A stretch of DNA of 55,644 nt from Candidatus Delongbacteria bacterium (lineage in GTDB: Bacteria; UBA4055), in NCBI GenBank assembly GCA_016937995.1, contig JAFGVM010000043.1, forward strand, positions 1 to 55,644. The letters run 5' to 3'. The translations under genes and the position numbers were made by a program. The notes beneath the pieces were generated by a model, which saw nothing but the letters and a program-made list of their open reading frames with translations, was not told the origin of the DNA and searched no databases. Shown in pieces: positions 1 through 55,644 of the stretch. The stretch's first letter is position 1. Each line of letters begins with the position of its first letter.

Positions 1-25
1 CTTCGAGTGTCTTTTTCTTTTTCAT
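1..25 (-). CDS. Transposase, N-terminal fragment (cut by window edge)
   Basis: Only the first eight codons are visible: ATG AAA AAG AAA AAG ACA CTC GAA, giving MKKKKTLE. An AGGAGG ribosome site sits about 8 bases upstream. The position just inside a repeated terminal inverted-repeat segment makes it the likely transposase start. Nothing catalytic is visible, so the family cannot be confirmed from this window. Confidence 0.45.
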
Positions 26-95
26 GGTCTGTTCCTCCTTTGATAGAAGTTAATGGTTGCAGACCGTTTACACAAAATTATTTACACACCCTTTT
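1..95 (-). mobile_element. 5' end of an IS256-like insertion sequence (runs off the left edge)
   Basis: Read on the minus strand, this segment starts with GGGTGTGTAAATAATTTT, continues through a strong AGGAGG-type ribosome site and reaches an ATG at position 25. Positions 27-95 match 48270-48338 in inverted orientation with one mismatch in 69 bases, so it is a repeated element end. The GGGTGTGT...TTTTGTGTAAA terminus is the kind found at ends of IS256/Mutator-class elements; that family call comes from recalled IR sequences and is not proven here. The IR end lies about 8 bases beyond the stop codon of the asparagine synthase gene, so the insertion left that gene intact. Confidence 0.6.
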
Positions 96-102
96 GTGAA
101 TA

Positions 103-1932
103 TTATAAATTCTTCAACCAATAGTATGAACTTAATAACAAGAAAATTTGCTTTTCTTTGTTATAACCTTTTTTATGCATCGATAAGATATTTTCAATCT
201 CAGTTTTATTTAGATAATCTAAAAGCTTATTGTCTTTTGAGAGTAGTATGTCTCTAATTTCAACATTACTTTCTCTGAACCAAATATCAGTAGGTGACTG
301 AAATCCAAATTTGGGGCGGTTTATTATTTTTGGTGGTAGGAATTTTTTAGCGTATTCTTTCAAAACCACCTTAGTATAACCACGTTTCACCTTGTAAGAT
401 AAAGGTAAACTTTCTAAGAAATCTACCAGTTTAAGATCAAGCATTGGTACACGGCATTCTAATGAGAAATTCATTGTTATTTTGTCTGTATACAATAAAA
501 GATCATCTGCCAACTGCATATGCTTATCAATTGCCATCATTCTGGCTGTAGAATTTTCCATAGAACCACAATTTAGTATATCATAATAGTATTTTATGTA
601 TTCTTCAGAAAGTATTTTATCTGATCCTGTTAATAATTTAATTTCATCGGCAGTGAATATGCTGTATATCTTTGCAAATCGACTAACATCGTCCTGAGTA
701 CTTAAAGAATTTGCACCTCTAATTAATTTTTCATTTTTAGTTCCAAATGATTTTACAAGAAATGATGCCAGTTTAAAAAGGATTTTAGGATACTTGTTAA
801 AAAGTATTTCACCCTGATATCTTGGATATCCACCCAACAGTTCATCAGCGCCTTGACCTGTAAGAACCACCTTAACTTTTTCAGATGCAAGTTTGGAAAG
901 ATAATACATAGGTATAAATGAAGTAGTAGCTATGGGTTCTTCAACAATACTTGAACATTTTTCAAGCATCTCAAAAAAATCTTTAGATTCCATCTTTGCA
1001 ACATGATGCTCCATTCCGAAATGATCAGCTGTTTCCCGCGCTAAAGCGATCTCATTTACAGAATATTCAGAATCAAAACCTACTGTAAAAGCTTTCATTT
1101 TATAAGGTAATTTCTTTGATGCTATCCCGGCAACCAGTGCGGAATCGATCCCTCCACTCAGTAACACTCCTACTTCCACATCTGACATTAATTGCCTTTC
1201 AACTGATTGTTCTAAAACCAATCCATATTCTTTAACACTTTTAGCAAAGCTTAAGTTTTTCAATCCTGTATAAGTATCTAAAAATGATCTAAAATTCATA
1301 CCTAAAACATTAGTCTTAAGATCAATTTCAGCAAAATGACCAGGTCTTAGTTTATTGATTCCTTTAAGCAGTGTTGTAGGAGATGGACAATATCTTAAAT
1401 TAAGCATTAAGTTTAGAGAAGTTGGATCTAAAGAAGCATTAATACTTTTTTTTATTGGTCTTATTTCTGAAGAAAACAATACTTTGTTACCGTCACAAAA
1501 ATGATAAAGTGGTTTAACTCCGTATTTATCTCTGGCTAAATATAATTTTCCTGATTCTCTATCATAAACTGAAAATGCAAATATTCCATTAAAATCCTTA
1601 ATAGAGTCAATTCCTTTTTCAATTATATAATAAAGAACTGTTTCTGTATCGGAATGCCCATTAAATTTGGTTCGCTTTAGTTTTTCTCTCAGTTGTATAT
1701 GATTATATATCTCTCCGTTGAATATTATACAATAGTTACCACATTCACTGAGCATCGGTTGGTTTCCCGATTCACTCAGATCTACTATTGACAATCTGGT
1801 TTGTCCGAGAGTAATCTTATTATCGAAGGTAGTATCTCTGAAGATCGATTGTCTGTCAGGTCCGCGATGCTTGATAAGATCAAGTAGATCATCATTAAAA
1901 TCATAGTTAATACTACCCAATATACCACACAT
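103..1932 (-). CDS. asnB: Asparagine synthase (glutamine-hydrolysing) family protein
   Basis: The protein has the full two-domain architecture of AsnB. The N-terminal Ntn glutaminase domain begins with Cys2 (MCGILG) as the nucleophile and carries HRGPD at residues 22-26 and FNGEIYNH near residue 70. The ATP-binding synthetase domain has the pyrophosphate loop LSGGIDSA near residue 260 and a TGQGADELLGGYPRY motif. The enzyme takes ammonia from glutamine and amidates a carboxylate through an acyl-adenylate. At 609 residues it is normal for the family. It is the last gene of a minus-strand polysaccharide cluster, where relatives such as WbpS amidate uronic acids of surface glycans. Aspartate as substrate is equally possible, so the symbol denotes family only. 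An IS end lies just past its stop codon. Confidence 0.85.
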   Translation of the reverse strand: MCGILGSINYDFNDDLLDLIKHRGPDRQSIFRDTTFDNKITLGQTRLSIVDLSESGNQPMLSECGNYCIIFNGEIYNHIQLREKLKRTKFNGHSDTETVLYYIIEKGIDSIKDFNGIFAFSVYDRESGKLYLARDKYGVKPLYHFCDGNKVLFSSEIRPIKKSINASLDPTSLNLMLNLRYCPSPTTLLKGINKLRPGHFAEIDLKTNVLGMNFRSFLDTYTGLKNLSFAKSVKEYGLVLEQSVERQLMSDVEVGVLLSGGIDSALVAGIASKKLPYKMKAFTVGFDSEYSVNEIALARETADHFGMEHHVAKMESKDFFEMLEKCSSIVEEPIATTSFIPMYYLSKLASEKVKVVLTGQGADELLGGYPRYQGEILFNKYPKILFKLASFLVKSFGTKNEKLIRGANSLSTQDDVSRFAKIYSIFTADEIKLLTGSDKILSEEYIKYYYDILNCGSMENSTARMMAIDKHMQLADDLLLYTDKITMNFSLECRVPMLDLKLVDFLESLPLSYKVKRGYTKVVLKEYAKKFLPPKIINRPKFGFQSPTDIWFRESNVEIRDILLSKDNKLLDYLNKTEIENILSMHKKGYNKEKQIFLLLSSYYWLKNL

Positions 1933-1953
1933 TTGTAAACCTTAAGTTATTAT

Positions 1954-2979
1954 TTAAACTCTCTCTTTTATAAAATTCAAAACAGATTCAAAAGCATCTC
2001 TGTTCATATCAATTTCAGATAGATCTTTTTTCTTAAAAACTATTTTTGTCAGATCGTCTTTTGAAGTTATAAAAATCAATTTCCCTCGTTCTTCAAGGTT
2101 TGAATCAACTCCAGGTCTTTTACCCTGGAAAATACTGTAAACAGGTGTATTCATTGCAGCAGCTTCCCTATTCATTGTTCCACCACCACTTATTACAAGA
2201 TCGCTATGAAAAACTAAGTTCAACCCTTCTTCCACTTGGGCAGGAACTATAACATTCTTCTTGGGGTTATTTATGTACTTTGAATACTTCTCTTTCTGAG
2301 AATCATATCTTGGTACAAATACAATTTGTACATCATCTCTCGACACAAGTAATTCGAATAACTCCCCGATCAGATCATAAGATACATCCAGATTATAATG
2401 TGATACTTCTGACGCCGGTCTTAAAAGAATAACAATTTTATTATTATTTATTCCTAATCTCTCTGTAATCGTTGGATCGTCTTTAAAAAATGGAAGATAT
2501 ATGTTTTCTTTTAAACCTGGATAAAAATTCAGCTTCTCTTCAGGAAAATCTAATTTCAATAGATCTTCTTTTTTAAGAAAAGAAGTTGCCAGTAGATATT
2601 TACTCATTTTCTTAAATAAAAAACTTTCGACATGTTCGTAATCAAACATAACTATTGAAGGTATTCCAAGAAGTTTTGAAGCTAAAATTCCGGCTCTTGC
2701 CCCATGAGTAACGGATAAAGTAATATTCTTACCTATGCCCCATAAAAACAATCTGAAAGTTCTCAGTAAATTAAAAAAATATTTATTGAAAAGATTTTTA
2801 CCAGGGTGCTTTCCCACAAGTTTATATTTAATACCTTTCAGGTCTAATAAACCTACGGTCTGGTTATATTCTCTGGCTGTCACATATACACTATATTCCT
2901 TTGCCAACTCTCTAATAATATGCTCAAATATCTGAACGTGAGGAGAATTATCTATATCTATCCAAACAACTTTCTTCAT
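1954..2979 (-). CDS. DUF354 family protein (GT-B-fold, glycosyltransferase-like)
   Basis: This 341-residue cytoplasmic protein starts with [18 protein letters not shown], the DUF354 signature. A glycine-rich loop, LVISGGGTMNREAA, near residue 262 resembles the nucleotide-sugar binding region of MurG-like GT-B enzymes. No signal peptide is seen; a short hydrophobic stretch in the middle probably belongs to the fold. Its start overlaps the stop of the upstream acetyltransferase by one base (TAATG), so the two are translationally coupled. DUF354 members recur in archaeal and bacterial polysaccharide clusters, but the reaction is not established. Its place between an acetyltransferase and an asparagine synthase suggests a role in glycan assembly. 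Confidence 0.75.
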   Translation of the reverse strand: MKKVVWIDIDNSPHVQIFEHIIRELAKEYSVYVTAREYNQTVGLLDLKGIKYKLVGKHPGKNLFNKYFFNLLRTFRLFLWGIGKNITLSVTHGARAGILASKLLGIPSIVMFDYEHVESFLFKKMSKYLLATSFLKKEDLLKLDFPEEKLNFYPGLKENIYLPFFKDDPTITERLGINNNKIVILLRPASEVSHYNLDVSYDLIGELFELLVSRDDVQIVFVPRYDSQKEKYSKYINNPKKNVIVPAQVEEGLNLVFHSDLVISGGGTMNREAAAMNTPVYSIFQGKRPGVDSNLEERGKLIFITSKDDLTKIVFKKKDLSEIDMNRDAFESVLNFIKERV

Positions 2980-3491
2980 TATTTCCTTTTCCTGATCAGC
3001 TTTGCAGGAACTCCACCCACTACAGAATATTCTTCTACATCTTTTGTTACAATTGCTCCAGCAGCAATAATACTACCCTTACCTATGGTAACTCCGGGCA
3101 TAATTATTACGTTCCTCCCAATCCACACATCGTCTTCAATAGTAGGGATTATTTCTTTTGTGGATCCTTGATGGACCATTGGAATATCTGTTCTGGAAAA
3201 ATTATGAGTAGAAGTTAATATTGCTGTATTAGGGGCTATCATCACACAATTACCGATCTTTGCACCCTGAATAAATACATTTTCATTTATCTGACATTCA
3301 GAACCAATAGAAATATTCTTTGCATCACTTATAAATATACTATTCTCAAAATAGCATTTTTGAGGATCAGAGATGATTTTTATAATATTTGAAACATACC
3401 ATACTCTTATAAAATTAAAAAACTTACCATACCTGGAATTTGGCATGTTTTTAATGATCATGTAGTAAAAAATTAATATCAATTTCTTCAT
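2979..3491 (-). CDS. Hexapeptide-repeat O-acetyltransferase (left-handed beta-helix)
   Basis: The protein has 170 residues. From about residue 55 it shows isoleucine-rich hexapeptide repeats ([39 protein letters not shown]), which form the left-handed beta-helix of the WcaF/Maa/CysE-like family. STHNF near residue 95 holds the likely catalytic His, and the tail [12 protein letters not shown] is typical of sugar O-acetyltransferases. It would transfer acetyl from acetyl-CoA to a sugar hydroxyl in the cytoplasm. It lies 1 base downstream of a glycosyltransferase gene and overlaps the DUF354 gene by one base, so it belongs to the same operon. The exact acceptor is unknown. Confidence 0.85.
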
Positions 3492-3492
3492 T

Positions 3493-4440
3493 TTACTCCA
3501 ATATTCTTGTGTATATTTTTTTTATTTTACCCGCAACACTTAACATATCAAGCTCTTTCGTAATGAGTTGATCCCTACTGTTATATTCCTTAGTATTTAA
3601 ACTTCTCTCGGCTAATTCAGCAATATCTTCAGGAGAATTATTTTTTGAAACAAATGATCCGTTGCAACCACTTAACATATCTGCAACATTCCCTACATTA
3701 GTTGATACTACAGGTATATTACATGCCATAGCTTCTTTTACTGCATTTGGAGATCCTTCATGATCTGAAGTTAAAATCATAATGTCGGATGAACTATAAT
3801 AGAACGGAACTTTAGATCTTTCTACTCCATACAATATCAATGGCTCGATTTCAATATCTTTGGAATTTAACAATTCAATTACTCTAACAAATTTATCATA
3901 TCTTTTAATTTTATTTTTTTTTCCGTCTGCTGAGACAAAAAGTGCGTATTTTTTATTTACTACCAGTGATAATTTTTCTCTGCTTGATGTTCGATCCAGT
4001 GGATAAAAAAGATCCAAATTTACTCCATTTGGGCAATAAAGCATCTTCTTATCATTTATCCAGGACTTATTAGCATTTTTGTAAATAATTATATCACTGA
4101 AAGGTTTTACAATTTTCAGTAATAATTTATCAAGAAGTTTTCCACCTGAATTAATATCGCCCAGCAGTGATAATACAAATTTCTTTCTTGTGAAAGCTAA
4201 TAAAAAAACAAGACCAGAATAAATATGATGACAATGAACTATTTCATAATCTTTAGCTATTTTACGAATTTTGAATATATTTCTCAAATATTCAATTTTC
4301 CCTTTTTCCCATGCATTAATAAAATAAACATCATTTTCATAACCATTTGAATTGATAGAATCAATCTGCTCTTTGATAAAAATACCAAATGAAGAGTAAT
4401 TTTTAGTGGGGTATGCATTGGTTATATGTAGAATTTTCAT
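3493..4440 (-). CDS. Glycosyltransferase, GT4 family
   Basis: This 315-residue protein starts [19 protein letters not shown], a typical GT4 N-terminal Rossmann strand. The C-terminal donor domain contains [20 protein letters not shown] followed by [17 protein letters not shown], including the E-x7-E motif of retaining GT4 transferases. It is slightly short for the family (usually 350-400). It presumably adds one hexose-type residue to the lipid-linked repeat unit on the cytoplasmic membrane face. Genes up- and downstream are 1 to 4 bases away, so it is operonic. Donor and linkage cannot be read from the sequence. Confidence 0.85.
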
Positions 4441-4444
4441 AGTA

Positions 4445-6265
4445 TCAGCTCTTTATCTTTATCTTATGCTGGATCAACCATTCTTCAAAGAATAATATTG
4501 ACCAAATTAAAGTTGAAGCATATCTACTGATCTTCTTATGTTTTTTTAACATAATGAATATCTTAAGTATCTTCTTTTTATTCAGATATTTGATAGTCTG
4601 ACCATTGAATATCAACTCAGAAAAATACTTTAAATTTTCTTCTTTTTCTAGCCAGTTCAATAATGGAGGAGCAAATCCGCTTTTCGCCCTATAAATAAAG
4701 TCATTCTCCATGAATTTTTCTAATAACTTTTTCAAAGGCCATTTAACAATACCGTTTCGATTCTTTGTTGATAATGGTATTTTTGCCTGAACATTAATCA
4801 TTTTCTTCCATGTGAACGGAAATATGATCTTTAATCCCAAATTTTCAGCAGGAGTATATCCTTTTGCAACCCATAAACGGCTGTTTATATGAAAAAATTG
4901 TATCATATTCATTTTTTCATAATATCCCGGGGAATTAAAATCTATCATTGGTTTTAAATATTTTTCGAGATATTCAACAGCTTTTTGATTAAAAACTGAC
5001 GGTTTTTCAATATAAACCATTTCACCTGCAGATAACATTGTATGACTGGCATAAATACTCTTTTCTTTTGCTCTATTAACTGCCATCAATTTTTTATTAA
5101 AACTGCCGTCACCTATCCAAAGATCAAATATTTTCATAAAGTTATTCGCAAGATGTAAAATAGCAGAAGGATATCTATAAAGTTTTTTCCATATTGATAT
5201 CTGGTCCAAACCTCCATAACCAAAACCATCATCAGCTCCATTACACTCTATTATCTTTGCCTGCTTTCCGTACTTGTCATGAATTTCTCTGAGAAGGAAA
5301 TTCAAAGCAACATTGGAATAATCTGTATGAGGATATGTTGTATTCATAGCAGTATCCTTAATACAGCTTATAACATCCTCATCATTGATTTTATGGATTT
5401 CCAAAGGAATTTGAAGTTTTTCAGCAACTTGTTTAGCATATTCTAATTCGGGGTCACTGTCTCCGAACATACAGAAATGACCTATTATATTCTTCTGAAA
5501 TTTTTTAAAATAAAATCCTGCAAGACTGGAATCTATTCCTCCTGAAATAAATATATGTATTTTTTCGTCAGGATCAGAAATTGAGTTAAATATATCTAAT
5601 AAATTCTTTTCCACTTGATCAAGTAATTCATTCTCCTGTGATTCGTCAATTTTAGGATCTAAATGGTGAAGTTTATAAAAATTGATGTATTCTAACGAAA
5701 GATCTTCCTTATTCAATTTTGCATAATGTCCTACAGGAATGCTTTTTATATCCATATCAAGTGTAGTATCCTCTGCAACAGCTCCGAATTTAAGATATGA
5801 AAGATAACCTGTATGATCTATCTTCAATTCTCCTTTAACAGATAACAACAGAGAAAAATCGTTCGAAAAATAAAGTTCATTATTGATATTTAAATAAAAT
5901 ATCCTTCCTGCTCCAGCTCTATTTGAGGATAAATAAACATTTTCATTTTTTTTATCAACATAAATCATACTGATATTAGATTCTATTTCCTCAATAATTT
6001 TTTCTTTTTTTAATGCTAGTAATTCAGCAATTTTTGTATCACTTGCAGCAATAATACATTTATTCTGTTCTATGAATATATTATCATGTGAAACGAACAG
6101 ATCATTTTCTGTAGAAATTAACTTTACATTCTCATTTTTGTAATACACTTTAATTTTACAATCAGACAAGATCGACTCCACATTTTTCCAATTATTTTCA
6201 GGAAACGAACTGTCTAATTTACTAACTTCAAGATCTTTTTTTGTTAATAAACCAAATACTTTCAT
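4445..6265 (-). CDS. Asparagine-synthase-like protein lacking the N-terminal Cys
   Basis: This 606-residue protein looks like an asparagine synthetase in its second half: a pyrophosphate loop, FISGGIDSSLAG, near residue 240 and an ECNGADDGFGYGG motif near residue 345. The N-terminal half resembles a degenerate glutaminase domain, but the protein starts MKVFGLLTKK, so the Cys2 nucleophile is missing. It therefore probably cannot release ammonia from glutamine itself. Cys-less relatives include beta-lactam and carbapenam synthetases and lasso-peptide cyclases, which use an internal amine, and sugar-modifying homologs. It sits 4 bases from one GT4 gene and about 30 bases from another, within the polysaccharide operon. 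Amidation of a sugar carboxylate or amide-bond formation with an amine is the best inference. Confidence 0.75.
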   Translation of the reverse strand: MKVFGLLTKKDLEVSKLDSSFPENNWKNVESILSDCKIKVYYKNENVKLISTENDLFVSHDNIFIEQNKCIIAASDTKIAELLALKKEKIIEEIESNISMIYVDKKNENVYLSSNRAGAGRIFYLNINNELYFSNDFSLLLSVKGELKIDHTGYLSYLKFGAVAEDTTLDMDIKSIPVGHYAKLNKEDLSLEYINFYKLHHLDPKIDESQENELLDQVEKNLLDIFNSISDPDEKIHIFISGGIDSSLAGFYFKKFQKNIIGHFCMFGDSDPELEYAKQVAEKLQIPLEIHKINDEDVISCIKDTAMNTTYPHTDYSNVALNFLLREIHDKYGKQAKIIECNGADDGFGYGGLDQISIWKKLYRYPSAILHLANNFMKIFDLWIGDGSFNKKLMAVNRAKEKSIYASHTMLSAGEMVYIEKPSVFNQKAVEYLEKYLKPMIDFNSPGYYEKMNMIQFFHINSRLWVAKGYTPAENLGLKIIFPFTWKKMINVQAKIPLSTKNRNGIVKWPLKKLLEKFMENDFIYRAKSGFAPPLLNWLEKEENLKYFSELIFNGQTIKYLNKKKILKIFIMLKKHKKISRYASTLIWSILFFEEWLIQHKIKIKS

Positions 6266-6295
6266 TTTGCCCCCCTATGGTCTTAATTATTACTA

Positions 6296-7387
6296 TTAAA
6301 CTTCTTTATACAAACTGATCATACTGTTAACCATACTAGTGATTGAAAAATTTCTCTCAATGGTTTTTCGTGATTCATTACCAAATGAACTCATTTTAGC
6401 TGGATCTGATATTAATTCGGAGATTTTATTAGCCATCCCGATATGATCACCTTCATTTAGAACATAACCCGATTTTCCTGAATCTATTATCTCTTTGAGA
6501 CCTCCACTACCACTTGCTATTGCAGGTTTTCCCAATGCCATATATTCCAGTACTGAATTTGATATACCTTCTGAATATGTTGCAAGAACTCCAATATCGC
6601 AAACATTAATAATTTCTTCGATGTTTTCTCTTCTATCCATAATTAAAATTTTGTTTACATTGTCTGGTTCGATCATGCTCCTGAATGATTCTTTATTACC
6701 TGCTCCAATACACAAAAATGTAACGTCGTTTATATTATTTAAGACTATCTGAGCCGCCTTAATATAAGTTCTATAATCTTTAAAAATTGAAAACGCTGCA
6801 ACCATACAAATAGTGTATTTTGTTTTAATTTTTAGTGAATTTTTTACATATTCTTTATCCTTCAGATTCTCTAATCTCTTAAAATCAAAACCATTATAAA
6901 TACATCTGCTTTTTCGGGAAGGTGCTTTAAAAGATTTTAAACCAGCTTTAGAATTACCAAGTATAATATTTGAAAATTGGAACGAAAATTTTGAGAAAAT
7001 CCAATTTTTAGATAGAATACCCACCCTATTCGGAGCTGAAGTAATCATTCCATTAATAAATTTAAATTTATTGAAAATTTTCAGGATACTAACGTAAACT
7101 GAAGCATCTCCTGCCCAAGAATGAATAATATCAGGCTTATACTCAGAAATGATACTATTAAGCTTCAATAATAATTTAAAGCTACCCATTTTTTCTTTTT
7201 TTATTGTTATAATTTCAATCCCGAGTTCATAAACAACATTAAAATCTATTTTGTCTGACAGAAGAACAATAATATAATCTATTGGTTCATCCTTTTTTGT
7301 GTTCTTTACCAACTCAACCAGTCGTCTTTCCTTACCACCTGTTGCAAGTGATTCTATAATGTGCAGTATTTTTATCTTAGCTTCCAT
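6296..7387 (-). CDS. Glycosyltransferase, GT4 family
   Basis: The protein has 363 residues. The N-terminus, KILHIIESLATGGKERRLVE, carries the G-G-x-E/K-R acceptor-side loop typical of GT4 enzymes. The C-terminal half has VAAFSIFKDYRTYIKAA, then ATYSEGISNSVLEYMALGKP with the E-x7-E motif and a nucleotide-binding GGLKEIIDSGKSGYV segment. It probably adds a sugar to the lipid-linked repeat. The start overlaps the stop of the upstream SGNH gene by one base. Donor sugar is unknown. Confidence 0.88.
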   Translation of the reverse strand: MEAKIKILHIIESLATGGKERRLVELVKNTKKDEPIDYIIVLLSDKIDFNVVYELGIEIITIKKEKMGSFKLLLKLNSIISEYKPDIIHSWAGDASVYVSILKIFNKFKFINGMITSAPNRVGILSKNWIFSKFSFQFSNIILGNSKAGLKSFKAPSRKSRCIYNGFDFKRLENLKDKEYVKNSLKIKTKYTICMVAAFSIFKDYRTYIKAAQIVLNNINDVTFLCIGAGNKESFRSMIEPDNVNKILIMDRRENIEEIINVCDIGVLATYSEGISNSVLEYMALGKPAIASGSGGLKEIIDSGKSGYVLNEGDHIGMANKISELISDPAKMSSFGNESRKTIERNFSITSMVNSMISLYKEV

Positions 7388-8259
7388 TATAATTTTAATA
7401 CCTTCACTAATTCTTCAGAAAATAATTTTCCACCCTTATCATTCAGATGGTCCTGATTTGAAAAATATTCATCATGATCAATATACAATTCTCTAAAATC
7501 ATATACCGGGATACCTAAGCTTTTAAAAATATTATCAGCTCCATAATTTTTACCATAAGTTTCATTCAGATAATCTTTAGCCAACGGAAATTTAATTGCT
7601 ACTATATCTATTTTTCTATCTTTACATAATTCAATAATTGATCTAACACATTCTGTCAATTTCTCTGAAGAATCTGAACCCACATATTGCAACTCGGCTC
7701 TTTCACGCGATAATTGACGTTTTTTATTATTTAATTTCCAGTTCGTTTGTGCTTTATTTTTATTTTCAAGAAATGATTTAAAATAATTTTTTACGATTTC
7801 TGTTGTTTTCGGATTGAACAGCGGAACGATTCTCTGCAAGTATTTCTCTTTAAATAATTCGTATGAATTTGTAATTAACAAATCGTAATCATTAAACTGA
7901 ATATATTTGACAGATCTATCCGAGTTATTGAAATTTTCTCTATATTTTGATAAAGTATGGTTATCTGTTGTAATTATAACTTTTTCTATACTTGAGTTTT
8001 TAATTGAATAAAGCAATTTCCTATACATGTCAAAATATGAGTCACTTGCAGACGAATAATTTAATACTCCTTGCATCTTCAAATTGTCTTTTAAAGGTAA
8101 TCCATGAGAATCAGCAAGCAATATTATTTTACACGAATCGTTGACATATTGATTATTATACGGTTTATAATAATATGGCTCAACTATCAGCAGAACAAAA
8201 GAATTAAAGATAAGCAAGCCTATTGAGAAAAATATTATATGTTTTAAAAAAATATTCAT
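7387..8259 (-). CDS. Membrane-anchored SGNH-like protein paired with MBOAT
   Basis: The 290-residue protein has one N-terminal membrane helix (about residues 7-27) followed by a periplasmic-type domain. A D-S-H triplet (LLADSHG, Asp50-Ser51) replaces the usual GDS block, and a C-terminal DHLN (Asp270, His272) resembles the D-x-x-H block of SGNH/DltD/AlgX proteins, so a Ser-His-Asp acyl-transfer site is plausible. The gene starts 2 bases after the MBOAT gene stop. MBOAT plus an anchored SGNH partner is the standard arrangement for moving acyl groups across the membrane onto glycans (AlgI/AlgJ-X, DltB/DltD, PatA/PatB). Catalytic activity is inferred. Confidence 0.7.
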   Translation of the reverse strand: MNIFLKHIIFFSIGLLIFNSFVLLIVEPYYYKPYNNQYVNDSCKIILLADSHGLPLKDNLKMQGVLNYSSASDSYFDMYRKLLYSIKNSSIEKVIITTDNHTLSKYRENFNNSDRSVKYIQFNDYDLLITNSYELFKEKYLQRIVPLFNPKTTEIVKNYFKSFLENKNKAQTNWKLNNKKRQLSRERAELQYVGSDSSEKLTECVRSIIELCKDRKIDIVAIKFPLAKDYLNETYGKNYGADNIFKSLGIPVYDFRELYIDHDEYFSNQDHLNDKGGKLFSEELVKVLKL

Positions 8260-8261
8260 AA

Positions 8262-9710
8262 TTAAAACTGGAAATAAATAAATTCTAAATTATCAGAGAA
8301 ATTGCCAAATAGATATATTGATATAACAATTGTATAATAAAATGCATACTTTGTTAATTTGTTATGATAAATTCTAACATCAGCAATAGCAAATTCATCC
8401 TTTCTTCCAAACCATTCAATCATTATAAACACTGCTATCAAAACCAGTGTTGTCAATGCTTTCATTGGCAGATCAGGTACTTCAAACAATGATTTGGAAA
8501 ATATACCTCTAATATAACCAAACGCATGACTCACACTTTCTGCTCTGAAAAATATCCAGGCAAATGTAGTTAATACAAATGTTAGAACAATACTGCTAAT
8601 TTCCTTTAAATTTGGCAGGATTTTATCGCCGGCAACTATTCCAATGTTTTTTCTATTTTGATTAGATAACAACAAAGGAAGAAAATAAATTGCGTTTAAT
8701 GCTCCCCAAACTATAAAAGTCCAGTTAGCTCCATGCCAGAAGCCGCTTACCACAAAAATTATAAAAGTATTTCTAACCTTTTTACCTAGAGAACCTTTGC
8801 TACCACCTAATGGAATATATAAATAATCCCTAAACCATGTGGATAATGAGATGTGCCACCTTCTCCAAAATTCTGCAATATCTCTAGAGAAATACGGATA
8901 AGCAAAATTCCTCATAAGATCAAAACCAAACAGCTTGGAAGTTCCTATAGCTATATCAGAATAACCTGAAAAATCACCGTATATCTGAAAAGCAAAGAAT
9001 ACCGCACCAAGTACTAGAGCACTCCCTGAATAATTTAACGAATCATTAAAGATCATATTCGCATATTTAGCACAATTATCTGCTATTACTATTTTTTTAA
9101 ATAAACCCCAAAGTATTTGTCTTAATCCTAAAACTGCATTTGAATATATAAAATTACGTTTTACATAAAATTGGGGTAATAAGTGTGTTGCTCTTTCTAT
9201 CGGACCTGCTACCAACTGCGGGAAAAAGCTAACAAAAGCAGAGAAGGCAATAAAATCACTCGTGGGTTCTAATTTATTCCTGTATACATCTATAGAATAG
9301 CTTAATGTCTGGAATGTATAAAAACTAATCCCTACGGGTAAGATGATATTTAGTGTATTTGGTGAAATCTCTTTACCGAATAGAGAATAAGCTTCAATAA
9401 AATTATCTATAAAAAAGTTATAGTATTTGAAAAAGCCAAGGAATCCAATATTAACAAAGATACTTGTCCATAAATAAAATAATCTTTTAGAACTTTTTTT
9501 CTCTCTCTTTAATTTCAGTCCTACAATATAATCAATAACTGTACTGAACAAAATAAGTGACAGGAACCTCCAATCCCACCAACCGTAAAAAACATAACTT
9601 GAGATTACTATTAATAAGTTCTGAAATCTTAGATTTTTATTAAAAACAAACCAATATAAAAAAAATACTAATGGTAAAAATATCGCAAAATCTATTGAAT
9701 TAAAAAACAT
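8262..9710 (-). CDS. MBOAT family O-acyltransferase (AlgI-like)
   Basis: This 482-residue polytopic membrane protein shows the whole MBOAT signature: FSGYSDIAIG near residue 250, FWRRWHISLSTWFRDYLYIP with the first conserved His, and GFWHGANWTFIVWG with the active-site His near residue 323. Size and order match AlgI/PatA/DltB. It passes an acyl group, usually acetyl, through the inner membrane to a periplasmic SGNH partner for polysaccharide O-acylation. The partner is encoded directly downstream (7387-8259). A second MBOAT at 15096-16544 has a different partner, so the locus may perform two distinct acylations. Confidence 0.93.
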   Translation of the reverse strand: MFFNSIDFAIFLPLVFFLYWFVFNKNLRFQNLLIVISSYVFYGWWDWRFLSLILFSTVIDYIVGLKLKREKKSSKRLFYLWTSIFVNIGFLGFFKYYNFFIDNFIEAYSLFGKEISPNTLNIILPVGISFYTFQTLSYSIDVYRNKLEPTSDFIAFSAFVSFFPQLVAGPIERATHLLPQFYVKRNFIYSNAVLGLRQILWGLFKKIVIADNCAKYANMIFNDSLNYSGSALVLGAVFFAFQIYGDFSGYSDIAIGTSKLFGFDLMRNFAYPYFSRDIAEFWRRWHISLSTWFRDYLYIPLGGSKGSLGKKVRNTFIIFVVSGFWHGANWTFIVWGALNAIYFLPLLLSNQNRKNIGIVAGDKILPNLKEISSIVLTFVLTTFAWIFFRAESVSHAFGYIRGIFSKSLFEVPDLPMKALTTLVLIAVFIMIEWFGRKDEFAIADVRIYHNKLTKYAFYYTIVISIYLFGNFSDNLEFIYFQF

Positions 9711-9716
9711 CTTTTA

Positions 9717-10940
9717 TTATTTCTCATTTTTTAAATAATATTTTCTGTCATTTACAAGCTTAATAACTTTTTTTGCAATTTCAGCGTAATTAAAACTTTT
9801 ACCAGCAATTGCTTTACCATTCTGACCTATTTCATTTGCCTTTTCAGGATTATTTAATAATTCTCTAAGTTTACTAGTAAATGATTCAACACTGTCAGGT
9901 TCTGCAATATAAGCATTTTCACCATCTTTAAGATAAAGTGGGATCTCTCCTGTTCTTGTAACTACTATAGGATTACCTGTTGCTAAATATTCTCCCAATT
10001 TTGTTGGAAAGCATGTATCTGCCTGATCACTTGACGGTTTAGCAAGAACAAGACCAACTGCTGAGTTAAGATAATTCACCATTTCCTCTCTGGTAACAAA
10101 TCCTTTAAAATCCATTTTATCTTTTAAATTAAATTTGCTTATTAACGCTTCAATTCTATCTTTGTCATCAGAAAGATCCATACTACCAGTTAAAATAATT
10201 CTAGTATCCGGAAATTCTTTTGAAATAATCGCGAAAGATTCAATTATTGTCAGTATTCCATCTTTTTTTTGAAGTAATGGTCCTGTATAAACTAAATTTC
10301 TGGTTCGAGTAACTTCTTCTTTATAAATCTCATTGACATCTACGATCACAGGTATTAAAACAACCGGACAATCTTTTGAAACGATCATTTTATAATGTTT
10401 TTGAAGAACTTTTGAGATCGTCAAAAAACCATACAGATCTTTATATAGGAATAATTCTAGAAATTTATTTCTATATTTGAATATACCATCTTGTCTTCTT
10501 CCATGAAAAGGTAATTCTGTTCTTTCTGCAATATATTTTACTTTACCAAGAAAAAACATAATTTTGAATAACATGATCTGATAAGCTGAATTACAGCTTA
10601 TCAGTACTCCGGCATCATAATTACCCTTGATAACTTTGATAGCTGCTTTTATGGGTCCTAAAAAGTCATCTATTCTTCTCTGGATAAAATAAGAAGATCG
10701 AATTGTTTTGCCGGGAGTATACTCAAATGGAATTCCATTTTTAATCCCATTTACTTCATTATTTACAATCTTACCTTTACGTTCGGTAGGCATAGTTAAA
10801 AATATTTTTACGTCAACACCATTTTCTTTCAAACCTTTGGCATGGTAGTAAACTCTGTTTGTTGTAGCTAAACCTTCAGGAAAAGGAGCTTGAGTTATTA
10901 TTGCGATTTTCAAAGTTTCTCCGTTATTCAATTTAAACAT
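9717..10940 (-). CDS. Glycosyltransferase, GT4 family
   Basis: GT4-type protein of up to 407 residues. The canonical first strand KIAIITQAPFPEGLATTNR starts only at residue 11, and a TTG codon at 10913 lies behind a GGAGAA ribosome site, so that is probably the true start; the ATG at 10940 has no visible site. The donor domain shows LVYTGPLLQKKDGILTI and TKLGEYLATGNPIVVTRTGE, with Glu residues in the family's nucleotide-binding positions. The acceptor loop GLATTNRVYYHAKGL is typical. It lies 6 bases upstream of the first MBOAT gene. Substrates are unknown. Confidence 0.87.
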   Translation of the reverse strand: MFKLNNGETLKIAIITQAPFPEGLATTNRVYYHAKGLKENGVDVKIFLTMPTERKGKIVNNEVNGIKNGIPFEYTPGKTIRSSYFIQRRIDDFLGPIKAAIKVIKGNYDAGVLISCNSAYQIMLFKIMFFLGKVKYIAERTELPFHGRRQDGIFKYRNKFLELFLYKDLYGFLTISKVLQKHYKMIVSKDCPVVLIPVIVDVNEIYKEEVTRTRNLVYTGPLLQKKDGILTIIESFAIISKEFPDTRIILTGSMDLSDDKDRIEALISKFNLKDKMDFKGFVTREEMVNYLNSAVGLVLAKPSSDQADTCFPTKLGEYLATGNPIVVTRTGEIPLYLKDGENAYIAEPDSVESFTSKLRELLNNPEKANEIGQNGKAIAGKSFNYAEIAKKVIKLVNDRKYYLKNEK

Positions 10941-10976
10941 CTTAAAAAAATAATTAAAATTTTAAGCTAAATCAAA

Positions 10977-11912
10977 TTATTTGTTCTTAACATACCATTG
11001 AATTGCTTTTTTTAAACCTGATCTAAATTCTGTTTTTTTAAAATCAGGAAGCAATCCTTTTAATTTGTCTCCGTTTAAAACTTTTCTCATAACTCCATCA
11101 GGCTTTGTAGAATCCCAGTGGATCAAATTCTTATCTAACCCAACTAAATCTGCTATAATGTTTGAAAGTTCATAAATAGATACCTCTTCACCTTTAACAT
11201 TAATAGGTTCAAGGTCATGATCGAATTCAATGCTTTTAACTATCACAAAGGCTGCATCTTTAACATATAGGAATTCTCTGACAGGTTTACCTGTTCCCCA
11301 TGCTATTACTTCTGAATTATTTTCTTTTGCATTCACAATCTTTTTTATCAGAGCAGCTATCACATGACTTTTATGATCCTCGTAATGATCGTTCTCACCA
11401 TATAGATTGGTCAAAAGTATTTGATTAGATTCAATTCCATACTGCTTGTAAATAGCCTTATTGTAAACCAAATGAAGTCTTTTAGTAAAACCGTATGCTT
11501 CAACAGAATCATGGCATCTTCCATTGAAAATATCTTTTTCGAATAATTCATCTAAAATTTGTCCGGGATACGCACAAGCACTGCCTACTGAAATGATTTT
11601 TCCAACCTTTTGATCAATTGCGATCTTAAAAATATTTTGTGCCATTTGAGTATTATTGTACAATAATCCTACAGGATCGTCCTGATTCAATCCGATACCA
11701 CCGTAATATGCAGCAGAATGAATAATACAATCAATTTTTATACCTTTACCTTTAAGCTTATTAAAATATTCTTTGATCCCCATACCTGTGATAATATCAA
11801 CTTCTGAACTTCTTGGACAGAATACATTATATCCAATTTCTAAAGCCTGGGTCACGATCTGTCTTCCTAAAAACCCTGAACCGCCTGATATAAATATGTT
11901 TTTATATTTCAT
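10977..11912 (-). CDS. NAD(P)-dependent sugar epimerase/reductase, GDP-L-fucose synthase-like
   Basis: This 311-residue extended SDR protein has the GGSGFLG NAD(P) loop at residues 10-16, SVGSACAYPG with catalytic Ser and an adjacent Cys, and the YGFTK Tyr/Lys pair. NLYGENDHYEDHKSHVI supplies a His in the position used by GDP-fucose synthase for epimerisation. WGTGKPVREFLYVKDAA and the C-terminal DGVMRKVLN match Fcl closely. Fcl epimerises C3/C5 and reduces C4 of a GDP-4-keto-6-deoxysugar. No GDP-mannose 4,6-dehydratase gene lies in the window, so the real substrate may differ. The upstream neighbour is a GDP-mannose-epimerase-like gene, from which it is separated by a hairpin. Confidence 0.7.
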   Translation of the reverse strand: MKYKNIFISGGSGFLGRQIVTQALEIGYNVFCPRSSEVDIITGMGIKEYFNKLKGKGIKIDCIIHSAAYYGGIGLNQDDPVGLLYNNTQMAQNIFKIAIDQKVGKIISVGSACAYPGQILDELFEKDIFNGRCHDSVEAYGFTKRLHLVYNKAIYKQYGIESNQILLTNLYGENDHYEDHKSHVIAALIKKIVNAKENNSEVIAWGTGKPVREFLYVKDAAFVIVKSIEFDHDLEPINVKGEEVSIYELSNIIADLVGLDKNLIHWDSTKPDGVMRKVLNGDKLKGLLPDFKKTEFRSGLKKAIQWYVKNK

Positions 11913-11928
11913 AATTTCCTAAAACAAA

Positions 11929-11954
11929 TAAGAGCTTTGTGAACAAAGCTCTTA
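11929..11954 (-). terminator. 12-bp hairpin between two epimerase genes
   Basis: TAAGAGCTTTGT and its exact complement are separated by 2 bases (a larger loop forms in RNA). On the minus strand it is followed by a T-rich stretch (TTTGTTTTA). It could end or attenuate transcription between the 3,5-epimerase-like gene and the Fcl-like gene. The T run is imperfect, so partial read-through is likely. Confidence 0.5.
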
Positions 11955-11976
11955 TATAAATATTTCACTGGTCGTA

Positions 11977-12999
11977 TTACTTCTTGCTGGCCTCGTATTG
12001 CTCCTTTATCCAGTGATAAGTCTTTATCATACCATCTTTTAATTTGTAATTTGGTGCCCATCCAAGTTTTTCTTTGATCAGATTATTATCTGAATTTCTT
12101 CCTCTAACTCCTAGCGGTCCCGGAATATGTTTAACTGAAATTTTCTTACTTGATTCTTCAACAACAATTTGTAGAAGCTGGTTGATGGTTACCATTTCAT
12201 CAGATCCAATATTCACCGGTCCTGAAAAATCTGAGTTCATCAGTCGTCTGACGCCTTCTACACACTCATCTATGTAAAGGAATGATCTTGTTTGCTTTCC
12301 GTCTCCCCACATTTCTATCTCACCGCCATCTTCTACTTCACAAACTTTTCTACACATTGCTGCCGGGGCTTTTTCTCTACCCCCGGTCCATGTACCCTCA
12401 ATACCAAAAATATTGTGGAATCTTGCTACTTTCACATTAAGTCCGTGATTTCTTGCAAATGCTAAAAATAATCTTTCACTGAATAGCTTTTCCCATCCGT
12501 ACTCACTGTCAGGTGCTGCAGGATAAGCTGAATCTTCAGTACAGTTCGGATTATCAGGATCCATTTGATTATGTTCAGGGTACATACATGCTGATGAAGA
12601 ATAAAATAATTTTTGCACTTTGTGTCTAACAGCCCACTCAGCAACATTTAAATTTATTAATGCTGAATTATGCATTATTTCAGAGTCGTTATCACCGGAG
12701 AAAACAAATCCGGCACCACCCATATCAGCTGCGAGCTGATACACTTCATCAAATCCGGGTTTATCAGTTTTTAAGCCAAAACTACCTTCGAATGTTATAT
12801 TTTGAAATGGAGAGAACATTACTTCATCTACAACAGCATTTTGTCTAAGATCACCTATGATAAATTCATCTGCTTCTGTTTCACCGAATTCAGGATGTTT
12901 AAGATCAACACCTCTTACATAGAAACCTTCGCTTTTTAATCTTTTTACCAGATGGCTACCTATAAATCCACCTGCTCCTAATACCAATGCTGACTTCAT
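11977..12999 (-). CDS. GDP-mannose 3,5-epimerase-like NAD-dependent epimerase
   Basis: This 340-residue SDR protein begins with GAGGFIGSHL (NAD loop). It carries the set that marks GDP-mannose 3,5-epimerase: AADMGGAGF, SSACMYPEHNQ with the catalytic Cys, YGWEK (Tyr/Lys), and RFHNIFGIEGTWTGGREKAP containing the second acid/base Lys. That enzyme converts GDP-D-mannose to GDP-L-galactose or GDP-L-gulose, best known from plants but also found in bacterial glycan clusters. The assignment rests on recalled motif similarity and is good but not final. A GGAGAG ribosome site precedes the ATG, and a strong promoter lies about 90 bases upstream, so it starts a new transcript. Confidence 0.75.
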   Translation of the reverse strand: MKSALVLGAGGFIGSHLVKRLKSEGFYVRGVDLKHPEFGETEADEFIIGDLRQNAVVDEVMFSPFQNITFEGSFGLKTDKPGFDEVYQLAADMGGAGFVFSGDNDSEIMHNSALINLNVAEWAVRHKVQKLFYSSSACMYPEHNQMDPDNPNCTEDSAYPAAPDSEYGWEKLFSERLFLAFARNHGLNVKVARFHNIFGIEGTWTGGREKAPAAMCRKVCEVEDGGEIEMWGDGKQTRSFLYIDECVEGVRRLMNSDFSGPVNIGSDEMVTINQLLQIVVEESSKKISVKHIPGPLGVRGRNSDNNLIKEKLGWAPNYKLKDGMIKTYHWIKEQYEASKK

Positions 13000-13085
13000 T
13001 TCTCTCTCCTTGTATTACAAATTTATAATTTACATTTCATTTATACTTTAACTGTAACCTTTAGTTCTATATATTTTAGCTTTAA

Positions 13086-13114
13086 AATATAACTGAAGAA
13101 TTTAAAATAGTCAA
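13086..13114 (-). promoter_or_regulatory. Sigma-70-type promoter for the 3,5-epimerase transcript
   Basis: On the minus strand, TTGACT (13114-13109), 17 bases, then TATATT (13091-13086). It lies in the 159-base gap upstream of the epimerase start at 12999. Confidence 0.7.
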
Positions 13115-13158
13115 ATTCAATTGAAAGATATACTTAAAAATCATTCTCGCTGAATTTT

Positions 13159-14127
13159 TTATAAATTTTCCCTATAAAAATCATTCAGTAATACAAAGTG
13201 ATCTTTAATAAATTTTGGAGAGTCATTTAATATGTTTATGAGAAGTTCATCTTTTTCGCTCAACTCCTTATAGATATTATAATAATTTGCGTAAAAATCT
13301 AGTAACAATGTTTGTTTATACATCTCCAAATAAGCTTTGTCTCTAAATATACCTAAATGAATTCCATGATGAGGTCTAAATCCAATTTGGTTAGATCTTC
13401 TGTAATCAAGTAAATGAGGGCCGTAATCTTCTACTATTGTGGGTAAACCCATGCCGCTTTCATTTATCATGTCATAAAGAAAACATTCATTACTGAAACC
13501 CTCAGGATGATGTGTAAAGGATTTATCGGAAAAGACATATCCTTTATATCTCTCTATAACTTCATTTAATCCCTTGTAATACTCTTTTGTTTTAACAAAG
13601 TGTAATCCACTGAGTTTAAATGATTCTATCGAAGGTTTTATTCCTAATTTAAAAGCTTCTGAAAGTTTTAAACTTTTAAATCTTTGCTTAATGTTATTTC
13701 TATTCCAGGGCGAAAAATCCCTTTTTCGGATTAAGTTCGAATATGGAAGTCCAAGAATTTCACAATGTTTGATATGCTGTTCAAGCAAACCTGGTTCCTC
13801 ATTCACATAGAACATATCAATATCAATAAAATAGCAATAGTCGAAATTTAGTATCTCCTCATGATCCATAATCCATCTTATTGATTTCCCCTTTTGAATG
13901 TTCTTTATTTTGTAATCACCATAATAATTTTCAATTATTACAAAATTACCCAATTCAGATCTTAAATTATCCAACAATTTTTTAGTACCTGTATTAATTT
14001 CCTCGTGTACAAAGATCACAGGATGATAGTCTGGATATGCTTTCAATAAGGAATAAATTAACAATGGAATATAATATTGATATTTTTCTCCGAAAACATA
14101 AGTTGTTAAACAAATTGATTTGTTCAT
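13159..14127 (-). CDS. Putative glycosyltransferase (GT-A-like), family unassigned
   Basis: Read from MNKSICLTTYVFG, the protein has 322 residues. That ATG at 14127 has a GAAGGG ribosome site, whereas the upstream ATG at 14148 would overlap the previous gene and has none. Features of a GT-A-type transferase include an early strand with FVHEEINTG, then NFDYCYFIDIDMFYV, where DIDMF looks like the metal-binding DxD, and later HHPEGFSNECFLYD. It resembles the GT6/GT8-like transferases that act on preformed saccharides, but I cannot name the family. It is the third gene of the MBOAT2 operon, 10 bases after the SGNH partner. Confidence 0.6.
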   Translation of the reverse strand: MNKSICLTTYVFGEKYQYYIPLLIYSLLKAYPDYHPVIFVHEEINTGTKKLLDNLRSELGNFVIIENYYGDYKIKNIQKGKSIRWIMDHEEILNFDYCYFIDIDMFYVNEEPGLLEQHIKHCEILGLPYSNLIRKRDFSPWNRNNIKQRFKSLKLSEAFKLGIKPSIESFKLSGLHFVKTKEYYKGLNEVIERYKGYVFSDKSFTHHPEGFSNECFLYDMINESGMGLPTIVEDYGPHLLDYRRSNQIGFRPHHGIHLGIFRDKAYLEMYKQTLLLDFYANYYNIYKELSEKDELLINILNDSPKFIKDHFVLLNDFYRENL

Positions 14128-14137
14128 AGACCCTTCT

Positions 14138-15091
14138 TTATCTCTCATTTAGTTTCTTTTTTAATTCATCAACAATAAACTCTGTAAATTTTCTTGCTCC
14201 TTTTAAATTGAAATGTGCATAATCAACATAAAGTGAGTCATCCCAAAGCCCTTTTTCGTATGAGTTTATGAAAAAAGAGTTCTTCTTTTTTACTATTGAA
14301 GATATTTTTCTAATTTTTCTATCTATACTTAACTGCTTTGTACTGTCAATAAGACTTGATCTTTGTGGGGATATAACCAAAACAAAACGTATATTATTTT
14401 TACTTAAGAGTTCTATCATACTTTCCAGATTTTTCAACTCTCTATCTGAAATATCAAACTCGGTCACATCTTTTTTCCACCTAAGTTTATTAATATGATT
14501 TTTGTCTATATCCAGTAAAGCACCACCATTTTCATCAAAATCTAAGGTTTGGTATGTATTAATCCTTTTTTTTCTCTCATTATTTAATTGATAGTTATCT
14601 TTGTAATACTTCAAATTGAACCATGCAAAATAATTGAAAATTCCTAAATTATTATTCAGAAATCGATCAATTGAAGTATAATCTACCGTTATATTTTGCA
14701 GTTTATCTGAAATATCCATGAAATTTGCAGAAATTATAATTAATCTGAGATCAGGAAAATACTTGAGCATATTACTTATGTATTCTTTACCATCACTGAT
14801 CTTAAATCCCCAGGATGCAAGATTTAAATATTTTGTTTTTCCAAAATACTCTGACATTACTTTAGAATCAACGTTATTCAAAGACATTGACGATCCAATG
14901 ACAACAGTCTGTATTTCTAATAGATCCTTTTCTTTTAAAAATTCTATCTTTTCATTGAAAGAAATACTGTTCGAAAAGTAAGGAGCAGGAAGATCATTAC
15001 CGCCTTTAATATAAAAATAGTATAGCAATGATGAAATCAAGCATATTACGAAGAAGCAATAAAATATTATTTTGTAGATAAATTTTTTCAT
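14138..15091 (-). CDS. Membrane-anchored SGNH-like protein paired with the second MBOAT
   Basis: Starting at MKKFIYK (15091), the protein has 317 residues; a longer frame to 15136 would run into the MBOAT gene. There is one N-terminal membrane helix (about 7-28), then a periplasmic domain with VVIGSSMS (Ser67 or Ser68, block I position) and DYAHFNLKG near the C-terminus (Asp290, His293), the D-x-x-H of SGNH acyl-transfer proteins. The MBOAT directly upstream should supply the acyl group, and this protein would hand it to the glycan. It is not close in sequence to the other SGNH partner at 7387-8259, suggesting a different acceptor. Confidence 0.7.
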   Translation of the reverse strand: MKKFIYKIIFYCFFVICLISSLLYYFYIKGGNDLPAPYFSNSISFNEKIEFLKEKDLLEIQTVVIGSSMSLNNVDSKVMSEYFGKTKYLNLASWGFKISDGKEYISNMLKYFPDLRLIIISANFMDISDKLQNITVDYTSIDRFLNNNLGIFNYFAWFNLKYYKDNYQLNNERKKRINTYQTLDFDENGGALLDIDKNHINKLRWKKDVTEFDISDRELKNLESMIELLSKNNIRFVLVISPQRSSLIDSTKQLSIDRKIRKISSIVKKKNSFFINSYEKGLWDDSLYVDYAHFNLKGARKFTEFIVDELKKKLNER

Positions 15092-15095
15092 ATTT

Positions 15096-16544
15096 TTAAA
15101 AACCTGCATAAATAAATGTTTGAGAATTACCTGCAAAATAAATTATTGTCATTGTAATAATTAAATATGAAAACCATCTAAAGTAAATATTTTTATTTCC
15201 AATATCCAATACATGATTTTTATTCTTTTGTAAAAACTCTAATAATAGAATAATAAGGATCAAAATCAATGGTATTGCTGTTATCTGAAATGAATTCCAG
15301 GATTGTAAGTTAAAAATATTGAATAAGATCGAATTCGCAGTTTTTAAAGAGTCAGATCTAAAAAATATCCAAACAAAATTTACAATAAAAAATGTTAAAA
15401 CACCTTCAAAGAGGACCAATACATTATTTTTATATTTTATTCCCAATTGCTTCAGTAATTTTTTTTTCTTCTTCCGGAGAGTTTTATTCAATATTAAAAG
15501 AAATGCATGTATCATACCCCATACTATAAATGTCCAGTTAGAACCATGCCATAATCCGGTTAAAGTCCATGTAATGATTATACCGATTGAATATATCATG
15601 AGGTCAGTATTGAAAACCGAGTCTTGTTTTACTTTTCTTGAAACTATAAAACTTATCGGGAGAAAAATATAATCTCTGAACCATCTTGTGAGGGAGATAT
15701 GCCATCTTTTCCAGAAATCGGCAATCGTTCTTGATAAATAAGGATATTCGAAATTTCTCTCAACAGGTATTCCCAACATTTTAGAAATACCTATAGCCAT
15801 GTTTGAATAACCGTTAAAATCAAAATATAATTGGAATGAAAAATATATTGTACCGAGTAAAACAGAATTACCGTTCATTGAACTGTAATCATTAAAAGTC
15901 CTTCCAACATGTTTTGCAAGGGAATCAGCGATCACTACTTTGGAAAACAAACCCCATAAAAATTGTCTTAATCCATCAACGACCAATGAATAATTGAATT
16001 CAATTTTATCATTTAACTGCTTTAATAAGTATCTTGGCCTATGTATTGGACCGGACATGATAATGGGAAAATAAGACAATGATACAGAATGCCTGATGAA
16101 GTTTTTTTCAAATTGGACTTGTTTTTTATAAACATCAATTATGTAGCTTAATGACAGGAATGTGTAAAAACTTATTCCTACAGGGAGAAATAATTTTAAT
16201 GTGATCAAGTTGAATTGAACTCCAAAAATATTCCCTGTATCGTTAATGCTATCAACAAAAAAGTTATAATATTTGAATATAAATAACGGTATCAGATTAA
16301 AAAATATAGCAACCCAGAATACAAGCCTTCTGTTCACATTTTTGCCTGATAAGTATTTAATAAAAAAGTAGTTTACTGCTACGACTAAAACAAGCAACAA
16401 AAAAGATCTTAGATCCCACAATGAATACAAAAGTAAATTTACAGTCAATAATAAGACATTACGTAGCTGAGCTTTTTTAATATTCCAGTAAATGAGAAAG
16501 AATACTGAAAAAAATAATAGGAACTGTATTGAGTTAAAAAGCAT
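15096..16544 (-). CDS. MBOAT family O-acyltransferase (second copy)
   Basis: This 482-residue polytopic membrane protein has FDFNGYSNMAIG, FWKRWHISLTRWFRDYIFLP and GLWHGSNWTFIVWG, with both conserved His residues of the MBOAT/AlgI family. It has the same length as the MBOAT at 8262-9710 but is clearly diverged, so the two are old paralogs or independent acquisitions. It leads its own transcript, with a promoter 34 bases upstream, followed by an SGNH protein and a putative glycosyltransferase. Its likely job is translocating an acyl group for polysaccharide decoration in the periplasm. Confidence 0.92.
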   Translation of the reverse strand: MLFNSIQFLLFFSVFFLIYWNIKKAQLRNVLLLTVNLLLYSLWDLRSFLLLVLVVAVNYFFIKYLSGKNVNRRLVFWVAIFFNLIPLFIFKYYNFFVDSINDTGNIFGVQFNLITLKLFLPVGISFYTFLSLSYIIDVYKKQVQFEKNFIRHSVSLSYFPIIMSGPIHRPRYLLKQLNDKIEFNYSLVVDGLRQFLWGLFSKVVIADSLAKHVGRTFNDYSSMNGNSVLLGTIYFSFQLYFDFNGYSNMAIGISKMLGIPVERNFEYPYLSRTIADFWKRWHISLTRWFRDYIFLPISFIVSRKVKQDSVFNTDLMIYSIGIIITWTLTGLWHGSNWTFIVWGMIHAFLLILNKTLRKKKKKLLKQLGIKYKNNVLVLFEGVLTFFIVNFVWIFFRSDSLKTANSILFNIFNLQSWNSFQITAIPLILILIILLLEFLQKNKNHVLDIGNKNIYFRWFSYLIITMTIIYFAGNSQTFIYAGF

Positions 16545-16577
16545 AATCCTTATACCTGATATATCTGATTATGTTTG

Positions 16578-16606
16578 AATATATACCCGTATTTACAAAT
16601 TATCAA
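16578..16606 (-). promoter_or_regulatory. Sigma-70-type promoter for the MBOAT2 operon
   Basis: On the minus strand, TTGATA (16606-16601), 17 bases, TATATT (16583-16578). The start codon of the MBOAT gene is at 16544, giving a short leader. Confidence 0.65.
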
Positions 16607-16626
16607 GAAATGATAAAGCAATTTTT

Positions 16627-17946
16627 TTACTTCAATGAATTTTCTGAAGTAACTCTATAAAAATATTTTTTGCTTAATGATATGTCATGATCGATATAGT
16701 TGGGTGTTAAACTTGTTCCTATTTTAATAAAATCACCAAAGGGATTTATAGATCTGTATATTCTGAACAATTCAGCTCCTTCTACATTATCCCAATTAAG
16801 ATCTACTTGAGATTCCTGGAATGATATTTCTAATCCTGCAGGCCTGGTTTTTATCAACTGAATATTATATTTGATCCACCCGTAAATAGTAAAAGCGATC
16901 TGTCGGTATCCGGAAATTACAGGATGTAAAGGATCCGTTTCTCCAAAACCTGAGAAAGTATCAATATTAACATTTATTGGTATTATTGAAATGTTTGAAT
17001 TATTCCTTGTTTTGAAATAGTCAATGTACCTTTGGCAAAGTCTGTGATGACATTTCTTTCTTTCAAAATAATCAAGTTGAGTAGTATCCGTATAAGTATA
17101 TTCTCTCACATTGACCGGAGGAGTTAATGCAATACCTATTTGCGAGTTAGGGAAAACAGCACATATTGAATCTATCAGTTTACCGGATGTGGAATCATTT
17201 AATATCTTATAGTCTATCCAGTTATCAATTGTTTCAACAGTTGTAGGATCTGCGTAAGCTAAATCATTAATACCTAGAAATATGATAATTATATCAGGTG
17301 TTTCTTTATCTAAGCTTTCATAAAAATATCTACTAATATCAAGTCCTTCCTCTTCTTCAAAAATAAATGGACTGGATAAATTATTTGCAAACCAATCCCA
17401 TGTTTTACCCCAGTAACCTTCATGAAATAATTCATTATCAATACCGTAATACGGATAACCTACATTATAGTTAGTTCCCATGAATTTTATCGGATTATTC
17501 GTACTACTATTGTAAATGTCTTTCAAGTGTTTAAGGTAAACTCCTGCATTAGTATAGCTATCACCGATTACAAGTACTTTTAAGGTGTCATTAGGATCTA
17601 TCGTGTGATCAGACACAAAAACCATACTACTGTCACACTCTGTTATTTGACCTAAAGAATCTTTTATATGAATCTCAATCTCATAAGATCCCTCATTTAG
17701 AGAATCCAGATTATACCTTATTGAATCTCTGTATCCTACATTACAACTAACTTCAAATGAGTATTTGTCGGGTAAAATTCCTGAAATTAAATTGTTAAAG
17801 TAAATTGAAAATTGTATGTCAGAAGATAAATAAATTTCATCAGGTAAGCTTAAATATAAACTATCCTGAGTATAAAGAAAAATTTTCAGTAACAAAATTA
17901 ATAATAAGGTTAATAGTCTGTATTCTTTATTCTTCAAAATTTTCAC
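16627..17946 (-). CDS. Secreted SGNH/GDSL hydrolase with C-terminal Fn3-like module
   Basis: I place the start at a GTG at 17946 (439 residues), overlapping the end of the flippase gene; the longer frame to 18003 would bury its N-terminus in that gene. An N-terminal hydrophobic stretch (about residues 9-24) serves as signal or anchor, followed by a beta-rich region. The catalytic domain shows VIGDSYT (Ser130), FLGINDLAY (Asn near 227) and DPLHP (Asp338, His341), the blocks I, III and V of GDSL esterases. Residues from about 360 form an Fn3-like module also found at the C-terminus of 19359-21959 and 48339-48827. It is probably an esterase acting on an acylated polysaccharide, which would balance the acyltransferases in the locus. 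Confidence 0.78.
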   Translation of the reverse strand: MKILKNKEYRLLTLLLILLLKIFLYTQDSLYLSLPDEIYLSSDIQFSIYFNNLISGILPDKYSFEVSCNVGYRDSIRYNLDSLNEGSYEIEIHIKDSLGQITECDSSMVFVSDHTIDPNDTLKVLVIGDSYTNAGVYLKHLKDIYNSSTNNPIKFMGTNYNVGYPYYGIDNELFHEGYWGKTWDWFANNLSSPFIFEEEEGLDISRYFYESLDKETPDIIIIFLGINDLAYADPTTVETIDNWIDYKILNDSTSGKLIDSICAVFPNSQIGIALTPPVNVREYTYTDTTQLDYFERKKCHHRLCQRYIDYFKTRNNSNISIIPINVNIDTFSGFGETDPLHPVISGYRQIAFTIYGWIKYNIQLIKTRPAGLEISFQESQVDLNWDNVEGAELFRIYRSINPFGDFIKIGTSLTPNYIDHDISLSKKYFYRVTSENSLK

Positions 17947-19207
17947 TTTTAATTTTATTGATATATATTCTGTAGTAAGTGTACAGAGATAAAGTAAATA
18001 CAAAACCTGAAAATAATTGAGTTAATGCTGCGCCGTAAGCACCCAAGATTGGAATAAGAAACACAAAACCAAGTAAGTTTGCTATTCCAACATACATTGC
18101 TCCATTCCTCAATATCTTTCCTTGCCCGTGAGCTCCTAAAAATCTGTTATAATAATTCCCGAAACCATGGAATATCTGCCCTAAAGCAACAATATATATC
18201 AAAGGTACTGCTTCAATGTATTTTTCTGAATACAGAATTAGCACCATTGATTTAGCAAATAAAATATATCCCACCAAAGATAATACGGACATTCCGATTG
18301 TTGCCCTTGTAGCTTTTAATGGAATACTTTTTCTACTGGCAAATTCTTTAAACATTGTTGTTCCAACTATATTTGGGATCATTATTAAGGGAATTGTGAC
18401 AACATTGGCTAATGAATAGTATCCAACATCAATATTAGTATCAGAAAAATAACTTAAAATAATAGGTCCAAAATGGGTTGATGCTACTCCTATCAAAGAC
18501 CCCGCATAAACATGAAGACCATAAGTTTTATTTTCATTAAGAATAATTTTTACATTCTCTTTAATCTTAATAAATTTTGGCTTCATCTGTATTGAAAGTA
18601 GTATCACAATTACTGAAAAAGTTATTAATTCAGCAGAAGTAGCTGATACAACACTCAAATAATCAAACTTATTAAGCATAAGCAGAGATAAAACATATAA
18701 GACAGGTGGAACCTGACGGAATATTGCCAGCTGATAAATTTTATTATCACCTTGAAATAGATATTCAAAACTCATTTTAAACGGTATTATAAACATCAGT
18801 GGTGCTAGCAGAATAAATACATGTTTAAGATCTTTTGGAAAAAAATAGCTTTGGAAATAAGCAAAAATAATTATTGACAGCAAGAACAATATCCCAAGCA
18901 CACTCGTAATTATAATAGAACTTCCTATCAATTCTTTTCTGATTTTTTGATTTGATTTATCTGCAAGTAATCTTCCTGCAGAAACAGAGAGTCCAAAACT
19001 AATTATTAAAGAAAAAAAAGAATAAACACTGTGTATAAATTTATAATCCCCGTAATTCTCTGGTCCTAAAAATCTTGTTGTAATAACACTGGTAAACAAA
19101 CCAATGAATATTCCAATAATAGTCGATGAGTATAAGACACTTATTTGTTTTATTTTTTTCTTCTTAAATAGATTTGTAATAAAAGTTTTTATTTTAATTC
19201 TTTTCAC
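17927..19207 (-). CDS. Oligosaccharide flippase (Wzx-like, MOP superfamily)
   Basis: This 426-residue protein has about 12 predicted membrane helices. A typical N-terminus, VLYSSTIIGIFIGLFTSVITT, precedes RFLGPENYGDYKFI, the polysaccharide-transporter signature. It flips undecaprenyl-linked repeat units across the inner membrane in a Wzx/Wzy pathway; the Wzy-like polymerase is at 22749-24218. The start codon is GTG, with little ribosome-site complementarity. It is the first gene of a minus-strand unit behind a strong promoter, and its 3' end overlaps the GDSL hydrolase start. Confidence 0.87.
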   Translation of the reverse strand: MKRIKIKTFITNLFKKKKIKQISVLYSSTIIGIFIGLFTSVITTRFLGPENYGDYKFIHSVYSFFSLIISFGLSVSAGRLLADKSNQKIRKELIGSSIIITSVLGILFLLSIIIFAYFQSYFFPKDLKHVFILLAPLMFIIPFKMSFEYLFQGDNKIYQLAIFRQVPPVLYVLSLLMLNKFDYLSVVSATSAELITFSVIVILLSIQMKPKFIKIKENVKIILNENKTYGLHVYAGSLIGVASTHFGPIILSYFSDTNIDVGYYSLANVVTIPLIMIPNIVGTTMFKEFASRKSIPLKATRATIGMSVLSLVGYILFAKSMVLILYSEKYIEAVPLIYIVALGQIFHGFGNYYNRFLGAHGQGKILRNGAMYVGIANLLGFVFLIPILGAYGAALTQLFSGFVFTLSLYTYYRIYINKIKSENFEE

Positions 19208-19236
19208 CTTAGGTTGATTTCATCATTCAGGTTAAA

Positions 19237-19265
19237 AATATACTTGGTTTTTAAGAAGTTGTCAA
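19237..19265 (-). promoter_or_regulatory. Sigma-70-type promoter for the flippase transcript
   Basis: On the minus strand, TTGACA (19265-19260), 17 bases, TATATT (19242-19237). It is one half of a divergent promoter pair in the 151-base gap. Confidence 0.75.
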
Positions 19266-19300
19266 GATAGATAAAGGAACCTGAAACAAACATTTTTTTA

Positions 19301-19329
19301 TTGACTAAACTGCTTAAGGTCCATATAAT
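19301..19329 (+). promoter_or_regulatory. Sigma-70-type promoter for the beta-helix surface protein
   Basis: TTGACT (19301-19306), 17 bases, then a perfect TATAAT (19324-19329). The gene's GTG start follows 29 bases later, with AACAGGAG as ribosome site. Confidence 0.78.
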
Positions 19330-19358
19330 TGTAATTTAAAGTAACAGGAGTAATACCA

Positions 19359-21959
19359 GTGGAAAAAAGTTTATTTGCAGCTATATTATTAGGTGTTTTA
19401 AGTATTTTTGCAGAGAGTACAAATAATTTATTTGTGGCTAATATTGATTCAACTCTATACATCGCAACAAAGTATAATGGGAACTATGATCTTATTACAA
19501 CTTGGGACAATTGCATGGCTAATGACCTGTATACTTTCAGAACTGTGGCATTATATACAAATTCAGAAGATCATGTAAGCGAAGATGTAACAAGAACATA
19601 TTATGAGCCTATTTTAAGAGCTATAACAACTGATAATATCGGACCTATTGCATTCAATGGGGATTTTGCAGGAGGAAATCACACATATACAGATTCTCTA
19701 TCAAATACATACAAAACAGCAAAAACAACAAAGATCGAAATTTATATAAACGATGAAATTATAACTGGAAATTTTTCAACCTATACAGATGAAGTGATTA
19801 TAAAAGTATCAAATGACATTTACAATCCAATTGAACTTCCTGTTGAGAATGTGTACATAAACGAAAATATCGAATATCGAGTTTTTGATAAGTCAATCGA
19901 AGTAAAAGTTGAACATGTAATTAAACACGATCTATATGTTAATAGTTATTACGGGATGCAGGCAGCAAATAACGCTGATATGCAAAAATATATATCCATG
20001 ATTAATAGCCAATACACATCTCAACAAATAATGTCAAGTGGACTTACTGCAGGAATTATTTCCGATTATCCGAACTGCTATAAAGCAATTCACTTCAATA
20101 ATGATAGTACTGTATGCCAGGAATTATTCATGTATCCCGATGAAGGATTATTTTCCAATAAGGAAAGTTATATAAGCCCAACTACATATTATTCAAGTAT
20201 TTTTGTTGGTGGTGGAACAGTACCTTTGCTCAAAACATACTTTAATCAGATAAGAAATAAAAATATGACCGCTGGAGATTCTTATTATTGGAAAGGTGTT
20301 TATAGTTGGTTTGATAATAATGAACTGAATACATATTATGTAAAAACTGACGGAAAAGACGAAGACACTGGACGATCTTGGGCTTCAGCTTTTGCTTCAT
20401 ATCAAAAAGCATATGACTCAGCAAGATCAGGTGAGCAGGTTTGGATTGCTGAGGGTACTTATAAACCAACTTTTGATTTCGAATTAGACTTGGGAGAAAA
20501 AGGGAAGCATTTCAAATTAAAAAACGGCGTAAAGTTTTATGGGGGATTCTCAGGTACTGAAACAAGCATTTTAGAAAGAAATTACAACATTTATAAAACC
20601 ATATTAAGCGGAGATATAGGTATTGCCAATGACAGTACTGATAATGTATACCATGTTTTCTATCATCCTGCAGGAACAGATTTGGATTCTACCGCTGTTA
20701 TAGACGGTTTTGTTATTACTAAAGGTGCAGCAAGTGCTCCAGAGGGTGATTATAGATTTGGTGCAGGAATTTTTAATTGGACTTCCAGCCCTACTATTAT
20801 TAATTGTGATTTTATCGAAAACTATTCAAATGGATATCTCGGTGGCGGTGGTGCTATGTATAACAATGTTCAGAGCAATCCCAAGATTACAAATTGTTAT
20901 TTTTTTAGAAATTTTGCAGCACATGATGGAGCTGGGATATTCAACATTGGAAGTTCTCCAATACTTACAAATTGTACATTTGCAGAAAATTATTGTGAGT
21001 TTGGAACAGTTTTTAATAATAACAATAGCAATGGAACATATACTAACTGTTTATGGGAAAATAATACTGTTACAGCAGGTGGTGGTGGTGTAATGAACTG
21101 GAACAGCAGTGCAACAATTGACAGATGTAAAATTATTAATAATCAGGCTTTGGGTTCATGTGGTGGGGGGATTTGGAATCAGGGAGCTTCTTCTTCACCT
21201 GTCATTACAAATACTCTTGTTGCAGATAATTACCTTACAAGTGAGTTATACGGCTGGGGCGGTGGGATTTATAACTACGATCAATGTAGTCCAACAATTA
21301 CAAACTGTACTATTGTTAATAATTATTCAAACAACCTTGGTGGTGGATTATTTATAAGAACATCTGATGTTGCTGTAGAAAACTGTATAATCTACAATAA
21401 TGATGCAGGAAATACTGGAGATGATATTTATGTTTATTCAGGAACTTCTTCCAATATTTACAATTCGTGCTATTCAAATTTAACGAATGATGTTTATGGA
21501 GATCTTACCCCTATCAATTGTATTACAAGTGATCCAATTTTCAAAAATATCGGGGATGATCCTTATTCAATAGCTTCAGATTCTCCATGTATTGATACTG
21601 GGGATAATTCATTTGTAAATACAAATCTGGATGTTATTGGTAATATCAGAATTATTGATGGAGACTTGAACACTATAGAGATAATTGATATGGGAGCTTA
21701 TGAAGCAAATACCTTCAGTTCTCCGGAAAATATCACAATAAATTATTCAGGGTCATATATAACAATTTCTTGGGACGAAGTTGCAAGTGCTAATTCTTAC
21801 GATATTTACTCTTCTGATAATCCATATGATTCATTTTCAAGAGTAGCTATTATTACAACAAATAGCTATGTAACAAACATATCATCGTCAAAACAGTTCT
21901 ACTACATAATTGCAAATACAAACGAGATAAAATCAATAAAACAATCTAGTTTGAAATAA
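19359..21959 (+). CDS. Secreted right-handed parallel beta-helix protein with C-terminal Fn3-like module
   Basis: This 866-residue protein starts at GTG with an AACAGGAG site. Residues 1-19 are a signal peptide. Residues 20-320 form a domain I do not recognise. Near residue 326, YYVKTDGKDEDTGRSWASAF opens a polymorphic-outer-membrane-type beta-helix region; from about 450 to 760 come repeated turns of the kind GGGIxNxxSSPxITNC, as in pectate-lyase-like and choice-of-anchor Q proteins. The last 80 residues form an Fn3-like module shared with two other proteins here. There is no T9SS sorting tail. It is the only plus-strand gene inside the polysaccharide locus, has its own promoter, and a solo IS-end-like sequence follows its stop by 38 bases. 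Surface binding or polysaccharide modification is possible; no catalytic residues are evident. Confidence 0.75.
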   Translation: MEKSLFAAILLGVLSIFAESTNNLFVANIDSTLYIATKYNGNYDLITTWDNCMANDLYTFRTVALYTNSEDHVSEDVTRTYYEPILRAITTDNIGPIAFNGDFAGGNHTYTDSLSNTYKTAKTTKIEIYINDEIITGNFSTYTDEVIIKVSNDIYNPIELPVENVYINENIEYRVFDKSIEVKVEHVIKHDLYVNSYYGMQAANNADMQKYISMINSQYTSQQIMSSGLTAGIISDYPNCYKAIHFNNDSTVCQELFMYPDEGLFSNKESYISPTTYYSSIFVGGGTVPLLKTYFNQIRNKNMTAGDSYYWKGVYSWFDNNELNTYYVKTDGKDEDTGRSWASAFASYQKAYDSARSGEQVWIAEGTYKPTFDFELDLGEKGKHFKLKNGVKFYGGFSGTETSILERNYNIYKTILSGDIGIANDSTDNVYHVFYHPAGTDLDSTAVIDGFVITKGAASAPEGDYRFGAGIFNWTSSPTIINCDFIENYSNGYLGGGGAMYNNVQSNPKITNCYFFRNFAAHDGAGIFNIGSSPILTNCTFAENYCEFGTVFNNNNSNGTYTNCLWENNTVTAGGGGVMNWNSSATIDRCKIINNQALGSCGGGIWNQGASSSPVITNTLVADNYLTSELYGWGGGIYNYDQCSPTITNCTIVNNYSNNLGGGLFIRTSDVAVENCIIYNNDAGNTGDDIYVYSGTSSNIYNSCYSNLTNDVYGDLTPINCITSDPIFKNIGDDPYSIASDSPCIDTGDNSFVNTNLDVIGNIRIIDGDLNTIEIIDMGAYEANTFSSPENITINYSGSYITISWDEVASANSYDIYSSDNPYDSFSRVAIITTNSYVTNISSSKQFYYIIANTNEIKSIKQSSLK

Positions 21960-21996
21960 TTCCTAATTGTTGACTCCATATATTTACCAAATATTT

Positions 21997-22013
21997 GGGT
22001 GTGTAAATAATTT
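21997..22013. mobile_element. Solo IS-end-like sequence (17 bp)
   Basis: The 17 bases GGGTGTGTAAATAATTT are identical to the outer end of the IS-like element seen at 1-95; similarity fades afterwards. It lies in the 101-base gap between the convergent beta-helix and acyltransferase genes, with no transposase nearby. It may be the remaining end of a decayed element. Confidence 0.4.
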
Positions 22014-22060
22014 GCGTTATGAATATTACTATAAGAGAAAAAAAAATGAAAGTGAAAATA

Positions 22061-22687
22061 TTATGAGCTAAAATTCCTGATCACTTTACAGGGATTGCCA
22101 CCAGCTACAACATTAGCTGGGATATCTTTTGTTACAACACTATTTGCACCGATTACAGAATTTTTACCAATTGTAACACCTTTTAAAACAATAGAATTTA
22201 AACCCAGCCAAACATTATCTTCAATAACAACTTCCTTCGGCTCAGGAGATGTTCTTCTTTCTTCGGGTTCAACTCCGTGCCAGTCAAAATCAGTAATAGT
22301 AGTATTTGCACCACAAAGAACATCTTTACCTATCCTGATACTCTTTGCCGCAGAAATAACAGTACCACTAAAACCGCAATTATCACCTATAATGATCTCA
22401 GAATTTCTATAGATCGTGTTAATGATACATTTTCTATTTATTCCTACCAGATTGGATGCCTGATCAGAACGGAAAGAGCAGTTGTTTCCAATTTCCATTA
22501 CACTTTCAAATGATCTAACTGTTATAGGAATACTATAACATTTGAGATTTTTTCCATATTTCACCCCTCTAAGGATAAAAGAGATCTTTGTAAAAAAAGA
22601 ACTTGAATGTTTAAATATTTTCAACCTCAGATATCTGAATTTTAAAAATATATTACCTCTAATATCCTTTTTCAAATTTGATCCCAC
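22061..22687 (-). CDS. Hexapeptide-repeat acyltransferase (WbbJ-like)
   Basis: This 208-residue cytoplasmic protein starts at GTG. Hexapeptide repeats from about residue 65 include GNNCSFRS, GKDVLCGANTTITDFDWHG with the likely catalytic His, then DNVWLGLNSIVLKGVTIG. The tail GGNPCKVIRNFSS is typical of sugar O-acetyltransferases. It is separate in sequence from the 170-residue transferase at 2979-3491. It is the last gene of the block that starts with the SLBB exporter, about 60 bases after the polymerase gene. The acceptor sugar is unknown. Confidence 0.83.
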   Translation of the reverse strand: MGSNLKKDIRGNIFLKFRYLRLKIFKHSSSFFTKISFILRGVKYGKNLKCYSIPITVRSFESVMEIGNNCSFRSDQASNLVGINRKCIINTIYRNSEIIIGDNCGFSGTVISAAKSIRIGKDVLCGANTTITDFDWHGVEPEERRTSPEPKEVVIEDNVWLGLNSIVLKGVTIGKNSVIGANSVVTKDIPANVVAGGNPCKVIRNFSS

Positions 22688-22748
22688 GATGGTTATTTTA
22701 ATTAAATAAAGAAAAATAAATCAATTTAATCAAGTATATTTGTTATTT

Positions 22749-24218
22749 CTAGTTTTCTGAAATAGAAAGTTCTGAATCTTTACTTGAATTTTTAAAATTA
22801 TTTTCATCACTTTCCAATATAGGTATATTTTCAAATTCATCCATTTTGAAGGAAACTGTTATACCATTAAGATCCAGATTATTACTTTTAATTCCACCAA
22901 TAATTGCAAACATAAATATACTTAAAAAACCACTTCTACTTAAAAGAAACCCTGCCACAGAAAAGAAATAAAAGAAAAATCCCATTACATAATAATTTGG
23001 AAGACAATATGCAAAACTTCTGTTTTTGATGCTTTCATTAAAATTGAATCTAAAAAAATAAATGAATGTCATCGTGAAGATAATCATAGCAAATATTCCC
23101 TGCAAAAATGCTACTTCAAGGAACATATTATGTATACTCCCTTGTCTTCCTAATGCCCAGTACAGTCCTTGATCAGAGTCAACCATACCCTGAAAATACA
23201 CGTCATTATTAATGACATCCCCATACCCTATTGCCCAGGCATCTGGAATTGCTTTAATTATAAAACCGTAAAATACCATTCTAATTGTTATTGTATCTGC
23301 AAATACTCTGTCCTGAAAAGCTTTATTCGTAAAAACATCTGATTGTAAAATATAAGTACCTAATGTCAAGATTGTAAGAAATATTATCGTTGCGAATACA
23401 AATATATACCTTTTAAATGTGTTTCTAAAGTAGTAATACATATGGAATATTGAAACAAAAATAAATGATATCCATATTCCTCGGGTAAAAGTTAATATCA
23501 TACCAAGTAAAAAAAACATCACTAATATAATTTTATATTTTTTTTCCTTCACTGTATATATCACCGTATATACTGCAAATATTAAAAACAACCCATTATC
23601 ATAGGGTTGTAAAAATATGCCTGAAGATCTATGATAAGACATAAATGCGTTGTGAAATGCTCCGGTACGAAACACTTTTGTATCAATAAAAAACTGAATA
23701 AAAGAGAGAAATGATGATATGATTCCCATGAATATCGTTGCTTTGAATATACCTCTAAGCAAATCTCTGGTCATGAATCTTTTAACACCGAAATATATTA
23801 ATATCGCTGACAAAGCAAGCCTTGAAAATATAAATGCTCTTTTCCCACCGATGTTTCCCAGTTCATTATGAAGTCCGTATAGTAATATGGAAAGTAACAA
23901 ATACATAATCAAATACACTTCATATTTAATTTTCTGAGGTTTTATTAATTTATTATCCTTTGCCTTGCCTGCAATATACAACATAATATATAGCATTAAA
24001 AAAAAGTAGCCCAACAACTCATCTGCTTTTCTTAAATAATGGACATAAGGAACAGAACCTAAAACAATTCTGGACTGATATAGATTAAATGCTAAATACC
24101 AATAAACTATAATGAAATTAATTACTCTGTGATTTGATCTATCATTGATTGCAAGGTGAATAGTAAATACTAAACTTAAGGCAAAATATAGAAAAATATA
24201 AAAACCATATATATTCAT
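22749..24218 (-). CDS. O-antigen polymerase/ligase-like membrane protein (Wzy-like)
   Basis: This 489-residue protein has about 12 membrane helices and one large periplasmic loop (about residues 300-365), the topology of Wzy/WaaL proteins. The loop contains GYGDVINND and GSIHNMFLEVAFLQG, the latter like the HNxxL-type segment of the O-antigen ligase family. A hydrophilic C-terminal tail of about 50 residues, rich in Ser, Asp and Glu, ends in SENs and is likely cytoplasmic. Given Wzz directly upstream and Wzx in the locus, polymerase is the more likely role than ligase. Sequence alone cannot decide. Confidence 0.75.
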   Translation of the reverse strand: MNIYGFYIFLYFALSLVFTIHLAINDRSNHRVINFIIVYWYLAFNLYQSRIVLGSVPYVHYLRKADELLGYFFLMLYIMLYIAGKAKDNKLIKPQKIKYEVYLIMYLLLSILLYGLHNELGNIGGKRAFIFSRLALSAILIYFGVKRFMTRDLLRGIFKATIFMGIISSFLSFIQFFIDTKVFRTGAFHNAFMSYHRSSGIFLQPYDNGLFLIFAVYTVIYTVKEKKYKIILVMFFLLGMILTFTRGIWISFIFVSIFHMYYYFRNTFKRYIFVFATIIFLTILTLGTYILQSDVFTNKAFQDRVFADTITIRMVFYGFIIKAIPDAWAIGYGDVINNDVYFQGMVDSDQGLYWALGRQGSIHNMFLEVAFLQGIFAMIIFTMTFIYFFRFNFNESIKNRSFAYCLPNYYVMGFFFYFFSVAGFLLSRSGFLSIFMFAIIGGIKSNNLDLNGITVSFKMDEFENIPILESDENNFKNSSKDSELSISEN

Positions 24219-24246
24219 ACAATTTTTTCTTCTTTAATAAAAGAAT

Positions 24247-25248
24247 TTATTTTGATCTCAATTCATTTTTTAATTTTTCAATAACATTATGACTTTGAGC
24301 TTTTTCTTTAAATAAAACAATTAAAAATGCCATTATGAAAGATACAATGGTGTTTACGATAACAGTTTTTCTTTTAGTAGGTTTTACTGGTTTATCAAAA
24401 ATATCAGGTTGGTCTAAAATGTTAAGAACTGGTTTTTTTCTAACTTCTTCAATTTTTAGTAATTCAACTTGTTTTTGTAAAAGTAAAAGAACGCTTCTAG
24501 TCATCTCGATTTTATTTGATAGCCTTCTGTACTCCATTGTTAAAGTTGGAGCAACAATTTTTGAATTTTTTTCCTGAAAAATTACTAAATTTTCTTCATC
24601 CTGAATTAATTCAGCCTGAACTTCATTTAATCTATCTTCCGTAAATTTAATACTCTTAGTAATTTGTATATGCAATTCCATTTGTAAATATTCGGTTATT
24701 GCTTCACAATAATAATTAACGATATCAGTGCTTAATTTTTTATCTGTAGTTATAATTGATACGTTTATAAGTCCTGTTTCTTTATCATCTTTTATTTTCA
24801 CTACTCCGCCCAAATGTAATATCGCAGCTTCCATTATCCTTGTTTCAGGAAGATCAAGTTTATCTAACTTCCAGTATTGAATTAAATTAACTGAATCCTT
24901 AAATGCCTCTACTTTATACTTTTGCAGAATCACCATTTTAGAAATTCTTCTACTCTCCAATACTTCAGGTAAATAGTATCCTTCTGGTTTTGTTCCCAAT
25001 CCTAGAGATACTGCAAGTTCTTTCAAAGGTCCACCTTGATCTTTCGTAATTGGGTACAATGATACAAAAGACATGTACTGTGGTGTAGCTACCAAAACAT
25101 AAATAATGGATAATACACCAACAATTGATGTAAGTAAAAAAATAAATATCCTATATCTCCACATTATACCAAACAAATAATAAAAATCTATATCATTTTT
25201 TTGATTATTCGCTCTATTTATTTCTGATCTAATTTCATTCTCATGCAT
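24247..25248 (-). CDS. Wzz/GNVR-type polysaccharide chain-length protein
   Basis: This 333-residue inner-membrane protein has two membrane helices (about 29-52 and 292-311) flanking a periplasmic domain with a long coiled coil (about 190-260). The start of the periplasmic domain, YVLVATPQYMSFVSLYP, is typical of the Wzz family. Unlike Wzc there is no cytoplasmic tyrosine kinase, and none is encoded elsewhere in the window. It would set chain length together with the Wzy-like protein 28 bases downstream and the SLBB exporter. Confidence 0.83.
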   Translation of the reverse strand: MHENEIRSEINRANNQKNDIDFYYLFGIMWRYRIFIFLLTSIVGVLSIIYVLVATPQYMSFVSLYPITKDQGGPLKELAVSLGLGTKPEGYYLPEVLESRRISKMVILQKYKVEAFKDSVNLIQYWKLDKLDLPETRIMEAAILHLGGVVKIKDDKETGLINVSIITTDKKLSTDIVNYYCEAITEYLQMELHIQITKSIKFTEDRLNEVQAELIQDEENLVIFQEKNSKIVAPTLTMEYRRLSNKIEMTRSVLLLLQKQVELLKIEEVRKKPVLNILDQPDIFDKPVKPTKRKTVIVNTIVSFIMAFLIVLFKEKAQSHNVIEKLKNELRSK

Positions 25249-25277
25249 TAGTTTATACCTCGTAGAAAAACTTAAAT

Positions 25278-26543
25278 TTATAATCTTCCATCAATTTTAT
25301 TAATATTCAGTATGTTCTTAACATCATACACAACTGATTTGTCTCCATTCAATAAATCACCAATTTTAACTTTCTTAAATTCATCATGTGAAACTGCTGA
25401 TATTACCGCATTGTATTTACCCTGAAGTTTTGGTAAAAGCTTAACACCATACTCTTCTTTAACCTCATTCTTATCAGCCCATGGGTCATATACATAAATT
25501 TTACAACCAAATTCTTCCATCTCTTTAATAATGTCAATAACTCTTGAATTTCTAATATCCGGACAATTCTCCTTAAAAGTAATCCCTAATATTAAAACTT
25601 TAGAATTTTTAATCATTTGACCTTTTTTAATCATAAGCTTTGCTACCTTATTTGCAACGAACATGCCCATGTTATCATTTATTCTTCTTCCTGCAAGAAT
25701 CACTTCAGGGTGGTATCCGATCTCTTCAGCTTTATGAGTAAGATAATATGGATCAACACCTATACAATGCCCCCCTACTAAACCTGGTCTAAACGGTAAA
25801 AAATTCCATTTAGTACCTGCTGCTTCAAGAACTTCTATGGTATCAATTCCCATCCTATCAAATATTAAAGCTAATTCGTTCACAAAAGCTATATTGATAT
25901 CTCTTTGAGAATTTTCGATAACTTTGGCTGCTTCTGCAACTTTTATTGAAGAAGCTAAATGGGTCCCTGCCTTTATAATTTTTTTATAAAGTTCATCAAT
26001 TTTTTTTGCGCTTTTAGGAGTGGATCCACTTGTGATCTTTTTAATTGTGGTCAAGGTATGAACTTTATCTCCAGGATTAATTCTTTCCGGAGAGAATCCG
26101 CAATAAAAATCTTTATTAAAAACTAGATCCGAATCTTTTTCTAGGATTGGGACACATTCTTCTTCTGTAGCACCGGGATAAACAGTTGATTCATAAACAA
26201 CAATATCTCCTTTAGAAAGAACTTGAGCAACAGTTTTTGAAGCTCCTATGAGTGGTTTGAGATCTGGATTTTTATATTTGTCTATAGGCGTAGGAACAGC
26301 GATTATATAAAAATTACAGTTTTTTATATCTTCCAACTTATGAGTACATTTTAAATATTTAGAAGACATTAGATCTTTTGATTCAACCTCTAGTGTCTTA
26401 TCAATACCTTTATTTAATTCACTCACTCTTTTAGAGCTGATGTCAAACCCTACAGTAGGTAATATCTTTCCGAATTCTACTGCCAAAGGTAAGCCCACGT
26501 AACCTAGACCAATAACTGCTATTCTGATTTTTTCTTTTTTCAT
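25278..26543 (-). CDS. Nucleotide-sugar 6-dehydrogenase (WbpO/TviB-like)
   Basis: This 421-residue enzyme shows GLGYVGLPLAVEFGK (NAD loop), VPTPIDKYKNPDL, a mid-chain Lys/Asn active-site helix, and GGHCIGVDPYYLT with the catalytic Cys near residue 270. The last motif matches the UDP-GlcNAc/UDP-GalNAc 6-dehydrogenase branch (WbpO, TviB, CapL) better than UDP-glucose dehydrogenase. It oxidises C6 of the sugar nucleotide twice to give a uronic acid, using 2 NAD+. With the 4-epimerase beside it, this provides a UDP-uronic acid precursor. Which hexose it uses is not certain. Confidence 0.88.
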   Translation of the reverse strand: MKKEKIRIAVIGLGYVGLPLAVEFGKILPTVGFDISSKRVSELNKGIDKTLEVESKDLMSSKYLKCTHKLEDIKNCNFYIIAVPTPIDKYKNPDLKPLIGASKTVAQVLSKGDIVVYESTVYPGATEEECVPILEKDSDLVFNKDFYCGFSPERINPGDKVHTLTTIKKITSGSTPKSAKKIDELYKKIIKAGTHLASSIKVAEAAKVIENSQRDINIAFVNELALIFDRMGIDTIEVLEAAGTKWNFLPFRPGLVGGHCIGVDPYYLTHKAEEIGYHPEVILAGRRINDNMGMFVANKVAKLMIKKGQMIKNSKVLILGITFKENCPDIRNSRVIDIIKEMEEFGCKIYVYDPWADKNEVKEEYGVKLLPKLQGKYNAVISAVSHDEFKKVKIGDLLNGDKSVVYDVKNILNINKIDGRL

Positions 26544-26558
26544 TTTTCTCTCTCAAAT

Positions 26559-27608
26559 TTATTTATAGAACTCAAGGTACCAATCGATAAAATTTTTTAT
26601 ACCAATTTCTATTTCTGTGTTTGGTGTATAATTCAGATCATTGATAAGATCTTGAACATCTGCATGACTTGCCGGTACATCTCCTGGTTGTAATGGTAAC
26701 ATATTTTTCTTTGCTTCAATACCAAGATTTTTCTCAATAGCCTTAATAAAGTCCATCAGAAGGACTGGCCTGTTACTTCCTATATTATAAAGTCTATACG
26801 GAGAACTGGAGGTGCCAGGATCAGGGTTGCTTCCAGTCCAATTAAAATTTGGTGAAGCAGTATTATAAACAACTCTAGTTATACCTTCTATTATATCATC
26901 GACATAAGTAAAATCTCTTTTCATATTCCCATAATTATAAATATCTATCTCTTTGCCTTCCAGAATAGCCTTTGTGAAAAGGAACAATGCCATATCAGGT
27001 CTTCCCCATGGTCCATAAACAGTAAAGAATCTTAATCCGGTAGTCGGAATACCGTATAAGTGACTGTAAGTATGAGCCATTAATTCATTCGATTTTTTTG
27101 TAGCAGCGTATAAACTAACCGGATGATCTACATTGTCATGAATTGAAAATGGGTAATTTTCATTCATTCCATACACGCTTGAGCTACTTGCATAGACCAG
27201 ATGTTTTATATTGTTATATCTCGATGCTTCAAGTATGTTCATAAATCCAATGATATTTGAATTAATGTAAGCATCTGGATTTGTCAAACTATACCTTACT
27301 CCAGCCTGTGCAGCTAAGTTGCAAACATAATCGAACCGTTGTTCTTTAAACAACTTTAGGATATTTTCTTTATCTTCCAAATTAAGTTTGATAAATGAAT
27401 ACTTGCGAAATTTGTTGCTTTTTACAATTTTATTGTACTCAATTTTATGAACATCTATCCCTGTTTCTTTTAATCTACCAAATTTGATGTTAATATCATA
27501 GTAGTCATTGACATTATCCAACCCAACGATTTCATGGCCTTCATTTATTAATCTTAATGCAAGGTGAAAACCTATAAATCCTGCTGCTCCTGTGATCAAT
27601 ACTCTCAT
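26559..27608 (-). CDS. UDP-uronate 4-epimerase-like SDR protein
   Basis: This 349-residue extended SDR begins [18 protein letters not shown], then has [26 protein letters not shown] and the active-site pair YAATKKSNE (Tyr/Lys). [20 protein letters not shown] is the signature of the UDP-glucuronate 4-epimerase group (LspL, Cap1J). It inverts C4 of a UDP-uronic acid through a 4-keto intermediate with bound NAD+. It lies between the exporter gene and the 6-dehydrogenase gene, spacing about 15 bases on both sides, so the three probably work together. Confidence 0.85.
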
Positions 27609-27623
27609 TAAATTCCCGAATGT

Positions 27624-30305
27624 CTAGTTTACTCCACTTAGCAAATATATAATTGTGACAGTTGACCCGATTATAGTTAACCAATCTTTTATTTCCGCCC
27701 TGAATAAACCAATATTGTTATCTTTTTGGATCTTGTTAACCACTATTTTTGATCCTTCTTTTACCGAAGGAGAAAAGAACCATCCATCAGTTTTTGCATT
27801 TCCACCCGGATAATAGATCACAATTTGGCCAACCTCATACTCTAGTTCATTTCTTGTTCCACCAGCTGCTTCTATGTAATCATACAAACTCCAATCATTC
27901 CTGTACGAAAGTAATCCCGGTGTGTAAACGAATCCTTCAACAGAGACAGTACTTGGGTGACTTGGTATTGTTATCTTATCTCCATGTTTCAAGACAATAT
28001 CATTTTTTATACTTCCTGATATTGCTTTGCTGAAATCAGAGTAAATATAGGTGCTGTCTCTTAGAAATTCAGTTCCATCAATAAATGAGTCCTCGGCTAA
28101 TCCACCTGCTCTGTTAATCAAACTTCTAAGAGTTTCTCCGTTTTGGATCAGGGAATACAATCCAGGAAATTTAATTTGACCGCTTATGTAAACTGTTTTT
28201 AAATTTTCTTTATCCGGATCTCTTCTGATTACCACATGATCCTTATCCATCAAAAAAAACTGAACTTTATCATTCCTTTCGCTTGAGAAAATATCTTTGC
28301 TTAATACAACATCATATACTTTTGAAATCATTCCCTCATTTTTATTTTTCCTAAAAACCTCTGCTTTGTATTTATAAGCTCCTTCGCGAAAACCTTTAGC
28401 AGTAAGAATCAAGTCTTCAACAGTCATGTTGCTGCTCATTGGATATGTACCTTCTTCTTTAACAAATCCACTGATGCTTACTTCACTCTGCTCATAAACA
28501 ACATTCATATCATATATCCTTAGATGATCACTGTCTTTCAACAGGATATCATCTTGCAAATCACCGGCAAGTGCTTTTTTAAGATTTATTGGAATAATAG
28601 ACGTAGTCAAACCATCTTCATTTAATCTAATAACGTCTGCACGCTTAAGCAAAGTTTGTTTCTTTTGTTTATCATCTTCGATACCTCCTCTGCTGAATAT
28701 GAGATCTGACACTCTCATACTATCACTCAAAATAGTAAATCCCGGTTTTTGTATATATCCAGTAACCAAAACATATGATTTTCTCTTGAGATCCCACTTG
28801 GAGTATATATTTATACTGTCTAAAGTATTGAGTTCAAAATTCAGGTTTTTACCGTCAGCAATACTAAAATTAAAATATTCAGTTCTCATATCTGGATATG
28901 TTCTAATTAATTCAATCTTATCTAAAAATGCATCAGCTAAAAGACCTCCTGATTTTGCAATCAGATCATTTAATTTCATTCCATCCTTAAATGAATATCT
29001 TCCTTTTCGATAGACAGCTCCGTTCATTACAACATATTCAGTTAGAATTTTGGGTATTGAAAAAACCGTAATAACATCACGATCATGAAGTTTAATCGGA
29101 TTTACTTTTAAAATACCATTCTCCATATAAGTAAATTCCAGATCTAAAATTTTAGAATATACTACAGGAGTAGTTCTCTCCTCCATTGGCATTATTCTCT
29201 CAATCTTAACTCTGTCAACTGACGAAGTTGATAATAATCCGTTTGCGTACTTAATAATATCTCTCAAAGTTTCATTTTCTTTCAATTCATACTTTAGAGG
29301 TTTAAGTACTTCCCCCTCTAAGGATACAGTATTAAGCCTTGGACCAACAAATACATTATCACCATCTTTTAGCATAACATCATTAACATTTTGTCCTGTT
29401 AGAAGATAATCGTACAAATCTAATTCACTATATATTTTTCCATTTCTGATAACTTTAATATTCCTTAATGTACCTTTTGCAGTCACACCATGTGCTCTTA
29501 TAAGGGAAGTTAAAATTGTTGATTTAGGAGTCAGATTGTATGATCCCGGATTTACAACTTCACCGTTAACAAAAATGTTTATAGATCTAATTTTCGAGAA
29601 TGAAATATCAAAAAATGTTGTTGGATTACCGTCTGGAGGATCAAGAGTAATATAGTTTTTTGAGAGAACTTTTTTTAATCTCTTTTCTAAGTCAGAAATT
29701 GTATAATCATGAACAATAACCTGACCAACTCCATTAATAAATATTGTACCTTCGTTTGAAACTACCAACCTTTGCTGAATTTCTGTATTACCCCAAAGAG
29801 ATAAGATTAGTTCATCACCAGGACCTACCACATAATCTTGATTTACAGGTATCTGCAATGATTTTTCGTTTTCTAAAATATTGTTGAGGAAAATTTCGTA
29901 ACCATAAAAATCTTTTATCGACTCGTAGTATGCATATCTATCATTCATGATCAATTCTTGAGATGTAGATATTTTAATTTTTTTTTCGTCATCATCCGCA
30001 GTTTCTAAAGACTCTTTCTCACCCTCAGTACCTTTCTCTTTACCTTCAGGTGAGTCTATTTTAGATTTTATCTGATTCTCACTTTCCATTTTTCTGAGTT
30101 GCTCTAATAAATGTTCATTACCCGGTTTAGTAAGCTCCTTGATTAGTTCACTTTGGGGAATTGCAGTATCTGAAGTACCACTTTCTTGAAACTCTTTCTG
30201 AGTTTTTAACATTTCTGTTTCTAGGAATGTTTCGTCTTGGGCATAAATATAACCACTTGAAATTATCAAAAAAAACAGAACATTTAAAATTAAACGATTA
30301 AACAC
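27624..30305 (-). CDS. Multi-SLBB polysaccharide export protein (Wza-like)
   Basis: This 893-residue protein starts at GTG behind a perfect AGGAGG 7 bases away. Residues 1-22 form a signal peptide ending in YAQ; there is no lipobox. A charged, Lys/Glu-rich linker (about 30-115) precedes the export domain, VGPGDELILSLWG near residue 160. Then follow repeated SLBB domains, recognisable by phrases such as INIFVNGEVVNPGSYNL, VSLEGEVLKPL, VMNGAVYRKG, VSISGFVKEEGTYP, VYISGQIKFPGLY and VSVEGFVYTPGLL. A hydrophobic helix close to the C-terminus (about 872-889) may be a membrane anchor. Such long versions occur in the FCB group. It forms the export conduit and leads the polysaccharide operon. Confidence 0.9.
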   Translation of the reverse strand: MFNRLILNVLFFLIISSGYIYAQDETFLETEMLKTQKEFQESGTSDTAIPQSELIKELTKPGNEHLLEQLRKMESENQIKSKIDSPEGKEKGTEGEKESLETADDDEKKIKISTSQELIMNDRYAYYESIKDFYGYEIFLNNILENEKSLQIPVNQDYVVGPGDELILSLWGNTEIQQRLVVSNEGTIFINGVGQVIVHDYTISDLEKRLKKVLSKNYITLDPPDGNPTTFFDISFSKIRSINIFVNGEVVNPGSYNLTPKSTILTSLIRAHGVTAKGTLRNIKVIRNGKIYSELDLYDYLLTGQNVNDVMLKDGDNVFVGPRLNTVSLEGEVLKPLKYELKENETLRDIIKYANGLLSTSSVDRVKIERIMPMEERTTPVVYSKILDLEFTYMENGILKVNPIKLHDRDVITVFSIPKILTEYVVMNGAVYRKGRYSFKDGMKLNDLIAKSGGLLADAFLDKIELIRTYPDMRTEYFNFSIADGKNLNFELNTLDSINIYSKWDLKRKSYVLVTGYIQKPGFTILSDSMRVSDLIFSRGGIEDDKQKKQTLLKRADVIRLNEDGLTTSIIPINLKKALAGDLQDDILLKDSDHLRIYDMNVVYEQSEVSISGFVKEEGTYPMSSNMTVEDLILTAKGFREGAYKYKAEVFRKNKNEGMISKVYDVVLSKDIFSSERNDKVQFFLMDKDHVVIRRDPDKENLKTVYISGQIKFPGLYSLIQNGETLRSLINRAGGLAEDSFIDGTEFLRDSTYIYSDFSKAISGSIKNDIVLKHGDKITIPSHPSTVSVEGFVYTPGLLSYRNDWSLYDYIEAAGGTRNELEYEVGQIVIYYPGGNAKTDGWFFSPSVKEGSKIVVNKIQKDNNIGLFRAEIKDWLTIIGSTVTIIYLLSGVN

Positions 30306-30357
30306 TTTTATGTCCTCCTGAGGTAGTAGATTATTGCATATAATTATGTCTGCAGCG

Positions 30358-30386
30358 AATATAATCGTTTATACTCGAGCTGTCAA
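30358..30386 (-). promoter_or_regulatory. Sigma-70-type promoter of the polysaccharide export operon
   Basis: On the minus strand, a consensus TTGACA (30386-30381), 17 bases, TATATT (30363-30358). The leader to the GTG at 30305 is about 45 bases. I found no JUMPstart/ops-like element in it. Confidence 0.78.
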
Positions 30387-30509
30387 GACAATAATGAGCT
30401 TATTAAACTCAAGTTCAGTCTTGATTCCACTAATTTAAGTGATGTTATACAATCGAAAAATAGTTAAGTTCAAAAAAATATGAAAGTATAATTTTTTTTG
30501 TTATACGAT

Positions 30510-31745
30510 CTAGAAATATTTAACAAATCGAACATTCCCTCCACCAAAATTACCTGAATTAAAAAGATGTCCAATCGATGCATAAATGAAAGAATTATTA
30601 CCAAATTTATACCTTATACCCAACTTAAGCATATCATTGTATTCAAGGTGGAGTAAATAAGTTTCTGCCCATGGTTTTTTAAATTCATTATCCCTGTTCA
30701 GTTGAACAAGAAAGCCGGGTTCAATTTGAAAATTTTCGTTTATATCGTAAGCATAAAATATATACGGGATAAGTGCTGAAACTTTAAAAGTGTATGAATA
30801 ATCAGGTTCGTAGTAATAATTCTCAGGATATCCACCTACTTTATCCTGATTTGATTCAGCATAGATAATTCCGTATTTTAAAGAACTTCTTGCAAATTTT
30901 TGATTCATTCCTAATTCAATTGAAATAAAATTACTTTTCATTTTATAAGAACTTGAATCCTGGTCATTAAACCTTACTTCTTCATTGAATTGATTTAAAA
31001 ACAATTTGGAATAAACATTCAAATTCCCGTTTATTTTAAAGCTTAAGTTCAGCTTGTAGTCCCCGTTCTGTAAAGAATGATAGTTTACATTTGATATGGA
31101 ATCATATTTTGAGAATTCTCTTTCAAATCCAGTTGAATAATTTACCTCTGAAAAAAGATAAAGGTTAACGAACGTATAGTTTAATTTAGTTGATATTGAT
31201 ATCGGAACAAAGCTGTTTGAACCTTCATTTGTATTTTTCATATCGTAAATAAAGTCATCAAATGATATAATACTGCTGAAATAATTACTTTTTGAATCCT
31301 CTAATAATACACCTCCGCCAACATCAATGATATCTTTACCTGATTCTAACTGCGTATGTCCAATAAGTGAAAAATTATCATTTATTTTATATCTTAATCC
31401 TATCTGAGCTTTCTCGGTGTCGTAACTTAAATGTCTGGTTATGTAATTCCTGTAATTCGCACTGAAAATTAATTTATCATTGAGAGGCAAATTTAAAATT
31501 ATCTCCTCGTCCTTTAATAACTGATAGTTCAAAAGACTCCCATAAGTCAATTTGACCGAAGAACTATCATAAAAAACGCTATTATGATGTCTTTCTGTTT
31601 CAAAAATAAAAGCATAATTTACAAGCGGGTTCAAGAAATACTCCTCATCATTTCCCGGAACCATATACGGATAACTGACTGAAAACAATAAGTTCATCAG
31701 AAGAAGAAAAATTACTGTTAAACTTAATTTCATATTTTCATTCAT
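30510..31745 (-). CDS. Outer-membrane beta-barrel protein
   Basis: This 411-residue protein has an N-terminal signal peptide (about 1-24, MKLSLTVIFLLLMNLLFS after a second possible Met). The remainder alternates polar and aromatic residues in strands, and the chain ends FVKYF with a terminal Phe, the BAM-recognised end of outer-membrane barrels. Many strands of the type FKINGNLNVYSKLFLNQF suggest 16 to 18 strands. I see no domain with known function. It has its own promoter and lies between rodZ (divergent) and the SLBB export operon. A role in polysaccharide surface attachment, as for Wzi, is only a guess from position. Confidence 0.65.
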   Translation of the reverse strand: MNENMKLSLTVIFLLLMNLLFSVSYPYMVPGNDEEYFLNPLVNYAFIFETERHHNSVFYDSSSVKLTYGSLLNYQLLKDEEIILNLPLNDKLIFSANYRNYITRHLSYDTEKAQIGLRYKINDNFSLIGHTQLESGKDIIDVGGGVLLEDSKSNYFSSIISFDDFIYDMKNTNEGSNSFVPISISTKLNYTFVNLYLFSEVNYSTGFEREFSKYDSISNVNYHSLQNGDYKLNLSFKINGNLNVYSKLFLNQFNEEVRFNDQDSSSYKMKSNFISIELGMNQKFARSSLKYGIIYAESNQDKVGGYPENYYYEPDYSYTFKVSALIPYIFYAYDINENFQIEPGFLVQLNRDNEFKKPWAETYLLHLEYNDMLKLGIRYKFGNNSFIYASIGHLFNSGNFGGGNVRFVKYF

Positions 31746-31773
31746 AAATTTTCTCAGATTACTTTTCTCACCA

Positions 31774-31802
31774 AATATAAGTACTTTTTACGGGACTTTC
31801 AA
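31774..31802 (-). promoter_or_regulatory. Sigma-70-type promoter of the barrel protein
   Basis: On the minus strand, TTGAAA (31802-31797), 17 bases, TATATT (31779-31774). It is divergent from the rodZ promoter, with the -35 boxes 24 bases apart. Confidence 0.68.
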
Positions 31803-31825
31803 TTTATAAATTCAGTGAAATTACT

Positions 31826-31854
31826 TTGACTATTTGGACAGTGATTTTTATATT
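31826..31854 (+). promoter_or_regulatory. Sigma-70-type promoter of rodZ-ispG
   Basis: TTGACT (31826-31831), 17 bases, TATATT (31849-31854). The rodZ start codon is at 31887. Confidence 0.72.
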
Positions 31855-31886
31855 GATACCTGTTAATTCTAACACGGTAAAACGAA

Positions 31887-32732
31887 ATGGCCATAGACGT
31901 AGGGAAAATACTGCAGGATAAAAGAGAAGATATCGGTATATCTCTTGAGGAAGCAAGTAATAGCACGAAAATACAGACAGGATATCTATCTGCTATTGAA
32001 AATAATGACAGATCGTTAGTACCTGTTGCTTACTATGACCTCTTTTTAAATAAATACGCTAGATTCCTTAATGTTGAGCTCCCTCAGATAAAAAAAGGTG
32101 AACCTAAAAAAAGCAGTCTAAGGAAAAAAGAGCAGATCAAAGAGTTAATTGATAAGGACAATCAGATAGAACATAAACTTATAGTTTTTATAAAAGATGT
32201 GATACTCTTCATACAGATAAACAGGAGACTGAGCTTAGTAATATTTCTGTTTTTAATCGTTTTTTCATTGATAAAGATCACCGGTTCGATATTCAATACT
32301 GGGGAAAAAAACAATGTTAATGAGTCAGTGGTAAAGATAATTACGATCGAAGGATCTTCTGATGATAAAATAAACTTTGATATAAGGGATTCAATCCTGA
32401 TCGAGGATGACAAACCTGAATTTATGCTTGTAAAGATATCTGCTGTTGACTCATGCTATATATGCTACTATTCAGATACTACGGCAGTAAATGAAAAATT
32501 ATTACTTCCCGGGGAAAAACTTGTTCTTAAGGGTGAGAAGATAATTGAATCCAAGATCGGCAACAGTACTGCTGTTTCGATAAGCTACAATGACATTAGT
32601 ATCCTGCCTGAACTCAGAGAACAGGGTAACGGAAGTTCCATGATCAGGATAACTCCGCGGAACGGAGCTGAGAAAATAAAGAGATCAGAGAAAATAATGC
32701 TTTTTTTAAAAAACAACTACGGCCTTGAATAA
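31887..32732 (+). CDS. rodZ: RodZ-like HTH membrane protein
   Basis: This 281-residue protein has the RodZ layout: an N-terminal helix-turn-helix of the HTH_25 type (about residues 5-68: KILQDKREDIGISLEEAS and YLSAIENNDRS), a basic juxtamembrane segment (about 75-110), one membrane helix (about 117-134) and a periplasmic beta-rich domain with DUF4115 character. RodZ links MreB filaments to the elongasome. The gene ends 3 bases before ispG; the same rodZ-ispG order is known from E. coli, which supports the call. The symbol is by architecture and context, as the C-terminal domain is weakly conserved. Confidence 0.75.
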   Translation: MAIDVGKILQDKREDIGISLEEASNSTKIQTGYLSAIENNDRSLVPVAYYDLFLNKYARFLNVELPQIKKGEPKKSSLRKKEQIKELIDKDNQIEHKLIVFIKDVILFIQINRRLSLVIFLFLIVFSLIKITGSIFNTGEKNNVNESVVKIITIEGSSDDKINFDIRDSILIEDDKPEFMLVKISAVDSCYICYYSDTTAVNEKLLLPGEKLVLKGEKIIESKIGNSTAVSISYNDISILPELREQGNGSSMIRITPRNGAEKIKRSEKIMLFLKNNYGLE

Positions 32733-32735
32733 ACG

Positions 32736-33806
32736 ATGAAAAACAGAAAAAATACACGAAGTGTTAAGATAGGTGATGTAGCGATAGGTGCGGATCATGA
32801 TATTGCTATTCAATCGATGACGAACACTAAAACAATTGACACTGATAGCACGATAAAACAGATCCTGGACCTTGAAGAAGCAGGATGTAATATTGCCCGA
32901 ATCGCACTTCCTGATATTTTATCCACAAAGGTCATTCCAGAGATAAAAAAACATATACATATTCCTTTAGTAGGAGATATTCATTTCGATTATAAAATAG
33001 CATTGTCCGCTGTAGAACAAGGTATCGACAAGATAAGGATCAATCCAGGCAATATTGGGGGAAGGGATAGGACCAGAGCTATAATTGAAGCTTGTAAAGA
33101 CAAGAATATTCCTATAAGGATCGGAGTGAATTCCGGATCTGTTGAAAGAGATATTGTAGATAAATTTAATGGTGTAACTGCTGAGGGAATGATCGAGAGC
33201 ATGAGTAAGTATATCGGTTATTTTCAGGAGGAAAATTTTCATGATCTGGTCCTGTCTTTGAAATCTTCTGATGTTATGCTCATGATCGAAGCATACAGGC
33301 TGATCAGCAAACTTTATGATTATCCATTACACCTTGGAGTAACTGAAGCCGGAAGTTACTTTACCGGCTCGATCAAATCTGCAGTGGGATTGGGAATTCT
33401 ATTGAATGAAGGTATCGGTGATACTGTCAGAGTGTCATTAACTGGTGATGTTAATCAGGAAATCTATACTGCAAGAGAGATCCTGAAATCGCTAAAACTT
33501 CACAGTGGAGGAGTGAACATAATATCATGCCCCACTTGTGGTAGAACTGAGGTAGATCTTGCGGATGTAGTTGAAGAACTTGAAGAACGAATTCAGTCAT
33601 TGAAAATAAAGAAAAGTATAAATGTGGCTGTAATGGGATGTGCTGTAAATGGTCCCGGTGAAGCCAGAGAGGCTGATCTTGGTATTGCAGGCGGGAAAAA
33701 TGAATTTCTATTATTTATCAAAGGTGAGATCATAAAAAAAATACCTCAGAATGAAGTAATTGATGTTCTTATAAATGAAATTCAAAAATTAGCCCATAAT
33801 CCCTAG
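32736..33806 (+). CDS. ispG: 4-hydroxy-3-methylbut-2-en-1-yl diphosphate synthase (IspG/GcpE)
   Basis: The 356-residue enzyme is full length for the bacterial single-domain type. RINPGNIGG and GVNSGSVERDI in the TIM barrel and the [4Fe-4S] ligands CPTCGRTEVDL (two Cys) and GCAVNGPGEAREAD (third Cys) plus the nearby Glu are all present. It reductively opens methylerythritol cyclodiphosphate to HMBPP in the MEP isoprenoid pathway, which also feeds undecaprenyl carrier synthesis. It is co-transcribed with rodZ. Its last four bases overlap the end of the convergent methyltransferase gene. Confidence 0.96.
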   Translation: MKNRKNTRSVKIGDVAIGADHDIAIQSMTNTKTIDTDSTIKQILDLEEAGCNIARIALPDILSTKVIPEIKKHIHIPLVGDIHFDYKIALSAVEQGIDKIRINPGNIGGRDRTRAIIEACKDKNIPIRIGVNSGSVERDIVDKFNGVTAEGMIESMSKYIGYFQEENFHDLVLSLKSSDVMLMIEAYRLISKLYDYPLHLGVTEAGSYFTGSIKSAVGLGILLNEGIGDTVRVSLTGDVNQEIYTAREILKSLKLHSGGVNIISCPTCGRTEVDLADVVEELEERIQSLKIKKSINVAVMGCAVNGPGEAREADLGIAGGKNEFLLFIKGEIIKKIPQNEVIDVLINEIQKLAHNP

Positions 33807-34597
33807 ACCCTTGTCAATTGTTTATTGTATTCATACATAAATATAGATGCTGCATTTGCCACATTCAATGAATTTTTCAACCCCATCATATTTATTTCAA
33901 CAATACTGTCACACAGACCGATAGCTTTTTGTGTAAGGCCGATCTCTTCGTTACCAAAAATTATTACTGACTTACGATAAAATTTATGATCAGAAAGACT
34001 AACACTTCCCTCTCCTGTTTCAGCACCGATAATTTTATAACCATCATCCTTCAACGCTTTAATCTGAATTGAAATATCATCGATAAAACTAAAATCAACA
34101 TTTTTTTCTGTATTTTTGGCTGTTTTTGTAACTTTTGGGTCTGTCTTCTGTGGAGTTAATCCGGTTGATATTATTTCTTTTATGCTAAAACATTCAGCAG
34201 ATCTTATAATTGATCCTACATTAAATGCAGAACGAAGGTTTTCTAGAATTATTATCAGTTCATTTTTCGCTTTAGCCTGACTAGTGGCCTTATCGCTTGA
34301 GGTTTTAATAAATTGCTTCTCAGAAATTGGATAACCCGAATTTTCTCTGAGTTCATGAAACAAAAAATGTATCTTTTCTAACAGAGACCTATTGTTCTTT
34401 TCGTTCAGGATAGAAAATAATTTTTCAGCAATGTTTACAAGATCAGTATCCGGTAAAAACTCATAAAACTTTCTCAGATCCGAAAAATCAGCTATGTTTC
34501 CGGATATTATATTATCTCTTTGCAATTCTAATTCATTGCAAATTTTAAAAATTTGTGTTATCGGCTTTAATCCTGAAAATTTTTTTCTGCTGATCAT
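33803..34597 (-). CDS. SpoU/TrmH family RNA methyltransferase
   Basis: This 264-residue protein has a C-terminal SPOUT domain: NLRSAFNVGSIIRSAECF (motif 1, with the catalytic Arg), IIFGNEEIGLT (motif 2), and GLKNSLNVANAASIFMYEY (motif 3), which form the knotted SAM site. The N-terminal 110 residues are a helical extension, perhaps an RNA-binding region. It 2'-O-methylates rRNA or tRNA; the target is not predictable. The start overlaps the phoU-like stop by 4 bases (ATGA), so it is coupled to the phosphate genes, a co-location I cannot explain functionally. Confidence 0.9.
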   Translation of the reverse strand: MISRKKFSGLKPITQIFKICNELELQRDNIISGNIADFSDLRKFYEFLPDTDLVNIAEKLFSILNEKNNRSLLEKIHFLFHELRENSGYPISEKQFIKTSSDKATSQAKAKNELIIILENLRSAFNVGSIIRSAECFSIKEIISTGLTPQKTDPKVTKTAKNTEKNVDFSFIDDISIQIKALKDDGYKIIGAETGEGSVSLSDHKFYRKSVIIFGNEEIGLTQKAIGLCDSIVEINMMGLKNSLNVANAASIFMYEYNKQLTRV

Positions 34598-35292
34598 TCA
34601 TCATCTTTGATCATGTTTTCGCTTACATAATAACCTATCTTATCAATAGGATTCGTGATAGAAGTTGAAATATTCATAAGATGAGCACTGATCCTTTTGT
34701 AGTATCTTAGCATAAGTGCGTAAGTTACATAATTTATTTTAGGATCAGGATCTTTTGTAGCAATTTCATATAATTTATCATCTATTTCATTCTTGAATTT
34801 AAATTGAGTATTCAATATAGTTGAAGCAAGTGTAACGTCAGCATTTTTAAACGATTTATATGTGTCACTGAACATTTTCTTAAGGATTTCAGTGTATTTT
34901 TGTAATAAGATATTATATTCATCACTCTTGAGAGCAAACTTTATCTCAGCTATCTCGTTAATATTTTTGCAGTAATCACCAATACGTTCAAGGTGCTGTA
35001 CTATCGTTATTAAAATAAATGACGTATAAAGTTCCTGATCAGGCTTTTCATTTACGATTACATGCTCGAAAACTTTTTTCCTGATTGACCTCTCAAAATG
35101 ATTAAGCAGATAGTCTTTTTTCTTAACCTCCTCCACCTGGCTCTCATTCACTTTTTCTGAAAGATCGTTAAAGATCATATCAGTAACAAGATTGAACATT
35201 TGTTGAGAAATGGAAGACATCTCATATGAATCATGAAGTGCCTGTGTCAACAGGTCCTGTTTCTTAATTAAGTTGAAAAATTGCTTGAACAT
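34594..35292 (-). CDS. PhoU-domain protein
   Basis: This 232-residue protein is nearly all alpha-helical and contains PhoU-type helices with the acidic/His metal-site pattern (for example EHVIVNEKP and VQHLERIGDYCKNI, where E-R-I-G-D is diagnostic) and a second half with YALMLRYYKRISAHLMNI. PhoU proteins regulate phosphate uptake. Here the gene follows the Na/Pi symporter by 26 bases and presumably controls it; in many NptA-type symporters the PhoU domain is fused at the C-terminus, but here it is a separate chain. Confidence 0.85.
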   Translation of the reverse strand: MFKQFFNLIKKQDLLTQALHDSYEMSSISQQMFNLVTDMIFNDLSEKVNESQVEEVKKKDYLLNHFERSIRKKVFEHVIVNEKPDQELYTSFILITIVQHLERIGDYCKNINEIAEIKFALKSDEYNILLQKYTEILKKMFSDTYKSFKNADVTLASTILNTQFKFKNEIDDKLYEIATKDPDPKINYVTYALMLRYYKRISAHLMNISTSITNPIDKIGYYVSENMIKDDE

Positions 35293-35318
35293 AAAATTCT
35301 CCTGAATTTTTAAACATT

Positions 35319-36509
35319 TTACGAAAAAATTATAATAATCGGTATGATGAAGAACACAACCAAAGCATACCCAATCGCCCAGAACTTATTCTGACCTGCT
35401 TTCGATGCAAACCACCTTGCAGCTCCTATCGGTATTGCCTTTAAAGGAATAAATATGAAAGCTGCAAATACATTGAACAGAGTATGTACAAGAGCTATTG
35501 AAATACCACTGGCATTTCCAGTCACCATGGCTGCGAGAATTCCCGTAATGGTAGTTCCGATGTTCGCCCCGACAGCATAAGGAAATATTTGTTCCATACT
35601 GAATATACCTGCACCTACTAAAGGTACAACCAGCGATATGGTTATTGATGAAGACTGGACAGAAACTGTAAATAAAATACCGAATAACAAAGCTGTTGCA
35701 GCCTGGTTGAACACATACTTATGAATAATTCTTTCAAATTTTCCTATAAGGATCTTCTTCATTATAACAGACATATAATTAAGTGCGATAAACAGTAGTA
35801 CCAGAGACAGGATCACCATGATCGTCAGTAGAATTCCGTCATATTGAGGAAATGACTGGGTTTTGTTGCCAATTGTATGTTCTGTGATCGGATTTCCTAA
35901 AATATCTGCAATAAAAAACTCGATCTTATGAGCTATTGGTTTTACTACTGCATCAAGAGGAGAGTCAAATTTTACACCTGATGCACCAACGAATATCTTA
36001 GTGAGGAATTCAGAGCTCCTTTCAAGTATCCCCTTACCATCCCAAAATTTGCCAGTAATTATCTCAAGAGGTAAAAAAAGTAAAACTGCGAACCAGTTAA
36101 AGTAATCATGCACTATGGCGGCGGAAAATGATCTGTTGAACTCCATCCTGTTTCTCATTTGTCCAAAAGATACCAGGATACCTGTGATTGAAGTACCGAT
36201 ATTCGCTCCCATGATCATCGGGATTGCATTATGAAGTGACAGGGTTCCTGCACCAACAAAAGCCACGATTATTGATGTGGTTGAGGAGGATGACTGAATT
36301 ATTGCTGTTGATAATATCCCTATAAAAAGAGATACCAGAGGATTATCAGTAGCATTCTTGATCAGATTTGCAGTATCATCTGAAAAATAGTGTTTAAAAG
36401 TTCCACCCAGCAATTTTATACTAAGTAAGAATAGCCATAAAAAAAGGAACATTCCGACAATTCTGATAATGTTCTCTAACGGGTCTTTTCGCTTTACTTT
36501 ATCGATCAT
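35319..36509 (-). CDS. Na+/phosphate symporter family protein (NptA/PhoU-less type)
   Basis: This 396-residue membrane protein has 8 to 10 helices and the internal duplication typical of the PNaS family. Each half carries a QSSS motif (IIQSSSSTTSIIVAF and SVQSSSITISLVVPL) and a GANIGT(S/T)ITGIL motif. It would import inorganic phosphate with sodium through the inner membrane. The usual C-terminal PhoU domain is missing and is supplied by the next gene. A possible promoter upstream (TTGCTA, 17 bases, TAAATT) is weak, so I do not list it. Confidence 0.9.
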   Translation of the reverse strand: MIDKVKRKDPLENIIRIVGMFLFLWLFLLSIKLLGGTFKHYFSDDTANLIKNATDNPLVSLFIGILSTAIIQSSSSTTSIIVAFVGAGTLSLHNAIPMIMGANIGTSITGILVSFGQMRNRMEFNRSFSAAIVHDYFNWFAVLLFLPLEIITGKFWDGKGILERSSEFLTKIFVGASGVKFDSPLDAVVKPIAHKIEFFIADILGNPITEHTIGNKTQSFPQYDGILLTIMVILSLVLLFIALNYMSVIMKKILIGKFERIIHKYVFNQAATALLFGILFTVSVQSSSITISLVVPLVGAGIFSMEQIFPYAVGANIGTTITGILAAMVTGNASGISIALVHTLFNVFAAFIFIPLKAIPIGAARWFASKAGQNKFWAIGYALVVFFIIPIIIIFS

Positions 36510-36634
36510 TTTACATCCACATGAGTTTTCTAAAACGAAAATTTATCCTAACTTTTTTCTAATAGCAAACTAAAAATCCTTAAAAATATCCTTAAAAAGT
36601 GAGTTTATATGGATATTTTGGTCAGTTTTTTGAG

Positions 36635-36663
36635 TTGACTATAACAATAACCTAATTTATATT
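36635..36663 (+). promoter_or_regulatory. Sigma-70-type promoter for the lipoprotein/barrel/TPR unit
   Basis: TTGACT (36635-36640), 17 bases, TATATT (36658-36663). The first start codon is at 36788, leaving a leader of roughly 115 bases. The rest of the 278-base gap (36510-36787) holds no gene. Confidence 0.7.
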
Positions 36664-36787
36664 CTTTCATGTTTTATTTACGTTAATAAAGCAGATATAA
36701 TGAAAGCCGGAATAATTGTGTTACACTTTGAACTTTAACGGTCGTGATTCAGTTAAATCACATTAAAATTATAAATTAAGGATACAA

Positions 36788-38050
36788 ATGCAAATTCAAA
36801 AAAAAGTAAGAACGTTCAAGAAATACACTAAACATTTGTTTTCATTCAGCATTCTTAGCGTTGTGGTATTTTTGGTGTCCTGTTCTCAAAAATACGATGA
36901 AACAGGTATATTTGATCCACAGGATCCTAATTTTTCAGCAGACACTCTCAACTCTCCGGTCAGAATAAATACTGTGATCTTTTCCAAAAATACAACTTAT
37001 GACAATTACACCAGTGATGATCTATTATACCTGGGAAAAGATAGTACCCTGACTGACAGTGTTACAGCGAATGCTAAAATATTATTTAAAATAAGTTTAC
37101 CTGATACTGTGAATTTAGATACAGCTGACGTTGTTTTTACTATCGTTGAAAGCGCAAACTTAGACACGAACAAACAGTTTGATATTTATAGAGTCAATGG
37201 AGATTGGAATAGTCAGACAATGGATAGCACATCACTTGATTTCACTTATCTCAGATCAAAAAACCTTACTCAAATTGACAGTACTCATTTTCAGATCAGG
37301 ATCAGTTTTGACGGTAATGAGATCAGAGAGTGGGCTAGAGAGGATACACTCGCTGAAAAACAAGAAAGTTTCCTTTTAAAATGTAGTGATCCTCAGAATA
37401 TTAGTCCTATTGTTAAAATGTACTCTTCACACTGGTCATCTTCACTTCAGCTTCAACCTTATTTGAATTCCTACTACAGCTATTTGGACTCTTTGGGAAT
37501 TCTTCAAAAAGACAGTGTTCTTAATGATATCGCGGATGATATAACACTTGCATACAAAAAAAGTGAAGTATTAAATGATACCTCCAAATTTAAGTTAGGA
37601 GGAATTTCAGGTGAAAGCTACATCTGTAAATTTGATCTATCGCAGATCAGAACAGATGCTACAGTAATAACCGGAAGGATGGTATTATCCTCTATCTTAG
37701 ATGAAGTGGATCCTGTTTACGGCAATTTTTCTAACGATGAAAATAATATCAACAACTCTTCTATTTATAAGCCCCAAATCTTCATGTATGCAATAAAGGA
37801 TACCATGTGGTATTCTTCCGGAGAATTCGAATACGATACTCAAGATTACGTTTATGAATACGAAACAAATTCTTTAGACTCTACGAACTATTTCAATATG
37901 GACAGACTGATTCAGTATTGGATCAAATATCCAGAAACAAATTTCGGATTGCTGATAACCACAAAAAACTGGACTCAACCTTTTGGTTACAGTGTTTTCA
38001 GAAAACCAATTATTCAAGTTTCTTACATCACATTGACCGATACAGAGTAA
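36788..38050 (+). CDS. Lipoprotein with DNRLRE-like beta domains
   Basis: This 420-residue protein has a basic N-terminus, a hydrophobic segment and a lipobox, VFLVSC, with Cys32 as lipidation site. Residues 50-190 read like a DNRLRE/carbohydrate-binding-type domain (FDIYRVNGDWNSQTMDSTS). The second half repeats a similar pattern, with a phrase typical of such domains near the end (YWIKYPETNFGLLITTKNW). It is secreted to the periplasm or outer membrane surface. It begins a plus-strand unit with a barrel protein and a TPR lipoprotein at gaps of about 30 bases. The function is unknown. Confidence 0.7.
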   Translation: MQIQKKVRTFKKYTKHLFSFSILSVVVFLVSCSQKYDETGIFDPQDPNFSADTLNSPVRINTVIFSKNTTYDNYTSDDLLYLGKDSTLTDSVTANAKILFKISLPDTVNLDTADVVFTIVESANLDTNKQFDIYRVNGDWNSQTMDSTSLDFTYLRSKNLTQIDSTHFQIRISFDGNEIREWAREDTLAEKQESFLLKCSDPQNISPIVKMYSSHWSSSLQLQPYLNSYYSYLDSLGILQKDSVLNDIADDITLAYKKSEVLNDTSKFKLGGISGESYICKFDLSQIRTDATVITGRMVLSSILDEVDPVYGNFSNDENNINNSSIYKPQIFMYAIKDTMWYSSGEFEYDTQDYVYEYETNSLDSTNYFNMDRLIQYWIKYPETNFGLLITTKNWTQPFGYSVFRKPIIQVSYITLTDTE

Positions 38051-38083
38051 ATTGCCCTGGATCATTAACGGAGATCAATAACA

Positions 38084-39343
38084 ATGATAAACAAAAAAAT
38101 CACTATACTATTCACTCTTATAACTTTTTACTTTGTATTCGCAGAAACATCAATATTCTCAACTATTGCAATGGGTGATATCGATCCTTCTTTCAAATAC
38201 AAAACTGGTGTAGCAATAATTGATTCTATTTCTCAGTCCAATCATAATTATTCGACCTGGGCATATCAGAAAAATGCAACATTTTCTATCTCATTCTCAT
38301 ATTCATTGAATAATGTTAAGGATGCCAATGACAATTCATCTGCTTACGATGATTTCTCTATTGATGAGATAGTTTTTACACTGCCGTTCGGGAACAGCAA
38401 TATTTTCGGCTTCTCTTTTTATCCGACAACACTTGTAAATATGAGCAATGTATCTGAAAATGAAGTAGGTCTCGAAGAGGGTTTTGAAGATACTTATATT
38501 CAAACCTTGGAGAACCGGATAGGAAGTGTTTCAAACCTTTCTCTGATATACGGCAAAAAGTTCGACAGTTTTGCCTTTGGGTGTGATCTTTCTGCTAAAT
38601 TTGGCAACTATGATGTTAACAGACGATATCTATACAGGACCTATGACGATAATGATGATATTGATTGGGACAAGTATTTTGAGAATAAAGAAAAGACTCA
38701 ATTTTTCCATACAACTATCGGAGGTTCATTTTTATACAATTCCAAGTTCGGTTTAAATGTTGGTGGGAGCATTTCTTTTCCAATGACCACTTATGCCAAC
38801 AAGATACTTAACTTTGACCGAACTACATCATACGGAACAGTACTGGAAACTATTGACAGTGACGAATCAGAGATCAAAGACGTTGAATGGCCTTTGGAGT
38901 ATGCATTGGGACTCTCTTACAAATTAGACAAATTTAATATTTCGTATGATTACTTTTTTAAAGGTTTTGACGGTTTGAATGCCGGTTTTGACAATTCGGA
39001 ATTATCGAATTATTACCGTTCAGTTCTAGGATTGTCTTACAGGCTTTCCTCCAAAAGAGTGGACACTTATTATAAAAAAATCGTTTATTCTGCTTTCTTC
39101 TCCTATGAAAAAAGACCGTATCAATATGAGAACTCAGGTAATTTTTATGATATCAACGACATCTCGGCAACACTCGCTTTCAAATTTCCTTATAACTTAC
39201 ATAGATCAAATGTTGAATTCAGAACAACATTTACAAGGGCAGCTGACAGTGACAATAATTTAGTGGACAATATTTTAAAGTTTCAGATAAATTTCAATTC
39301 ATTTGATAATTGGTGGTTAAAAAAAGAGAAATACGATGATTAA
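38084..39343 (+). CDS. Outer-membrane beta-barrel protein (FadL/PorV-like)
   Basis: This 419-residue protein has a signal peptide (about 1-20, cleaved near VFAETS). The mature chain is rich in alternating aromatic strands such as FSISFSYSLNN and FNISYDYFFKGF. The N-terminal mature segment with AMGDID, and internal glycine-rich turns, recall the OMPP1/FadL and PorV group, but I do not see a decisive motif. It lacks a terminal Phe. It is in the same unit as the lipoprotein upstream and the TPR lipoprotein downstream; a joint envelope complex is plausible. Confidence 0.6.
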   Translation: MINKKITILFTLITFYFVFAETSIFSTIAMGDIDPSFKYKTGVAIIDSISQSNHNYSTWAYQKNATFSISFSYSLNNVKDANDNSSAYDDFSIDEIVFTLPFGNSNIFGFSFYPTTLVNMSNVSENEVGLEEGFEDTYIQTLENRIGSVSNLSLIYGKKFDSFAFGCDLSAKFGNYDVNRRYLYRTYDDNDDIDWDKYFENKEKTQFFHTTIGGSFLYNSKFGLNVGGSISFPMTTYANKILNFDRTTSYGTVLETIDSDESEIKDVEWPLEYALGLSYKLDKFNISYDYFFKGFDGLNAGFDNSELSNYYRSVLGLSYRLSSKRVDTYYKKIVYSAFFSYEKRPYQYENSGNFYDINDISATLAFKFPYNLHRSNVEFRTTFTRAADSDNNLVDNILKFQINFNSFDNWWLKKEKYDD

Positions 39344-39370
39344 TGTTCAAAATACATATGGAGAGTAAAA

Positions 39371-40693
39371 ATGAAGAGGACTATTATTGTTTTAGCAGTT
39401 GCAATAACAATGCTGATCTTTATCAATTGCGGACCGGCAACGGGCGTAAAAGAAGATCAGATAGTTGAAACAAAGAAAATTGAAAAAGTGGAAGCCCCGA
39501 AAGAAAACAAGGCTTTGACAGATGCTGACAAAATGGATATTGCAAAATATTCCAGCTATGCACAAACTAAGAAGAAGCAAAAAAAATATAGGGAAATGAT
39601 CAGTTATATCAACCAGATATTTGATCTGGATCCTAATTTTCAGTATGCTAAAGATATTCTTTTATTTTGGAGAGGAGGCGGATATGAAGAGCTTGGTATC
39701 GCTGATTCTGCATTGGCAGATTATGAAAATTTTTTATTGATAAGACCGGATTACGAAGCTGCTTTAGTTAAACTTGATTACATCTACGCTACAACCGACG
39801 AATTGGATAAAGCTATTGAAGTTACTTTAAAGCTTTCTGAATTAAAACCTGATGATAATGACCTTAACAAAAAACTGGGTAAATATTATTTTCAGAAGGT
39901 TCAAAAATTGAAAGAAGAGAACGAAGAGGATCCTGAGATTCCTGAACTTGCTGAAACCGCGATCGAATATTTTGAAAAATACGTTGAAATTAATCCTGAT
40001 GATGAAGAGATAAATACTCTATCAACACAATTAACTGCGGTGTTCATGGATAAGGATGTTCTGATAGAGAAATATATGTCAAACCTTGAGAAAAACCCTG
40101 AAGATTATTCTACAATGACCAAATTAGGAGAGATCTATTATAAGGACGGCTTGAACGATAAAGCTAATGAACTTTTTGAAAAAGTTCTGCAAAATAACCC
40201 TAATGACCTTAAGATAATCAAGAGATTGATCCGTATAAATAAAAACAACGTTTCAAAAGCGATAACATATAATCTGAAAGCTATCGAGTTGGAGCCTGAC
40301 AATGAGAACTATAATCTTAGTCTGGCAAAACTTTACAAAGAAAAAAATCAATTTACTAAAGCACGTTCTGAGTGTAAAAAATCTATATCAAAGAATCCAA
40401 ACAACAAAAATGCATATAAGATATGGGCTCAGATTTATACTGCTGCTGTTGTAGCCTGTGAAACTGAGATTCAGTATGAGGATAAGCTGGTATTCATTAT
40501 TGCTTACGGGCTGTTCGAACAATCAGGCGACACCAGAAGATTACATTCAATGAAAGAAGGCGGACAGGTTCCTTCAAAGATGGATTATTTCCAGAATAAA
40601 TCAATTACAGCTCCTACCAGAGATTGTTATAAGTGGATCAATATGGAATGGGAAGAGGCAAAGTACATTGAAAAATACATCAAAGGTCTATAG
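39371..40693 (+). CDS. TPR-repeat lipoprotein
   Basis: This 440-residue protein has a lipoprotein signal: MKRTIIVLAVAITMLIFINC, with Cys20. A Lys/Glu-rich linker (about 30-55) precedes at least five or six TPR-like helical repeats, with units of the type GLNDKANELFEKVLQNNPND and AITYNLKAIELEPDNENYN. The last 100 residues hold Cys and Trp and form a separate C-terminal element (CYKWINMEWEEAKYIEKYI). TPR lipoproteins act as protein-protein scaffolds in envelope machines of the FCB group. Its stop is 9 bases before rpiB, suggesting read-through into that gene. Confidence 0.75.
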   Translation: MKRTIIVLAVAITMLIFINCGPATGVKEDQIVETKKIEKVEAPKENKALTDADKMDIAKYSSYAQTKKKQKKYREMISYINQIFDLDPNFQYAKDILLFWRGGGYEELGIADSALADYENFLLIRPDYEAALVKLDYIYATTDELDKAIEVTLKLSELKPDDNDLNKKLGKYYFQKVQKLKEENEEDPEIPELAETAIEYFEKYVEINPDDEEINTLSTQLTAVFMDKDVLIEKYMSNLEKNPEDYSTMTKLGEIYYKDGLNDKANELFEKVLQNNPNDLKIIKRLIRINKNNVSKAITYNLKAIELEPDNENYNLSLAKLYKEKNQFTKARSECKKSISKNPNNKNAYKIWAQIYTAAVVACETEIQYEDKLVFIIAYGLFEQSGDTRRLHSMKEGGQVPSKMDYFQNKSITAPTRDCYKWINMEWEEAKYIEKYIKGL

Positions 40694-40702
40694 GGAGCTG
40701 AA

Positions 40703-41143
40703 GTGAGTTGTGAGAAGAAGATATACCTTGGTTCAGATCATGGAGGCTTTGAGCTTAAAGAAATTATCAGAAATTATCTTGAAGATAACGATTACAATGT
40801 TGAAGACCTTGGATGTTACAGTAATGAATCGGTCGATTATCCCGAATTCGGTAGAAAAGTAGCATATGCTGTTGTTAATAACAATGCCAAAGGTATAATC
40901 ATCTGTGGAACAGGAATTGGAATTTCTATGGCCGCTAATAAGGTTAAAGGTGCAAGAGCTGGATTATGTCACTGTGTAGACTATGCTAAACTTACAAGAC
41001 AGCATAATGATGCGAATATTCTTGCAATGGGTGGCAGATTTGTTGAACCTGAACTTGCAAAAAAGATCACTGATGCGTTCCTGAACACAGAATTCGAAGG
41101 TGGAAGACACCAGAGACGAGTTGACGATATAGACAATGTCTGA
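40703..41143 (+). CDS. rpiB: Ribose-5-phosphate isomerase B
   Basis: This 146-residue enzyme is full length for RpiB/LacAB. The GTG start has an AGGGAG ribosome site. SDHGGFELK holds the Asp/His of the phosphate and ring-opening site, IICGTGIGISMAANK holds the catalytic Cys near residue 70, and RQHNDANILAMGGR completes the site. It interconverts ribose-5-phosphate and ribulose-5-phosphate. rpiB next to glyA is a recurrent bacterial arrangement. Confidence 0.93.
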   Translation: MSCEKKIYLGSDHGGFELKEIIRNYLEDNDYNVEDLGCYSNESVDYPEFGRKVAYAVVNNNAKGIIICGTGIGISMAANKVKGARAGLCHCVDYAKLTRQHNDANILAMGGRFVEPELAKKITDAFLNTEFEGGRHQRRVDDIDNV

Positions 41144-41148
41144 ATATC

Positions 41149-41164
41149 TCCCGATAGATCGGGA
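41149..41164. repeat. REP-like palindrome (core TCCCGAT..ATCGGGA)
   Basis: TCCCGATAGATCGGGA, with the same arms at 44277-44291 and 47856-47871. It is intergenic. Confidence 0.6.
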
Positions 41165-41196
41165 CAGGCATAACACCGAATGTCCAATGATCAAGT

Positions 41197-41233
41197 GGGA
41201 TTCCGTAAGGGTTCAACATCTTGAACCCTCAAC
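41197..41233. repeat. 37-bp intergenic repeat, copy 1, with an 8-bp-stem hairpin
   Basis: It matches 44229-44265 at 34 of 37 bases in direct orientation. The core GGGTTCAA-CATC-TTGAACCC (41209-41228) is a perfect stem-loop. Confidence 0.65.
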
Positions 41234-41244
41234 ATATACTGTAA

Positions 41245-41265
41245 AGACGCCCTAAATGGGCGTCT
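41245..41265 (+). terminator. Hairpin between rpiB and glyA (possible terminator)
   Basis: AGACGCCC, 5-base loop, GGGCGTCT: a stable 8-bp stem. It lacks a T run, so it may instead be a REP-like palindrome or an RNA-stability element. Confidence 0.4.
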
Positions 41266-41306
41266 CGTATCATACAAAACAATACAAAATATAAAAGGGA
41301 GTCAAA

Positions 41307-42581
41307 ATGAGCATCTTAAAGAACTATGATCCTGAAATATTTCAAACGATCGAAGCTGAAAAAAGCAGGCAGAATGATAAGATAGAACTTATAGCATCAG
41401 AGAATTTTGTTTCTCCGGCAGTTCTTGAAGCTCTTGGGTCAGTAATGACCAACAAATATGCCGAAGGATATCCGGGTAAGAGATATTACGGTGGATGTGT
41501 CAATGTTGATGAAGCTGAAACTATCGCTATTGAGAGGGCCAAAGAGCTCTTTAACTGTAAGTGGGCTAATGTTCAGCCTCACAGTGGTTCTCAGGCGAAT
41601 ATGGCTGTTTATATGACCTTAGCAGAACCTGGTGATACTATCATGGGTATGAACCTTTCTATGGGTGGTCATTTGACTCACGGTTCTCCGGTGAATTTTA
41701 CAGGTAGACTTTATAATATCGTACCTTATGGTGTTACTGAAGACGGTTTCATTGATTATGATGAACTTGAAAGACTTGCTCTTGAATGCAAACCTAAGAT
41801 CATAGTTGCGGGTGCATCTGCTTATCCCCGTTTCATAGATTTTAAAAGATTCAGAGAGATCGCTGACAAAGTTGGTGCATGGTTCATGACTGATATGGCT
41901 CACATTGCAGGACTTGTTGCTGCAGGTGTTCATCCTTCACCACTTCCTCACTCACATGTTGTTACTACTACAACTCACAAGACCCTAAGAGGACCAAGAG
42001 GTGGTATGATACTTTCAGACTGGGAAGGTGGAGAAATACTTTTAAAGAATATGCCTAGTCATAAAACTTTATGGGACGCATTGGATTTCGTAGTTTTCCC
42101 CGGTATTCAGGGTGGACCATTGGAGCATGTAATTGCATCTAAAGCAGTATCTTTCAAAGAAGCTCTTGAACCAGCTTATAAAAATTATCAGCAAAGAGTT
42201 CTTGACAATGCACAGGCACTTTCATCTGAACTTATAAAGCTTGGATTTAAAGTTGTTTCAGGTGGTACTGATAATCATATAGTTCTTCTTGACCTGAGCG
42301 ACAAGGAAGTTTCCGGTAAAGGACTTGAGAAAGCTCTTGAATCATCAGGAATAACTACGAATAAGAACATGGTTCCTTTCGATAAGAGAAAACCGATGAT
42401 CACTAGTGGTGTGAGACTTGGTACTCCCGCTGCGACTACAAAAGGTTTTACAACTGATGATATGAGAGAAATCGCAAATATGATCGCAAGAGTAGCTGCA
42501 GATCACAAAAATGAAGAACTTCATGCTCAGATCAAAAAAGAAGTTGTGGCTTTAAGTACGAGATATCCATTGTACGATTAA
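41307..42581 (+). CDS. glyA: Serine hydroxymethyltransferase
   Basis: This 424-residue PLP enzyme is full length. [15 protein letters not shown] and [13 protein letters not shown] near the start, [12 protein letters not shown] in the middle, and [16 protein letters not shown] with the Schiff-base Lys near residue 227 are canonical. It converts serine and tetrahydrofolate to glycine and methylene-tetrahydrofolate, the main one-carbon entry. It follows rpiB after a 163-base gap filled with palindromes and has its own AAGGGAG ribosome site. A strong terminator follows. Confidence 0.97.
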
Positions 42582-42628
42582 TATTGGATTTACATAACGT
42601 TATCAATAACGCCCTTACATTCTTTGGC

Positions 42629-42657
42629 ACCCTGAATTTATTTCAGGGTCTTTTTTT
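42629..42657 (+). terminator. Rho-independent terminator after glyA
   Basis: ACCCTGAA, TTTAT loop, TTCAGGGT, then C and seven T. The arms resemble the REP-like palindrome at 46519-46539. Confidence 0.85.
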
Positions 42658-42729
42658 ATATAAAACTGAATGGTCAGGCTTCACTTCTGACCTGTTTTCT
42701 GGGGACGATAAGAAACCGTCCCCTACATT

Positions 42730-44034
42730 TTACTTGATCAGCAACATCTTCCTACTCAACACCTCTCCATTCGCTTCTAATTTATAAATATATTCTCCAC
42801 TGATATAACTTTCAGCATTGAATTCTATATTATGAATACCTTTATCCATTTTCCCATTGATCAATTCATTTACCAACTGACCTTCAATATTATAAACTGA
42901 AAGTTTAACATAATCTGATTGAGGAATTGAAAAACTTATCGAAGTGGTTGGATTGAAAGGATTTGGGTAATTTTGGTGTAGTGTAATCTCTGCTGGAAGG
43001 TTCATATCATCAATTGAATTAGTTACTACCTGTATAGGTTCCCCACTTCCTGGAATAATAGTCTCAAAACCTCTGTAAACTGGAGCTGAGTTATATGTTA
43101 GAAAAAAACTGCTGTGAACTTTCTCCTTGGTCGGATAATGAAAATATATGTTTAACTCTTCACCGGGTGTCCAATTTGTATAAAAATTTGCAAGGTTAAT
43201 ATAAACTACTGAATTACCGTTGACCATACTTTTCCCGCATCCAACATCATTAGATGTAAGCAAGTCATCATCTCTCCCAGTTATCCATGCTTCAAAATTG
43301 ACATCATCATACTGAAAATTTAGTTCTGAACCATTTTCATTCTGAATATGCCAGTAAACGACCCTTGGAATGCTGTATAAACGCTTTTCATTACTTGTTT
43401 TACTATTCATATGAGTATCGGATATATTTTTTATTTGGTTCGGCCAAGTAGTATTTTCTTCTATTACAAGAACTAAAGGCTGCCCTACTTCTACATCAAA
43501 TACAACAAGCCAGAATGTTGAACTTGTTGAAGTTAACCAAACCTGATTACTACTGAATTTCATAAAAGTATTACAAGGAATTTCGCTCGATAAAGAATAA
43601 GTAGATTTCATTTGCTGACCAAGTGGATAAACGATCGGATTATATGCAGCAAGACCATTATTAACCAGATCATAAACCACATCAACACTGTCACCGGTCA
43701 CTGTAAAATCAAAATCATTTACAGCATTGATCATGTATGCTCCTCCTGTCTCAACAGGGAAGTCTGTACCCCATCCCAGTACTGAATGGAAACCTGCTGT
43801 TTCCCATCCCAGCAATTCCGTGTTCCACTTACTTACAGCATTTAAATTTGTACCTGTAAGATCAAAATCTGAAGCCATTGTCCATCCTGTCTCTAATGGT
43901 AAACCCACAAAATTCAGATCATATGGCTCTGTTGATGTACAAGGATAAACAAAAGTAGAATCATTCTGACGAATTACATTCTGTGAAAATGCGAGTGAAA
44001 CCACGATTATCAATAATAACATACACTTCTTCAT
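42730..44034 (-). CDS. Secreted protein with T9SS type A sorting domain
   Basis: Read from MKKCMLLLI (44034), the protein has 434 residues. A GGAGGAAG ribosome site precedes this ATG, and the promoter's -10 box lies inside the longer frame to 44121, ruling that start out. It has a signal peptide (about 1-18). The N-terminal half has repeats of the kind LPLETGWTMASDFDLTGTN and VDVVYDLVNNGLAAYNP, seen in FCB-group surface proteins. The last 85 residues start with NYPNPFNPTTSISFSIP and end GEYIYKLEANGEVLSRKML, the T9SS type A C-terminal sorting signal. It is exported across the outer membrane and anchored or released. No T9SS machinery genes are in the window. Function of the cargo part is unknown. 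Confidence 0.85.
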   Translation of the reverse strand: MKKCMLLLIIVVSLAFSQNVIRQNDSTFVYPCTSTEPYDLNFVGLPLETGWTMASDFDLTGTNLNAVSKWNTELLGWETAGFHSVLGWGTDFPVETGGAYMINAVNDFDFTVTGDSVDVVYDLVNNGLAAYNPIVYPLGQQMKSTYSLSSEIPCNTFMKFSSNQVWLTSTSSTFWLVVFDVEVGQPLVLVIEENTTWPNQIKNISDTHMNSKTSNEKRLYSIPRVVYWHIQNENGSELNFQYDDVNFEAWITGRDDDLLTSNDVGCGKSMVNGNSVVYINLANFYTNWTPGEELNIYFHYPTKEKVHSSFFLTYNSAPVYRGFETIIPGSGEPIQVVTNSIDDMNLPAEITLHQNYPNPFNPTTSISFSIPQSDYVKLSVYNIEGQLVNELINGKMDKGIHNIEFNAESYISGEYIYKLEANGEVLSRKMLLIK

Positions 44035-44076
44035 AACTTCCTCCAATATTCCCAACACATAAATTCTTCTTTCTTC

Positions 44077-44105
44077 AATATAGCGCATAATTAGTGAGAA
44101 AGCAA
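44077..44105 (-). promoter_or_regulatory. Sigma-70-type promoter for the T9SS-exported protein
   Basis: On the minus strand, TTGCTT (44105-44100), 17 bases, TATATT (44082-44077). It decides the start codon of the gene at 44034. Confidence 0.65.
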
Positions 44106-44228
44106 AAAAAATAAAATACATTTTCTGGGATACCTTTGGATTCCAAAAAAAAACGCATCCGGGGACAGGGGACTTCAGTCCCTTGGGATGTGTGAGGAAT
44201 AAAACATAAAAAGAGGAGACGACAGGAA

Positions 44229-44265
44229 GGGATTCCTTAATGGTTCAACATCTTGAACCCGCAAC
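44229..44265. repeat. 37-bp intergenic repeat, copy 2
   Basis: Direct repeat of 41197-41233 with three mismatches; the TTCAA-CATC-TTGAA hairpin is kept. Confidence 0.65.
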
Positions 44266-44276
44266 CCTTGGATTCC

Positions 44277-44291
44277 TCCCGATAATCGGGA
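44277..44291. repeat. REP-like palindrome (core TCCCGAT..ATCGGGA)
   Basis: TCCCGATAATCGGGA, flanked on the minus strand by GTCATTC and GGAATCC, as in other copies. The surrounding gap 44122-44414 holds the 37-bp repeat, a GGGACTTCAGTCCC palindrome and a lone TTGACA (44333-44338) without a clear -10 box, but no gene. Confidence 0.6.
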
Positions 44292-44414
44292 AGAATGACA
44301 GTTTTTATTGTCATTAATCCATATAAATATTCTTGACATTCTATATAAAATAAATTTTCTTTACTACCCTAAAATACAGGTGTTAATCTTAGATATTATT
44401 AGAGGTTTTTTTCA

Positions 44415-46478
44415 ATGAATCGTATAACATCCCACCCCGTGCTTGATGTTCAGGAAAAGAAAGAAGTGAATTTCAAATTTGACGGTAAAAAATATACCGG
44501 ATTTGAGAATGAAATGGTCAGCTCTGCCCTGTTCGCCAACGGTATCAAGGAATTCTCTATCCATCAAAAAGGGAATGCTCCACAGGGTATCTTTTGTGCT
44601 AACGGTCAGTGTTCCCAGTGTACAGTTATTATTAATGGTGCTCCATTGAAATCCTGCGTTACTCCTTTACACGAAGGAATGGATATCAGAACTTTGAAGC
44701 ATCTGCCGGAACTGCCTGAAACAGGTCAGGAGAAATTTGAACAGAAGACTGAAACTCTGAAAACTGATGTTCTTATCATTGGTGGTGGACCTTCAGGACT
44801 TACTTCGGCACTTGAACTGGCAAAACTTGATCTCAATATAATCATAATTGAAGATAAAGACAAACTCGGTGGAAAACTTTTACTTCAGACTCATAAGTTC
44901 TTCGGTTCTCAACAGGACAGTTATGCAGGTATGAGAGGTTATGAGATAGGTAATCTTCTTGAGTCTCAGATAAAAGAGAATGAGAATATCACTGTTCTCT
45001 ATGAATCAAGTGTAGTTGGTATTTACAAAGATAAAAAAGCCGGAGTTTATAAGAACAACGGTAAATTTTCACTTATAGATTTTAATGGTCTTATAATTTC
45101 AGCCGGAGCAAGAGAGAAAAGTCTTGTTTTACCCGGTAATGACCTACCCGGAGTTTACGGAGCAGGTGCATTTCAAACACTTGTGAACAGAGATCTTATC
45201 AAAGCTTCTGACAAGGTATTCATAGTTGGATCTGGAAATGTTGGACTTATTGCGGCTTATCATGCTTTACAGGCAGGTATCGGAGTAGCAGGTATTGTTG
45301 ATATTCTTGGTCAGGTTTCAGGTTACAAAGTTCATGCTGACAAAATTCAACGTATGGGTGTTCCGGTATATTTGAACACTACTGTTTTGGCAGCAGGTGG
45401 AAAGAATAAAGTTGAAAAGGTCACTGTAGCAGAAGTTGACGAAAAGTGGGATCCTATATTAGAGACTGCAAGAACTTATGAAGTAGATACGCTTCTTATA
45501 GCGGCGGGATTATCACCTGTAGATGAATTCTATAACTCGGCAGAAAAGTTCGGTTTCAACGTTATCAAAGCAGGTGATGCTGATGAGATAGCTGAAGCAA
45601 GTTCTGCAATGTTCGGTGGTAGAATAGCAGGTCTTCAGATGGCTCAGAAACTTGGAAAAAAGATCGAAATAGCTCAAGAATATTATGATAAATCTGAAGT
45701 TTTAAAATCCAAACCGGGAGAAGTTTATCCTCCAATGGAGGTTGAGATCAAAGAACATTTTACTCCTGTATTCCAATGCATCCAGGATATCCCTTGTAAC
45801 CCGTGTACAACAGTCTGCCCAAAGAATTGTATCGCACTTGATAAGAAGCTCGGTACGATAATGGATGTTCCAATGTATGTGAACGATGACTGTATCGGTT
45901 GCGGACTTTGTGTTGCTATCTGTCCGGGTCTGGCAATTTCTCTGGTCAAGCAGGTTGAAGAAAGTTATGCAGAAGTTATGTTACCTCATGAATATATTCT
46001 TGATTTTGCACCTGGTGATAAGTTATCTGTTACTGACATTGATGGTAATATCCTGGAAAAAGCAGAAGTTCTTTCTACTAAATTCAATAAAAAATATAAG
46101 ACAAACCTTGTTACTCTGAAAATGTCTATCGAGAATGCTGCAAAAGCTATCGGTATCAGAGTTCAGGATGAAAGTGTAACTAAACCGGTGAAAAATACAT
46201 GGCTTGATTTCTTGCCTGAGAACGGTATTGTCTGTAGATGTGAGAGAATTTCAGTGAAAGAGATCGTTGATTTTATCAAGGATTACAGGGTCAGAGATGT
46301 CAATCAACTTAAGCAGATCAGGGTCGGTATGGGTTCATGCGGTTCTAAGACTTGTTCTATCCTGATGCCGAGGATATTTGCACAGGCGGGAGTTGATTGG
46401 AAGGATGTTACACCCGGAACGATCAGACCGCTTACTGTTGAAGTACCTATGAGTGCGCTTGTAGACAAGAAGGAGTAG
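44415..46478 (+). CDS. FAD/iron-sulfur dehydrogenase alpha subunit (sarcosine/proline dehydrogenase-like)
   Basis: This 687-residue multidomain flavoprotein has, in order: a plant-type [2Fe-2S] domain (about 10-85: CANGQCSQC and a fourth Cys in PLKSC); an FAD/NAD(P) oxidoreductase domain (LIIGGGPSGLTS near 115, a second dinucleotide loop IVGSGNVGL near 270); a 4Fe-4S dicluster domain (IPCNPCTTVCPKNC and CIGCGLCVAICPG, about 460-510); and a C-terminal BFD-type [2Fe-2S] domain (VCRCERIS and GSCGSKTCS, about 605-645). This matches alpha subunits of heteromeric sarcosine/proline/hydroxyproline dehydrogenases without the folate-binding GcvT domain. Electrons likely pass from the partner flavoprotein (46578-47726) to a soluble carrier or quinone. 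The exact amine substrate is open. Confidence 0.82.
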   Translation: MNRITSHPVLDVQEKKEVNFKFDGKKYTGFENEMVSSALFANGIKEFSIHQKGNAPQGIFCANGQCSQCTVIINGAPLKSCVTPLHEGMDIRTLKHLPELPETGQEKFEQKTETLKTDVLIIGGGPSGLTSALELAKLDLNIIIIEDKDKLGGKLLLQTHKFFGSQQDSYAGMRGYEIGNLLESQIKENENITVLYESSVVGIYKDKKAGVYKNNGKFSLIDFNGLIISAGAREKSLVLPGNDLPGVYGAGAFQTLVNRDLIKASDKVFIVGSGNVGLIAAYHALQAGIGVAGIVDILGQVSGYKVHADKIQRMGVPVYLNTTVLAAGGKNKVEKVTVAEVDEKWDPILETARTYEVDTLLIAAGLSPVDEFYNSAEKFGFNVIKAGDADEIAEASSAMFGGRIAGLQMAQKLGKKIEIAQEYYDKSEVLKSKPGEVYPPMEVEIKEHFTPVFQCIQDIPCNPCTTVCPKNCIALDKKLGTIMDVPMYVNDDCIGCGLCVAICPGLAISLVKQVEESYAEVMLPHEYILDFAPGDKLSVTDIDGNILEKAEVLSTKFNKKYKTNLVTLKMSIENAAKAIGIRVQDESVTKPVKNTWLDFLPENGIVCRCERISVKEIVDFIKDYRVRDVNQLKQIRVGMGSCGSKTCSILMPRIFAQAGVDWKDVTPGTIRPLTVEVPMSALVDKKE

Positions 46479-46487
46479 CAGTTCTTC

Positions 46488-46509
46488 ATTCCGGACTCCG
46501 ATCCGGAAT
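46488..46509. repeat. REP-like palindrome between the two dehydrogenase subunits
   Basis: ATTCCGGA, 6 bases, TCCGGAAT: a perfect 8-bp stem 10 bases past the alpha-subunit stop. Confidence 0.6.
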
Positions 46510-46518
46510 CAAAAAGAG

Positions 46519-46539
46519 ATCCTGAAATAAATTCAGGAT
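46519..46539. repeat. REP-like palindrome with arms ATCCTGAA/TTCAGGAT
   Basis: ATCCTGAA, ATAAA, TTCAGGAT. The glyA terminator stem (ACCCTGAA..TTCAGGGT) is a near match, hinting at common origin. Confidence 0.6.
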
Positions 46540-46577
46540 GACGGTTATAGGATGAATATAAAATTAGGATAGTAGAT

Positions 46578-47726
46578 ATGAAAAATTATGATATTATAAT
46601 AATCGGTGCGGGAAGTGTCGGACTTCCATTAAGCTATTACCTGTCCAGGAAGGGTAAAAAGGTCGCTGTCATAGAGAAACGACATTCCTATGGTCGTGGC
46701 GAGAATAAAGCCGCTATCGGTGGTATTAGAGCAACTCACAGTGATCCTGCAAAGATAAAGATAGGTCAGATGAGTATTGATATTGTAAAAGGTCTTGAGA
46801 AAGAGCACGGTATGGAATTAGATTGGATCACAGGTGGCTACCTTTATCCTGTCTATGATAAAGCAAAAGAGACAGCTCTAAAGTCTCTATTGGTCACTCA
46901 GAAAGAATTCGGTTTGAATATAGACTGGATAGAACCTAAGAAGATCAAGAAACTCGTTCCCGGTATCACTGAAGAAGGACTGAGAGGAGGTACTTATTCA
47001 CCTCAGGACGGATCTGCATCTCCATTGAAGGTCGCAGGTGCTTTCTACAAATTATCTTTTGAAGCCGGAACTAATTTTTTCTTTGACGAAGAAGTAATTT
47101 CGATCGATACAGCAGACGACAAAATAACTACAATTAAGACAAATAAAGAAGAATATAAAGCAAGTGTTTACATAAATGCAGCCGGTGCATGTGCCAGAGA
47201 ACTTGGAAAACTTTGCGGACTTGATCTGCCGGTATATCCTGATTCTCACGAAGGCGGTATCACTGAACCTGTTAAACCGTTCTTTAAACCAATGGTTGTT
47301 GATCTAAGATCTGATGAGCAGAGTGCGAATTTCTACTATTATCAGAACTATGAAGGCCAGATGGTTTTCTGTGTAACTCCTGAACCTAAGATACTCGGCA
47401 AAGACTATGATAGTACTTCTGAATTCCTTCCTTTAGCTGTTAGAAGATTATTGGCTATTCATCCTAGACTTAAGAATATCAGAGTAAGAAAGACCTGGAG
47501 AGGCCTCTACCCTATGACTCCTGACGGTTTCCCTATCGTTGGCTGGACAGAAGATGTACACAATATGTTCCTTGCAGTCGGAATGTGCGGACAGGGATTC
47601 ATGCTGGGACCGGGACTCGGAAAGATCATCTCTGAGATACTTGTTGAAGAAAAGAATGATTATGATTTTATATTGAAGCAATTAAGTTTGTATCGTGCGT
47701 TCGAGGGGAATGAGGTACTCAAATAA
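46578..47726 (+). CDS. FAD-dependent amino-acid dehydrogenase beta subunit (DAO family)
   Basis: This 382-residue flavoprotein of the D-amino-acid oxidase/sarcosine oxidase beta type begins IIIGAGSVGLPLSYYLSRKG (FAD loop), then has AAIGGIRATHSDP, which binds FAD, a conserved INAAGACARELG in the middle, and PMTPDGFPIVGWTEDVHNMF followed by GMCGQGFMLGPGLGK at the C-terminus, the usual FAD-closing motif. It oxidises the C-N bond of a secondary amino acid or D-amino acid. It pairs with the iron-sulfur alpha subunit upstream; heterotetrameric sarcosine oxidases and archaeal proline dehydrogenases share this split. Nearby glyA would be consistent with sarcosine-to-glycine metabolism, but that is inference. 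Confidence 0.82.
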   Translation: MKNYDIIIIGAGSVGLPLSYYLSRKGKKVAVIEKRHSYGRGENKAAIGGIRATHSDPAKIKIGQMSIDIVKGLEKEHGMELDWITGGYLYPVYDKAKETALKSLLVTQKEFGLNIDWIEPKKIKKLVPGITEEGLRGGTYSPQDGSASPLKVAGAFYKLSFEAGTNFFFDEEVISIDTADDKITTIKTNKEEYKASVYINAAGACARELGKLCGLDLPVYPDSHEGGITEPVKPFFKPMVVDLRSDEQSANFYYYQNYEGQMVFCVTPEPKILGKDYDSTSEFLPLAVRRLLAIHPRLKNIRVRKTWRGLYPMTPDGFPIVGWTEDVHNMFLAVGMCGQGFMLGPGLGKIISEILVEEKNDYDFILKQLSLYRAFEGNEVLK

Positions 47727-47737
47727 GTCACTGTAGG

Positions 47738-47755
47738 GGCGTATCATTATACGCC
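47738..47755. repeat. Intergenic palindrome GGCGTAT-CATT-ATACGCC
   Basis: Perfect 7-bp stem with a 4-base loop just after the dehydrogenase operon. It is one of several short palindromes in the gene-free stretch 47727-48138, which otherwise holds a terminator and a promoter. Confidence 0.55.
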
Positions 47756-47817
47756 TTTAAGGGTATAAGACTTATTTGTGAACATCCAACATTCAACACG
47801 GAATGTTCAATTTTCAA

Positions 47818-47846
47818 GGGGCAGGTTAATTAACTGCCCTTTTTTG
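47818..47846 (+). terminator. Rho-independent terminator of the dehydrogenase operon
   Basis: GGGCAG, GTTAATTAA loop, CTGCCC, then TTTTTTG. It lies 92 bases after the beta-subunit stop. Confidence 0.82.
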
Positions 47847-47855
47847 TCATTGCGG

Positions 47856-47871
47856 TCCCGATTTATCGGGA
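47856..47871. repeat. REP-like palindrome (core TCCCGAT..ATCGGGA)
   Basis: TCCCGATTTATCGGGA. Diverged relatives follow at about 47899-47926 (GTCATTCTCGGA...TCCGGGAATCC) and 47944-47967 (GTCATTCTTCCCT...ATCGGGA). Confidence 0.6.
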
Positions 47872-48077
47872 GAAGCAATCTAAAACAAATCTCACACCGT
47901 CATTCTCGGACTTGATCCGGGAATCCAGGGGCAATCATCCACCGTCATTCTTCCCTATGAATCGGGAGATTTAGAATCTTTCTTTTGAATTTCCTCAAAA
48001 TTTAATTTGCAGTTAAATAACAAATATATAACTATTTATAAAGATTTTAGCACCACAAAAACCGTATTAACCCCTAT

Positions 48078-48106
48078 TTGACAATTCGCTAACTAATTGT
48101 TAGTTT
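48078..48106 (+). promoter_or_regulatory. Promoter-like sequence upstream of the broken secreted-protein gene
   Basis: TTGACA (48078-48083), 17 bases, TAGTTT (48101-48106). The spacer contains a CTAAC-TAATT-GTTAG palindrome that could be an operator. Confidence 0.5.
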
Positions 48107-48138
48107 ATTAAATACACATAAATATCAGGGGATTTATC

Positions 48139-48827
48139 ATGATGAAAGTTCTTTCTTTTAAGCTGCTAATAGTCATTCTCTTTATTTTTTCAACATCACT
48201 TTGGAGTGATCATAAAAGCGATCTGGAAGAAGCATTGAAATATTATCCATTAAATACTGGTGATGTCAGAAAAGGGCGTGTAAATAATTTTGTGTAAACG
48301 GTCTGCAACCATTAACTTCTATCAAAGGAGGAACAGACAATGAAACTCCTCAAAATGGATTATCTTATAACATTTATATAGGTACTCAAAGTCAATCTGC
48401 AGATATTTTAGATCCAATGAGTGATACTCATACAGGTTACAGAAAAATAGTAGATATTGGCAACGTAAATCAAAACACAACATGGACAATTAAGAATCTT
48501 CCTTATGGTGAATACTACTGGAGTGTTCAAGCCATAGATCACAATTATACAGGATCAGAATTTGCAAAAGAACAGCTTGTATGGCATACTGACGCTCCAC
48601 AAAATTTAAGAATTTTACGGGATGAAGATCATTTGAATATTTTCTGGAATTCAAAAGCAGATGCAACAAGCTATTCAATATACTCATCTGATGATCCATA
48701 CGCACAATTCCCCGAAGATTGGACTTTAGAAGCAAATAATATTATAACTACATTATGGAGTGATTATAAAATAAGACCTAATAAAAAATTCTATCGTGTT
48801 GTTGCTGTAAGTGACGATAAGAAATAA
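48139..48827 (+). pseudogene. Secreted Fn3-domain protein, disrupted by an IS end and internal deletion
   Basis: The 5' piece (48139-48269) encodes a signal peptide, MMKVLSFKLLIVILFIFS, and the start of a mature protein (SDHKSDLEEALKYYPLN). At 48270 it runs into the IS-end sequence, where the frame soon stops (TAA, 48295-48297). The 3' piece resumes at 48339 with NETPQNGLSYNIYIGTQ, then DTHTGYRKIVDIGN and NLPYGEYYWSVQAIDH, a domain typical of FG-GAP-repeat surface proteins. It ends in the same Fn3-like C-terminal module as 19359-21959 (SYSIYSSDDPYAQF, KKFYRVVAV). An Met at 48417 could start a 136-residue remnant, but that would lack a signal peptide. The original protein was surely much longer; the middle has been lost. 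Confidence 0.75.
48270..48338 (+). mobile_element. Orphan 69-bp IS 5' end inside the pseudogene
   Basis: It is the inverted copy of positions 27-95 with a single mismatch (C for T in GGGCGTGT). It includes the terminal repeat, leader and ribosome site but stops where the transposase start codon should be; the transposase and the other IS end are gone. A deletion with one end inside the IS explains the structure. Confidence 0.7.
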
Positions 48828-48829
48828 CC

Positions 48830-49498
48830 CTACTCCACCGTCTTAAAAAACCTGCTCCACCGAAAATCCCCATTTCCATCAATCGAAGAATAAATAAAAC
48901 TCGCCTTCCCAATTACATCCTTAGCATCCACAAAGCCGAAAGATCTCGAATCATAGCTCAAATTCCTATTATCCCCTAGAACAAAAATAAAACCTTCCGG
49001 AACAACAACCGGAGGAATATCTTTAATGATCTTATTCGTAAAAACAGATGTCATATCTTCATTAAAAGAAGTCTGAAACTCTTCAACAGGCATATCATCC
49101 ACAAGGATCTTATTATTCCTCACTTCAACTGTCTGACCATGAACAGCTACACATCTTTTAATGTACTTATCAGGTCTTGCAGGCATTTGTTTACTGATCA
49201 CAATAACATCACCAACTTCAATGTTCTTAAATCCTGGTAATTTGAAAGAAGGTAGATCAAAATTGAAATTAAAAAAAGGTATTGTGACCATATTAGGGGT
49301 ATTGGCTCCGTAAACAAGCTTGTTGATGAGCACAAAATCACCGGGAAGCAATATATTCATCATAGAAATTGATGAGACCCTATAAAATTCAAAAAATATA
49401 GCTTTGGAAAGTAAAATAAAAATTAATAGAACTAAGAAAAATAAATATTTAAAATTCTTTTTTTTATTTTCAGGAGCTATTTGTTCAGGTTTATTCAT
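48830..49498 (-). CDS. lepB: Signal peptidase I
   Basis: This 222-residue inner-membrane protease has one N-terminal helix (about 18-37) and the periplasmic catalytic domain. The Ser nucleophile is in [14 protein letters not shown] near residue 44 (the usual Pro after SM is replaced by Met-Asn). The general-base Lys is in [13 protein letters not shown] near residue 110, and box E reads [16 protein letters not shown]. It cleaves signal peptides of exported proteins. The start overlaps the lepA stop by 8 bases, and the lepA-lepB order matches that of E. coli. Confidence 0.94.
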
Positions 49499-51287
49499 CT
49501 ATCTTTAACAGTGCTAAAAATGCTTCCTGAGGTAGTTCAACTGAACCGATCTGCTTCATTCTTTTCTTACCTTTTTTCTGCTTCTCCAACAATTTTCTTT
49601 TACGTGTGATGTCTCCACCGTAACATTTTGCAGTAACATTTTTCCTTAGAGCTTTTACAGTTGTCCTGGCAATGATCCTTGATCCTATTCCAGCCTGAAT
49701 TGCAACATCATACATCTGTCGGGGTATGATCTCCTTAAGCTTTTTACATATCCTTTCTCCATAATGATACGCTTTATCTTTATGGATGATCGCAGCAAGA
49801 GCATCGACTTTTTCTCCATTAAGCATTATATCCAGCTTTATCATATCAGCAGGCTGGTAGTCTGTAACTTCATAGTCAAAAGAAGCATAACCACGTGAAA
49901 TAGATTTTAATTTATCAAAAAAATCAAAGATCACTTCAGATAAAGGAAAATCATACTTCAGAACAACTCTGTTCTCATCAAGATAATCGGTCAGATGATA
50001 AATACCTCTTCTTTCAAGAGATAGTTTCATTATCGGACCAATATGTTCGGTCAAAGTTATTATCTGAGCTTTAATATAAGGTTCCTCGATCTTAATGATC
50101 ATATCATTGGAGTTAAGGTCCTTTGGATTATTTATCTCTTCAATATCCCCGTTCTGCTTATGAAGTTTGTAAGTAACACTCGGAAAAGTATTGATAACAG
50201 AAAGATCGTATTCTCTTTCAAGTCTTTCATGAACTATCTCCATATGAAGAAGTCCAAGATAACCTACACGAAAACCAAATCCCAATGCCGTGGAATTTTC
50301 TGGCAGATAGACCAGTGACGAATCATTCAACTGTAATTTTTCAAGTGAATCTTTCAGATCTTCATAATCTTCTGTACTCACAGGGAAAACACCCGAGAAT
50401 ACCATAGGTTTAATATCCTGATAACCCGGTAAAGATACTTTGGTCTTGTAGCTATCTAAAGTAACAGTATCTCCAACTTTAATATCTTTTGCCGTCTTGG
50501 TACCTGTGATCAAATATCCAACCTCTCCGGCTTTAAGAGTCTCTTTCTTAACTCTCTCCATTTTAAGAATGCCGATCTCTTCAACGAACAAACTTTGATC
50601 AGTATTTATAAGTTTGATCTTATCACCCTTCTGAATAAAACCGTTGACAACTTTAATATATGCGACCGCTCCTCTAAACGAGTCATACATAGAGTCGAAA
50701 ATTAAAGCTTGAAGTGGTTTATCCTCACTTCCCTTTGGAGGAGGAATGACCTGAACGATCTTCTCTAATAAACTTTCGATACCTTCTCCAGTCTTCGCTG
50801 AAGTAAAAATGATATCATCATCATCACATCCGATAAGATCTATGACCTGTTGCGCTACAACTTCAGGTTGAGCAGCGGGAAGATCTATCTTATTTATTAC
50901 AGGAATTATTTCCAGATCCTGTTCCATAGCAAGGTAAAGATTTGAAAGTGTCTGAGCTTCAATACCCTGAGATGCATCCACTACAAGTATTGCACCTTCA
51001 CAGGCAGCAATACTTCTTGAAACTTCATATGTAAAATCTACATGCCCAGGTGTATCTATCAAATTCAAAATATATTTCTTTTTGTCAAGTGCTGTATGTT
51101 CCATTCTAATTGCATGGGATTTTATTGTGATCCCTCTTTCCTGCTCAAGTTCCATATCATCGAGAGTTTGTTTTTTAATATCTCTCTCTGCCACAGTGCC
51201 TGTAATCTGCAACATCCTATCAGCTAAAGTTGATTTCCCATGATCTATATGTGCCACAATGCAAAAATTTCTAATATTATCATTCAT
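49491..51287 (-). CDS. lepA: Elongation factor 4 (LepA), ribosomal back-translocase GTPase
   Basis: At 598 residues it is full length. The GTPase domain has [13 protein letters not shown] (G1), [12 protein letters not shown] (G2), DTPGHVDF (G3) and NKIDLPAAQ (G4). The LepA-specific C-terminal domain ends with [20 protein letters not shown] and [17 protein letters not shown], unique to this family. It acts on stalled or mistranslocated ribosomes. It has a promoter directly upstream and is coupled to lepB. Confidence 0.97.
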
Positions 51288-51329
51288 TTTTTTTCTAACT
51301 CACAGTAGTTTAGTTATTTCTTAGCCGAG

Positions 51330-51358
51330 AATATACTTGATGAAAGCTAAATAATCAA
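51330..51358 (-). promoter_or_regulatory. Sigma-70-type promoter of lepA-lepB
   Basis: On the minus strand, TTGATT (51358-51353), 17 bases, TATATT (51335-51330). It abuts the terminator of the zinc-ribbon gene. Confidence 0.66.
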
Positions 51359-51360
51359 TT

Positions 51361-51385
51361 AAAAAAAGCTGCATTTCAGCAGCTT
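51361..51385 (-). terminator. Rho-independent terminator of the zinc-ribbon gene
   Basis: On the minus strand, AAGCTGC, TGAAAT loop, GCAGCTT and a run of T. Confidence 0.8.
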
Positions 51386-51414
51386 GTAATAAGTTTGTAT
51401 TATGATAAATTTAT

Positions 51415-51633
51415 TTATCCCATTATTGTTTTTTTGACTATATTTTCATACGGTTTGTGAGAAATGTGCTTTTCTTCGAAGAGTTTCGATTCAACTGTCC
51501 CGTCTTTCCTGATCTTCACTACAGTTCTCTTTCCGCAGTAACCACAACCGACATACTTCTTTTCAGGGGAAAAAGAGATTTCTCCAATTTCTTCATCACA
51601 GTGAGAACATTTGATCTTGATCTTTTCTTTCAT
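51415..51633 (-). CDS. Small zinc-ribbon protein
   Basis: This 72-residue protein carries two Cys pairs, CSHCDEEIG near residue 9 and CGYCGKRTVV near residue 30, spaced 18 residues apart, a compact zinc ribbon. The C-terminal 35 residues are basic and polar. A GGAGG ribosome site and a dedicated terminator support a real gene. It may bind nucleic acid or be a metal-handling adaptor; no family can be named. Confidence 0.7.
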   Translation of the reverse strand: MKEKIKIKCSHCDEEIGEISFSPEKKYVGCGYCGKRTVVKIRKDGTVESKLFEEKHISHKPYENIVKKTIMG

Positions 51634-51744
51634 TTTGGATCCTCCGTGTAAAAGTTTAGTATTTATGTAAAAAACGTATCATCATATCCATGATATCTTA
51701 TACTATTAATGTAATGACATAGTTTCTCAAAACCAAAGAAAAAC

Positions 51745-52722
51745 TTAGTTTTTTGAATTTTCCCGAATGATGACCCAGATAAAAAATGGTCCGCCTATTA
51801 TAGCGGTAATAATTCCTACCGGAAGTTCAGCAGGTGAAAGAATAACTTTTGAAATAAAGTCACAGATCAGCAACATAGCACTTCCTGTCAAAGAAGAAGC
51901 AATCAATAAATATTTATAGTTCTTACCGACAAAAGCAGATGCAATATGAGGAGCGATTATTCCCACAAAACCGATTGGACCCGTAAATGCTACAACAGAA
52001 CCGATCATAAGGGAAGTTACAACAAAAAGAACTTTTTTAACCTTATTTATTTCAACTCCTCTGCTGATGGAAAGCTCATCTCCTATACTTAAAAGATTAA
52101 GCTCATTTCTATAATTGTAAATAATTATTGAGCCTAATATAAAAAATATCGACGTATTTATTATCGGAGTATAACCAATTACATCGAGTCCCCCCATTGT
52201 CCATCTTGTGATCTTAAATACATTCTCCGGATCTGTAGTATATTGCAGGAGAAGGATTATACTGGCAAAAAAGAAATTAATAACAACACCTGTAAGTATC
52301 ATTGTATTGTCTTTGAAAGATCTGAGGAAAAGAGATATCATGTAAATAACAGCTATTGATAAAATTGCACCGGTAAATGAAAAGATTGTTATCAGTGAAA
52401 ATCCCAGTATGGAAAATGAGATCGGTGAAACAATATATAAAGTCGCTCCTAAAGAAGCACCGCTTGCCGTTCCTAGTGTAAACGGCGAAGCTATGGGATT
52501 ACGAAATAGAGACTGGAAAACTGCACCGCTAATTGCAAGAACAGAACCTGTTATAAGAGCGAGTAAGGCTCTGGGTAATCTTATCCTGAAAAAGATCTCA
52601 GTGACAGTATCAGAATGAAATATTTCCATTGGTAAAATGATAGAATTTCCAAAAAATACGTTCATCAAAAAGAAAATGATCAGGATAACGAACATTAATA
52701 ATATTTTATATTTTTTTCTCAA
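51745..52722 (-). CDS. FecCD/BtuC-type ABC transporter permease
   Basis: This 325-residue protein has about 9 to 10 helices, starting at TTG. Family motifs are present: RLPRALLALITGSVLAISGA near the N-terminus, NPIASPFTLGTASGASLGA, and the coupling region GPIGFVGIIAPHIASAFVG near residue 240. It would form the channel of an importer for ferric siderophore, heme or cobalamin. The ATPase gene lies 11 bases upstream. No substrate-binding protein or TonB receptor is in the window. Confidence 0.9.
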   Translation of the reverse strand: MRKKYKILLMFVILIIFFLMNVFFGNSIILPMEIFHSDTVTEIFFRIRLPRALLALITGSVLAISGAVFQSLFRNPIASPFTLGTASGASLGATLYIVSPISFSILGFSLITIFSFTGAILSIAVIYMISLFLRSFKDNTMILTGVVINFFFASIILLLQYTTDPENVFKITRWTMGGLDVIGYTPIINTSIFFILGSIIIYNYRNELNLLSIGDELSISRGVEINKVKKVLFVVTSLMIGSVVAFTGPIGFVGIIAPHIASAFVGKNYKYLLIASSLTGSAMLLICDFISKVILSPAELPVGIITAIIGGPFFIWVIIRENSKN

Positions 52723-52733
52723 TATTAGTATCT

Positions 52734-53501
52734 CTATCTCTTTATTATCATTCTTTTATTACTAACAGGATGCATGATCTCAATAAAGTCAGTATCATAG
52801 AGATCACTTATCTGATCAGTTCTAACTTCGGCAGTATTTTCCAGGAATTTCAGCTCACTGTTCTTCAATGCAGCTATTCTGTCAGAATACAAAAGCGCGT
52901 TATTTATGTTATGTGTTACATTAACAACAGTTATACCGATATTTTTGTTGATATCTGCTATCAAAGTACTGATCTGTTTATCATAGAACGGGTCTAAAAA
53001 AGTACCAGGTTCATCAAATAGTATTATTTTTGTATCCTGGGCTAAAGCTGAAGCAATATTAACTCTTTGTCTTTCTCCTCCGCTTAATGTCCTAAGCTTT
53101 CTTTCGGAAAAAGCAAGAAGATCTGTAATTTCCATGCTCTCTTTTACTTTTCTTTTGTCTTCTGCAGTGATCGATGAAAATGATGAAAAATACGGATAAC
53201 GACTGAACATGATGAAATCATGAACAGAGTAATCATTTAATATTGGTGTTTGAGTAACATATGTGATCTGTTTTGCAAGTTCCTTCTGGGGAACCGATCT
53301 TATATTTGATCCTGATATAATAATATTCCCGGAAGTGTGGTCAATGATCTTACACATAGACTTCAACAAAGTACTTTTTCCCGCACCATTAGGTCCTATT
53401 ATTGAAAAATATTCACCACTGTTTATATCAAAGGACATTTCCGAAATTATTGTCTTATTTCCAAGTCTGACTAAAATATTTTCAATACTGATCAGGTTCA
53501 T
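52734..53501 (-). CDS. FecE/BtuD-type ABC transporter ATP-binding protein
   Basis: This 255-residue ATPase has Walker A GPNGAGKSTLLK near residue 37, the Q-loop TYVTQTP, the signature LSGGERQRVNIA near residue 137, Walker B KIILFDEP and the His-switch NVTHN. It energises the adjacent FecCD-type permease. Class and neighbours point to iron-siderophore, heme or cobalamin import; the substrate is not visible. Confidence 0.92.
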   Translation of the reverse strand: MNLISIENILVRLGNKTIISEMSFDINSGEYFSIIGPNGAGKSTLLKSMCKIIDHTSGNIIISGSNIRSVPQKELAKQITYVTQTPILNDYSVHDFIMFSRYPYFSSFSSITAEDKRKVKESMEITDLLAFSERKLRTLSGGERQRVNIASALAQDTKIILFDEPGTFLDPFYDKQISTLIADINKNIGITVVNVTHNINNALLYSDRIAALKNSELKFLENTAEVRTDQISDLYDTDFIEIMHPVSNKRMIIKR

Positions 53502-53519
53502 TTTTTCAGCAAGATATTA

Positions 53520-55472
53520 TTATAATTTTCTGGCTATTAACATTTCAGTGATCAACAGAACGATCAGTGAATATAAAAAGATAAAAGAATAATTGTTCCT
53601 TTCAACCGAAAAAATATTATTCTTTACGAAATCATCATTATCAATTATATCGAAATCAGACAACATATCCCTACTGACGACATCAATATCTTCCCTTATA
53701 TTATTAACTGCTATATATTTGACAGAACTGTCAATTTCATTTGTCAGTTTATAAAAACCATCATAATTTAGAAATATATTCTGCTCCTGTGAAGATTGGA
53801 TGGAAACTTCAACAGATCTTGGATCGAATAGGATATTACCTTTATCAACTGTGATCCTGTCTCCACAATTATAATACAACTCAGAATTGATACTTGATTG
53901 ATCAAAATATTTAATACTATTGTAAATTAAGGGGATCAAAAAGCCGTTTTCAATTAAATTTGATGAGCCTGAGTCAAAACCGGAACTTAATAAAATGATC
54001 TTACCGTTTGATATTGATTTTTCCAGAATATAGGGAGAATTATTTACTTTTGCCAAAATATCCCATCCATCAGGTTCAAGTTCGTAATAACGGTTTATTT
54101 CTAAACTCTTCGGATCAACATCATTAACAAATACTTTGTCAAATACCGGGTGAGATATGGTCAATATTTTTATTCCTGTGTATGAATCTTTAAATTCCTT
54201 CACTCCTGATATTCTAGGAAATTTCAAACTTGGTATTAAATTGGAATTATAATCGTTCAAATTCAGATCTTTTCCTAAAGCGATCAGCACAGATCTTCCC
54301 GATCTAAAGAAATTCATTAATTGAGATACCGTATAAGAACTTATCCTTTTTAAGTCAGTAAATAAAATCACATCATAAACAGACATGTTCACAGTATTTA
54401 TATTATTGAAATCTATCTGGGATGACTCGAACAACGAATCCGATGTATCATTTATCAGCAGTTGAAGATTTTTAACTACTGTATCATCCTTATTGCCTAC
54501 TATCAATGTTTTAATTCTTTTAGTACCCTGGATTATAAAATTGAAAATATTGTTCATTATATTTATATCATCATCGACCTTAAAGAACATCTGTTTGTCA
54601 GAAATAGAAATGTTTGAATAGGTAATAATTTCAGTTTTTTTGTATGTATTTTCAAATTGAATATTATCAGAATATATTTTATTCCCGTTCTCATAAAGTT
54701 CCAGCTTTGTTCTACTTCCTTTTTCAATTTTCTTACTGGACAAATAACATGCTATCTGGTTCTTCTGATCGAACTTTACTGAATCAATAGAAATATCAGT
54801 CCTGTCCTTTGTATCGATAGAATTCAATATCAGTTGTTTTGAATAGTTGTATCCATCTTTAGTATATTCCCAGTTATCTGTTTTTAATTCTCCGTCTGAA
54901 AATAATAAAAACTCTTTATTCAGTTCATTTTTATCAGACATAAAGAAAGAATCAGCATCTGCAACAATATTTTCGATATCCTCTTGCATACCGCTTAAAG
55001 TTATTTCATTTAAAAACAATTTTGCATCCTTCTTTCCACCTATGAATTTTTTTGAAGGATCAGATGTCCTGATTACAATTTCAGACCTGTCAGGAATATC
55101 ATTAAGAAATTTTTTTATTGATGATAAAGTTTGATCAAACACACTGAAATTATTATCTGACAAAGCCATTGATGTACTCGTATCGACATATATGTATATC
55201 GAAGTATCCAAATTAGGATCATAATCAGAATAATTCCCCAGATAAGGTGATGCAAAGAACATTACAATAGAGAATACTATCAATGTCCTTATTATCAGCA
55301 GAAGAATGTCTTTAAGCCGTGTTCTTTGATTTATTCTCTGAGCTAATTCTTTTAAAATAAACAAACTACTGAAAACCATCTGTTTCGGTTTTTTACGGAA
55401 AATAAGATAAAGGATCAGAGGAGCTATTATCAGAGGGATAAAAAATAGATATTGGGAGTATATAAAGTTCAT
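53520..55472 (-). CDS. BatA-domain / VWA-like membrane protein
   Basis: This 650-residue inner-membrane protein begins with an aerotolerance-operon (BatA) N-terminal domain: a helix at about 7-25, FRKKPKQMVFSSLFILKEL, and a second helix at about 57-74. SIYIYVDTSTSMALSD near residue 92 is a VWA-like D-x-S-x-S metal site. The central and C-terminal parts resemble a periplasmic glutamine-amidotransferase-like domain as in other long BatA proteins, and a last helix lies near 630-648. In the FCB group such proteins occur in Bat/MoxR clusters, but none of those partners is seen here. Its stop is 18 bases before the ABC ATPase start, suggesting co-transcription. Confidence 0.7.
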   Translation of the reverse strand: MNFIYSQYLFFIPLIIAPLILYLIFRKKPKQMVFSSLFILKELAQRINQRTRLKDILLLIIRTLIVFSIVMFFASPYLGNYSDYDPNLDTSIYIYVDTSTSMALSDNNFSVFDQTLSSIKKFLNDIPDRSEIVIRTSDPSKKFIGGKKDAKLFLNEITLSGMQEDIENIVADADSFFMSDKNELNKEFLLFSDGELKTDNWEYTKDGYNYSKQLILNSIDTKDRTDISIDSVKFDQKNQIACYLSSKKIEKGSRTKLELYENGNKIYSDNIQFENTYKKTEIITYSNISISDKQMFFKVDDDINIMNNIFNFIIQGTKRIKTLIVGNKDDTVVKNLQLLINDTSDSLFESSQIDFNNINTVNMSVYDVILFTDLKRISSYTVSQLMNFFRSGRSVLIALGKDLNLNDYNSNLIPSLKFPRISGVKEFKDSYTGIKILTISHPVFDKVFVNDVDPKSLEINRYYELEPDGWDILAKVNNSPYILEKSISNGKIILLSSGFDSGSSNLIENGFLIPLIYNSIKYFDQSSINSELYYNCGDRITVDKGNILFDPRSVEVSIQSSQEQNIFLNYDGFYKLTNEIDSSVKYIAVNNIREDIDVVSRDMLSDFDIIDNDDFVKNNIFSVERNNYSFIFLYSLIVLLITEMLIARKL

Positions 55473-55644
55473 TAACTTTCTATTTAATTAATAAGTCTAA
55501 CAATTTAACCAATCAGACCTTAAATATCAATAGAGTTATCAATAGAAAAGATGTATTAAAGGATATTTAAAATTTTATTGAGACATATGGTATAAATTAG
55601 ATGGTAGCAACTTTAACTTCATAATTTTTACTTAGTTATTTCAA

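Follow-up and report, generated by a model that had tools for sequence, protein, structure and literature searches.

An Fn3-like C-terminal module found instead of the type A tail in secreted proteins of Candidatus Delongbacteria, probably a further class of T9SS sorting domain

Three classes of C-terminal tails, A, B, and C, are known for the T9SS, and it is described as an open question of the field how a single translocon can take tails that are unrelated to each other (PMC10202324). The type A tail (PF18962 / TIGR04183) is a seven-stranded, Ig-like 3+4 sandwich, the last strand of which matters for export, and tails of one species can be incompatible with another species (PMC11285876). Type B (PF13585 / TIGR04131) is a second, unrelated tail class of the same system, likewise the status that is proposed here for an additional module, and its export is reported to need a stretch longer than 200 residues, while the tails of the third class, type C (ChiA type, cl41395), have a length of about 100 residues (PMC10202324). 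The existence of a T9SS in Cloacimonadota has already been suggested (PMC11285876). The module that is described below shares with the type A tail the C-terminal position, the length of about 75 residues, the beta sandwich (by prediction), a cargo that is mostly predicted to be Sec-exported, and the passenger families, and both are interchangeable on homologous passengers. Another C-terminal module on secreted enzymes is the Fibrobacter basic terminal domain, which can be likened to the module by its description alone. A literature search, with most subscription journals outside its reach, retrieved no description of an Fn3-type T9SS tail. As types A, B, and C are already known, the module would add one more class to an established kind of signal.

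The window, i.e., the whole stretch of DNA that was analyzed, comprises positions 1-55,644 of contig JAFGVM010000043.1 of Candidatus Delongbacteria bacterium GCA_016937995.1, the 2.75 Mb genome of which is called G000 in the following. Three of its encoded C-termini can be aligned over about 75 residues and have 12 invariant columns out of 90, and thus the common Fn3-like C-terminus noticed in the initial annotation is real, including its coordinates. All three copies are found with a profile made from them. Copy 1 (16630-16857, minus strand; E value of 2e-38 by construction, and 79.5 bits with the profile A2 introduced below) forms the C-terminus of a secreted GDSL-type hydrolase (16627-17946, minus strand, ATG at 17946 and stop at 16627; PF00657 above the cut-off), and the protein end is also the end of the module. 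Copy 2 (21711-21932, plus strand) belongs to a beta-helix protein that has a predicted signal peptide (19359-21959, plus strand) and eight residues between the module and the C-terminus. Copy 3 (48579-48824, plus strand) is the end of a broken gene, the remaining open frame of which (48288-48827, plus strand) stops at the module. An 80-residue alignment with 56% identity links this remnant to an internal region of an FG-GAP protein of 1422 residues encoded on contig C66 of G000, and the C-terminus of that protein is itself a module. With copy 1 as the reference, the identities of copies 2 and 3 are 29 and 25%, respectively. No Pfam T9SS tail was detected in any of the three proteins at E <= 1, as had been claimed before; as a contrast, one other protein of the window (42730-44121, minus strand) ends in a type A T9SS tail (42745-42969).

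The first profile, built from the three window copies only, was searched against G000 and had 42 matching places, 40 of them with E <= 4e-5. Matches outside of the window numbered 37 (E <= 3.6e-5), and therefore the likeness of the three copies is beyond chance. A second profile, A2, was built from 34 G000 cores and yielded 43 matches in this genome (E <= 1e-5), i.e., 40 in frames that could be read to the stop codon, two fragments at contig ends, and one inner Fn3 domain (C14:49789) in a protein that also ends in a module. The two fragments (G000:C3:11188-11286 and G000:C97:2-100) have equal scores and likely are either parts of one split gene or repeats at which the assembly stopped.

The rough consensus of the module is P.NV......L.I.WD.....AT.Y.VYSSDDPYG.F........TN.YT......K.FYYIVA.N-stop, and a lysine just before the last strand is present in at least 90% of the profile rows. 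In a set of 139 copies, which includes some duplicates, the last residue is a lysine in 59 and an asparagine in 39 cases, and fewer than eight residues follow strand F in 98 cases. An AlphaFold2 model of copy 2 (mean pLDDT of 83; block means of 92-97 for the core, residues 11-70) has six strands and nothing strand-like after strand F. The nearest solved folds are Fn3 domains, namely 7jgu (Z 8.9, rmsd 2.3, 72 aligned residues) and 3mpc (Z 8.7, rmsd 2.4, 73 aligned residues), the latter being also a sequence match with an E value of 1.6e-9, and no T9SS tail structure is among the 50 best structure matches listed. Both structural matches end early, at residue 78 of 90 for 7jgu and at residue 80 of 96 for 3mpc, and therefore the last part of a normal Fn3 domain has no counterpart in the module. 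The module is thus predicted to be an Fn3 fold of six strands that lacks strand G, in contrast to the seven strands of the type A tail. A contribution of strand G by longer C-terminal tails was also considered, but a copy with an 18-residue tail was again modeled with six strands. Compared to Fn3 domains in general (PF00041), with which it has the fold in common, the module differs by the strand G missing from the model and by its restriction to the C-terminus.

Searches with established families did not recognize the module. PF00041 matched only two of the 34 cores at E <= 0.01, and at the same threshold no core was matched by PF18962 (type A), by PF13585 (type B), or by any other Pfam tail family. 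The NCBIfam tail models, which presumably include one for type C (ChiA-type) tails, had no match among the 34 cores at E <= 0.1. A diverged type A tail was rejected as an explanation by an hhalign comparison with the local type A tails, which gave a probability of 1.2%.

A scan of named genomes revealed the module in Candidatus Delongbacteria / UBP11 and in one Candidatus Cloacimonas. A set of 13 Delongbacteria genomes (G000 to G012, G000 included) was therein compared for modules and type A tails, and the numbers of module matches and type A tails, respectively, were 43 and 57 in G000, 0 and 61 in G001, 2 and 139 in G002, 17 and 31 in G003, 10 and 15 in G004, 57 and 54 in G005, 28 and 39 in G006, 17 and 18 in G007, 22 and 42 in G008, 71 and 29 in G009, 16 and 24 in G010, 56 and 63 in G011, and 29 and 43 in G012. 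The two matches in G002 (L090 and L102) are ordinary inner Fn3 domains, and this genome has no true module. In Cloacimonadota, 78 of 98 genomes contain a module match (E <= 1e-6), and type A tails are present in every Delongbacteria and Cloacimonadota genome examined, so that neither group offers a T9SS-free genome as a negative control. The module is thus more widespread than the initial annotation had claimed. If it is an export signal, the predicted secretomes of both groups would grow; G000, for example, has about 40 modules, which current tail models miss, in addition to its 57 type A tails.

The position of the module was analyzed with 178 distinct copies (40 from G000, 57 from other Delongbacteria, and 81 from Cloacimonadota), which were de-duplicated and read to the stop codon; the sample is non-random and consists of the best copies of many genomes together with 40 hand-picked, lower-scoring Cloacimonadota stretches. 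The distance to the stop codon is at most 60 residues for 172 copies, at most 25 residues for 161 copies, and at most five residues for 112 copies. Like T9SS signals, the module is thus located at the very C-terminus, in nearly all cases, and the matches are neither mostly internal nor a mere generic Fn3 similarity, either of which would have refuted the initial annotation. In G000, all 40 readable terminal copies are within 41 residues of the protein end, and 24 of them within five. Six of the 178 copies are not terminal, i.e., L090, L197, and four copies in L204 and L234. L090 is the inner, ordinary Fn3 domain of a type A-tailed protein of G002 and the only frame with matches to both the module and the type A tail. 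In L204 and L234, from two Cloacimonadota genomes, an ice-binding domain follows the module (a PF11999 match in L204, assigned by sequence likeness in L234), and this is the sole exception from the C-terminal position that occurs repeatedly. Generic Fn3 similarity was rejected as an explanation also because A2 catches few inner Fn3 domains, and those with weak scores.

The passengers are diverse. The 40 module frames of G000 matched 58 Pfam families, and they include C10 and C25 peptidases, M14, PAD_porph, amidase 3, endonuclease I, arylsulfotransferase, GLUG, and beta-helix proteins. C25 and PAD_porph proteins are known kinds of T9SS cargo. Signal peptides were predicted with two rough rules. 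The strict rule was passed by 25 of 36 module frames, 27 of 34 type A frames, and 50 of 137 other frames, and a lenient rule, which half of the other frames pass (69 of 138), by 30 of 36 module frames. The recurrence of the module at the end of unrelated passengers, most of which carry signal peptides by these rough rules, is thus borne out. Modules can be up to 88% identical on passengers without detectable mutual similarity, which suggests a cassette-like mobility of the module. On the G000 contigs C14, C83, C12, and C6 the modules are 74-88% identical and the passengers partly have no similarity at all, which suggests a recent cassette exchange or gene conversion.

The module substitutes for the type A tail on homologous passengers. 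Contig C64 of G000 contains four neighboring paralogs on the same strand, the tails of which are, by coordinate, type A, module, module, and type A. The four proteins are 39-55% identical up to the tail junction, and one of them (a frame of 641 residues) seems to lack its N-terminus. For 17 of the 122 distinct module passengers in the stretches that were fetched, there is a type A-tailed relative with similarity up to both junctions, and there is no case of a terminal module and a type A tail in the same frame, so that the module indeed excludes this T9SS tail. A census of the C25 (gingipain) family was performed irrespective of the tail and comprised all 103 C25 places in G000 to G012, which were read to the stop codon. 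A type A tail was found in 48 cases, the module in 29 cases, both in none, 19 frames run off the contig or the stretch, and seven are different. Three of these seven are PorU-like, and their last 90 residues resemble a type A tail by eye without a match to the local type A profile; in two, an assembly gap (unresolved base) is located near the end of the reading; one (L325, G010:C236) is interrupted by one in-frame stop, beyond which this frame continues to a module; and one (L333, G010:C61) has an in-frame stop followed by the contig end. The latter two represent broken genes, sequencing errors, or readthrough. As all seven places are accounted for, no intact tail-less C25 protein was seen.

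A tree of the C25 catalytic domains of G000 to G012 (79 rows, 72 of them labeled; a quick method, with some long branches flagged) contains six changes of the tail type, all six forced by starred, i.e., well-supported, branches, compared to a mean of 21.3 changes after label shuffling. Switches are also found inside of tight clades, e.g., where type A tails of G008 and G010 stand beside modules of G005 and G009. In the two genomes without true modules, relatives of module-tailed C25 proteins have type A tails; these are present on all eight readable C25 proteins of G001 and on 14 of 15 of G002, the remaining one being PorU. Such tail swaps, in which the same kind of enzyme ends in either tail and the two versions are in some cases neighbors on a contig, are natural matched pairs for the analysis of what SprA and PorV read.

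Components of the T9SS are found in most genomes of both groups. PorU-like matches are present in all 13 Delongbacteria genomes (above the cut-off in eight), and so are members of the PorV family, with 3-13 matches per genome. A special shuttle might be reflected in how many PorV-family proteins a genome has, but this idea was discarded, as their number is by eye unrelated to the number of modules. SprA was found in 94 of 98 Cloacimonadota genomes, above the cut-off in 90. No SprA match was obtained in G088, G096, G098, and G101, although modules and type A tails are present; either these assemblies are incomplete or the translocon is very different.

The module is nearly always the last domain, it is present on many kinds of exported enzymes, it never occurs together with a type A tail, and it replaces this tail repeatedly. 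Because of these sequence patterns it is probably an equivalent sorting signal, that is, a further, Fn3-type class of T9SS C-terminal sorting domain. The cargo would carry a Sec signal peptide and would terminate with the domain of about 75 residues. Following passage through Sec, the translocon SprA and a shuttle of the PorV family would recognize this domain instead of a type A tail, and the domain would take the protein across the outer membrane, where the protein would be released or retained at the surface. The T9SS assignment, the role as export signal, the identity of the binding shuttle, and cleavage are what we infer here. PorV loops are described as holding the type A domain in SprA through contacts that are, apart from one conserved lysine, poorly conserved (PMC10994853), and therefore an unrelated sandwich might be accepted as well. 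The lysine before the last strand of the module is a parallel to the conserved lysine of the type A domain and no more than that. A doubtful extension of the model would be that strand F, in an Fn3 domain without strand G, is an open edge that is completed by strand pairing with SprA or a PorV-type protein, so that an incomplete Ig fold would be the export handle.

Other explanations have to be weighed against a sorting domain. The module could act only once export is completed, as a surface anchor or docking domain, i.e., the proteins would use another signal or exit route and the Fn3 domain would then attach to a polymer at the surface or to a partner in the outer membrane. Partner binding is common among Fn3 and Ig-like domains, and the fold of the module is clearly Fn3. 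However, the anchoring of type A cargo is described to run through the tail and PorU (PMC8545088), and therefore a plain anchor would be expected alongside a type A tail; as the module replaces this tail and does not supplement it, and none of the 77 tailed C25 proteins carries both, such an anchor is unlikely. The proposal of a sorting or attachment signal in the initial annotation holds insofar as the module behaves as an alternative to the type A tail, but sorting and later anchoring are not fully separable from the sequence. Its other proposal, a glycan-binding module for the polymer made locally, has to be given up as the main explanation, because copies are spread over the genome and over two phyla, and their passengers include proteases, nucleases, amidases, and many other kinds of proteins.

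The cassette-like shuffling, with modules that are up to 88% identical on dissimilar passengers, would also fit to a plain stabilizing or capping Fn3 domain, which is shuffled among secreted proteins and is terminal by chance. Such a domain should often be internal, yet 172 of 178 copies are terminal, and homologs without the module end in a type A tail instead of being bare, which makes this explanation very improbable. Even less credible is a signal of a separate outer-membrane export route in parallel to the T9SS. That the module is unrelated in sequence to the type A tails (hhalign 1.2%) is in favor of it, and so is the independent variation of the numbers, e.g., 71 modules and 29 type A tails in G009 versus none and 61 in G001. 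But close paralogs and orthologs switch their tails, which is simplest if one machine serves both, and the T9SS is described as already accepting the tail classes A, B, and C (PMC10202324).

Two additional observations concern single loci. In frames of 630-642 residues (G008:C10, G009:C84, G009:C44, and G011:C437) two PorV-family domains are arranged in tandem, which seem to correspond to two adjacent genes in other genomes, e.g., at G000:C78:13224-15028. A fused double PorV shuttle would be unusual; it occurs also in module-free genomes and is thus not module-specific. In the window (15096-19207, minus strand), there is an overlap between the GDSL hydrolase gene and the end of a flippase-like gene, and an MBOAT-like gene comes after the hydrolase gene, both neighbors being named by eye; the hydrolase is perhaps a secreted deacetylase of the local polymer.
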